Notes under the pieces: generated by a model
Seen by the model: the letters and a program-made list of their open reading frames with translations, nothing else
What the model was told of the DNA's origin: nothing
The model's database searches: none
Program-made: the position numbers and the translations under genes
Shown here: positions 1 to 42,822 of the stretch, one piece after another
Numbering within the stretch: the first letter of the stretch is position 1
Layout: each line of letters starts with the position of its first letter
DNA from: Bacteroidales bacterium
GTDB lineage: Bacteria > Bacteroidota > Bacteroidia > Bacteroidales > JAGONC01
DNA: 42,822 nucleotides
Assembly (NCBI GenBank): GCA_028716265.1
Contig: JAQUQD010000018.1
Location: 1 to 42,822 of the forward strand
Direction: 5' to 3'

Positions 1-128
1 GTTATTAACACTCTGGTGAATTATCAACAAAGAAAAGAAAAAGAAGCAAAAAGAAAAGAAAATCAATACATTACATTCAATATTTTGCTTTTTCATTTCT
101 CCTCTGTCAATAACACAAATCTAAAGGG

Positions 129-165
129 TCTCCGTGGTTTAATAAAGAACATTCATTTTGACACA
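129..165 (-). repeat. Dispersed 37-nt repeat, copy 1
   Basis: Read on the minus strand, this stretch begins TGTGTCAAAATGAATG and runs through TTTATTAAACCAC. It matches 13817-13853 (plus strand) at 35 of 37 positions by eye. The second copy lies at the end of a palindromic, MITE-like element, so this one is probably a solo end or remnant. The rest of 1-177 is AT-rich, with a purine tract at about 27-62, and no gene is recognisable in it. Confidence 0.75.
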
Positions 166-177
166 CCTCTGTACATT

Positions 178-212
178 AAAAAAAAATGCCGTTTCCTGGC
201 GGTAACGGCATT
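178..212 (-). terminator. Rho-independent terminator of rpmB
   Basis: AATGCCGTT (185-193) and AACGGCATT (204-212) form a perfect 9-bp stem with a 10-nt loop. On the minus strand the stem is followed directly by nine T (178-186, partly inside the stem base). It lies 40 nt after the rpmB stop codon, so rpmB appears to end its transcript here. Confidence 0.85.
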
Positions 213-251
213 CCTTGCTTTGTATATTTTTGACCTATACTCTATGCTCTT

Positions 252-491
252 TCATTTTTCCAGGAATCCCTTTTCCCTTGCCTCCTGTATGCAGGTGTAA
301 AGGCCCTTCTTATTGATATTCCTCAGTCCGGCTGCGGATACCTTCAGGGTGATCCATTTCCCCTCTTCCTCAACAAAGAACCTCTTGGTCTGCAGGTTAG
401 GATAGAACTTTCTTTTGGTCTTGATATTCGAATGGGAAACGCTGTTTCCCACGATCATGCTTTTTCCGGTGATCTGACAAATCCGTGACAT
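252..491 (-). CDS. rpmB: 50S ribosomal protein bL28
   Basis: This 79-aa protein is a structural component of the large ribosomal subunit. The N-terminus MSRICQITGK, the following GNSVSHSNIKTKRKF and the C-terminal block SAAGLRNINKKGL are the usual bL28 signatures, and the length is normal. A start at 491 leaves a leader of about 30 nt behind a good promoter, and a strong terminator follows. In many Bacteroidetes rpmB lies after cinA and is followed by rpmG and a short DUF4295 gene. Here the terminator comes straight after rpmB and neither gene is visible before the window edge. Confidence 0.96.
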   Translation of the reverse strand: MSRICQITGKSMIVGNSVSHSNIKTKRKFYPNLQTKRFFVEEEGKWITLKVSAAGLRNINKKGLYTCIQEAREKGFLEK

Positions 492-527
492 TTCTCTGTA
501 AATTTTCTATCGTTCAAAAATGGGGTG

Positions 528-559
528 CAAAGTACGGGAAAAAAAATCAGATATGCAAA
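528..559 (-). promoter_or_regulatory. Bacteroidetes-type promoter of rpmB
   Basis: On the minus strand a TTTG (559-556, within a T-run) is followed after 21 nt by TACTTTG (534-528) and then C. This fits the Bacteroidetes primary-sigma pattern TTTG-N19-21-TAnnTTTG, one base short in the -7 box. It is the only promoter in the window where both boxes are convincing. Initiation near 521 would give a leader of about 30 nt. Confidence 0.6.
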
Positions 560-571
560 AAAAGTTATTTT

Positions 572-706
572 TTTGTTATTCGTGGGGATTCGTTGTCATT
601 CATTGTCATTCGTTGTTATTATTAATAACGTGAGGCACGAAGGGCCGAACGAATGACAATGAATCACGCGAAGCACGAAGGGCTGAGCAAATGACTATGA
701 ATGACC
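572..706. repeat. Decamer repeat and hairpin module between cinA and rpmB
   Basis: This spacer contains a perfect 17-nt inverted repeat (598-614 with 648-664). Its arms are made of 10-bp units of the form GAATGACAAT, and they enclose a second hairpin, GTTATTA-T-TAATAAC (615-629). A block of about 29 nt starting CGTGAGGCACGAAGGGC (629) recurs with changes at 666. More decamers (AAATGACTAT, GAATGACCAT) run up to the cinA stop codon. The GTTATTA hairpin next to a GC-rich block recurs inverted at 23804-23893. Confidence 0.8.
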
Positions 707-713
707 ATTATGC

Positions 714-1958
714 CTACTCTTTCCCAATCTCCTTCCTCAGCATATCCAACGCCGCCAACGCTGTCCGTCGAATGAACCGCAACCGTTCGTCGTTGAAGAA
801 GAATCTCCGTGTGGTGGTACCCCGGGCAGACGCCACGGCTATCCATACGGTGCCGACCGGTTTTTCCGGAGTACCTCCGTCTGGTCCGGCTATACCGGAA
901 GTAGCAATGGCATAGTCGGTACCGAAACGGATCCGTATTCCTTCAGCCATTTCCCTGACCACCTCTTCGCTCACGGCGCCAAATTTCAGGAGGGATCCCG
1001 GAAGGACACCAAGCTCCTGTTCCTTGATGCTGTTGGCATAGGAGACAATGGAGCCGGTGTAATACCGCGAGCTTCCGGGCACACTGGTGATCAGGTGAGC
1101 GATATAGCCGCCTGTGCAGCTTTCGGCCGTGGCAAGAGTCTGCTGTCTTTCACTCAGCGTCCTGCCGATCACTCCTTCCAGGGTATCATCATCATAGCCG
1201 AAAATAAGCTCCGGGATCAGTTCCTTTAGCTGGTCAACCTGCTCGCACATCTCAGCGGAGAGCACCCCTGCATCGTTGCCCGATCCCGACAACCTCAGCC
1301 TGATCAGTCCGGGCTGCGGCAGATAGGCCAGCCTGATATGGGAAGGAAGTGCTAGCTCCCAGGATTCGATGCGCTGACTGATCATGGATTCACCGGCCCC
1401 GGTGGTCAGCACGGTCCGATGGATGATGACATCCCCCCGGAAACGCTCCTTCAACTCGGGCAGGATCCAGTTTTGCATCATTTCTTTCATCTCGAAGGGC
1501 ACTCCGGGCATGATGACAAATATACGCTCCTCGTTCTCAAACCACATACCCGGAGCGGTTCCTACCTGATTTGGAATCAGCCGTGCATTTTCCGGGACCA
1601 TCGCCTGCGAACGCTGCGAGTCCAAAACAAGATATCGCCGGCTCCGGAGCAGTTCCCTCACCCTCGCGTAGGTGGGTTCGTCGAAACGCAGGGAGACGTT
1701 AAAAAACCTGCACAGGGCCGATTTGGTGATATCATCCCTGGTAGGGCCCAATCCTCCGGTGATGAGGATCAGGTTGGCACGGGAGACAGCGGCCCTCATG
1801 GAATCCGTAATCTCGTCGGAATCATCCCCCACCGTGGTTATCCTGAGGGTCGGGATGCCGATGGCGCTCAGCTCCGATGCCATCCAGACCGCATTGGTGT
1901 TGATGACCTGACCGATAAGGAGCTCATCGCCGATAGATATGATCTCTGCTTTTTTCAT
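714..1958 (-). CDS. cinA: CinA: nicotinamide-nucleotide amidase with MoaB-like domain
   Basis: CinA family enzymes recycle pyridine nucleotides by deamidating NMN; some also hydrolyse ADP-ribose. The N-terminal MoaB/MogA-like domain shows ISIGDELLIGQ, NTNA and TGGLGPTRDDIT. The C-terminal PncC-type amidase domain shows ATAESCTGG, with the catalytic serine, and ATSGIAGPDGG. The protein is about 414 aa, full length for the family. I chose the ATG at 1958. An in-frame GTG at 1979 falls inside the likely -7 box, which argues against it. The gene is divergent from the nucleoside phosphorylase and sits upstream of rpmB, with a repeat-filled spacer between. Confidence 0.95.
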   Translation of the reverse strand: MKKAEIISIGDELLIGQVINTNAVWMASELSAIGIPTLRITTVGDDSDEITDSMRAAVSRANLILITGGLGPTRDDITKSALCRFFNVSLRFDEPTYARVRELLRSRRYLVLDSQRSQAMVPENARLIPNQVGTAPGMWFENEERIFVIMPGVPFEMKEMMQNWILPELKERFRGDVIIHRTVLTTGAGESMISQRIESWELALPSHIRLAYLPQPGLIRLRLSGSGNDAGVLSAEMCEQVDQLKELIPELIFGYDDDTLEGVIGRTLSERQQTLATAESCTGGYIAHLITSVPGSSRYYTGSIVSYANSIKEQELGVLPGSLLKFGAVSEEVVREMAEGIRIRFGTDYAIATSGIAGPDGGTPEKPVGTVWIAVASARGTTTRRFFFNDERLRFIRRTALAALDMLRKEIGKE

Positions 1959-1978
1959 GGATAGCTGTTTAATGGACA

Positions 1979-1986
1979 CAAAATTA
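1979..1986 (-). promoter_or_regulatory. -7 box of cinA (TAATTTTG)
   Basis: TAATTTTG on the minus strand matches TAnnTTTG and ends 20 nt before the ATG at 1958. No clear -33 TTTG is present at the right spacing. A small inverted repeat, ACTGA-TT-TCAGT, lies just upstream and partly overlaps it. On the other strand TACTTTTG (2021-2028) ends only 4 nt before the nucleoside phosphorylase ATG, which would imply a leaderless transcript. I regard that one as unproven. Confidence 0.45.
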
Positions 1987-2032
1987 CTGATTTCAGTCAG
2001 GGAGGAACAGGTCGTTTCATTACTTTTGTCCT

Positions 2033-2914
2033 ATGATTGAATCCTTTTACAAGAACACCGACCTGATCATCAATCCGGACGGGAGCGTCTATCATCTGCA
2101 CCTGAAGCCCGGCCAGGTTGCTCCCTATGTGGTCATCGTGGGCGATCCGGAACGTGTGGGATTGATCTCTGGCCATTTCGACAGCATCGAGTTCACAACT
2201 AAGAACAGGGAACTGACCACCCATTGCGGATATCTTGGAGACAAGCGGGTGATGGTCCTTTCGACCGGCATGGGGACCGACAACATCGACATCGTTGTGC
2301 ACGAGCTGGATGCTCTGATAAATATTGATTTTACAACCCGCACCCGGAACAGAGAACATACCCGGCTGAACATCCTGCGTATAGGCACTTCCGGGGCGAT
2401 CCAGCCGGACGTCCCCCTAAATGCTTTTGTTATGTCGGAGTATGCCATCGGTACCGACGGTTTGCTGAACTACTATCGGGATGCGGGAAGCGTCCTGGAA
2501 TATGGGCTTGCCGAAGCCTTTCATGAGCATACACACTGGCCTGAGAAATTACCCCGGCCCTATGCTGCCCGGTGTTCGGAGCGACTGCTTGCAGGGCTTG
2601 ACGCAGGATTTCTGAGAGGGATAACGCTCACCGCCCCGGGATTTTACGGCCCACAGGGGCGTTCGATACGCCTGAGCCTGGCCTATCCTGAGCTCAATGA
2701 CAGGATCGCTTCCTTCTCCTTCAGCGGAAGAAAGATAACGAATTACGAGATGGAATCATCGGCCCTTTACGGACTCTGCAAATTGCTGGGTCATGAGGCT
2801 CTTACGGTTTGCGCGGCCATTGCCAACAGGGCCACCAACCAGTACGATCCGGAATATAAAAGTAAAGTCAGCCGGCTGGTTGAACTGCTGATGGAACGGC
2901 TGAGGCATCTATAG
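2033..2914 (+). CDS. Nucleoside phosphorylase (uridine phosphorylase-like)
   Basis: This 293-aa cytosolic enzyme belongs to the PNP/UDP phosphorylase superfamily, which cleaves nucleosides with phosphate to a base and ribose-1-phosphate. Diagnostic segments are VIVGDPERV near residue 35 (phosphate site), STGMGTDN, RIGTSGAIQ, and NYEMESSALYGL with the purine/uridine-binding Glu near residue 240. The ending ANRATNQY is common in Bacteroidetes members annotated as uridine phosphorylase, but substrate cannot be fixed from sequence. It ends 3 nt from the convergent purC stop, with no terminator visible between them. Together with purC, hpt, adk and purE it gives the window several nucleotide-metabolism genes. 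Confidence 0.9.
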   Translation: MIESFYKNTDLIINPDGSVYHLHLKPGQVAPYVVIVGDPERVGLISGHFDSIEFTTKNRELTTHCGYLGDKRVMVLSTGMGTDNIDIVVHELDALINIDFTTRTRNREHTRLNILRIGTSGAIQPDVPLNAFVMSEYAIGTDGLLNYYRDAGSVLEYGLAEAFHEHTHWPEKLPRPYAARCSERLLAGLDAGFLRGITLTAPGFYGPQGRSIRLSLAYPELNDRIASFSFSGRKITNYEMESSALYGLCKLLGHEALTVCAAIANRATNQYDPEYKSKVSRLVELLMERLRHL

Positions 2915-2917
2915 AGA

Positions 2918-3883
2918 CTATCTTCGGTATGCCTGCAGAAATTTCCGGGTATTGTCTTCCACCCTTCTCACGACATCGGAGACGTCACTGCGTAAGAATT
3001 TCTCCCCGGTGATGATCTCATAGAGTTCGATGTATCGTTCCGAGACCTGGTGTACAAAATCATCGTCCATGACCGGAACCTGTTGATCTTCCTTTCCCTG
3101 GAAACCATTGAGCATCAGCCACTCCCGTACGAACTCCTTGGAAAGTTGCCGCTGAGGTTCATCGTTCTCCAGCCGTTCTTCATATCCCTCGGCGTAGAAA
3201 TACCGTGATGAATCCGGAGTATGGATCTCATCGATGAGGTAGATCTGGTCACCGATCTTTCCGAATTCATATTTCGTGTCGACCAGGATCAGGCCCATGT
3301 TTTCGGCTATGCGGGTGCCCCGCTCGAACAGGGCGTAGGTGAACTCTTCAAGCTTGTGATAATCTTCCCTTCCAACCAGCCCGGAGGAAATGATCTCGTC
3401 TCTGGAGACATCTTCATCGTGTCCAATGATGGTTTTTGTCGTCGGGGTGATGATGGGAGTGATGAGACGCTGGTTTTCTTTCATCCCATCGGGCATGGGG
3501 ACCCCGCATAGGCTCCTTTTTCCCTGTCGGTACTCCCTCCACGCATGTCCCGACAGGTACCCCCTTATGACCATTTCCACCTTAAACGGCTCGCACAGCC
3601 GTCCGAAAGTGACCATGGGGTCGGGTGTGGCAATCTTCCAGTTGGGCAGAATATCCTCGGTAGCATCGAGAAATTTTGAGGCGATCATATTAAGCACCTG
3701 CCCCTTGTAAGGGATACCCCTGGGAAGGACCACATCGAAGGCTGAGATCCGGTCGGTGGTGATCATCAGTAAATACTGATTATCAAGCGTATACACATCA
3801 CGGACCTTTCCTTTATAGATGGTTGACTGACCGGGAAAAGTAAAATTGGTTTCAACAACGGCATTTCTCATGTCAGAAGTCAT
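2918..3883 (-). CDS. purC: SAICAR synthase (phosphoribosylaminoimidazole-succinocarboxamide synthase)
   Basis: PurC joins CAIR and aspartate with ATP to make SAICAR in de novo purine synthesis. The 321-aa protein has the N-terminal ATP-binding block [26 protein letters not shown], and [12 protein letters not shown], and the late motif LVDTKYEFG with [12 protein letters not shown]. The length is that of the longer SAICAR synthase subclass (about 300-320 aa) rather than the 235-aa E. coli form. It lies 22 nt downstream of phoH on the same strand, a pairing familiar in Bacteroidetes, so the two are probably cotranscribed. Confidence 0.96.
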
Positions 3884-3905
3884 GGATTAAGGTTACGATA
3901 GCGTG

Positions 3906-4859
3906 TCATTCTTCCCTGTTTTCGTGGTAGGCTCTCAGGATCCTTGATACCAGCCTGTGACGTATAATATCGGTTTCGTCGAGTATCACAAAGCCAACGC
4001 CCGGGATGTCCTGCAAGATCCGGGAGGCATGTACCAGTCCCGACTGCTGGTTTTTGGGCAGATCGATTTGGGTGATGTCTCCGGTTACGATAAATTTGGC
4101 AGCTTTGCCCATGCGGGTAAGGAACATTTTCATCTGGGGGATGGTGGAATTCTGGGCTTCGTCGAGGATAGCGAACACATTGTCAAGGGTTCTTCCCCTC
4201 ATGAAGGCGATGGGTGCGATCTCGATGGTGCCGTCTTCCATATAGGAAAGCAGCTTCTGCGTTGGGATCATGTCGCGCAGGGCATCGTACAGAGGTTGAA
4301 GGTAGGGATCCAGCTTATCCTTGAGATCCCCGGGCAAGAAGCCGAGGTTTTCACCAGCTTCGACGGCCGGACGCGTAAGGATGATGCGCTTAACCTCTTT
4401 GTTCTTCAGTGCCCTGACGGCCAGTGCCACAGCAGTATAGGTCTTGCCTGTCCCGGCAGGCCCGATCGCGAACACCAGGTCGTTCTTCCCCGTACTATCC
4501 ACCAGTTTCTGCTGGTTAAGGGTCCTTGCCTTGATCAGGTTGCCCTGGCGGCCATGCAGCAGGATGTCGCTGCTTGTTTCGCTGACTGCATAATATTCAG
4601 CATCCTCCTGTTGCCCCATGATCTGTTCCACATCATTCTCTGTGAGCTTCCCGAACTTGTCGTAATGCATCAGCATCAGTGAAAACTTTTTTTCAAACTG
4701 CACGATCTCGCTTTCTTCGCCGATCACTCTGACCAGATCACCGCGTATCACAAACTTCAACAGTGGGAATCTTTCCCTGATCAACTGTACATTGCGGTCA
4801 TTCACTCCATAGATGTCAACGGCATTATAGGACTCGATACTAAATGTCTTTTCGGTCAT
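3906..4859 (-). CDS. phoH: PhoH-like ATPase (YbeZ type)
   Basis: PhoH proteins are cytosolic P-loop ATPases linked to RNA metabolism and, in the YbeZ branch, to YbeY and ribosome quality control. In this 317-aa protein an N-terminal KH-like region is followed by Walker A GPAGTGKT (133-140), the motif RPAVEAGENLGFLPGD, Walker B FAILDEAQN, and the sensor-like VTGDITQIDLP. The start at 4859 has a -7 box 19 nt upstream. The gene is divergent from the SAM hydrolase and heads a phoH-purC unit. Confidence 0.95.
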   Translation of the reverse strand: MTEKTFSIESYNAVDIYGVNDRNVQLIRERFPLLKFVIRGDLVRVIGEESEIVQFEKKFSLMLMHYDKFGKLTENDVEQIMGQQEDAEYYAVSETSSDILLHGRQGNLIKARTLNQQKLVDSTGKNDLVFAIGPAGTGKTYTAVALAVRALKNKEVKRIILTRPAVEAGENLGFLPGDLKDKLDPYLQPLYDALRDMIPTQKLLSYMEDGTIEIAPIAFMRGRTLDNVFAILDEAQNSTIPQMKMFLTRMGKAAKFIVTGDITQIDLPKNQQSGLVHASRILQDIPGVGFVILDETDIIRHRLVSRILRAYHENREE

Positions 4860-4878
4860 GAAATTGGATTGTCAATAT

Positions 4879-4886
4879 CAAAGTTA
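4879..4886 (-). promoter_or_regulatory. -7 box of phoH-purC (TAACTTTG)
   Basis: TAACTTTG on the minus strand matches TAnnTTTG exactly and ends 19 nt before the phoH ATG. No TTTG is found at the expected -33 spacing, so the call rests on the -7 box and its position. Confidence 0.45.
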
Positions 4887-4917
4887 TTAAAAAACAGCGG
4901 CGTTCTGATCTAATTTG

Positions 4918-4925
4918 TATTTTTG
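4918..4925 (+). promoter_or_regulatory. -7 box for SAM hydrolase-gldFG (TATTTTTG)
   Basis: TATTTTTG matches TAnnTTTG and ends 59 nt before the ATG at 4985. It would drive the run of plus-strand genes from 4985 to 9425. The -33 region is weak. Confidence 0.35.
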
Positions 4926-4984
4926 AGGTGCACAAAAATAGGTTAAATAGTCAAACGTAAGCGTATCTTTCCAGATATCTGTCT

Positions 4985-5767
4985 ATGGCTGTCATAACGA
5001 TCACGAGCGACTGGGGACTGAAGGATCCTTATCTGGCAAGCGTAAAAGGAGCGATCCTGTCGCATCTGCCGGATGTCACGATTGTCGATATTTCCCATCA
5101 GATCACGCCCTTTGATATGAACCAGGCGTCGTTCGTGTTGCGGAACAGCTTCAGGAGCTTTCCTGCTGGCACGGTCCATTTGATCGGGCTCAATACGGAG
5201 GCTTCGATAGAAACCCCTCACACCCTTGTGCTTTACGACGGGCACTACTTTATCGGGGCCGATAACGGAATCTTTTCACTGATTTTTGACCGGGATCCGG
5301 AAAAGATCATCGAGATCGATGTCATACAGGACTCTGATTATTTCACTTTCTCGGAGCGGGATGTCTTCGTAAAGGTCGCTATTCATATCCTCAGCGGTCA
5401 GCCTGCTGAAAAACTCGGTTTACCAAGGCCTTCGCTCACCCGGATGATCTCCTTCCAGCCGGTATCCAACGGATCAGTTATCAAGGGTAAAGTGATCTAT
5501 GTGGATGTTTATGAAAATCTTATCACCAATATCAGCCACTACCTGTTCCGGTCGGTGGGCAAGGGAAACCGCTTCACGATCACTTTCCGTAATCCCCAGT
5601 ATGTCATTCACACCCTCAGCACCTCCTACAGCGATGTTCCGGAAGGGGAGATGCTGGCCATCTTTGGGACATCCGGATTGCTGGAGATCGCCATGAACAG
5701 GGGCAATGCCAGCAGCTTGCTGGGGATGGAGGTTGACGACCCGGTCAGGATTGAGTTTACCGAATAA
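4985..5767 (+). CDS. S-adenosyl-L-methionine hydrolase (DUF62, SAM hydroxide adenosyltransferase)
   Basis: Members of this family split SAM into adenosine and methionine using water. They are related to fluorinase and chlorinase but normally lack halogenation activity. The 260-aa protein begins with the family motif TITSDWGLKDPYLASVKG and has the later blocks VDISHQITPFD and FIGADNGIFS. The C-terminal beta-barrel half includes YVDVYENLITNI. It is divergent from phoH and 21 nt upstream of the gldF-gldG fusion, an order I recall from other Bacteroidetes. Confidence 0.92.
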   Translation: MAVITITSDWGLKDPYLASVKGAILSHLPDVTIVDISHQITPFDMNQASFVLRNSFRSFPAGTVHLIGLNTEASIETPHTLVLYDGHYFIGADNGIFSLIFDRDPEKIIEIDVIQDSDYFTFSERDVFVKVAIHILSGQPAEKLGLPRPSLTRMISFQPVSNGSVIKGKVIYVDVYENLITNISHYLFRSVGKGNRFTITFRNPQYVIHTLSTSYSDVPEGEMLAIFGTSGLLEIAMNRGNASSLLGMEVDDPVRIEFTE

Positions 5768-5788
5768 CACATTGTCAGGATCTATCGA

Positions 5789-8374
5789 ATGATTGCATTA
5801 CTGAAGAAAGAGATCGACAGCTTTTTAAATTCCATGATCGGCTATGTGGTCATCGTCGTGTTCCTGCTGGTCACCGGACTTTTTCTGTGGGTCTTTCCCG
5901 GTCAATTCAACATTCCCGATTTCGGTTATGCAACCCTCGACAGTTTATTTGTCATCGCGCCATTCGTTTTTCTCTTTCTTATCCCTGCCATTACCATGCG
6001 GTCGTTTGCGGAAGAACAACGCAGCGGAACATTGGAGATGATCCTGACAAAACCCCTGACCGACGTTCAGATCCTCACTGCCAAGTTCCTCGCCGGTTTT
6101 CTGCTGGTGGTCTTTTCATTGCTTCCGACCCTGATCTACTTCCTCTCAGTATACAGTCTTGGGCAGCCTGCCGGCAACCTGGACATGGGAGGGACCTGGG
6201 GCTCCTATCTTGGATTGCTTTTCCTGGGCGCAGGATTTGTAGCGATCGGGCTTTTTGCTTCATCCATAACTGACAATCAAATCGTTGCCTTCGTCGTAGC
6301 GGTACTGATATGCGGATTTGCATACGTCGGTTTTGAGTTGATCCATTCGCTGGAGCTTTTTGGGAAGTCCACCCTGTTCGTTCAGACGCTGGGGATCCAG
6401 TCGCACTATGCCTCCATCAGCCGCGGTGTAATCGACACGCGCGATGTGATCTATTTTCTGAGCCTGATCGCATTGTTCCTCATGCTTACTTTCCTGGTGA
6501 TGAAGAGCAGGATGTGGGAAGCGGGGGGCAGTCGGCAGTCGACAGTCGGCAGTCAGCAGCCTGTCCTGAGGGCGAAGCCCGAAGGATCAGCAGCCTGTCC
6601 TGAGGGCGAAGCCCGAAGGATCAGCAGTAAAAATATACGGAGGAGTGATCTGGTGTCGTTCGGACTGGGGATGATCCTGATCATCATCGTGAACATCATC
6701 AGCTCCTTTATATTCACCCGGATTGACCTGACCTCTGAGAAGCGTTACTCTCTTTCGGAACCCACCAAGGAACTTTTACGGGACCTGGATGATATCGTTT
6801 ACTTTAAAGTTTACCTCGACGGGGAGTTTCCTGCCGGATTCAAGCGGTTGAGCAATGCCGTGAAAGAGATGCTGGATGAGTTCAGGGCCTATTCTTCCAG
6901 GATACAGTATGAATTCATCAATCCCGCCGATGCTGCCACGCCTTCGGAAGTGAAGGCCCGCCAGGAAGAGCTGATACGAAAAGGCTTGAATCCCACCGAC
7001 CTGATGGTGAAAACCAGCGACGGGTCGACACAGCAGATCATCTTTCCGGGAGCCATTGTTTCGTACAGACAGACCGAGCTGCCCCTGGAGTTCCTTCAAA
7101 CCCAGATCAACCAGACACCGGAACAGATCCTCAATCATTCGGTACAGGCGCTGGAGTACAACATCTCCAGCATGATACACAAACTCACCCTCCGCACCAA
7201 ACCGGCGCTGGCCTTCATCGAAGGTCACCGGGAACTGCAGGAGATCGATGTGTATGATATAACTTCATCGCTCAGCGAGTATTATAAAGTGGAACGTGTC
7301 AGCATCGATGAGCGGATTTTTGCACTTACCGGGCGGGACACGACCAGTGATGGAGAGGTCATAATCCGGAACAAATATGCCGCCATCATCATCGCACAGC
7401 CTCAAACCGCTTTCAGTGAAAAGGACAAGTTCATCATCGATCAGTACATCATGCATGGAGGTAAGGTCCTCTGGCTGATCGATCCGGTACATGCCACCAT
7501 GGACAGCCTGGTTTCTTCCCCCACGACGATGGGTCTGGCCATAGATCTGAATCTACAGGATATGCTCTTTAACTATGGCGCCCGCCTGAATCCCGACCTG
7601 ATCCTTGACCTCAACGCGCTGCCTATACGGATGGTGACCGGCATGATGGGCGACCAGCCACAGATCGATTTCGTGCCCTGGTATTATTTCCCAGTCCTGT
7701 TCCCAACTTCCGGTCATCCGGTCGTGCGGAACCTGAATGCAGTCATGACCAATTTTGTCAGCAGCCTGGATACGGTGGAAGCGGAAGGGATAAAGAAAAC
7801 CATCCTGCTGACGACCTCACCTTATTCGAGGATACTGCAGACCCCGGTACTGATCGACCTGCGCCTTTGCCAGGAGGAACCCGACCAGCAAAGCTACCGG
7901 ACAGCCAATGTGCCGGTGGCCGTCCTACTGGAAGGGGAATTCGAGTCGCTGTTCAAAAACAGAGTCCCTCCACAGATCCAGGACAGCCCCCTGATCGGAT
8001 TCAAAGAAAAGAGTCAACCCACGGGGATGATCGTTGCGGGAGACGGTGATATCATTCGCAACCAGCTTCACGCGTCCCAGGGATACCCTTTGCCACTCGG
8101 ATTTGATCAGTACACACGGCAGCATTTCGGCAACCGCGATTTTATCCTCAATGCGGTCAATTACCTCTGTGATGACTCCGGCTTGATCGCGGCACGGTCA
8201 AAAGAGGTGAAGCTGAGGTTACTGGACAACACAAAGCTGACCTCCGGCCGGACAAGGATACAGTTGATCAATACCGTACTTCCGGTGGTGGTGATCCTGG
8301 CGTACGCCATCGTCAGGATGTACAGGAGAAAACACCGCTATGCACGCGTAATCAGACCACGAACAACATCCTGA
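5789..8374 (+). CDS. gldFG: GldF-GldG fusion: gliding-associated ABC transporter permease and auxiliary subunit
   Basis: GldF and GldG are normally separate proteins (about 240 and 560 aa) that with GldA form an ABC transporter associated with gliding in Flavobacteria. Here one 861-aa frame covers both. Residues 1-246 are GldF, with about six membrane segments and the permease block MRSFAEEQRSGTLEMILTKP. Residues about 283-861 are GldG: one N-terminal membrane helix (GMILIIIVNIISSFIF), then RIDLTSEKRYSLS, a large extracytoplasmic domain, and a C-terminal helix before RMYRRKHRY. GldF seems to reach its natural end at MKSRMW. Residues 247-280 are encoded by short repeats (6527-6627) that contain no in-frame stop. 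An internal GTG at 6653, preceded by GGAGGAG at 6639-6645, could start GldG separately. No gldA is in the window. Confidence 0.9.
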   Translation: MIALLKKEIDSFLNSMIGYVVIVVFLLVTGLFLWVFPGQFNIPDFGYATLDSLFVIAPFVFLFLIPAITMRSFAEEQRSGTLEMILTKPLTDVQILTAKFLAGFLLVVFSLLPTLIYFLSVYSLGQPAGNLDMGGTWGSYLGLLFLGAGFVAIGLFASSITDNQIVAFVVAVLICGFAYVGFELIHSLELFGKSTLFVQTLGIQSHYASISRGVIDTRDVIYFLSLIALFLMLTFLVMKSRMWEAGGSRQSTVGSQQPVLRAKPEGSAACPEGEARRISSKNIRRSDLVSFGLGMILIIIVNIISSFIFTRIDLTSEKRYSLSEPTKELLRDLDDIVYFKVYLDGEFPAGFKRLSNAVKEMLDEFRAYSSRIQYEFINPADAATPSEVKARQEELIRKGLNPTDLMVKTSDGSTQQIIFPGAIVSYRQTELPLEFLQTQINQTPEQILNHSVQALEYNISSMIHKLTLRTKPALAFIEGHRELQEIDVYDITSSLSEYYKVERVSIDERIFALTGRDTTSDGEVIIRNKYAAIIIAQPQTAFSEKDKFIIDQYIMHGGKVLWLIDPVHATMDSLVSSPTTMGLAIDLNLQDMLFNYGARLNPDLILDLNALPIRMVTGMMGDQPQIDFVPWYYFPVLFPTSGHPVVRNLNAVMTNFVSSLDTVEAEGIKKTILLTTSPYSRILQTPVLIDLRLCQEEPDQQSYRTANVPVAVLLEGEFESLFKNRVPPQIQDSPLIGFKEKSQPTGMIVAGDGDIIRNQLHASQGYPLPLGFDQYTRQHFGNRDFILNAVNYLCDDSGLIAARSKEVKLRLLDNTKLTSGRTRIQLINTVLPVVVILAYAIVRMYRRKHRYARVIRPRTTS
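6527..6627 (+). repeat. Heptamer array plus two 34-bp hairpin repeats forming the GldF-GldG linker
   Basis: Four heptamers (GGCAGTC, GGCAGTC, GACAGTC, GGCAGTC; 6527-6554) and AGCAG are followed by two identical 34-bp units at 6560-6593 and 6594-6627. Each unit starts CCTGTCCTGAGGGCGAAGCC and can fold as TCCT-GA-GGGC-GAA-GCCC-GA-AGGA. Since 34 is not a multiple of three, the two copies are read in different frames, as PVLRAKPEGSA and then ACPEGEARRIS. The heptamers match those lying after the stop codons of obg and two Gfo/Idh genes. Confidence 0.9.
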
Positions 8375-8378
8375 CTTT

Positions 8379-10170
<1,792 letters not shown>

Positions 10171-10224
10171 TTTGAATAATTCTGTTATTTTTTGTCGATC
10201 CTCGGAGGATAGATTAAAGTCAAT

Positions 10225-10232
10225 TAATTTTG
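10225..10232 (+). promoter_or_regulatory. -7 box of the REC-PPDK protein (TAATTTTG)
   Basis: TAATTTTG matches TAnnTTTG and ends 13 nt before the ATG at 10246. The nearest upstream TTTG (10191-10194) is too far away, so this is a -7-only match. It lies in the short gap beside the broken 5' end of gdhA. Confidence 0.35.
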
Positions 10233-10245
10233 ATAAAAAAAGGCC

Positions 10246-13200
10246 ATGGGCGATCCGAAACCTTCTGTCGTCAAGAATTTACAAATTGATCCTGAACATT
10301 TCAGGAAACTACTGGCGGAAAAGCAGGAACGGATCAAAGAGCTGACCGCCATCAACAGAACGATCACGCTGATCCGTTCAAACCGTTCCCTGGAGGAAAC
10401 ACTTTGCGAATTATGCACGATTCTGCAGGATGCCTGGCAATATCCGGAATATACAGTGGTCAGGATCATTTACGATGATCATCATTATCACAGTGTGAAC
10501 TTTGAGGAAACACCTTGGGCGCAGGCGCAGGATTATGAATCTGTTGACGGGAAAAAGGGGAAGATTGAGGTTTATTACCTCAAGGAATTCCCTGAATCGG
10601 ACGAAGGCCCCTTTTTAAAAGAGGAACGTGACCTGATCATCAACGTCAGCGGTATTCTGGTGGGTTATCTGAACAGCCTCAAGGGTAAAGCCATCCTGAA
10701 GAAGACACTTTCTGACCAATCCATTCTGGATAAATACAAACCTTCGCCCGACCAGCCGAAATACAGCCGGCACTTGCTTCATAACTATCTGATGCATAGC
10801 AATATAAACCGCGACATCTACCATGATCTGATGCCCTTCATGGTGAAAGAGATCCTGCTTGTGGCCAGCCTGTACGATGTGTATAACATTGAGAAAGAAG
10901 GGAAGTTTGCCGAATACGTCCTGGGAGAGTTCCAGCAGATGAACCTGATGTCCATCCCCAGGATCACCGGTGTTTCCACCACGGAAGAGGCAATGGATCA
11001 GCTCAGGAAGAAACACTTTGACCTGGTGATCCTCATGATAGGGGTGGATAAATCAACCCCCAACGAAATAAGTTACCTGGTGAAAAGGGAATTCCCCTAT
11101 ATCCCGGTATTCCTTCTTTTAAACAATGACAGGGATCTGACCGTATTTGAAAATAATCCGGACCTTACCCGCGGCATCGACAGTCTATTCGTATGGAACG
11201 GTGAATCGAGGGTGTTCTTTGCCATGGTCAAACACCTCGAGGATAAAATCAACGTATCCAATGACACTGAGGTGGGGCTGGTAAGGATCATCCTGCTGGT
11301 GGAGGATTCCCCGAAGTATTTTTCGCGCTATCTTCCCCTGCTTTATCATATCGTTATGGAACAGACCCGCCAGATCATCACCGATGCCAGCTCCGACGAG
11401 CTTTACAAAGTGCTGAAACTGAAGGTCAGGCCCAAGATCCTGCTGGCGACTAACTTTGAGCAGGCCATGCAGATATTCGATAAGTACAGTGCCCACATCC
11501 TGTGCCTGATAACCGACATGAAATTCGACAAACAGGGAATCCCACTGGAAAATGCAGGGGTGGAGATCATACAACAGGTCCGTAAAACAAATCCCCGTTT
11601 ACCGATCATTCTTCAATCGTCGGAGAGGGAAAATGAAAAGATCGCCTATGAACTGAAGGTCACCTATATCGATAAGAATTCAGATAGCCTGCTGCAGGAC
11701 CTGAAAAGCTTCATAACCCACTACCTTGGTTTTGGAAGTTTCATTTTCAGGGACAGCGATGGCAATCAGATCAGCGTTGCCCAGTCGCTGAAGGAATTTG
11801 AAAAGCAGCTCAGGACCATTCCCGGTGATTCCCTGCTGTATCATGCCCTCCACGATCATTTTTCGCTTTGGCTGATGGCACGGGGGGAGATACAGGCGGC
11901 ACGGATCCTTCATCCCAAGAAAGTGGACGAGTTCAAATCCGTGGAGCATATCCGGCAGTACCTGCTGAACGTTATCCAGCAATTCAGGGACGAGCAGAAC
12001 AAGGGCAAGGTGGTGCTTTGTGAAGAATCGGCCATCACCGACGAGACTAATGTGGTCAGTTTGTCGCCCGGTTCATTGGGTGGGAAAGGACGCGGGCTGG
12101 CATTCATCAATACGCTGATATACAATTTCGACTTCACAGGATCGGTTCCCAATATCAACATCAAAACACCCATTACGTCGGTGGTTGGAACGGAAGAATT
12201 TGAATATTTCATGATCAGGAACAACCTGTATGAGAAAATACTTAACGCGGAGGATCATGAAGCCATCAAAAAGATCTTCCTCAAAGGTCGCCTGACGGAG
12301 ACCCTGATCAAACGGCTGAAAACCTACCTTAAAATGATCACGAAGCCTCTGGCCGTGCGCTCCTCCGGTTTGTTTGAAGACTCGCTGGTACAGCCTTTCG
12401 CAGGAATTTTTGAAACCTATCTGCTCCCGAATAACCATCCCGATCCCAATGAGCGGCTGAATCAGCTGATGGAAGCGATCAAGCTGGTCTACGCCTCTGT
12501 TTTCTCACCTGTGGCAAGAGGGTACATCCGGTCTATCAACTACAAGCTGGAAGAGGAAAAAATGGCCGTCGTGATTCAGGAGGTAGTCGGTAACCGTTTC
12601 GAAGATGTCTATTACCCGCACATAAGCGGCGTGGCACAATCCTATAATTACTATCCCTTTTCCTACATGAAACCCGAGGAAGGATTTGCGGTGCTGGCTC
12701 TGGGACTTGGCAAATACGTTATGGAGGGAGAAAAAGCTCACCGTTTTTCACCAAAGTACCCGAATGTCGAGATCAATACACCCAAAGCGCAGTTCCAGAA
12801 TTCACAGCTGGAGTTCATTGCCGTGGACATGAAAAAGAAAAATGTTAACCTGCTGGAGGGCGACACTGCCGGTCTGACACGCCTTGACATCGATGATGCT
12901 GAACGCCATGGAACGCTGACCCATTGTGCGTCGGTCTATAACGTTGAAAACAATACCATTGTGCCGGGTTTGCGAAAGCCGGGGCCACGGATCGTCAATT
13001 TTGCGGACATCTTGAAATACAACTACATACCCCTTGCACAAACCATCGAGGTCACACTGGACGTGGTGAAAGAAGCGCTGGGCTCCCCCGTTGAGATAGA
13101 ATTTGCCGTGGATCTGAACAAGGACAAGGACTACAAGGCATCCTTTTACCTGCTTCAGATCAAACCACTGCTCGGGAGCTCACAGGACTACACAGTCGAT

Positions 13201-13728
13201 ATGGACGAGATCAGCAGGGAGTCCATCCTGCTCTATACAGAAAAAGGGATGGGTAACGGGATGATCGCCACTATCAGCGATGTCGTCTACGTGGACCGGG
13301 AACGGTTTGATAAATCGAGAACGGTGGAGATGGCCGAAGAGATTGACCGGCTCAACGCGGCTCTGGAGAAAGAGGGCAAACAGTACGTGCTGATCGGACC
13401 CGGAAGGTGGGGGACACGCGACCGCTGGATAGGTATTCCGGTAAACTGGCCGCAGATCTCCAATGCAAAGATCATCGTCGAAACAAGCCTTGAAGGATTC
13501 CCCCTGGATGCCAGCTCCGGCTCCCATTTCTTTCATAACGTCACATCCATGAACGTCGGCTATTACTCCATCCAGGATGAAAATCCCAAAACCTTCATCC
13601 GATGGGACATTTTGGACCAGCAGCCGATGATTTCACGGACCAGTTTCTTCAACCATGTCCGTTTTAAAAAACCGCTGATCATTAAAATGGACGGTAAACA
13701 GCGGATCTCTGTGATCACCTGGCAATAA
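10246..13728 (+). CDS. GAF-REC-REC-PPDK_N (ATP-grasp) protein, paralogue 1
   Basis: This 1160-aa cytosolic protein has unknown function. Residues about 20-170 are GAF-like. Residues about 195-345 resemble a receiver without its phosphoacceptor. Residues about 350-505 form a receiver with the usual residues: E353/D354 in LVEDSP, D424 in ITDMKF, S458/S459, and K477 in YIDKNS, with an insertion before D424. From about 605 a PPDK/PEP-synthase N-terminal domain keeps the ATP-site blocks: LGGKGRGL (K614), AVRSSGLFED (R705), FAGIFETY, GLGKYVMEG, VEIEFAVDLN, YLLQIKP. The conserved C-terminal block GPGRWGTRDRWIGIPVNWP follows. The canonical GGxTSHxA phosphohistidine domain and a PEP-binding barrel are absent, so it cannot be a complete PEP synthase. 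Its paralogue at 30543 follows the NuoEF/StnC-like genes. Confidence 0.85.
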   Translation: MGDPKPSVVKNLQIDPEHFRKLLAEKQERIKELTAINRTITLIRSNRSLEETLCELCTILQDAWQYPEYTVVRIIYDDHHYHSVNFEETPWAQAQDYESVDGKKGKIEVYYLKEFPESDEGPFLKEERDLIINVSGILVGYLNSLKGKAILKKTLSDQSILDKYKPSPDQPKYSRHLLHNYLMHSNINRDIYHDLMPFMVKEILLVASLYDVYNIEKEGKFAEYVLGEFQQMNLMSIPRITGVSTTEEAMDQLRKKHFDLVILMIGVDKSTPNEISYLVKREFPYIPVFLLLNNDRDLTVFENNPDLTRGIDSLFVWNGESRVFFAMVKHLEDKINVSNDTEVGLVRIILLVEDSPKYFSRYLPLLYHIVMEQTRQIITDASSDELYKVLKLKVRPKILLATNFEQAMQIFDKYSAHILCLITDMKFDKQGIPLENAGVEIIQQVRKTNPRLPIILQSSERENEKIAYELKVTYIDKNSDSLLQDLKSFITHYLGFGSFIFRDSDGNQISVAQSLKEFEKQLRTIPGDSLLYHALHDHFSLWLMARGEIQAARILHPKKVDEFKSVEHIRQYLLNVIQQFRDEQNKGKVVLCEESAITDETNVVSLSPGSLGGKGRGLAFINTLIYNFDFTGSVPNINIKTPITSVVGTEEFEYFMIRNNLYEKILNAEDHEAIKKIFLKGRLTETLIKRLKTYLKMITKPLAVRSSGLFEDSLVQPFAGIFETYLLPNNHPDPNERLNQLMEAIKLVYASVFSPVARGYIRSINYKLEEEKMAVVIQEVVGNRFEDVYYPHISGVAQSYNYYPFSYMKPEEGFAVLALGLGKYVMEGEKAHRFSPKYPNVEINTPKAQFQNSQLEFIAVDMKKKNVNLLEGDTAGLTRLDIDDAERHGTLTHCASVYNVENNTIVPGLRKPGPRIVNFADILKYNYIPLAQTIEVTLDVVKEALGSPVEIEFAVDLNKDKDYKASFYLLQIKPLLGSSQDYTVDMDEISRESILLYTEKGMGNGMIATISDVVYVDRERFDKSRTVEMAEEIDRLNAALEKEGKQYVLIGPGRWGTRDRWIGIPVNWPQISNAKIIVETSLEGFPLDASSGSHFFHNVTSMNVGYYSIQDENPKTFIRWDILDQQPMISRTSFFNHVRFKKPLIIKMDGKQRISVITWQ

Positions 13729-13813
13729 GGCCGGAGATGGATCATATTAATCACTCGTATGAACCCAATGGACAAGTGCAGGGGAATTAACCAATGTACC
13801 CCTCCCCCCTCGA

Positions 13814-13960
13814 GACTGTGTCAAAATGAATGTTTTTTATTAAACCACAGAGATCACGGAGGAGAACGGAGAATACAGAGGACTGATAACGAGTTATTTA
13901 AACTCCGTGATCTCCGTGAATCCTCCGTGCACTCCGTGGTTAAACTGTATTTTAACACAA
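13814..13960. repeat. MITE-like palindromic element in the 326-nt gap 13729-14054
   Basis: The left end GACTGTGTCAAAAT (13814-13827) and the right end ATTTTAACACAACC (13947-13960) are imperfect terminal inverted repeats (11 of 14). Inside, AAACCACAGAGATCACGGAG pairs with CTCCGTG units ending CTCCGTGGTTAAA, so most of the element can fold on itself. Its first 37-nt end recurs at 129-165. CAAAATGAATG appears again at 13992-14002. No transposase is encoded. The remainder of the gap holds only a C-rich/G-rich inverted pair (about 13795-13810 with 13969-13982) and the promoter of the next gene. Confidence 0.65.
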
Positions 13961-14023
13961 CCCCGTGCAGGGGTGGGGTACAATAAAGGTGCAAAATGAA
14001 TGGCCAAGTCCGTTTGTAACCAT

Positions 14024-14031
14024 TATATTTG
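14024..14031 (+). promoter_or_regulatory. -7 box of the zinc-ribbon-nfnAB unit (TATATTTG)
   Basis: TATATTTG matches TAnnTTTG exactly and ends 23 nt before the ATG at 14055. A TTTG lies only 7 nt upstream of it, too close to be the -33 element. Confidence 0.45.
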
Positions 14032-14054
14032 TACAACATTTAAACGAAATCACT

Positions 14055-14924
14055 ATGTACGAGTTTCTTTCATTACGGGTCAAATGCCCGGTGTGCGGCA
14101 AGATGCTCATGGATGAGGAGCAGATGGTGGATAACGAAGCCAGCATCAGACTCAATATTGAGATGCAGGGTAAGAAGGGCACCATCCACCTCAGTTCTGT
14201 CTATGGCAGTTATAATTACCAGTGTGACCTGGATCTGGCGGCAGGCAACGTGGCCACTTTCTACTGTCCAAACTGTAAGAATCATCTTACTTCATCCGTA
14301 GAATGCCAGACATGTGGTGCCCCCATGGTGCCTTTTCACCTTGAGATGGGAGGGAAGGTCGCGATATGCTCACGAGCCGGATGCAAGAACCATACGGTTG
14401 AATTCACGGATCTGAGTGATGCACTCAGAAGAATGTACCAGGAATATGGCTTCAGGGGTAAAGAATCCCCAAAACCGGAAGAGAGACCTGTCTACAGGAT
14501 CGAAAAAAAAGAGGATGAATTCAAGGAGATCATTGAATCGGGGGCTTTCCTGCAAACATACTGTCCACACTGCTTGAAAAGCCTTATCCAGGATGATATG
14601 ATCAAATTGGATATTACAAACGAAAAGAATGAAACCGGAGTGGTCATGCTCAGCCCTTATCTGAACGTATTTACCTCGAAATCGACGGTTTTTCTCAGGG
14701 AACATGAAACACTAAAGGATATTCAATGCCCCCATTGCCACCAGAGCCTCAGGCTGGTGGATAAACGATGCGACTGGTGCAATTCACCCGTTGCCATGAT
14801 CAATGTCTCTGCCCGGACCAAGTTCATTAAATTCTACATTTGCACAAAGAAAGGCTGCCGCTGGCATGGCCTCAGTGATGATGACCTCTATGAGATGAGG
14901 ATTGAGGATAGTTTGGAATGGTAA
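14055..14924 (+). CDS. Cys-rich double zinc-ribbon protein upstream of nfnAB
   Basis: I know no named family for this 289-aa protein. It contains two tandem copies of one Cys-rich domain. Each copy has CPxC, about 60 residues with a hydrophobic strand block, then CPxC, CxxC, and C-x4/5-C-x2-H. Copy 1 shows CPVC, CPNC, CQTC and CSRAGCKNH. Copy 2 shows CPHC, LSPYLNVF, CPHC, CDWC and CTKKGCRWHG. A third copy forms the N-terminus of NfnB two genes downstream. The pairs suggest zinc or Fe-S knuckles. The start at 14055 follows a -7 box; an upstream in-frame start at 13965 would read through the promoter. A role as partner or electron-transfer adaptor of NfnAB is inferred only from context. Confidence 0.8.
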   Translation: MYEFLSLRVKCPVCGKMLMDEEQMVDNEASIRLNIEMQGKKGTIHLSSVYGSYNYQCDLDLAAGNVATFYCPNCKNHLTSSVECQTCGAPMVPFHLEMGGKVAICSRAGCKNHTVEFTDLSDALRRMYQEYGFRGKESPKPEERPVYRIEKKEDEFKEIIESGAFLQTYCPHCLKSLIQDDMIKLDITNEKNETGVVMLSPYLNVFTSKSTVFLREHETLKDIQCPHCHQSLRLVDKRCDWCNSPVAMINVSARTKFIKFYICTKKGCRWHGLSDDDLYEMRIEDSLEW

Positions 14925-14926
14925 GG

Positions 14927-14940
14927 ATACAGGCCTGTAT
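14927..14940. promoter_or_regulatory. Perfect 14-bp palindrome before nfnA
   Basis: ATACAGGCCTGTAT is fully self-complementary and lies in the 36-nt gap between the zinc-ribbon gene and nfnA, 20 nt before the nfnA ATG. It could be a binding site for a dimeric regulator or a processing site. Nothing else supports either reading. Confidence 0.35.
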
Positions 14941-14960
14941 AATTAGTTAGTACGCATTCT

Positions 14961-15785
14961 ATGTTTCAGATCAAACGAAAAGAAGAGATGGCGAGGGGAA
15001 CCATCATCCGGTTCGATATCGAAGCCCCGAAAATAGCGCGGAAGGTGAAAGCAGGTCAGTTTGTCATCATCCGGGTCAACGAAACAGGTGAAAGAATCCC
15101 GCTCACCGTAGCTGATAAAGATGAATTCGCCGGGATCATCACGATCATCTTCCAGATCGTGGGTAAAACCACTGCGCTGATGCGATCGCTGAACGAAGGA
15201 GACTTCATCAGGGATGTCGCAGGACCCCTGGGAAGACCAGCTGACACTGAAAACAAAGGCACCGTGGTCATGGTGGGAGGAGGTACAGGAGTAGCTATTC
15301 TTCATCATGTGACCAAGGCATTTAAAGAGTCAGGAAATTATGTGATCGGGATCATTGGTTCAAAAACCAGGGAAATGCTTATCCTTGAAAATGAAATGAC
15401 GGCCATTTGCGATGAACTGGTCATCACCACGGATGATGGTTCGTACGGTGAACGCGGATTTGTTACAGACCCTCTGGGAAAATACCTGGAAGAAAGGTAT
15501 GATGTCAGGTTGGTATATGCCATTGGGCCAATTCCGATGATGAGAAATATCGTCAAACTTACCCGGAAATACAATGTACCTACCATGGTTAGCTTAAATC
15601 CCATCATGATCGATGGTACAGGCATGTGCGGCGGATGCAGGGTCAAAATCAATAACGAGATCCGCTTCTGCTGTGTGGATGGACCTGATTTTGATGGCTT
15701 CCAGGTTGATTTTGAGGAACTGGAAAAAAGAAACAGCATGTATCTGGCCGATGAAAAAACATCCCTCTTATTTTCTATCCGTTAA
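14961..15785 (+). CDS. nfnA: NfnA: NADH-dependent reduced ferredoxin:NADP+ oxidoreductase, small subunit
   Basis: NfnA carries FAD and a [2Fe-2S] cluster and handles NADH in the electron-bifurcating NfnAB complex. The 274-aa protein has an N-terminal FAD-binding barrel with RIPLTVAD, an NAD-binding Rossmann block VVMVGGGTGVAIL, and the C-terminal cluster motif GMCGGCRVKIN with FCCVDGPDFDGFQVDF. The family is also named sulfide dehydrogenase or dihydroorotate dehydrogenase electron-transfer subunit. Adjacency to the GltD-like NfnB makes Nfn the best call. nfnB begins 12 nt downstream. Confidence 0.9.
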   Translation: MFQIKRKEEMARGTIIRFDIEAPKIARKVKAGQFVIIRVNETGERIPLTVADKDEFAGIITIIFQIVGKTTALMRSLNEGDFIRDVAGPLGRPADTENKGTVVMVGGGTGVAILHHVTKAFKESGNYVIGIIGSKTREMLILENEMTAICDELVITTDDGSYGERGFVTDPLGKYLEERYDVRLVYAIGPIPMMRNIVKLTRKYNVPTMVSLNPIMIDGTGMCGGCRVKINNEIRFCCVDGPDFDGFQVDFEELEKRNSMYLADEKTSLLFSIR

Positions 15786-15797
15786 AGAGCTTGAACT

Positions 15798-17597
15798 ATG
15801 TTAGAACAGGATGTACGCTATTTAAAGTTCAAAACTTTCCTAAGCTTTTACTGTCCTCATTGTAAGAAGACTTTCAATGTCGAAAGGCAAAATGAAAGAG
15901 GCCTTATTTTCACTGCAAAATACCAGCAAAATGATTTCGAATTAAAATTGAGTCCATACCTGGATGTTTTCGAAGTAAAAGTGTCTTACCCGCTCAAAGA
16001 CGGAGAAATACTCGATGATCTGATCTGTCCTCAGTGTAAGAAAAGCATTGTGAGCACAGAAGTCAGGTGTTCTGATTGCGGTTCCAAGGTTGGTGAGGCT
16101 ATTGTATCGGCATATGCCAAGTTGATCCCCTTCTATTTCTGTTTGAAATTCGGGTGTCACTGGCATGGGATCACCAAGGAGGACGAGCGTTTCATCAAGT
16201 TGAAGATCCCCCGGCAGGCGATGCCCGAACAGGACCAGGTGGTACGGATCAGTAATTTCCAGGAAGTACCCTACGGGTATACTTCGGAACTGGCCCTGCT
16301 TGAGGCAGGGCGTTGTTTGCAGTGCAAAAAGCCCGGCTGCGTAGAGGGTTGCCCTGTCAATATCGATATCCCTTCTTTCATTGCATTGATCGCAGAGGAA
16401 AAGTTTGATGCTGCGATCAAAAAAATCAAGGAAGCCAACGTTTTCCCATCTATATGCGGAAGAGTGTGCCCTCAGGAATCCCAGTGTGAAGCCCACTGCA
16501 TCCTTGGTAAAAAGGATGAACCGGTTGCTATCGGCCGCCTGGAGCGCTTTGTGGCCGACTGGGAACGGAAATCCGATAAAGTAAAGATCCCCGAAATCAA
16601 GATCAGTACTGGAAAACGTATCGCAGTGGTGGGTTCAGGACCCGGAGGTCTCACCGCGGCGGCCGATATGCGCCAGCTGGGGTATGAAGTTACGATCTTT
16701 GAAGCCCTTCATGAACCGGGAGGAGTACTTACTTACGGAATCCCTGAGTTCCGTCTTCCAAAGAGCATTGTCAAATTTGAAATCGATTTCCTGAGAAAGA
16801 TGGGAGTCAGACTGGAACTCAATCATATCATTGGTAACATCCTGACCATAGACGAATTACTGGAACATTTCGACGCCGTTTTTATTGGCGTTGGCGCCGG
16901 AGCTCCATGGTTTTTAGGTGTGGAAGGGGAAAGCCTGGGCAATGTTTTCTCTGCCAATGAGTACCTGACCCGGATGAACCTGATGAAGGCCTATCTTTTC
17001 CCTGAGTATGACACGCCAAAACCAAAAGGGAACAAGGTGGCTGTGATCGGCGGAGGAAATGTGGCCATGGACTGTGCACGAACAGCTATCAGGACCGGAG
17101 CTTCCGAGGTGACCATCATCTACCGCCGTTCACGGCAAGAACTTCCCGCACGTGCTGAGGAAGTCCACCACGCAGGCCAGGAAGGCATTAAATTCAAATT
17201 GCTTACCAATCCCATCCGTTTTTTGGGTACCGACAACAAGATGATCAAGGGGATGGAATGCATCAAGATGCAGTTGGGTGAACCTGATGCATCCGGCAGG
17301 AGAAGGCCGCTGCCCATAGAAGGATCAAATTTCATTCACGATTGCGACATGGCCATTGTTGCTGTAGGAAACGGACCCAATCCGGTCATTTTCCACTCGA
17401 CACCTGATATGAAGCTCGACGCCAGGGGATACATCCAGGTCAACCCTGAAACCATGGAAACCACAAAGGAATTCGTCTATGCAGGCGGGGATATCGTCAC
17501 CGGGGCAGCAACGGTGATCCTGGCCATGGGAGCCGGCAGGATTGCCGCAAGAGCCATCCATCAGAAACTATCCAGAACGCCCCGTACTCGTAAATGA
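15798..17597 (+). CDS. nfnB: NfnB with an N-terminal Cys-rich zinc-ribbon extension
   Basis: NfnB is the GltD-like subunit that binds the bifurcating FAD, two [4Fe-4S] clusters and NADP(H). Typical NfnB is about 465 aa; this one is 599 aa. Residues 1 to about 135 are a Cys-rich domain (CPHC, LSPYLDVF, CPQC, CSDC, CLKFGCHWHG) homologous to the two copies in the protein encoded at 14055. The core follows: cluster motifs CLQCKKPGCVEGCPVNIDIP and ICGRVCPQESQCEAHCI, Rossmann VVGSGPGGLTAAADM, a second Rossmann VIGGGNVAMDCARTA with IIYRRSRQELPAR, and the late flavin block YAGGDIVTGAATVILAMGAG. The extension is fused in frame and is not a start-site error, because the homology is specific. Confidence 0.9.
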   Translation: MLEQDVRYLKFKTFLSFYCPHCKKTFNVERQNERGLIFTAKYQQNDFELKLSPYLDVFEVKVSYPLKDGEILDDLICPQCKKSIVSTEVRCSDCGSKVGEAIVSAYAKLIPFYFCLKFGCHWHGITKEDERFIKLKIPRQAMPEQDQVVRISNFQEVPYGYTSELALLEAGRCLQCKKPGCVEGCPVNIDIPSFIALIAEEKFDAAIKKIKEANVFPSICGRVCPQESQCEAHCILGKKDEPVAIGRLERFVADWERKSDKVKIPEIKISTGKRIAVVGSGPGGLTAAADMRQLGYEVTIFEALHEPGGVLTYGIPEFRLPKSIVKFEIDFLRKMGVRLELNHIIGNILTIDELLEHFDAVFIGVGAGAPWFLGVEGESLGNVFSANEYLTRMNLMKAYLFPEYDTPKPKGNKVAVIGGGNVAMDCARTAIRTGASEVTIIYRRSRQELPARAEEVHHAGQEGIKFKLLTNPIRFLGTDNKMIKGMECIKMQLGEPDASGRRRPLPIEGSNFIHDCDMAIVAVGNGPNPVIFHSTPDMKLDARGYIQVNPETMETTKEFVYAGGDIVTGAATVILAMGAGRIAARAIHQKLSRTPRTRK

Positions 17598-17599
17598 TC

Positions 17600-17635
17600 A
17601 ACCGATATTTGATTTAAATAAATCGTATATCGGTT
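17600..17635. terminator. Long hairpin between convergent nfnB and DUF1080 genes
   Basis: AACCGATAT (17600-17608) pairs perfectly with ATATCGGTT (17627-17635), and inside it GATTT pairs with AAATC, giving a stem of about 14 bp with one small internal loop. No clear T-run follows on either strand, so it may be a weak bidirectional terminator or an mRNA end-protecting structure. Confidence 0.5.
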
Positions 17636-17647
17636 AATCAGATATCG

Positions 17648-18430
17648 TCAGAGTTTTTTGATCTTGATGTTTCTGAACCACACGTCATCGCCATGGTCCT
17701 GGAGGCCGATATAGCCTTCTTCCGCCGTATTGATGAACAATTCGTAATCCTTGAATTTGCTGCTGGCGCACATCGCCTTCCAGTCATCCGTCAACAGATG
17801 GTATTCCAGTACTTTTTCACCGTTCATATAATGGACCACGGTCCCCTTATAGACCAGGATCCTGACAGGGGTCCACTGCATAGGGCCTTTGAAGTTCTGC
17901 GGCACAGCCGGGATCAGGTCATAGAGCGCACCTGCCTGACGATTACCCATGATACCGAGTTTGGCGTCGGGGTGGTTGAAGTTATCCAGGATCTGCATCT
18001 CGGGTGAGCTCTTCCAGATGGGTTCGCCTTCCACTTCCCTGGCCAGGTAAAAGATACCGCTGTTACCTGCGGTGTCCACCATCCACTCCAGCGAGAGTTC
18101 GAAGTTTTTAAATTTCTCGCGTGTGATGATGTCGCCGCCCTGGCCAGCCTCTCCCCTGCCGGAGCCGATGACGTGAATAGTGCCATTCACCACTTCCCAG
18201 CCAGTCGGAAAATCGGGTTTATTATATCCCCGCCAGTGTGTAGTGCTCTTCCCGTCAAAGAGGAGCTGCCATCCTTGGTCGATCTCATCTTGTGTTAGGG
18301 TGTTCGGAGCAGGCATTTTTGTTTCAAGTTTCACCTTCCCGGGTGTCGCTGGCTGTTGTGTCACTTTCGACGGACTTTTACATGCTGCAATCATTGCTAT
18401 TGCCATTATGGTAATCATTAGTTTTTTCAT
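17648..18430 (-). CDS. DUF1080 lipoprotein (3-keto-disaccharide hydrolase domain)
   Basis: This 260-aa protein has a lipoprotein signal (MKKLMITIMAIAMIAAC; lipid Cys at 17), placing it at the cell envelope. The mature part is a DUF1080 lectin-like beta-sandwich: GWQLLFDGKSTTHWRGY, GDIITREKFKNFELSLEW, NSGIFYLAR, and a C-terminal YIGLQDHGDDVWFRNIKI. The Pfam family is now described as a 3-keto-disaccharide hydrolase, cleaving sugars already oxidised at C3. It is the last gene of a minus-strand run that includes three Gfo/Idh oxidoreductases and a TIM-barrel epimerase, which would fit that chemistry. The gap to the upstream Gfo/Idh gene consists of octamer and heptamer repeats. Confidence 0.88.
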   Translation of the reverse strand: MKKLMITIMAIAMIAACKSPSKVTQQPATPGKVKLETKMPAPNTLTQDEIDQGWQLLFDGKSTTHWRGYNKPDFPTGWEVVNGTIHVIGSGRGEAGQGGDIITREKFKNFELSLEWMVDTAGNSGIFYLAREVEGEPIWKSSPEMQILDNFNHPDAKLGIMGNRQAGALYDLIPAVPQNFKGPMQWTPVRILVYKGTVVHYMNGEKVLEYHLLTDDWKAMCASSKFKDYELFINTAEEGYIGLQDHGDDVWFRNIKIKKL

Positions 18431-18436
18431 CGTTCT

Positions 18437-18490
18437 ATTGTTAAATTGTTAAATTGTTAAATTGTCGACTGCTGGCTGATGACTGCCGAC
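18437..18490 (-). repeat. Composite octamer and heptamer array between Gfo/Idh and DUF1080 genes
   Basis: Four octamers ATTGTTAA/ATTGTCGA (18437-18468) are followed by heptamers CTGCTGG, CTGATGA and CTGCCGA (18469-18489). The CTA at 18490-18492 that continues the array is the TAG stop codon of the Gfo/Idh gene. In the sense of transcription the order is stop, GCAGTCR heptamers, ACAATTTA octamers, ATG of the next gene. The obg-to-PAP2 spacer has the same order and orientation. Confidence 0.85.
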
Positions 18491-19980
18491 TACAAACTCC
18501 ACCCCGCTTTATACGTATGCTTAATGTACTCTTCCGCTGCCTGTTTGGCGTTTATGGTGTCATGTTTGGTGTCGAAATGGGGATGACCGTCAATGATCTG
18601 GAATTTATCGCTGGTCACCACCCTGATCTCGTCATTGTCCCCGATGTTGGTGAAGCGCATGTTCTGTCCGTCCCATTCCAGTTCACGTTTTAGGTCCTGC
18701 AGCCGGACGGCCACGACGCCCATCACCACCATCTCGTTCATGGGGCCGGAGTATCCAAAATACGAACTGGCTTCGGTCCTGTTCCCGGGGCTTTCCTTAC
18801 ATGCCCTTACCCAGTCCATTTCGTGGCTGGTTTCGATCCGTCTCAGGGAGGGAAGCGGGCGTGAGTATGCCTCATCCATGGAGAGAGGCAGCAGGAACGG
18901 ATCGCGGCCATAGCAGCCGCACATCAGTTTTCCTTTGGATCCGATGAAAAGAACTCCGCCGTTGGGGTCGCGTCCCATGATCTCCCCGGCGGGCAGTTCT
19001 TCGGGCCGCGGAGGGAGCAGGCCGCCGTCCCACCAGGTGACCTTCACCTCAGGCATGGCCAGGCGAGGCAGATTATCCCGTTCCGGGAATGTATAGGTCA
19101 CCACTTCTGCAAGTGGTGGCGACTCAGTGTTGAACTGGGAGGAGCTGCCCTGCACTTTTACAGGGTATTTCAGCATCAATGCCTTGAAAATGGGATCCAT
19201 GATATGGCAGGCCATATCGCCCAGGGCTCCTGTGCCAAAATCCCACCAGCCCCGCCAGTTCCATGGATGGTAAATGGAATGGTACGGCCGTTCCGGCGCC
19301 GGTCCGAGGAAAAGATCCCAGCGCAGGGTTCTGGGGATCTTCATGACCTCTCCCGGACGCTCCAATCCCTGAGGCCAGATGGGCCGGTTGGTCCACGCAT
19401 GCACTTCCCTGATCTCCCCGATGGCGCCGTCCCAGATCCACTCACAAGTCTGACGGATGCCTTCCCCTGAATTGCCCTGGTTACCCATCTGTGTGGCCAC
19501 CCTGTAGTTCGCTGCAACCTCGGTCATCTGACGTGACTCCCATACGGAATGGGTCAGGGGCTTTTCGCAATAGACATGCTTCCCCAGTTTCATCGCATTA
19601 ATGGAAACAATGGCATGGGTATGGTCGGGGGTGCCGACCACCACGGCGTCGAACTGGTTTGCCATCTTGTCGAACATTTCCCGCCAGTCGTAAAATTTCG
19701 CAGCACCCGGGAACTCATTGAAAAGATCGGATGCGTAATCCCAGTCCACATCGCACAGGGCTACGATATTTTCACTTTTGACGGCTTTGATCACTCCTCC
19801 GCCACGACCACCAATGCCCACGCCCGCGATGTTCAGCTTATCGCTCGGCATGCGGTGCCCCAGTCCTGATACCACATAACTGGGAAGGATCGTAAATCCC
19901 GCTGCCGCTACACCGGCAGTCTTCAGGAACGTCCGGCGGTCCATCCCGGCATTCTCTCGTTGTTGATTGTTGTCACTCAT
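18490..19980 (-). CDS. Tat-exported Gfo/Idh/MocA family oxidoreductase
   Basis: This NAD(P)-dependent sugar oxidoreductase of about 496 aa carries a twin-arginine signal (MDRRTFLKTAGVAAAGF), so it should act folded in the periplasm. The Rossmann block IAGVGIGGRGGGVIKAV, the NAD-site sequence GTPDHTHA and the catalytic-lysine motif YCEKPLTHS are present, followed by the Bacteroidetes-type region NWRGWWDFGTGALGDMACH. I chose the ATG at 19980; an in-frame ATG at 20016 would add 12 residues. Its TAG stop codon lies in a heptamer array. Substrate is unknown; with DUF1080 nearby, oxidation or reduction at C3 of a glycoside is plausible. Confidence 0.9.
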   Translation of the reverse strand: MSDNNQQRENAGMDRRTFLKTAGVAAAGFTILPSYVVSGLGHRMPSDKLNIAGVGIGGRGGGVIKAVKSENIVALCDVDWDYASDLFNEFPGAAKFYDWREMFDKMANQFDAVVVGTPDHTHAIVSINAMKLGKHVYCEKPLTHSVWESRQMTEVAANYRVATQMGNQGNSGEGIRQTCEWIWDGAIGEIREVHAWTNRPIWPQGLERPGEVMKIPRTLRWDLFLGPAPERPYHSIYHPWNWRGWWDFGTGALGDMACHIMDPIFKALMLKYPVKVQGSSSQFNTESPPLAEVVTYTFPERDNLPRLAMPEVKVTWWDGGLLPPRPEELPAGEIMGRDPNGGVLFIGSKGKLMCGCYGRDPFLLPLSMDEAYSRPLPSLRRIETSHEMDWVRACKESPGNRTEASSYFGYSGPMNEMVVMGVVAVRLQDLKRELEWDGQNMRFTNIGDNDEIRVVTSDKFQIIDGHPHFDTKHDTINAKQAAEEYIKHTYKAGWSL

Positions 19981-20022
19981 GGTATTATATTTTGATGAAG
20001 ATTTCTTATTGCCCATCCGTGC

Positions 20023-20108
20023 GCCTTCGTGTTTTCCTTTGTGCGCCTTTGTGGTTAAATGATATTTTACCCACAGAGGCCAAGGAGGTTGTCACGGAGG
20101 TGCTCAGA
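20023..20108. repeat. CACAAAGGCG-type decamer repeat and inverted repeat
   Basis: On the minus strand, units such as CACAAAGGCG, CACAAAGGAAAA and CACGAAGGCG follow AAAATATCATTTAACCA. CCTTTGTGGTTAAAT faces ATTTTACCCACAGAGG, giving an inverted repeat around 20055-20080. The core TTTAACCAC plus AAAATA resembles the right end of the element at 13814-13960. It fills the gap between the TIM-barrel gene and the Gfo/Idh gene. Confidence 0.7.
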
Positions 20109-20122
20109 GGGCGGACATCCTT

Positions 20123-20959
20123 CTATATTAAATGATCCCGGATAAATTGATAACTATCTTTCACTGACTCAATCGGACTCTTTGTATAGCTCTCCTGCTC
20201 GACGTAAAAATAACCCAATCCCGCCAGGTCAGCATAATTGAATATCTCCGCATAATCGATGTTCCCGTTACCGATCGGGGTGCTTTCTCCGGCAGGATCC
20301 ATATCTTTAACATGCCACAATGCGAATCTGCCCGGATATTTCCGGAAATACGGGATCGGATCGTACCCCGCCTTGATGATCCAGAAAATATCCAGCTGGA
20401 AACAGACCAGCTCAGGATCGGTTTCACTGAGCAGGATATCATAAAACACTCCCTCATCACCTGAGCCGAACTCTCCCGAATGGTTATGGTATCCGAAACG
20501 GATCCCTGCCTGGCGGGCTTTTTCGCCAATTTGGTTCATCTCTGCCGCCATGTTCCTGTAATCGTCGGCCGTATCTGTCTTTCTCCCCATGGGAGAAGGC
20601 AAAACGATGTATTCGAGCCCCGCTTTGGCGGCTGCCTCAAGATAGGCATCGGCATTCCGGGCCGTGATGCCTGTATGGGTACAGGTAACACGCATGCCCA
20701 GGTCTTCGGTCATCTTCCGGAACTCAGACGCTCCGATGCCAAAGAAATTCCCATCGAAATCATAAGGCTCAATATGCGTATAGCCAATGTCGCTTACCTG
20801 TTTAAGGACTGCAAGCGTATCTTTACTCACCGTATCCCTCAGCGTATACAACTGCAATCCGATCTCTTTTTTACGGCTGCATGATGGAAAAGCATTCAGG
20901 GCTACGGCTCCGGCGCCCAGAACGCCCAAAGTCTTCAGAAAATCCCGGCGTGTAGTCAT
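20123..20959 (-). CDS. Exported sugar phosphate isomerase/epimerase-like TIM barrel
   Basis: This 278-aa protein of the xylose-isomerase-like/AP endonuclease 2 superfamily has the N-terminus MTTRRDFLKTLGVLGAGAVA and a Cys in AFPSCSRK. The signal is therefore twin-arginine with a possible lipid anchor. Barrel strands include IGLQLYTLRD, YTHIEPY, FGYHNHSGEF (metal-ligand region), VCFQLDIFWI, FALWHVKDMD and YFYVEQE. The metal-binding Glu/Asp/His set of the superfamily seems present. It is probably a periplasmic epimerase or isomerase, or a 3-keto sugar enzyme, working with its Gfo/Idh neighbours. The exact reaction cannot be told. Confidence 0.85.
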   Translation of the reverse strand: MTTRRDFLKTLGVLGAGAVALNAFPSCSRKKEIGLQLYTLRDTVSKDTLAVLKQVSDIGYTHIEPYDFDGNFFGIGASEFRKMTEDLGMRVTCTHTGITARNADAYLEAAAKAGLEYIVLPSPMGRKTDTADDYRNMAAEMNQIGEKARQAGIRFGYHNHSGEFGSGDEGVFYDILLSETDPELVCFQLDIFWIIKAGYDPIPYFRKYPGRFALWHVKDMDPAGESTPIGNGNIDYAEIFNYADLAGLGYFYVEQESYTKSPIESVKDSYQFIRDHLI

Positions 20960-21068
20960 CCTGGTAAGTATTACCCCGTTTAATCAGGCTAATTTATAAA
21001 AAGAAGGGGATTTGAAAACGTTGCAATGAAAATTTTGCAGGAATAGTCAAAAGCCAATGGAACATGGA

Positions 21069-22106
21069 TTACATGGGCACTACCTGGCCGTTCAGGTGAC
21101 TTTCCATCGCCCTTTCAATAACGGTAAGAGTCGCTATCGCATCCTCAGGCTTCACTACCTGCTCAGCGCCCGAGCTGATCACCTGATGAACGTTGTCATA
21201 AAATCCCATGTAATTTCCATGGAATGTCTCCAGTGGACCGCGGATGACATGTCCAATGGTTTCCGCGTTCAGGATCCCCCAGTTCTCCCTGCGATCCCGT
21301 CCCCATGCGGTTCCCCGGGGCAACTTGCCCTTCCGCAGTGCATCCTCCTGAGGATCAATGCCATATTTCACAAAAGAGCCGAGTGTTCCGTGGATACAGA
21401 AGCGTGGTCCCTTTTCCCTGACAAAAACACCTGCTTTTAATGTCACATTCAGGTCAGGATAGATCAGTTTAAGGTCAAAGCTATCGTCCACCAGGCTGAA
21501 TTGTCTTTGATTGAAAAGCCGGCAGAACAACGCTTGAGGTTTTCCGAAGAGCACCAGTGCCTGATCGATGAGGTGGGTTCCCAGGTCGTAAAGGGTGCCT
21601 CCGGCCGTAATGGTCATATATCGCCATGCAGCTCTGCCGATCTCCGGGGTATAGCGGTCGAGGTGGGATTCGAAGTCAAGGGGTTTTCCCAGGAGTCCCT
21701 GATCCAGTATTTGCCGGACGGTGAGAAAATCGCCGTCCCACCGGCGATTATGGAAAGGAAACAGGTACCGTTGTTGCCGGCGTGCGCAGGCCGTCAGCTC
21801 CAGGGCCTCGGGTACGGAAGGAGTTACCGGTTTCTCGATGACCACATGTTTCCCGGCCAGCAATGCCTGTCTGGCCTGTTTCAAATGAAATTCGTTGGGG
21901 GAGCAGATACAGACCAGGTCTATTTCCCTGTCGGTGGTGACATCGTCAAATTGCCGCACGATACGGGCCTCAGGGTACTGCTTTTCTGCCTCATCGCCGG
22001 ATGTCACGATGCTGTGCAGCCTGAATCCCGGATGGGTATGGACGAAGGGAGCGTGGAAGACGCGGCCGGAGAGGCCGTAACCGATGATTGCTGTGTTGAT
22101 GATCAT
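21069..22106 (-). CDS. Cytoplasmic Gfo/Idh/MocA family oxidoreductase
   Basis: This 345-aa protein lacks a signal peptide, unlike the other two Gfo/Idh proteins here. The Rossmann motif is AIIGYGLSGRVFHAPF, then CICSPNEFH and VVIEKPVTPS with the conserved Lys. The C-terminal substrate domain has GGTLYDLGTHLIDQAL, which carries the usual His/Asp active-site pair. It resembles the subgroup annotated as YdgJ/scyllo-inositol or related dehydrogenases. It may handle a product imported from the periplasmic steps. The gap upstream is filled with TTTGGAAT-type repeats. Confidence 0.9.
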   Translation of the reverse strand: MIINTAIIGYGLSGRVFHAPFVHTHPGFRLHSIVTSGDEAEKQYPEARIVRQFDDVTTDREIDLVCICSPNEFHLKQARQALLAGKHVVIEKPVTPSVPEALELTACARRQQRYLFPFHNRRWDGDFLTVRQILDQGLLGKPLDFESHLDRYTPEIGRAAWRYMTITAGGTLYDLGTHLIDQALVLFGKPQALFCRLFNQRQFSLVDDSFDLKLIYPDLNVTLKAGVFVREKGPRFCIHGTLGSFVKYGIDPQEDALRKGKLPRGTAWGRDRRENWGILNAETIGHVIRGPLETFHGNYMGFYDNVHQVISSGAEQVVKPEDAIATLTVIERAMESHLNGQVVPM

Positions 22107-22112
22107 GATTCG

Positions 22113-22238
22113 TTAAAATCCAAATTCCAACATCCAAACCCCAAACAAATTCAAACACCCAAATTCCAAACACCAAGGTCCAAATAAATCCCAATATCCA
22201 AATCCCAATACTACAGACTGTTAACTGCCGACCGCCGA
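22113..22238 (-). repeat. TTCCAAA-type and heptamer repeats between two Gfo/Idh genes
   Basis: From 22113 to about 22205 there are degenerate units such as AATTCCAA, CATCCAAA and AATCCCAA, with a period of about 7-8. The heptamers CTGTTAA, CTGCCGA and CCGCCGA follow at 22218-22238. The next CTA (22239-22241) is the TAG stop of the gene to the right. On the coding strand the first part reads as repeated TTTGGAAT, which mimics the TTTG promoter element. Confidence 0.8.
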
Positions 22239-23777
22239 CTAAACAATCACCTCCCGCTCCGTGTCCCAGTACACCCTTCTTCCCTCCCTGAAGGCGATCG
22301 TCCCCATATGTGCCGTCATGGCCTCCTCAAAGGCGGCGTCGATATGGCAGCTGGGCCGGGTCCCGTCTCCACGGCGGATGCAGTTGAGCCACTCCTTGAG
22401 GTGAAGATGCGAGGTATCCACCTCTTTTCCTCCGCGGTAGGTATAAAGCAATCCCCTTCCCGCAAAATATTTCTCGGTGGCGGATGTGACCGCGTCCACT
22501 TTGTCTTTGCCGGGTACATAGGAATAGATCGGTTTGTTGGGCTCGATAAGGCCCTGAGCGATCTTTTCCCTGTAACGTGTCGACTGCGGGTCGGCATTGA
22601 TCACCAGCGTTTCACTGAGGTCCATATAGCCGTCGTGCCCCATGATCACCTTGCCCCTGTTCTTTTCGCTGGCCAATGTGGCGCTGTAAAGCAGGGTCAG
22701 ATCACGGTCCGGATACTCGAACGACATATTCAGCACATCGGGGACCGTACGTCCGTCCTTGAAGAAATAAATACCGCCTGATGCCACGGCCGAATGGGGG
22801 ATGCCCAGGTCGAGGATCTGATTCATGGCGTCGTATTCATGGGTGAACAGGTCGCCGCTCAGGCCGGTGCTGTAATCCCACCAGCAGCGCCAGCGGAAGA
22901 AACGCTCCAGACTGAACGGGTGCCACGGGGCCGGTCCGATGAACTGGTTCCAGTCGATGTTGCCGGGGCCGGCCTCCTTCGGAATCTCATAGACCCAGGC
23001 TCCATTGGGATCATTCCGGTTGGTGCATACCTCGATCAGCGTTACCTTGCCAAGAACGTCCTGCCCGATCAGAGACCGGGCCACCTGATAGCTGTCGGTC
23101 TGGCGGCCCTGGTGCCCCAGTTGAAAGACAACGTCATGCTGCCTGATCGCATCGCGGATCGCGTAGGTTTCCGCAACGGTCCATGACAATGGCTTCTCAC
23201 AATAGACATGTTTTCCGTTGCGGGCTGCCTCCAACGCCATGGGCACATGCAGGTGATCGGGAGTGGCGATGATCACAGCGTCCACATCAGGGGCAGCGCA
23301 TAAATCCTGGTATGTGCGGTAGCGGACAGGTTCTTTACCGGTTTGCCTTCCACTGCCTTTCTGCAGCACATTCGACGAAGCCAGCATCCCCTTGCGGGCG
23401 TTCGTGTCAAAGACATCGCAAACGGCGGCGATCTCCACGTTCAGATCCTCCTGTTCGAGGAAGTTCTGCAGATACTCCCTGTAAAACGGATCTTCCCGTG
23501 CGCTCGCCTGCCATTTGTCGATGGATTCAGGCTGCACATACCCCAGCGCTTTGAGAAGATAACGGCCCCGGCTCCCGGTTCCGATGATCCCGATGCGGAG
23601 CCTGTCACCCTGAACCGTCGGCATTTCACCCGGCAACTCCACCCGAAGGTCTTCCATCAGATTACGGTTCAGCTCCCTGTATCTTTTCTGTCGTCTGTAC
23701 AAGCCATACGCGACAGCTCCGACAACAGGGAGCGTCGCAAGGCCTTTGATGATATCGCGGCGGGAAAAGCTGGTCAT
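22239..23777 (-). CDS. Exported Gfo/Idh/MocA family oxidoreductase
   Basis: This 512-aa protein has a Tat-like start (SRRDIIKGLATLPVVGAVAY). Rossmann IGIIGTGSRGRYLLKAL, NAD-site IATPDHLHVPMA and YCEKPLSWT with the catalytic Lys mark the family. The C-terminal part has the aromatic-rich WRCWWDYSTGLSGDLFTHE typical of the long periplasmic Bacteroidetes members. It is only distantly similar to the gene at 18490, so the two are not a recent duplication. It follows doxX on the same strand. Confidence 0.9.
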   Translation of the reverse strand: MTSFSRRDIIKGLATLPVVGAVAYGLYRRQKRYRELNRNLMEDLRVELPGEMPTVQGDRLRIGIIGTGSRGRYLLKALGYVQPESIDKWQASAREDPFYREYLQNFLEQEDLNVEIAAVCDVFDTNARKGMLASSNVLQKGSGRQTGKEPVRYRTYQDLCAAPDVDAVIIATPDHLHVPMALEAARNGKHVYCEKPLSWTVAETYAIRDAIRQHDVVFQLGHQGRQTDSYQVARSLIGQDVLGKVTLIEVCTNRNDPNGAWVYEIPKEAGPGNIDWNQFIGPAPWHPFSLERFFRWRCWWDYSTGLSGDLFTHEYDAMNQILDLGIPHSAVASGGIYFFKDGRTVPDVLNMSFEYPDRDLTLLYSATLASEKNRGKVIMGHDGYMDLSETLVINADPQSTRYREKIAQGLIEPNKPIYSYVPGKDKVDAVTSATEKYFAGRGLLYTYRGGKEVDTSHLHLKEWLNCIRRGDGTRPSCHIDAAFEEAMTAHMGTIAFREGRRVYWDTEREVIV

Positions 23778-23803
23778 AGCGTAATAAAGTTTGCAATTTT
23801 TTG

Positions 23804-23893
23804 TGGTTATTTATGGTTATTCGTGGTTATTTGCTCGGCGCTGCGCGCCTCGCGTTATTAAATAATAACTATGAATGACAACGAAAGACTATG
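23804..23893. repeat. Decamer and hairpin module upstream of a Gfo/Idh gene
   Basis: Decamers GTGGTTATTT, ATGGTTATTC and GTGGTTATTT are followed by a GC-rich block and the perfect hairpin GTTATTA-AA-TAATAAC (23854-23869). Then come GAATGACAAC and GAAAGACTAT. Read on the minus strand, it has the same hairpin, GC-rich block and decamer order as 598-664, so the two are copies of one module. Confidence 0.8.
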
Positions 23894-23906
23894 TACCACA
23901 AGTCAT

Positions 23907-24377
23907 TTAATTTCTCCTTCGTACCAATCGTTCCATCCCGATGATCCGGCTTGTCGGAAAGAACCAGATCACCAACAACGCAACCATCTCGATGATATTC
24001 TTGTCGACTACAAAATAAGCACTCTCCAATGGAAAGATGTACTCATAACCGATCCAGGCCGGATGGGAGAGGTAGTAAAACAGCAGGAGCAGCATTCCGG
24101 CAATGGTGCTGAGCCGTGTGAGAATACCAAGGATCAGTGAAAGGCCGACCAGGGTCAGCCCCCATTCATTCAGAAAATCGGCTGCGGACAAAACAGAAGG
24201 ATGGGATGCTATCCAGATGAAAAATCCGCTCAGGAACCCCCTGGAGTCCATAAGGTATGCGCCGGAAGTCCATTCCGGCTGGAATATCTTGGTCAGTCCC
24301 TCGTACAGGAAGTGCCAGCCGATGACAATCCTCAGAGCTACCAGTGCGATGATCTGTCCTTTGGAATAATTCATCAT
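23907..24377 (-). CDS. DoxX family membrane protein
   Basis: This 156-aa integral membrane protein has four predicted helices. The family hallmark near the N-terminus is ALRIVIGWHFLYEGLTKIF. Later helices include GLTLVGLSLILGILTRLSTIAG and IIEMVALLVIWFF. DoxX proteins are named after a thiosulfate:quinone oxidoreductase subunit, but most bacterial members have no assigned reaction. In Bacteroidetes they often accompany periplasmic Gfo/Idh oxidoreductases, as here, so a link to quinone-coupled reoxidation is conceivable. It heads the minus-strand sugar island. Confidence 0.88.
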   Translation of the reverse strand: MMNYSKGQIIALVALRIVIGWHFLYEGLTKIFQPEWTSGAYLMDSRGFLSGFFIWIASHPSVLSAADFLNEWGLTLVGLSLILGILTRLSTIAGMLLLLFYYLSHPAWIGYEYIFPLESAYFVVDKNIIEMVALLVIWFFPTSRIIGMERLVRRRN

Positions 24378-24393
24378 CCTACCTGTTAACCTG

Positions 24394-24401
24394 CAAATGT
24401 A
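24394..24401 (-). promoter_or_regulatory. -7 box of doxX and the sugar island (TACATTTG)
   Basis: TACATTTG on the minus strand matches TAnnTTTG and ends 16 nt before the doxX ATG. The -33 region shows no clear TTTG. It is the most likely start of transcription for the island genes. Confidence 0.4.
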
Positions 24402-24493
24402 TAAAAAGCTGCAGCATGGTAATAATTCCTGTTACTTAAAGCTATTTTGTGACAATTTTTTACTTTTACATATCATTTACCATTCTTGACGTC

Positions 24494-25012
24494 ATGCGAA
24501 TTTCAAGGATACACAGCGAACCGGAGATCAGGGAGCAGGGATCCGTGGACCTCACTCCCTTAGAGCCGCTCCTGGTGAAATACAGGGGAAAGAAAGGCAG
24601 TCTCATTCCTTTGCTTCAAGGTGCTCAGGACATTTATGGTTACATTCCCGGGGAAGTTTTTGAAAAGATATCCGATGTGACCGGATTGAACCTGAGCGAC
24701 CTCTATGGTGTGGCAACGTTCTACGCCCAGTTCCGGCTCAGTCCGGTAGGGAAAAACATTATCAAGGTCTGCCATGGAACCGCCTGTCATGTGCAGAATG
24801 CCAACACCATCACCGATTCGCTGAAAGAAGCCCTGCAGGTGAAAGACGGTGAAACCACACAGGATGGACTGTTTACCCTCGAATCGGTCGCATGCCTGGG
24901 TTGCTGCTCACTGGCTCCCGTCATGATGGTTGCCGGTGAAGTATACGGGAAACTGACCGGAAAAGAAGCTGTGAGGATCATCCGGGATATCCGGATCAAA
25001 GAAAATAACTGA
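24494..25012 (+). CDS. NuoE-like [2Fe-2S] subunit of a bifurcating transhydrogenase-type complex
   Basis: This 172-aa thioredoxin-fold subunit is of the NuoE/HydC/StnA type. The four cluster ligands are visible as CHGTAC (C-x4-C) and CLGCC (C-x3-C), with the preceding LYGVATFYAQFRL typical of the family. I chose the ATG at 24494, because an upstream in-frame GTG at 24449 lies in AT-rich leader sequence. The next subunit starts 8 nt after its stop codon. It passes electrons between FMN in the NuoF-like partner and other clusters. Confidence 0.92.
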   Translation: MRISRIHSEPEIREQGSVDLTPLEPLLVKYRGKKGSLIPLLQGAQDIYGYIPGEVFEKISDVTGLNLSDLYGVATFYAQFRLSPVGKNIIKVCHGTACHVQNANTITDSLKEALQVKDGETTQDGLFTLESVACLGCCSLAPVMMVAGEVYGKLTGKEAVRIIRDIRIKENN

Positions 25013-25019
25013 TCGGATC

Positions 25020-26798
25020 ATGGAAAAAACGAAAGTCATCGTTGGGTTGGGCAGCTGCGGTATTGCAGCGGGCGCGGGGAAAACATACGAAAAAATAAAG
25101 GCTCTGCGTCAGGCGGAAGATCTCGACTTTGAACTGAAGAAGACCAGCTGCATCGGGATGTGTTACTGTGAGCCGCTGGTGGAGATCATCGATGAAACGG
25201 GTTCTTACCTGTACGGAGAGATCGACGAAGCCAGGGCTGTGGAGATCATCGACAGGCATGTCATGCACCATATACCGGTGAAGGAACATGTGGTCCGCAC
25301 AGATCTTTTCGACACGACTGACAATGATTTCATAGAGAACCAGATCAAGATCACGCTGCGGAACTGTGGCTATATCGATCCTGAAAACATTGAGGAGTAC
25401 GAGGCGCGTCAGGGCTACCGTGCGATCAAAAAAATAACAGACCAGCGCATTTCCCGGATGGATGTCATTCAAGCCGTCATATCCTCCGGATTGCGTGGCC
25501 GTGGCGGGGGTGGTTTCCCGACAGGCTTGAAATGGAAATTTGCCAGTGACAGCATTACCAGTGAAAAATATATCATCTGCAATGCCGACGAAGGCGATCC
25601 GGGTGCTTTTATGGACCGGTCGACCCTGGAAGGGGATCCGCATTCAGTCCTGGAAGGGATGATCATCGGTGCCTACGCCATCCGGGCCACCGAGGGAGTG
25701 ATCTATTGCCGGGCAGAGTATCCCCTGGCCATCAAACGCCTCACCATTGCCCTGGATCAGGCCCGCCAGAAAGGGTATCTCGGGAAAAGCATCCTGGGGC
25801 TGCAGGGATTCGATTTCGATATCCATATTAAAGAAGGCGCCGGAGCTTTTGTCTGCGGAGAAGAAACTGCCCTGATCGCCTCGGTGGAGGGAGAAAGGGG
25901 CATGCCGCGCAAACGGCCTCCCTACCCAGCCGTTTCCGGCCTGTGGAAAAAGCCCACCAACATCAACAATGTGGAGACGTATGCAGATATCCCGTGGATC
26001 ATCCTCAACGGAGCCGAAGCATACGCACGATACGGCACTGAAAAAAGCAAGGGCACCAAGGTCTTTGCACTTGCTGGTAAAATAAGACGGTCGGGACTGG
26101 TGGAAGTGCCCATGGGAATCAGCATCAACGACATCATATTCAAGCTGGGAGGCGGCATACGCGACGGCAAGAAGTTCAAAGCCGTACAACTTGGAGGCCC
26201 TTCGGGAGGATGCATCCCTGAATACCTTTCGCACACACCCATCGATTACGACTCGGTCACGGCCACCGGTGCGATCATGGGTTCTGGCGGAATGGTGGTC
26301 ATGGATGAGACGACCTGCATGGTGGATGTGGCCAGATTTTTCCTTGATTTCACCAGGAAGGAATCCTGCGGCAAATGTACGTTCTGCCGGATCGGCACAA
26401 AACGGATGCTAGAGATCCTCACCCGCATCACCGAAGGAAAGGGGGAACAGGGCGACATCGAACAGCTGGAAGACCTGGCCTACCAGATCAAGGAAAGCTC
26501 TCTGTGCGGCCTGGGGCAAACGGCCCCGAACCCGGTGCTTACCACCATTAAATATTTCCGGAATGAATATGAGGCGCATATCCGTGATAAAAAATGCCCT
26601 GTAAAAGTCTGCAAAAAGTTGCTGACCTATGAGGTCATACCGGAGAAATGTACCGGGTGTATGGTCTGTGCGAAGAACTGCCCGGTGGAAGCGATCACCG
26701 GCGAACAGAAACAGGTGCATTTCATTCACCAGGAAAAATGCATCAAGTGTGACGTCTGTTTCTCTAAATGCAAATTTGAAGCGATCAGGCTGTCTTAA
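25020..26798 (+). CDS. NuoF-like flavoprotein subunit (HydB/StnB type)
   Basis: The 592-aa subunit binds NAD(H), FMN and several Fe-S clusters. In order it has an N-terminal thioredoxin-like [2Fe-2S] domain (GSCGIAAGA and CIGMCYC), the NADH/FMN core with GRGGGGFPTGLKW (near 160) and CNADEGDPGAFMDRS, an SLBB region, the [4Fe-4S] motif CGKCTFCRIG (near 450), and a C-terminal 2x[4Fe-4S] ferredoxin (CTGCMVCAKNCP and CIKCDVCFSKC). The extra ferredoxin domain separates it from complex I NuoF and matches electron-bifurcating HydB/StnB proteins. The second Cys of the usual CxxxxC pair in the N-terminal domain is replaced, a variant seen in this subfamily. Confidence 0.92.
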   Translation: MEKTKVIVGLGSCGIAAGAGKTYEKIKALRQAEDLDFELKKTSCIGMCYCEPLVEIIDETGSYLYGEIDEARAVEIIDRHVMHHIPVKEHVVRTDLFDTTDNDFIENQIKITLRNCGYIDPENIEEYEARQGYRAIKKITDQRISRMDVIQAVISSGLRGRGGGGFPTGLKWKFASDSITSEKYIICNADEGDPGAFMDRSTLEGDPHSVLEGMIIGAYAIRATEGVIYCRAEYPLAIKRLTIALDQARQKGYLGKSILGLQGFDFDIHIKEGAGAFVCGEETALIASVEGERGMPRKRPPYPAVSGLWKKPTNINNVETYADIPWIILNGAEAYARYGTEKSKGTKVFALAGKIRRSGLVEVPMGISINDIIFKLGGGIRDGKKFKAVQLGGPSGGCIPEYLSHTPIDYDSVTATGAIMGSGGMVVMDETTCMVDVARFFLDFTRKESCGKCTFCRIGTKRMLEILTRITEGKGEQGDIEQLEDLAYQIKESSLCGLGQTAPNPVLTTIKYFRNEYEAHIRDKKCPVKVCKKLLTYEVIPEKCTGCMVCAKNCPVEAITGEQKQVHFIHQEKCIKCDVCFSKCKFEAIRLS

Positions 26799-26825
26799 CG
26801 ACAGACAGTAAGAGGAGAATCTTCT

Positions 26826-29800
26826 ATGAGCGACGAAGTGAACATCATTCTCAACGGTAATATACTCAAGGGCAGGCCGGGCGAAACCATTCTGGATCTT
26901 GCCCGCCGGCATGGTATTCAAATACCAACCCTGTGTCACGATCCCCGTCTGGTACCCTTTACATCCTGTTTCATCTGCGTGGTGGAAGTGGAAGGATTAC
27001 GAGGGCTTCAGCCAGCCTGCTCGACGAAAATAAGCGAGGGGATGATGATCACCACCGACAATGAGCGTATCCGTACCGCCAGAAGAACAGCGCTCAACCT
27101 TCTGGTCAGCAATCATTATGCGGATTGTATCGGGCCGTGCAAGGATACCTGCCCTGCCGGTGTGGACGTGCAAGGTTATATTTCGCTGATCGAAAAAGGG
27201 ATGTACCATGAAGCGGTCGCCCTGATCAAAGAAACCAATCCCCTGCCGGCCATCTGCGGACGAGTATGTGTAAGGCCCTGTGAGGTGGCTTGCCGGCGTA
27301 ACCTGCTCAACGAAGGTCATGCAGTGGGCATTGACTACCTGAAACGATTTGCTTCCGACTATGATCTTGATTCACCGAAAAAGTGGAAGCCCATGATAAA
27401 GCCCTCCACGGGCAAAAAGGTAGCTGTGATCGGAGCAGGTCCGGCAGGCCTGTCCTGCGGCTTTTTCCTGCAAAAGGAAGGGCATCAGGTCGATATTTTC
27501 GAAGCTGCACCCCACGCGGGAGGATGGCTGCGCTATGGCATACCGGAATACCGCCTGCCCAATGATATCTTGCAGAAAGAAGTGGATAACATCACGGAAA
27601 TGGGTGCCCAGATCCATTTCAACAGAAAATTTGGTGAAAATCAGGATTATGAAGAGATAAAAAGAACGTACGACGCGGTGATCCTTACGATCGGTTCCCA
27701 GAAAGGGACGAACATAGGCTGCGAAGGGGAGGATGCCATCAACGTCTTGTCCGGGATCGATTTCCTCAAACAAATGGAACTTACCGGTGAACGGTTCGAC
27801 TTCAGGGGAAAACACATTGCGGTCATCGGAGGCGGCAATACCGCGATGGACTGCTGCCGGACAGCAAAACGCTGCGGAGCCAGGGAGGTGACCGTTATCT
27901 ACCGCCGCACCGAGAACGAGATGCCTGCCAATCCCATGGAGATCCATGAATCCAGGCTTGAGGGTGTCCAGTTCATGTTGCTGACAAACCCGGTCAGGGT
28001 CAACAAGGACGGTGCAGGCAGGGTCAGATCTATCACCTGCCAGAAGATGCAACTGGGCGAGCCCGACAGGTCGGGGCGGCGACGCCCGATCCCCTTGGAA
28101 GGGTCGGAGTTTGACATGGAGGTGGATTATATACTTGCAGCCATCGGACAGAAAACGGAAGCCACCTTTCTGGACTGCATCAACAGGCATCATGACGACG
28201 GTGAACTGAAGCTGAACCGTTGGGGAGACATCGATGCGGATCCGCTTACGTTGCGTACAGGGATACCCTCTATCTTCGCTGCCGGCGACGGCGTTACCGG
28301 TCCTGCCACCCTCATCCAGGCCATCGGCCAGGCGAAGATCGCCTCCCACAGCTGCCATCTGTTCCTGATGGGAAAACCGGTCGAACCGCTCAGGAAAGAA
28401 TTCCTCAGCAAGAAAGATAACTTCAAGGTGCAAGTGCCCGAAGATTATACTCCTCATTTCACGCACCAGGCCAGAGAGGAAATGCCCACCCTCGATCCGG
28501 ACAAACGGCTGAATTTCAAGGAGGTGGAGCTGGGATACGCCAGTGAAAAGGTGGCACTGCATGAAACACAGCGCTGCCTGGAGTGCGGGTGCGTGGAATA
28601 CTTTACCTGCGACCTGAAACAATACTGCACGGAATACGAAGCCGAACAGAACACGTACAAGGGGGGATTCAATGAGTTTACGATCGATTTCCGGCATCCC
28701 TACATCGAGATAGACAACAATAAATGCATTCTCTGTTCGCGCTGCATCCGGATCTGCAGTGAGGTGGCCGGAGCCAGCGCCCTGGGACTGGTCAACAGGG
28801 GATTTGATACCTATGTGGCCCCAAGTATGGGCCATGCCCTGCGGGACACTACCTGCGAGTCCTGTGGACTGTGCATCTCCACCTGTCCTACCGGGGCGAT
28901 CACCGAGAATGTAACCTTTAAGCCCGGACCGGTCAGACTGCACCCGGCCGAGACCATCTGTAACTATTGCTCTGTGGGATGCAACATCGTGCTTCATCAT
29001 AATAACGGTTTTGTGATGAAGGTCACCGGAGCGGTAGGAGAGATCAATAAGGATGGTAATCTCTGCCGGTATGCCAAATTCGGGTATCGTTACATCAACG
29101 ACAGCACACGGATCACACGGCCGGTGTACAGGGAAAACGGTGATTTTCGTGAGATTGGATTTGATGAGGCCTATCAGCTCATCAGGGAGCAAATTCGCAG
29201 GGTGAAGCCCGATGAGAATGCGTTCTTTGCGGGAGCAAGATTGTCAAACGAGGAACTGTACCTGATCCAGAAACTGGCACGTGCCGCCGCCAACACCAAC
29301 AACATCAGCAGTTTCCATTATCTGAACTACGGCAAGGGATACCATTTTGATTCATACGACAACGTTCCCTTTGAGCAGATCTGCCAAGCCGGCAAGATCT
29401 GGCTCATCGGAGCAGAAGTAAACTCCGACAACGCGGTAGTAGGTTTCATGATCAACCAGGCCCAATTACAGCATCACATAACCGTTGAACTGGTCACCGT
29501 GCACCCGCAGAGCACCATGATCAGGAAGGCTGACTCAAGCCTGATCATCAAATCATACTACCATTTCATCCGGGCAGTCAACTACTACCTGGTGGCCAAT
29601 GGTTTTGAGAACCGGTTGTTCATCGGGGATAACTGTGATGGTTTCGAGCAGTACAGGCATGAGCTTCTGCAGGAAAATTTCGTCGATTTGCTGAATGCCT
29701 CCGGAGTTCCCATCATGGACCAGGTGGTTGAGTTTGCCAAGGAGATCAACCGTGAGATGAACGCCGTTATCGTCTTTTCGGAAAAAGAATGCTGTGCCGC

Positions 29801-30530
29801 CACGGCATCAGAGATCCGCAACCTGGCCATGCTCACCGGAAAGCTGGGCAAAACGGCCAGCGGCATCATCACCCTGAAGGAGAAAAACAATTCCCAGGGA
29901 CTGACCGACATGGGCATATCACCTGAATTGGGCATAGGGGGAATCTCTATCAACGACAGGGACCTTCGTCACCGGCTCAGGGAAAAGTGGCAGGTCGGAT
30001 CCGTCCCCCAAACGGTCAATGACCTGCAGGTCCTGCTTGAAAACAGGCAGTTGAAGAACCTGTTCATCTTTGGAGAGGATCCCCTGGGATGTGCAAATGA
30101 TAAGGCGAACATTGCCGGATGGATTTCGGTAGCCGATTTTGTGATGGTCCAGGATTATTTTATGACGGAAACCGCCCGGTATGCTCATCTGATCCTGCCG
30201 GCCTCTATGCCTTTTGAATCCGGAGGTAGCTTCACCAATACACAGCGGATGATACAGACGTTCGAGAAGGTGTTCAAAGGTCCGGTGGAACAGGCCAGTT
30301 ACCAGCAACTCGGCAACCTGCTGGGCCTGTTTGGACTGAACGGGACCAGCAGCATCGAGGATATCCACCTGGAATCTCTCTCCATGCTGAAACTGCCGGA
30401 AGAATTCAAGAGGCCCGTATTTCATCTGACCAATGAAAAAAAAGGCAGCCGGATGTTCCACCACGGGTGCGATATCCTGAATAAACGCTTTGACGATGAG
30501 TTCTCGGAAAAGCTTTCCGTTAACCAATAA
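26826..30530 (+). CDS. StnC-like fusion: NuoG-type ferredoxin, GltD/NfnB core, ferredoxin, molybdopterin-fold domain
   Basis: The 1234-aa protein joins four modules. Residues 1-95: NuoG-type [2Fe-2S] domain (C37 in TLCHDP, then TSCFIC, PACST). About 100-545: GltD/NfnB flavoprotein with [4Fe-4S] ligands (ADCIGPCKDTCPAG, ICGRVCVRPCEVAC), Rossmann VIGAGPAGLSCGF, second Rossmann VIGGGNTAMDCCRTA, and AAGDGVTGPATLIQAIGQA. About 580-700: Cys-rich link and 2x[4Fe-4S] ferredoxin (CILCSRCIRIC, CESCGLCISTCPTG). About 710-1234: formate-dehydrogenase/NuoG fold with CNYCSVGC and TNTQRM. The catalytic Cys/Sec position reads YLNYGKGYHF and the C-terminal dinucleotide-binding domain is missing, so molybdenum catalysis is unlikely. 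With the NuoE/NuoF-like genes it resembles Sporomusa-type Nfn (StnABC), a bifurcating transhydrogenase. AAGAGGAG before the ATG is an unusually good Shine-Dalgarno site for this phylum. Confidence 0.88.
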   Translation: MSDEVNIILNGNILKGRPGETILDLARRHGIQIPTLCHDPRLVPFTSCFICVVEVEGLRGLQPACSTKISEGMMITTDNERIRTARRTALNLLVSNHYADCIGPCKDTCPAGVDVQGYISLIEKGMYHEAVALIKETNPLPAICGRVCVRPCEVACRRNLLNEGHAVGIDYLKRFASDYDLDSPKKWKPMIKPSTGKKVAVIGAGPAGLSCGFFLQKEGHQVDIFEAAPHAGGWLRYGIPEYRLPNDILQKEVDNITEMGAQIHFNRKFGENQDYEEIKRTYDAVILTIGSQKGTNIGCEGEDAINVLSGIDFLKQMELTGERFDFRGKHIAVIGGGNTAMDCCRTAKRCGAREVTVIYRRTENEMPANPMEIHESRLEGVQFMLLTNPVRVNKDGAGRVRSITCQKMQLGEPDRSGRRRPIPLEGSEFDMEVDYILAAIGQKTEATFLDCINRHHDDGELKLNRWGDIDADPLTLRTGIPSIFAAGDGVTGPATLIQAIGQAKIASHSCHLFLMGKPVEPLRKEFLSKKDNFKVQVPEDYTPHFTHQAREEMPTLDPDKRLNFKEVELGYASEKVALHETQRCLECGCVEYFTCDLKQYCTEYEAEQNTYKGGFNEFTIDFRHPYIEIDNNKCILCSRCIRICSEVAGASALGLVNRGFDTYVAPSMGHALRDTTCESCGLCISTCPTGAITENVTFKPGPVRLHPAETICNYCSVGCNIVLHHNNGFVMKVTGAVGEINKDGNLCRYAKFGYRYINDSTRITRPVYRENGDFREIGFDEAYQLIREQIRRVKPDENAFFAGARLSNEELYLIQKLARAAANTNNISSFHYLNYGKGYHFDSYDNVPFEQICQAGKIWLIGAEVNSDNAVVGFMINQAQLQHHITVELVTVHPQSTMIRKADSSLIIKSYYHFIRAVNYYLVANGFENRLFIGDNCDGFEQYRHELLQENFVDLLNASGVPIMDQVVEFAKEINREMNAVIVFSEKECCAATASEIRNLAMLTGKLGKTASGIITLKEKNNSQGLTDMGISPELGIGGISINDRDLRHRLREKWQVGSVPQTVNDLQVLLENRQLKNLFIFGEDPLGCANDKANIAGWISVADFVMVQDYFMTETARYAHLILPASMPFESGGSFTNTQRMIQTFEKVFKGPVEQASYQQLGNLLGLFGLNGTSSIEDIHLESLSMLKLPEEFKRPVFHLTNEKKGSRMFHHGCDILNKRFDDEFSEKLSVNQ

Positions 30531-30542
30531 CTCTTACAAGGT

Positions 30543-33518
30543 ATGACGGTCAACCCGAAGATCCTTAATCTGAAGCGGTACTACTTCTCCGACACACCCT
30601 TCATCAACCTGATGAAGAAGCGCATCTACCACGTGCTGCTGATCTCCAGTTCATACGATGCCTTCATCCTGGAAGGAGACGGCCGGATCGACGAACAGAT
30701 CTTCAATGAATATACGGCCCTCAACCTCCGCTACCCTCCGCAGTTCATGATCACCCACTCCAATGAGGAGGCCTTTGAGATACTCGACAATGAAAGCATT
30801 GACCTGATCATCATCATGCTGAGCGCCGACAATATCGGCAACTTTGACCTCGCCAGGCGGATCAAAAGCACATACCCCAGAAAGCCCATCGTCGTCCTGA
30901 CTCCCTTTTCACGGGAAGTAAGCCTGAAGGTGAGCCAGGAAGACTACAGCTACGTGGATTATTTCTTTAGCTGGCTGGGCAATCCCGACATCCTGCTTGC
31001 CATCATCAAGCTGATCGAAGATAAGATGAATGTGGAGCATGATGTCAACGAAGTGGGCGTACAGACTATCATCCTGGTGGAAAATTCAATCCGGTTCTAT
31101 TCAAGCTACCTGCCGAACATCTACAAGATCATTTTCAAACAATCGAAGGCGTTCCAGCTTGAAGGACTGAATGAGCACCAGCAGATGCTCCGGATGAGGG
31201 GAAGGCCGAAGATCCTGCTGGCTACCAACTACGATGAAGCCATCACACTTTATGAAAAGTACAGGAACAACCTCCTGGGGATCATAACGGATGTGAGCTA
31301 CAGACGGGGAGGAGAAATGGACAGGGAGGCAGGGATCAAACTGTGCATGAAGGTTAAAAAGGAAGATGTTTTCATGCCTCTGCTGCTTCAGAGCTCGGAT
31401 GGTTCCAACGAAAAACTGGCGAAGGAGCTCAGGGTCGGATTTATCAACAAGACATCGAAAACCCTGTCGATCGAACTGAGGAACTTCATCATCGAGTTCT
31501 TTGCCTTTGGTGACTTTGTTTTCCAGGATCCGGAAACGATGGAGGAGATCAACCGCGCCCCGGATCTGAAGACCTTGCAGATGAAGATGTTTGAAGTACC
31601 CGATGATTCGCTGCTGTATCATATCACCCATAACCATATCTCCAAGTGGCTGCGCGCCAGGGCACTCTTTCCCCTGGCTGACCTGCTGCGCGACCTCCGC
31701 AAGGAGGACTTCGACAACGACCTGGACGCCATCCGCCGGTTCATCTTCGACGCCATCGCCAGTTACCGGATGTATAAATCCCGAGGGGTGATCGCCGAAT
31801 TCAACAAAGAAAGTTTCGATGAATACCTTAGCTTCACGCGTATTGGCAACGGCTCCGTAGGAGGGAAAGCCCGGAGCTTGGCATTCCTCGATTCCCTGAT
31901 CAAAAAGTACAGGTTCCTCGACAGATACGACGACATCATCGTTTCCATACCCAAAACCGTCGTCCTTTGTACCGACGTCTTCGACGAATTCATCGAACAG
32001 AACGATCTCTATAAGATAGCACTCTCCGAAACCACCGACGAAAAGATCCTGGAACAGTTTGTAAAGGCTCGGCTGCCCTTCCGGATCCATGAAGACCTGT
32101 ACACGCTGATCAGCTATGTGAAAAAACCGCTGGCCATCCGGTCTTCAAGTCTTTTGGAAGACAGTCATTATCAGCCCTTTGCAGGGATTTACAACACCTA
32201 CATGATCCCTTATGTCGAGAACGATGAACGGCTGATGATCCGTCTGCTGAGTGAAGCCATCAAATGTGTGTACGCCTCTGCTTTTTTCAGGAACAGCAAA
32301 TCGTACATAACTGCCACCTCCAACGTGATCGACGAGGAGAAGATGGGGATCGTGCTGCAGACTGTCTGCGGAGAACGGTACAACAACCGCTTTTACCCTT
32401 CCATCTCAGGAGTGGCCCGGTCCATAAACTTCTATCCGATCGAGCCGGAAAAACAAGAGGATGGTATTGTCAATATCGCTTTTGGCCTCGGGAAGTATGT
32501 TATGGAAGGAGGGATCACGCTCCGCTTCTCACCAAAACATCCCAAAAAGATCCTTCAGCTCTCCTCGCCGGAGATGGCGCTGAAAGAGACCCAGAAGATG
32601 TTCTATGCGCTGAACCTGGACCCGGCAAGCTTCAAACCAGATGTGGACGATGCGATCAACATGTTAAAAATTCCTGTAAATGAGGCAGATAAAGACAATT
32701 CCCTGAAAAATATCGCCTCCACCTGGGATTTTGAGAACAACATGCTGAGGGATGGGACCCAGTATCCCGGACAGAGGGTCATCACGTTTTCAAAGATCCT
32801 GACGCATAATGTTTTTCCTCTGGCTGAAATCATCCACCTGGCGCTGGAAGTGGGTTCGCAGGAGATGAACCGCCCCGTGGAGATCGAGTTTGCCGTTGAC
32901 CTGAATCCGGGCAAAGGGGAACCCATGGTCTTTAACCTGCTCCAGATCCGGCCCATTGTTGACAATACGGAGGTCATCGAAGAAAAACTGGACGAAATAC
33001 CCAGCGAAAAAACGATCCTGTATTCCAGATCCGCCTTGGGAAATGGCACTATCAAAAACATACAGGATATCCTGTATGTCAAACCGCAGGCGTTTGTCGC
33101 CAGCAAGACGAACGATATAGCGATGAAAGTCAGCCGGATGAACGAATGGTTCATTGCGCAGAAAAAGAATTATATCCTGATTGGACCCGGCCGCTGGGGA
33201 TCGGCCGACCCATGGCTCGGTATTCCTATCAAATGGCCACAGATATCCGCCGCAAGGCTCATCGTCGAGTCCGGTTTGTCGCACTACAGGGTCGATCCCA
33301 GCCAGGGCACCCATTTCTTCCAGAACCTTACCTCGTTCCGCGTGGGATACTTCACGGTCAATCCCTACATCAGGGAGGGACACTACGACCTGGATTACCT
33401 TGCCGGAGTTCCTGCGGTATATGAAGACGAATACCTGCGTCATGTCCGTTTTGAGCATCCTCTTCATATCTTTATTGACGGAAGAAAGAGGATCGGGGTG
33501 GTGATGAAACCGGAGTGA
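30543..33518 (+). CDS. REC-REC-PPDK_N (ATP-grasp) protein, paralogue 2
   Basis: This 991-aa cytosolic protein starts 12 nt after the StnC-like gene, so it belongs to that operon. It lacks the GAF-like region of paralogue 1 (10246). The first receiver-like domain (about 25-165) has no phosphoacceptor. The second has D250 in GIITDVSY, SS in LLLQSSD and K303 in FINKTS, but its acidic pocket reads E180-N181 instead of E-D, so phosphorylation is doubtful. The PPDK/PEP-synthase N-terminal domain keeps GGKARSL, AIRSSSLLEDS, FAGIYNTY, GLGKYVMEG, VEIEFAVDLN and LLQIRP. The shared C-terminal block GPGRWGSADPWLGIPIKWP and GTHFFQNLTS follow. No canonical phosphohistidine or PEP-barrel domain is present. 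Function unknown; regulation of, or coupling to, the redox complex is inferred from gene order. Confidence 0.85.
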   Translation: MTVNPKILNLKRYYFSDTPFINLMKKRIYHVLLISSSYDAFILEGDGRIDEQIFNEYTALNLRYPPQFMITHSNEEAFEILDNESIDLIIIMLSADNIGNFDLARRIKSTYPRKPIVVLTPFSREVSLKVSQEDYSYVDYFFSWLGNPDILLAIIKLIEDKMNVEHDVNEVGVQTIILVENSIRFYSSYLPNIYKIIFKQSKAFQLEGLNEHQQMLRMRGRPKILLATNYDEAITLYEKYRNNLLGIITDVSYRRGGEMDREAGIKLCMKVKKEDVFMPLLLQSSDGSNEKLAKELRVGFINKTSKTLSIELRNFIIEFFAFGDFVFQDPETMEEINRAPDLKTLQMKMFEVPDDSLLYHITHNHISKWLRARALFPLADLLRDLRKEDFDNDLDAIRRFIFDAIASYRMYKSRGVIAEFNKESFDEYLSFTRIGNGSVGGKARSLAFLDSLIKKYRFLDRYDDIIVSIPKTVVLCTDVFDEFIEQNDLYKIALSETTDEKILEQFVKARLPFRIHEDLYTLISYVKKPLAIRSSSLLEDSHYQPFAGIYNTYMIPYVENDERLMIRLLSEAIKCVYASAFFRNSKSYITATSNVIDEEKMGIVLQTVCGERYNNRFYPSISGVARSINFYPIEPEKQEDGIVNIAFGLGKYVMEGGITLRFSPKHPKKILQLSSPEMALKETQKMFYALNLDPASFKPDVDDAINMLKIPVNEADKDNSLKNIASTWDFENNMLRDGTQYPGQRVITFSKILTHNVFPLAEIIHLALEVGSQEMNRPVEIEFAVDLNPGKGEPMVFNLLQIRPIVDNTEVIEEKLDEIPSEKTILYSRSALGNGTIKNIQDILYVKPQAFVASKTNDIAMKVSRMNEWFIAQKKNYILIGPGRWGSADPWLGIPIKWPQISAARLIVESGLSHYRVDPSQGTHFFQNLTSFRVGYFTVNPYIREGHYDLDYLAGVPAVYEDEYLRHVRFEHPLHIFIDGRKRIGVVMKPE

Positions 33519-33521
33519 ACC

Positions 33522-33566
33522 TGAGAGGAGAAAGGAGAGAGGAGAAATGAGGGAGAAAGGAAAGGG
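33522..33566 (+). repeat. Purine heptamer array overlapping a start codon
   Basis: GAGAGGA, GAAAGGA, GAGAGGA and GAAATGA (33522-33549, period 7) are followed by a less regular GGGAGAAAGGAAAGGG. The array fills the 28-nt gap after the REC-PPDK gene and contains the ATG at 33547, so it also encodes the first residues (MREKGKG) of the next protein. Confidence 0.75.
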
Positions 33567-36423
33567 TATGTTTTGGGTGGTTTTGAGCGTGTTGCTGTTG
33601 CTCTCGACCAATGGTTTCACGCAATATTTCGATTTGGGGCAGGATCCGGCGTCGCTGAAATGGAGACAGATCGACACACGGAACTTCAAGGTCATTTTTC
33701 CGGATTATTACGAGGCAAAGGCGCACTACTTCGCAGCAGGGCTGGAGCAGGCAGCCTCCAGCGGCACCCGAACCCTCACCTCCCGACCCAGGAAACTTCC
33801 CGTCATTTTTCACACGACCTCTGTAAACAGCAATGCCATGGTTCCCTGGGCACCCCGCAGGATGGAAATATATACTCCGCCTCCGCAGGATAATTATTCC
33901 CAGCCATGGCTCGATCAGCTGATCCTCCATGAATACCGCCATGTACAGCAGATCGAGAAAATGAACCAGGGATTCACCGGCGGGCTTTACTACCTTTTTG
34001 GTGAACAGGCAGCGGCTGCCATGATCGGTCTGTTCGTTCCCTTCTGGTTCCTGGAAGGGGATGCGGTGGCGACAGAAACCGGCTGGTCACTCTCCGGCAG
34101 GGGAAGAGAACCTTCGTTTACCATGCCCCTGAGGGGACAGCTGGCATCGCACGGCATCTATTCCTACGATAAAGCGGTCTATGGCTCGTACCGTGATTTT
34201 GTTCCCAACCATTACATGCTCGGCTATTACCTAGTGGGTGCATCCCGGATCAGATACGGGCCCGGACTGTGGGAAGATGCCGTGAACACTGCTGCCCGCA
34301 AACCCTTTCTGCTGGTCCCGTGGAACTATAGCCTGAAAAAAAAATCAAGCCTCACCAAATCCCAGTTATACCATTCCGTCCTTTCCGACCTTGATTCCTG
34401 CTGGAAGGTCAATGTAGAGATGACAATGAATGACCATGAATCACAATTAATGACTACCAGCACTACCAACCGAAGTACAACCTATGTGAACTACCGCCAC
34501 CCTTCCGAAGTCATAGGCCGTGGCATTCTGGCAGAAAAAAGCAGCATCGACGACGTGAACCGTTATGTCATGATCGGTCGCGATGGTGAAGAAAAAGTGC
34601 TGCACACTCCGGGATTCAATTTCAGTCAAACCCTGTCCGCATCCCATCATCTGGTCACGTGGTCGGTGATGAGGTCCGATCCGCGCTGGAACAACAGGAG
34701 CTACGCAGATGTCCAGGTATACGATATCGAAACTGGAAAGGTCAGGATGCTCACCCGGCACCAACGCATCGTTGCTCCCTGCCTGTCACCCGACGCCAAA
34801 AGCATCGCCGCCGTCGAACTCGATTCTCTTGACGACAGCCGCCTGGTGATTCTGGATGCAGAAACCGGGGAAATCCGGCAGCGTATACGCGCACCCGAAG
34901 GCATATCCCTGATGACACCTGCCTGGATGGAGAACCAGAAAAAGATCGTCGCAGTCGGTGTTTGCAATAAGGGCAAAGCATTGATCACCTGTGACCTGTT
35001 TTCAGAAACATGGTCCGTGATCACACCATGGTCGTACACAGAGCTTTATTTGCCGAGGGCAGCAGGAAACTATATTTATTTCACCGGTGGATATTCCGGG
35101 GTGGATCAGGTCTATGCAATGGACACCAGCAGCCAAACGATATACCAGGTCACTTCCGTTTCCCTCGGGGCGACGGATGCTTTTGTAACAGACGATTGTC
35201 GCTTTCTTTACTATGCAAGCTATACGGGCGACGGATACCGGATCGAACGACAGTCACTGGCACCCGGGCAGTGGGAACCCATGGAAGGACAAAGGAGCAT
35301 ACTTGCCAGCCTGGCCGATTCACTCACAGCCATGGAGAATTATCTCTTTGATGGTACGGCGCCGGCCGATTCACACTATACGTCCAGACCTTACCGCGAC
35401 TGGAAGAACTTGTTCAATATCCACAGCTGGGGTCCCTTTTATGTGGATGCGGACAACCAGGATTTCTATCCGGGCGCATCCATCATGTCGCAGAACAGGC
35501 TCAGCACGGCCTTCACCACACTCGGCTACCGTTACGATATGAATGAAAGGGAAGGTACCTGGTTTGCCGACTTCAGCTACCGCGGGCTTTACCCGGTGGC
35601 AGACATCACCTACAAGATCGGAGAACGCAAGAGTTACTTCTATGATTCGCTCAACAACAAAGTGGAATACTCCTGGAGGGAGGACAACCTGAGGACGATG
35701 CTCAGGATACCCCTTCTATACCTTGTCTCACGATGGATCGTCGGATGGCAGCCCTCGGTGGGAGCCACGTTCATGCACATCAATCATCCGGAAAATACAC
35801 CGTCCCGGTTTATCACAGGCACGTTCCAGGTAATGGAGTACCGGCTGCTGGCATACGGACAAATGGAAACCTCATACCGCGATCTCTATCCCAGGTGGGG
35901 AATGACCCTCGACCTGAACTTCAGACACACTCCTTACAGCGGTACCTCTCTCGGAGAAATTGGATCGGCTGCGGGCTGCTTCTACCTGCCAGGATTCGTC
36001 AGGCACCACGGATTCCGCCTGTATGCCGCCTGCCAGCGCAAGGATCCGGGTAAGTATCGTTTTGCCGATCTGATCAACTATCCCAGGGGATATTCAGGCA
36101 TCTACATGGATGATGCCTTCAGCTTTTCGGCAGGATATAAATTCCCGTTCTGGTACCCAGACCTGGCCCTGGGCCCGGTGATATATCTTAAAAGACTGAA
36201 AGCCAGTGTATTCTGGGACTATGCAACTGGTAAAAACCGGGACAGCAAAAACCAGCTCCACAAAGAATCGTATCAATCGCTGGGACTCGACCTCACAGCG
36301 GACATGCATGTATTGAGGTTTCTGGCCCCGTTTGATCTGGGGCTGCGAACCATTTACCTGCCTGACGAATCTGAATTCAGGTTTCAGTTTTTATTTTCGA
36401 TGGATGTCAACTCATTTTATTGA
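33547..36423 (+). CDS. Secreted HExxH-peptidase-like/beta-propeller/outer-membrane barrel protein
   Basis: This 958-aa protein has a signal peptide (FWVVLSVLLLLSTNGF). Residues about 30-280 resemble a gluzincin-type zinc peptidase domain, with HEYRH at 128-132 and a possible third ligand E170 in FLEGDAVATE. Residues about 320-600 carry TolB/WD40-like propeller blades (SPDAKSIAAVELDS, DCRFLYYASYTGDGY). From about 640 to the C-terminus aromatic-rich alternating strands end in FY, which suggests an outer-membrane barrel. Related Bacteroidetes proteins are usually listed as hypothetical or TolB-like. I prefer the ATG at 33547, which gives the signal a positive n-region; ATG 33568 is possible. Residues about 290-303 (MTMNDHESQLMTT) are encoded by decamer repeats. 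Substrate unknown. Confidence 0.8.
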   Translation: MREKGKGMFWVVLSVLLLLSTNGFTQYFDLGQDPASLKWRQIDTRNFKVIFPDYYEAKAHYFAAGLEQAASSGTRTLTSRPRKLPVIFHTTSVNSNAMVPWAPRRMEIYTPPPQDNYSQPWLDQLILHEYRHVQQIEKMNQGFTGGLYYLFGEQAAAAMIGLFVPFWFLEGDAVATETGWSLSGRGREPSFTMPLRGQLASHGIYSYDKAVYGSYRDFVPNHYMLGYYLVGASRIRYGPGLWEDAVNTAARKPFLLVPWNYSLKKKSSLTKSQLYHSVLSDLDSCWKVNVEMTMNDHESQLMTTSTTNRSTTYVNYRHPSEVIGRGILAEKSSIDDVNRYVMIGRDGEEKVLHTPGFNFSQTLSASHHLVTWSVMRSDPRWNNRSYADVQVYDIETGKVRMLTRHQRIVAPCLSPDAKSIAAVELDSLDDSRLVILDAETGEIRQRIRAPEGISLMTPAWMENQKKIVAVGVCNKGKALITCDLFSETWSVITPWSYTELYLPRAAGNYIYFTGGYSGVDQVYAMDTSSQTIYQVTSVSLGATDAFVTDDCRFLYYASYTGDGYRIERQSLAPGQWEPMEGQRSILASLADSLTAMENYLFDGTAPADSHYTSRPYRDWKNLFNIHSWGPFYVDADNQDFYPGASIMSQNRLSTAFTTLGYRYDMNEREGTWFADFSYRGLYPVADITYKIGERKSYFYDSLNNKVEYSWREDNLRTMLRIPLLYLVSRWIVGWQPSVGATFMHINHPENTPSRFITGTFQVMEYRLLAYGQMETSYRDLYPRWGMTLDLNFRHTPYSGTSLGEIGSAAGCFYLPGFVRHHGFRLYAACQRKDPGKYRFADLINYPRGYSGIYMDDAFSFSAGYKFPFWYPDLALGPVIYLKRLKASVFWDYATGKNRDSKNQLHKESYQSLGLDLTADMHVLRFLAPFDLGLRTIYLPDESEFRFQFLFSMDVNSFY
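34415..34455 (+). repeat. Decamer repeat inside a coding sequence
   Basis: GATGACAAT, GAATGACCAT, GAATCACAAT and TAATGACTAC are consecutive units of the GAATGACNAT decamer family seen in spacers at 572-706 and 23804-23893. They are read in frame in the loop between the peptidase-like and propeller domains of the 958-aa secreted protein. Confidence 0.8.
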
Positions 36424-36525
36424 CAGAAAACGGATGATAAGGATTACACGGATTAACGAGGAAATGTTATCCGAGATATTCCACGTTTTCCGCGTCGCCC
36501 GTGTTCTGCCAATCATTCAAACCAC

Positions 36526-36533
36526 TACCTTTG
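36526..36533 (+). promoter_or_regulatory. -7 box of the holin-like-PPOX unit (TACCTTTG)
   Basis: TACCTTTG matches TAnnTTTG exactly and ends 19 nt before the ATG at 36553. The -33 position is only loosely matched. The upstream gap (36424-36525) contains GGATTACAC/GGATTAACG units, probably another degenerate repeat. Confidence 0.45.
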
Positions 36534-36552
36534 AGTCGTAATACAACGTGAT

Positions 36553-36900
36553 ATGCGCATTCTGTTAAAAATCCTGATCTCATCGGCTGTCATCCTGCTC
36601 ACGGCATACATACTGCCGGGGGTGCACGTCGATACATTCTGGACCGCCCTGCTGGTAGCTGTGGTACTGGCCCTGCTCAATTTTTTCCTCAGACCGCTGC
36701 TGGTCATCCTGACTATCCCTTTCACGATCCTAACCCTGGGGCTGTTCCTGCTGGTGATCAACGCGGTCATCATCCTCATCGCTGACCACCTTATCGGTCC
36801 ACGGTTTGAGGTGGACGGATTCTGGTGGGCGCTGCTCTTCAGTCTGATCATTTCCCTTGTAAATTCGCTGATCAACAACAAGAAAAAACATTCGAAATGA
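36553..36900 (+). CDS. Phage holin family (superfamily IV) membrane protein
   Basis: This 115-aa protein is almost entirely four hydrophobic helices: LLKILISSAVILLTAYI, FWTALLVAVVLALLNFFLRP, LVILTIPFTILTLGLFLLVI, and FWWALLFSLIISLVNSLI. It matches the small 4-TM family named mycobacterial phage holin superfamily IV, common on bacterial chromosomes and with no proven lysis role there. The stop codon overlaps the next start (ATGA at 36897-36900), so the two genes are translationally coupled. Confidence 0.85.
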   Translation: MRILLKILISSAVILLTAYILPGVHVDTFWTALLVAVVLALLNFFLRPLLVILTIPFTILTLGLFLLVINAVIILIADHLIGPRFEVDGFWWALLFSLIISLVNSLINNKKKHSK

Positions 36901-37358
36901 AAAATCGCACGATCGAGTCCCGCGAGGCCATATATGAGATCATTCAGAAGTGTGAACTCTGCCACGTGGCCATGGTCGACAGGGAAAACAAACCCTATGT
37001 CCTGCCTTTCAATTTCGGATTTGAAAATGGTATTATCTATCTGCATTCAGCCCCCGAAGGGAAGAAGATCTCCATCCTGGAGCACAATAACCGCGTATGC
37101 ATCGCCTTCAGCACCGATTATCTTCTCCGCTACCAGCATGAGGAGGTAGCCTGCAGCTGGAGCATGAAATACCGGAGTGTACTGGTACATGGTCATATCG
37201 AATTTTTGGAGGATCTCAGCGACAAGGCCCGCGCTCTCAATGTCATCATGAAAAAATATGCAGGGAGGGAATATACCTTCGGCAAGCCGGCACTGGCGAA
37301 TGTCAGGGTCTATCAATGCGTTGCGGAGCGGTTTGAGGGAAGAGCTTACGGGTATTAA
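36897..37358 (+). CDS. Pyridoxamine 5'-phosphate oxidase-fold (NimA-like) flavoprotein
   Basis: This 153-aa protein belongs to the split-barrel FMN-binding family that includes NimA-type nitroimidazole reductases. CELCHVAMVDRENKPYVLPF near residue 20 and GIIYLHSAPEGKKI are characteristic, and VCIAFSTDY and RSVLVHGHIEFLED follow. I chose ATG 36897, which overlaps the preceding stop codon; a longer frame upstream only reads through the membrane protein gene. A small-molecule reductase role is the family norm, but the substrate is unknown. Confidence 0.88.
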   Translation: MKNRTIESREAIYEIIQKCELCHVAMVDRENKPYVLPFNFGFENGIIYLHSAPEGKKISILEHNNRVCIAFSTDYLLRYQHEEVACSWSMKYRSVLVHGHIEFLEDLSDKARALNVIMKKYAGREYTFGKPALANVRVYQCVAERFEGRAYGY

Positions 37359-37498
37359 ATTCCAAATTCCAGGGTCCAAGATCCAAATAAATTCCAAAAA
37401 CCAAATTCCAAACAAATCACTATGATTCAAATCTCAAACAACCGGTTTGGAATTTTAATCCTGGAATTTGTTTGGAATTTGGGATTTGGTTTTTGGGA
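37359..37498. repeat. ATTCCAA-type repeat forming a large inverted repeat
   Basis: Degenerate ATTCCAA units run from 37359 to about 37420 on the plus strand and from 37498 back to about 37441 on the minus strand. Segments such as AAATTCCAAAAACCAAATTC (left) have close counterparts in the right arm, so the region can fold into a long stem between the convergent PPOX and PAP2 genes, where it may serve as a terminator. The right arm runs into the PAP2 coding sequence. Confidence 0.8.
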
Positions 37499-38054
37499 TT
37501 TTTAAAGCATATTGACAGATGATAGCGATGGCAAGTCCCAGCGCTGATCCCAGAATCGTCCCCCCGATGACATCTCCCGGATAGTGTACCCCAAGATAAA
37601 TGCGGCTGTAGGATATGATCGCTGCCCAGAGGAGGATCAGCGGTGTGAAGTATTTCATCTTTTTGCCCAGAAAAGGAATCAGGAAGACCGAGATGGCAAA
37701 ATGGTTGGTAGCATGAGAAGAGACGAAGCTGTACTGTCCCCCGCATTTGTCCCTGACCGTATGGACAAGGCCCGCCAGAGAAGGTTCATGACAGGGGCGA
37801 AGCCGTTGGAAGATATTCTTGAAAAGATTGACGGACGTCTGGTCGCTGAGAAACATCAGGATGGCGACGAACAGCAGGATGATGATCGTTTGTTTCTTAT
37901 AGTACCTTATCAGAAAATAGATCAGCAGCAGATACAGGGGGATCCATATCAGCCTGTCGCTCAGCCAGTACATCGCCGTATCCCAGAACGGGCTGTTCCA
38001 GCCGTTGATCAGGAGGAAAAGGTTCCTGTCGAGCTCTTTTATTCTTTCGATCAT
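37455..38054 (-). CDS. PAP2 family phosphatase
   Basis: This 199-aa integral membrane phosphatase has the PAP2 signature in three parts: KNIFQRLRP, SSHATNHF (in place of the usual PSGH) and SRIYLGVHYPGD. All three expected catalytic blocks are present. Family members dephosphorylate lipid phosphates such as undecaprenyl diphosphate. I chose the ATG at 38054; the codon before it is TTG. The last 14 or so residues (KIPKTKSQIPNKFQD) are encoded by the ATTCCAA-type repeat and are probably not functional. It follows obg with a repeat-filled spacer. Confidence 0.9.
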   Translation of the reverse strand: MIERIKELDRNLFLLINGWNSPFWDTAMYWLSDRLIWIPLYLLLIYFLIRYYKKQTIIILLFVAILMFLSDQTSVNLFKNIFQRLRPCHEPSLAGLVHTVRDKCGGQYSFVSSHATNHFAISVFLIPFLGKKMKYFTPLILLWAAIISYSRIYLGVHYPGDVIGGTILGSALGLAIAIICQYALKIPKTKSQIPNKFQD

Positions 38055-38057
38055 CAA

Positions 38058-38153
38058 ATTGTTAAATTGTCAAATTGTCAAATTGTTAAATTGTTATTCC
38101 TTGTTCTATTGTTCTATTGTTTCTATTGTTTACTGCTGACTGCTGACTGCCGA
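38058..38153 (-). repeat. Composite octamer and heptamer array between obg and PAP2
   Basis: Octamers AAATTGTT and AAATTGTC (about 38058-38095) are followed by TGTTCTAT-like octamers (about 38100-38130) and three heptamers, CTGCTGA, CTGCTGA and CTGCCGA (38133-38153). The obg TAA stop (38155-38157) is 1 nt away. In transcription sense the order is stop, heptamers, octamers, ATG, the same as at 18437-18490. Confidence 0.85.
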
Positions 38154-38154
38154 C

Positions 38155-39147
38155 TTATTTATTCAACTCCCTCCACAGCAGGTCCTTCAGCCGGATCAGT
38201 CCTTTCCTGGTGAATGAAGAAATAAAGACCGAGGGGACATCCGGCAGTTCATGCTTCAGTTCGCGCGTCAGCTCATCATCGGCCAGATCGCACTTGGTCA
38301 GGGCCAGGACACGAGTTTTGTCAAGCAGTTCAGGATTGTACTGTTCCAACTCGTTCAAAAGAATGCGGTACTCTTCCGAGATGCGGTGGTTTGTGTCCAC
38401 CGGGATCATAAAAAGCAGGACCGAGTTGCGTTCTATATGTCTTAAGAACCTTAATCCCAGTCCCCGTCCCTCATGGGCTCCTTCGATGATCCCGGGTATG
38501 TCGGCCATGACGAAGGAGCGGTGATCCCGGTAATGAACGATGCCAAGGTTAGGCTGGAGGGTAGTGAACGGGTAGTCGGCAATTTTCGGTTTGGCGGCGG
38601 TCAGTACGGAAAGAAGGGTTGATTTTCCAGCGTTCGGGAAACCGACCAGCCCCACATCCGCCAGGAGCTTCAGTTCCAGGATCTTCCATGCTTCGATGCC
38701 AGGCTCGCCAGGCTGTGCAAAACGGGGTGTCTGGTGTGTGGCTGATTTAAAATGATCGTTTCCAAGCCCACCGCGTCCGCCCCGGAGCAGAATCACTTCC
38801 TCGCCATGCTGCGTCACCTCGCATTCCACCGCTTCGGTATCCGCGTCCCGCGCAATCGTTCCCAGGGGAACCTCAATAACCACATCCCCGCCGCTTGCCC
38901 CTGTCGATAGCTGCCTTCCGCCTGGCTTGCCATCGCCTGCCTTCAGGTGCTTTGTATAGCGCAGATGCAGCAGGGTCCACATGTCGCGGTTGCCCCTCAG
39001 GATGATATCACCTCCCTTGCCTCCATCTCCACCATCCGGTCCTCCGCGGGGATTGAGCCGCGTGCGGTAAAAATGCACCGACCCCGCACCTCCGTTCCCC
39101 GAACGGCACCAGATCTTCACATAATCAACAAAATTCGGATTCGACAT
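38155..39147 (-). CDS. obg: Obg/CgtA GTPase
   Basis: Obg is an essential ribosome-associated GTPase acting in 50S assembly and growth control. The 330-aa protein has the glycine-rich Obg fold (residues 1 to about 158: [39 protein letters not shown]) and a G domain with P-loop GFPNAGKST, the switch region [27 protein letters not shown] and the specificity motif TKCD. It lacks the OCT extension of some Gram-positive homologues. It is third in an hpt-adk-obg order typical of Bacteroidetes. Confidence 0.96.
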
Positions 39148-39158
39148 TGTGTTATTAA

Positions 39159-39237
39159 TTGGCAGTTGGCAGTTGACAGTTGGCAGTAACGTTATTTGCC
39201 TATTGGCAATTGCCTATTGCCAATTGCCTATTGCCTA
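39159..39237 (-). repeat. Two heptamer arrays between adk and obg
   Basis: TTGGCAG, TTGGCAG, TTGACAG and TTGGCAG (39159-39186) lie just upstream of obg. Six heptamers of TTGCCTA/TTGGCAA/TTGCCAA type (39196-39237) follow and contain GGCAATTGCC palindromes. The CTA of the last heptamer (39235-39237) is the TAG stop codon of adk. Confidence 0.88.
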
Positions 39238-39816
39238 CTGATTACTAAAAGCCACATCTATCTCCTTACAAAGCCTGCCAAAAATCTCCCCGATCGTCCC
39301 CTGTCCGTGAACCGCGCGGAACTTGCCCTGCTGTGTGTAGAAATCAATCAGCGGCCTGGTCTGCGTCTGGTAAACATTCAGCCGGTTGGCAATGACCTCC
39401 CGCGTGTCGTCCTTCCTTCCCTCCCGTTCCGCACGGATCAGCAGCCGGGTGATCAGTTCATGGTCTTCCACCTCCAGGGCAAGGGTAAGGTTCACCTTCT
39501 CACCCTCCTCCGCCAGGAGGTTGTCAAGATCGGCAGCCTGACGGAGAGTCCTGGGAAATCCATCAAAAATGAATCCCTTCACATCCGCATATTTATGCAT
39601 GGCCGAACGCAGGAGATCGATCAGGAGCTCATCCGGGACCAGCTCCCCTTTCTCGATGATGCTTCTCACTTTTAATCCCAGCGGAGTTTCGTTTCTGATC
39701 TCGCTTCTGAATATATCTCCCGTGGAAATATGCGCCAAACGGTATTTTTCCGCAACCTGCAGGGATTGCGTCCCTTTTCCAGCCCCCGGCGGTCCAAACA
39801 AAATTAAATTAAACAT
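39235..39816 (-). CDS. adk: Adenylate kinase
   Basis: Adk interconverts ATP + AMP and 2 ADP in the cytosol. The 193-aa protein has P-loop GPPGAGKGTQ (8-17), AMP-binding STGDIFRSE and FIFDGFPRTLRQA, and a short lid of the form RAEREGRKDDT, so it is the short, non-zinc variant common in Bacteroidetes. It lies between hpt and obg on the same strand. Its TAG stop codon coincides with the last unit of a heptamer array, and the final residues (AFSNQ) lie just inside the array edge. Confidence 0.96.
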   Translation of the reverse strand: MFNLILFGPPGAGKGTQSLQVAEKYRLAHISTGDIFRSEIRNETPLGLKVRSIIEKGELVPDELLIDLLRSAMHKYADVKGFIFDGFPRTLRQAADLDNLLAEEGEKVNLTLALEVEDHELITRLLIRAEREGRKDDTREVIANRLNVYQTQTRPLIDFYTQQGKFRAVHGQGTIGEIFGRLCKEIDVAFSNQ

Positions 39817-39842
39817 AACTTACTGATTATTAATAAATTATC

Positions 39843-39913
39843 ATAAATAACTATAGATAACTATGAATAACTATAAATAACCTGTCCTTATTATGAAAAA
39901 TGAAAAATGAAAA
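39843..39913 (-). repeat. Decamer and heptamer arrays between hpt and adk
   Basis: AATAACTATA, GATAACTATG, AATAACTATA and AATAACC form a 10-bp-period array (about 39846-39881). Three perfect ATGAAAA heptamers follow at 39893-39913. The decamers are the AATAAC variant of the GAATGACNAT family. Confidence 0.8.
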
Positions 39914-39933
39914 ATTTAATACGATGATCACTG

Positions 39934-40470
39934 TTAAATCAAGCGGAAGAGGCATGGATGATTCCGGCCGAATCCGTCGTAATCCAGCCCGTATCCCACG
40001 ACAAAATCCACGGGAAGATCCATACCCTTGTAATCGATCCCGAAGTCCTTCTGAAAGGCATCCGGCTTAAAAAACATGGCGGCTACCTTTACCTCTGAGG
40101 CTTCCATCGCCTTCAGCATCCGGATGACATGATCGATGGTGATCCCTGTATCCACGATATCTTCCACAATGATGACGGTACGGTCTTTCACTGTCTCCCC
40201 AAGTCCGATGAGCTCCTTTACCGACTCAGTGGTTGAAGTACCTTCATAGGAGGCCAGCTTCACGAATGTAACATCACAGTTGACTGTGACCTTCCGAAGG
40301 AGGTCGGACGCAAAGATAAAGGCTCCGTTGAGAATGACAAGGAAAAGGGGCGCTTTCCCGGCCATGTCCTGGTTGACCTGATGTGCGATCTGCTTCACCG
40401 CCCGTTGAATTGTATGTTCTGAAATGAAGTGGGCAAATTCCTTGTCTTTAACCTTGATCGTTTTCTTCAT
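39934..40470 (-). CDS. hpt: Hypoxanthine phosphoribosyltransferase
   Basis: This purine-salvage enzyme transfers ribose-5-phosphate from PRPP to hypoxanthine or guanine. The 178-aa protein has the PRPP-binding motif VIIVEDIVDTGITIDHV, the flexible-loop region KLASYEG, and the purine-site block PVDFVVGYGLDYDGFGRNHP. It is the first gene of hpt-adk-obg-PAP2 on the minus strand and is divergent from purE across a 107-nt promoter region. Confidence 0.95.
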   Translation of the reverse strand: MKKTIKVKDKEFAHFISEHTIQRAVKQIAHQVNQDMAGKAPLFLVILNGAFIFASDLLRKVTVNCDVTFVKLASYEGTSTTESVKELIGLGETVKDRTVIIVEDIVDTGITIDHVIRMLKAMEASEVKVAAMFFKPDAFQKDFGIDYKGMDLPVDFVVGYGLDYDGFGRNHPCLFRLI

Positions 40471-40506
40471 AATGGGGCAGGATTATGGGGAATGAATCAG
40501 TTCTTA

Positions 40507-40514
40507 CAAATATA
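40507..40514 (-). promoter_or_regulatory. -7 box of hpt-adk-obg (TATATTTG)
   Basis: TATATTTG on the minus strand matches TAnnTTTG and ends 36 nt before the hpt ATG. It is the likely start for the hpt-adk-obg-PAP2 unit. No convincing -33 box is seen. Confidence 0.45.
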
Positions 40515-40546
40515 TGATTTAAGGAGAAGAGGAAAAGAAAATCGTA

Positions 40547-40554
40547 TAAATTTG
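40547..40554 (+). promoter_or_regulatory. -7 box of purE (TAAATTTG)
   Basis: TAAATTTG matches TAnnTTTG exactly and ends 23 nt before the purE ATG. The upstream sequence is purine-rich without a clear -33 element. Confidence 0.45.
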
Positions 40555-40577
40555 TTAGAATATATAATGAATATTCT

Positions 40578-41093
40578 ATGCAACCACAGGTAAGCATCAT
40601 CATGGGCAGCACCTCCGATCTACCGGTAATGGATGAAGCTGCAAAGATTTTGAACGAACTGGAGATTCCGTTTGAAATGAATGCCCTTTCAGCGCACCGA
40701 ACCCCCGAACTGGTAGAAACGTTTGCCAGGACCGCCGTGGACCGCGGCGTGAGGGTGATCATCGCCGGCGCGGGTATGGCAGCCCATTTACCGGGGGTGG
40801 TGGCGGCATTTACCCCTCTACCGGTCATTGGAGTACCTATCAAGACGTCATTGGAAGGACTCGATTCCATCTTCTCTATCCTTCAAATGCCTCCCGGGAT
40901 TCCGGTGGCTACGGTCGGCGTGAACGCCGCCCGGAATTCGGGGATCCTGGCGGCCCAGATCCTCGCAACAGGCAATGATGCGCTGCGGCAGAAGCTGATC
41001 CTGTTCAAGGATGACATGAAAGCCAAGGTGATAAAAGCAAACATGGAGCTGGGTAAGGTGGAATACCCGTTCAAATGCAATTCGGAACAATAA
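40578..41093 (+). CDS. purE: N5-carboxyaminoimidazole ribonucleotide mutase
   Basis: Class I PurE rearranges N5-CAIR to CAIR, the substrate of PurC, which is also in this window. The 171-aa protein has IIMGSTSDLPVM, NALSAHRTPE (catalytic His) and IAGAGMAAHLPGVVAAF, and the C-terminal half includes MPPGIPVATVGVN. The length is normal and no PurK is adjacent. It converges with the M16 peptidase gene with 19 nt between stops and no strong hairpin. Confidence 0.96.
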   Translation: MQPQVSIIMGSTSDLPVMDEAAKILNELEIPFEMNALSAHRTPELVETFARTAVDRGVRVIIAGAGMAAHLPGVVAAFTPLPVIGVPIKTSLEGLDSIFSILQMPPGIPVATVGVNAARNSGILAAQILATGNDALRQKLILFKDDMKAKVIKANMELGKVEYPFKCNSEQ

Positions 41094-41112
41094 GCCTCAC
41101 TTTCGTATCCGA

Positions 41113-42339
41113 CTACCTTGACAGGTAGGTCAGACGGCTCAGCCTCTCCGGATCCAGCACCTCGCCGGCAATCTCCATCAGCTGGCCCGGGGTGACAGCC
41201 TCTATCTGACCACACATCTCTTCCAGGGATTGCACCCGGTTCATCACCAGGATGCCCTTTCCCATGGCCAGCATCCTCCCCAGGTTGGATTCCCAGGCAA
41301 TGGCCAGCTGCCCGATGAACTGCTTCCGGGCAACGCCGATCTGGTTCGTTCCAAGCCTGACATTCCTCAACCTGTCCAGTTCCACGGCTACATAATGCAT
41401 GGTTCTATCAAGTAAACCGTTATCGACTCCCAGGTAGACCGTAAAGAGACCTGTATCCGTGTAAGGAGTGTATCCCGACTCTATGTTGTACGTGAGACCA
41501 TGTTTTTCACGTACGGATAGATTCAACCGTGAATTCATCCCCGGCCCACCGAGGATATTATTCAGCAGTGCCATGGGAACCCGTCTGGGATCACTTAACG
41601 CATAGGCAATGTTCCCCATGACACAGTGTGTTTGAAAGGTGCTTTTTCTTACCTGTTTCCTCACAGGCTTATAATCCGTAAAGGGGATCCGTGTTCTGGT
41701 AAGATTCCCCGATGGGATCCTGTCGAAATAGCGGCTGGCCAGTCGCACGAGCTTCCCAAACGGAATGTTCCCGACGGAGGACAGGACCATCTGATCAGGA
41801 GTGTAGTTCTTTCCGATGAAATGATGTATATGACTACGGTTGAACCGCCTGAGGTTGGCCTTTTTCCCCAGGATATTCCTTCCCAGGGGATGACCGGCAA
41901 ACACAAGCTCTTCAAAGTCGTCGAAGATCTGATCGGATGGGGTATCCTTATAGGAGCTGATTTCATCCATAATGACCGATTTTTCCTTGACCAGTTCTTT
42001 ATCGGGGAAAACCGAATCGAACACGATGTCGGCGATCAGCTCCAGCGCACGCTCATAGTAACCACGCTGGAAGGAAGCATAGATACAGGTTTCCTCTTTC
42101 GTTGTGAACGCGTTGAGATCTGCTCCGATGTTTTCCAGGCGCGTCAGGACATGATAGACCTTTCGCTTATGCGTTCCTTTAAAAATAGCATGCTCAATGA
42201 AATGTGCCAGTCCATGTTCCTTTTCTTCCTCATCCCTGCTGCCGGCACCAATGTAAACACCGCAATGTGCGACTGGACTGTCGGCATGCTCATGCACCAG
42301 CCGTATCCCATTGGGTAACCTGAATTCCATACAGCTCAT
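41113..42339 (-). CDS. M16 family zinc peptidase (pitrilysin/processing-peptidase type)
   Basis: This 408-aa protein has the inverted zinc motif HFIEH (46-50), with the distal Glu expected in KEKSVIMDEI. The second, inactive-type half includes GGPGMNSRLNLSVREKHGLTY. The size fits a single M16B protease. It has no signal peptide, so it is likely cytosolic, as usual for this subtype. Its ATG overlaps the stop codon of the upstream GldN-like gene (ATGA), which suggests coupled translation. Substrate unknown. Confidence 0.93.
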   Translation of the reverse strand: MSCMEFRLPNGIRLVHEHADSPVAHCGVYIGAGSRDEEEKEHGLAHFIEHAIFKGTHKRKVYHVLTRLENIGADLNAFTTKEETCIYASFQRGYYERALELIADIVFDSVFPDKELVKEKSVIMDEISSYKDTPSDQIFDDFEELVFAGHPLGRNILGKKANLRRFNRSHIHHFIGKNYTPDQMVLSSVGNIPFGKLVRLASRYFDRIPSGNLTRTRIPFTDYKPVRKQVRKSTFQTHCVMGNIAYALSDPRRVPMALLNNILGGPGMNSRLNLSVREKHGLTYNIESGYTPYTDTGLFTVYLGVDNGLLDRTMHYVAVELDRLRNVRLGTNQIGVARKQFIGQLAIAWESNLGRMLAMGKGILVMNRVQSLEEMCGQIEAVTPGQLMEIAGEVLDPERLSRLTYLSR

Positions 42340-42822
42340 TTCGGGTAATTTTCGTCAAAATAGATCCAGAACAATGGCATGTAACCCATCCACTCCCCGT
42401 TTTCTGTATACCTGCGGAGAACCGGCGCAATCCCTACCACTTTCTTGGTGATCCCGAAGGATTTGGGATCCATGTACCATTCTTCCAGGAATCGAAAACG
42501 GGTTATATCCTGAAAATTGATCCTGCGCTCGACAACAGTATCATAAAAGTCGTAGGGTGGCACTGCCCGCTGAAACGTCAGCGTATCAGACTGAAATCCG
42601 ATTTCCCTCACCTGCCGGGGAGTCAGGGGTTCGTTAAAATAACTGAAGGTCCTCACCTTTCCCTCATAAGCAGCTTCCATCACCTGCCGGATGAATACTT
42701 CTCTTTTGGAACCTTCTATGTTCTGGACCCACCAGTCAAAATCCGGATCCGGACTTTTAATATCCACGTCATACTGGATCCGTTCCGTGATGAGGGTCAT
42801 TTTGTCCATAGCTGGCTGATGG
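42336..42822 (-). CDS. GldN/PorN-like protein, 5' end outside the window
   Basis: The visible 157 residues resemble the C-terminal domain of GldN/PorN, a periplasmic ring component of the type IX secretion and gliding apparatus: DITRFRFLEEWYMDPKSF, then KKVVGIAPVLRRY and GYMPLFWIYFDENYPK. The frame stays open to the window edge upstream of the ATG at 42809, so the true start and any signal peptide probably lie beyond it. No gldK/L/M is visible here. It overlaps the M16 gene by 4 nt. It could be a GldN paralogue rather than the core T9SS protein. Confidence 0.7.
   Translation of the reverse strand, partial: HQPAMDKMTLITERIQYDVDIKSPDPDFDWWVQNIEGSKREVFIRQVMEAAYEGKVRTFSYFNEPLTPRQVREIGFQSDTLTFQRAVPPYDFYDTVVERRINFQDITRFRFLEEWYMDPKSFGITKKVVGIAPVLRRYTENGEWMGYMPLFWIYFDENYPK

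Follow-up and report, generated by a model that had tools for sequence, protein, structure and literature searches.

The gldF-gldG fusion described here is real and genus-wide: in all three examined species of one Bacteroidales genus, GldF and GldG are encoded by a single uninterrupted open reading frame. The outcome is of a known kind, and the derivation of the linker from heptamer/palindrome repeat DNA is unusual. The window (that is, the whole 42,822-nucleotide stretch of DNA analysed) lies in contig C18 of G000, a 3.09 Mb draft genome in 166 contigs. We consider it very likely that the locus as a whole is best explained by a single, repeat-bridged GldFG polypeptide in which the reading frame is kept and the sequence of the linker changes freely.

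The fused reading frame and its repeat-derived linker

Translation of the window yields a stop-free open reading frame at 5789-8374 on the plus strand, which comprises 861 codons and specifies a product of 96.5 kDa. The GldF model TIGR03518 matches residues 1-240 (325.2 bits, above the cut-off of 288.5; model positions 1-239 of 240), and the GldG model TIGR03521 matches residues 289-852 (626.1 bits, above the cut-off of 389.85; model positions 2-552 of 552). The frame contains a GldF part, an ABC-2 type permease (residues 1-243; 5789..6517, plus strand), an open linker region that includes the repeats (residues 244-288; 6518..6652, plus strand; EAGGSRQSTVGSQQPVLRAKPEGSAACPEGEARRISSKNIRRSDL), and a GldG part, also matched by PF23357 and PF09822 (from residue 289; 6653..8371, plus strand).

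The linker region contains two types of repeat. A heptamer array of a genome-wide repeat family, GGGGCAG TCGGCAG TCGACAG TCGGCAG TCAGCAG, occupies 6525..6559 of the plus strand; GGGGCAG precedes four TCRRCAG heptamers, which span 6532-6559. Two identical copies of a 34-bp palindromic unit follow on the same strand: copy 1, at 6560..6593, is read in codon phase 2 as PVLRAKPEGSA, and copy 2, at 6594..6627, is read one frame over, in codon phase 0, as CPEGEARRIS. The third frame of the unit contains TGA. The linker peptides of the predicted GldFG fusion are MWEAGGSR, QSTVGSQQPVLR, and AKPEGSAACPEGEAR. Comparison with shuffled sequences gives 2 occurrences of the palindrome core vs. 0 expected and 17 heptamer pairs vs. 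3.3 expected. The gldF-gldG junction has no Rfam match to a known structured RNA. An earlier, sequence-only reading of the window had proposed one open frame through a repeat-derived linker lacking a stop, with four TCGGCAG-type heptamers and two 34-bp units in different frames; coordinates, content, and missing stop were all correct. The same reading had placed the natural end of GldF at MKSRMW; in the nearest relatives this is not the exact end, as their GldF extends 3 to ~18 residues further.

The AlphaFold model (mean pLDDT 87.8) places the linker in a coil at residues 245-272, with pLDDT of about 48-69 over residues 241-280, and begins the first GldG helix at residue 273, ahead of V289. 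A sequence search found no solved structure. In a structural comparison, NosY of NosDFY resembles the GldF half of this model (Foldseek E about 1e-4, TM about 0.7 on the target); the likeness is confined to that half, and the matched entries have no GldG-like fusion. By analogy with such six-helix permeases, GldF would have both of its ends, and GldG its N-terminus, on the cytoplasmic side, and a cytoplasmic linker would therefore require no change in topology. Judging from its sequence, the open reading frame most likely yields one continuous GldFG polypeptide, whose linker would be disordered and probably cytoplasmic, and the fusion would be functionally equivalent to separate subunits. In Flavobacterium johnsoniae, gliding and the localisation of GldA to the membrane both depend on GldF and GldG, which are encoded by separate genes, Fjoh_2722 and Fjoh_2721 (PMC9127263). 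The present locus resembles the GldAFG transporter in that both curated models score above their cut-offs and GldA is present in the genome, and differs in that GldF and GldG are fused. GldA scores above the cut-off in all three genomes of the genus, and in G000 is encoded elsewhere than gldFG; a search of the same genomes detected GldM in G000 and G002 and did not detect it in G001, so that a gliding or T9SS role is a possible one for the genus.

Conservation of the frame and the start of GldG

A search for homologues among 60 relatives found two further species of the genus of G000 (the window genome): G001 and G002. The uninterrupted frame is present in 3/3 species, as a single open reading frame of 850 residues in G001 (85% identical) and of 899 residues in G002 (77%); these two loci recur as L039 and L038 in an order-wide locus set. 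The linkers differ in length and content. Between SRxW and SFG there are 46 residues in G000, 35 in G001 (EAGGSQQSEVRSQKSYRQGKEPGEERLNVRRSDLL), and 81 in G002, where the linker DNA consists of GGAGGCR and TCARCAG heptamers together with another type of palindrome; W-E-A-G-G opens all three. Values of dS among the three species are 1.05-2.04, at or beyond saturation, and dN/dS is about 0.06-0.09 in both halves. Because synonymous sites are saturated, a neutral spacer would be scrambled and would not be expected to keep the frame. The alternative frames of the linker contain 1 and 3 stops in G000, 1 and 1 in G001, and 1 and 0 in G002. In shuffled linkers, a stop-free frame arises with a probability of 0.13 for G001 and 0.03 for G002. 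To this is added a chance of 1/3 per species of being in frame, or 1/9 for the two further species together, which is modest evidence on frame alone. These results provide good but not overwhelming evidence that the frame of the linker has been maintained across the genus. The array is, by its sequence, spacer-like DNA, yet here appears to be a maintained protein linker. The proposal that it is an ordinary spacer whose stop was lost therefore holds for the type of repeat and fails for a mere lost stop in one genome, since the in-frame fusion is genus-wide.

Two explanations would leave GldF and GldG separate. According to one, a stop in the repeat was lost through an error of sequencing or assembly, a possibility raised by the sequence-only reading. 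Repeats are error-prone, and the three genomes of the genus are all drafts, G000 being in 166 contigs and two or more of the three being labelled as metagenome-assembled. However, G001 and G002 were assembled independently and show the same fusion with in-frame linkers of their own, so that one shared error is impossible, and other heptamer spacers in G000 keep their stops. These results argue strongly against an error that conceals a stop, and we regard true separate genes on this account as exceedingly improbable. According to the other, GldF carries a read-through spacer tail, and translation of functional GldG starts independently, either internally at a GTG (6653-6655) or by reinitiation. 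This explanation draws on GGAGGAG at 6639-6645, seven bases before the GTG, and on two in-frame codons of the G002 linker, an ATG and, before it, a TTG, because of which G002 may have a separate GldG start. Against it, the position of the GTG holds TTA in G001 and ATA in G002, and the apparent Shine-Dalgarno sequence supplies the R-R-S codons of NIRRSDL (6632..6652, plus strand), a conserved N-terminal GldG segment that lies upstream of the GTG and reads NVRRSDLL in G001 and NLRTSSLI in G002. GldG of relatives starts a few residues before the corresponding basic segment, N-I-K/R-R. The NIRRSDL codons differ between G000 and G001 mainly by synonymous changes (AAT/AAC, CGG/AGA, AGT/AGC, GAT/GAC, CTG/CTT), and thus both species evidently translate the segment in this frame. 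Since the first predicted GldG helix begins at residue 273, a start at V289 would cut the helix, with loss of 16 residues as well as NIRRSDL. The G001 linker has no in-frame ATG, GTG, or TTG, and a conserved in-frame fusion is unexpected if initiation is internal. We reject GTG 6653 as the start of GldG and consider separate production of GldG unlikely.

Ancestral state and recurrence of GldF-GldG fusion

In G003, G004, and most of the order, GldF stops shortly after SRKW and GldG is separate. The GldF tails of relatives past the tryptophan, each ended by a stop, include SRKWERKK, SRKWDRAKIKTTVEG, and, in Lentimicrobium, SRKWEKQEK...; because the tail is short in the nearest relatives, the repeat must lie within it or just after it. 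A tree of 78 loci unites the three fused members of the genus in one clade (SH-aLRT 100), and the surrounding genera have separate genes. The comparison with close relatives suggested by the sequence-only reading thus bears out the fusion: G001 and G002 are fused, and the nearest other genera are not. On the same tree, the fused label requires 8 gains or losses, of which 7 are forced; sampling favoured in-frame pairs, and the share of fused loci therefore carries no meaning. Other fusions in Bacteroidales (for example, L052, L054, L073, L085, L113, and L115) are single open reading frames with the same domain order and have short, non-repetitive linkers, 10-73 nt in the measured interval, as compared to 112-250 nt for the same interval in the two relatives within this genus. 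With seven forced changes and non-repetitive linkers elsewhere, GldF-GldG fusion is a recurrent event, not new and having arisen several times in the order, and the origin of the linker is its one unusual part.

Several further apparent fusions were rejected: in G010, G031, G052, G055, G058, and a G000 paralog on contig C58, the DNA shows separate genes, the listing having read through stops. The C58 locus (G000:C58:3593-6530) is a second gldA-gldF-gldG-like cluster, with F and G separate and a stop between them; no heptamer array was seen at its F-G junction.

A repeat family within and between genes

Three-unit heptamer matches number 176 in G000, 117 in G001, 147 in G002, 90 in G003, and 122 in G004, and a reversed control pattern gives 0-1 matches in the same genomes. 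The family comprises arrays of 7-bp units and palindromes of 34-37 bp, and in nearly all contexts read the palindromes adjoin heptamer units. Array statistics come from fetched stretches containing 28 arrays of G000 and 24 of G002. The array start lies 20 nt or less downstream of a same-strand stop codon for 20/52 arrays; a count of 21/52 includes the array at 38133-38153 of the window, assigned by the script to an overlapping, probably spurious open reading frame. The statement of the sequence-only reading that such heptamers follow the stop codons of other genes in the window is correct, as seen at 38133-38153, 22225-22236, and 18476-18494 (minus strand). Several arrays keep register with the very stop codon that they follow (TAG NNNN TCAGCAG), and TAG is enriched at array-adjoining stops (14/24 vs. 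21/97 elsewhere; binomial p about 1e-4). Stop-registered arrays are found at L131, L182, L192, L203, L204, L209, and others, and some array positions look common to species (KAVVGLE before the stop in L131 and L209) despite dS over 1. Mobilisation of the palindrome by a RAYT, as for REP-type elements, was rejected: eight Y1_Tnp loci in the three genomes have no copy of the unit within fetched flanks of about 1.5 kb.

No sense frame of a TCRRCAG array contains a stop, and TCARCAG arrays have TGA in antisense; in-gene arrays therefore lie in sense. In-frame repeat segments occur in MutS2, in AACS (an acetoacetyl-CoA synthetase-like AMP-binding enzyme), and in IspG of G000, G001, and G002, and in SRAP of G001 and G002. 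In MutS2, AACS, and IspG, the segment is at the same position of the protein in all three species and differs in repeat content. The AACS insert is absent in G003 and G004, and the IspG and MutS2 sites there hold only shorter, unrelated sequence. The repeats also form C-terminal tails of KASIII-like proteins (G000, G002), an ABC ATPase (G002), and a small protein (G000), and a NAD-dependent epimerase of G000 (L186:356-1405) has an in-frame array of 13 heptamers, 91 nt, inside its domain. Peptides recur between proteins: SAACPEGEARRISS is common to G000 GldFG and G001 AACS, and SAACPDERSEIRI to G000 AACS and G001 SRAP. The gldF-gldG junction is one of several sites occupied by the repeats and the sole gene-joining case in the sample.

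The MutS2 linkers lie between the coiled coil and the MSSS/Smr part and vary in length (L121, at G000 C3:15228; L210, G002; L239, G001). The IspG, AACS, and SRAP inserts are at L002:743-2452 (minus strand), L171:1166-3019, L195:1728-2447, and L274. At the AACS insert site of G002 (L229), there is a different repeat-like peptide, APPQPLPNWGGAKGG, the sequence of which suggests that one type of repeat replaced or invaded another.

According to the explanation that we favour, a heptamer array with occasional palindromic units would have taken over the short gldF-gldG spacer before the genus diversified. The array, of a family normally located just after stops, would have removed both the stop of GldF and the start of GldG, and, because the heptamers are stop-free in all frames of this orientation, would be read straight through. 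It would since have expanded, contracted, and swapped units, with survival only of versions that keep GldF and GldG in frame. The result would be a GldFG of ~96.5 kDa, an ABC-2 permease fused to the auxiliary subunit GldG and working with the ATPase GldA, in which a disordered, probably cytoplasmic spacer, of a sequence that would matter little, connects the last GldF helix to the first GldG helix. The same process would account for the repeat-derived segments in several other proteins of the genus.

The repeats may also be given a more active role. One proposal is that the family is a general source of in-frame linkers, such that stop-seeded arrays extend, invade, and join proteins, and that 7-bp slippage in long arrays could reversibly switch GldG, MutS2, and the epimerase; we think this unlikely. 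A narrower proposal, that the heptamer array is a phase-variable switch in which gain or loss of one 7-bp unit toggles GldG (and MutS2, the epimerase, and SRAP), has in its favour a unit length that is not a multiple of 3 and in-gene arrays of 8 units in G002 gldFG, 11 in G002 MutS2, and 13 in the G000 epimerase. However, the gldFG array of G000 is short, with four to five imperfect units, and we judge such a switch very improbable. Among these arrays, the one in the G000 epimerase is a candidate site of 7-bp slippage.

Short tandemly repeated repetitive (STRR) heptamers of heterocystous cyanobacteria are likewise 7-bp units in dispersed short arrays; the likeness is by description, and the phylum is different. 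Rickettsia palindromic elements (RPE) and other MITEs also place repeat DNA in frame at tolerated sites of conserved genes (PMC10969869, PMC2229807), an outcome shared by the MutS2, AACS, and IspG inserts. RPEs are about 150 bp with conserved peptides, as against 7-bp arrays and ~34-bp palindromes here, a distinction made by size only (vs. PMC10969869); moreover, the repeats of this genus turn over between species and also bridge two genes. A literature search of partial coverage returned no paper on such Bacteroidales heptamers, on STRR heptamers, or on repeat-bridged gene fusion. The locus provides a clear case of two genes fusing through read-through of intergenic repeat DNA, and of a protein linker in which frame alone is kept as the sequence turns over. 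With the parallel inserts in MutS2, IspG, AACS, and SRAP, the rate of replacement and the tolerance of repeat-derived segments become measurable, and gene callers and error models should not call such frames mistakes.

Other short repeats are found near the arrays. A/T-rich octamer tandem repeats, ATTGTTAA / AAATTGTT, adjoin heptamer arrays at 18437-18465 and 38056-38131 of the window, and similar AACAATTT runs follow arrays at L163 and L131. Short repeats of the CCAAATTCCAAAC type, another intergenic type, occur at 22118-22208 and 37357-37501 of the window.
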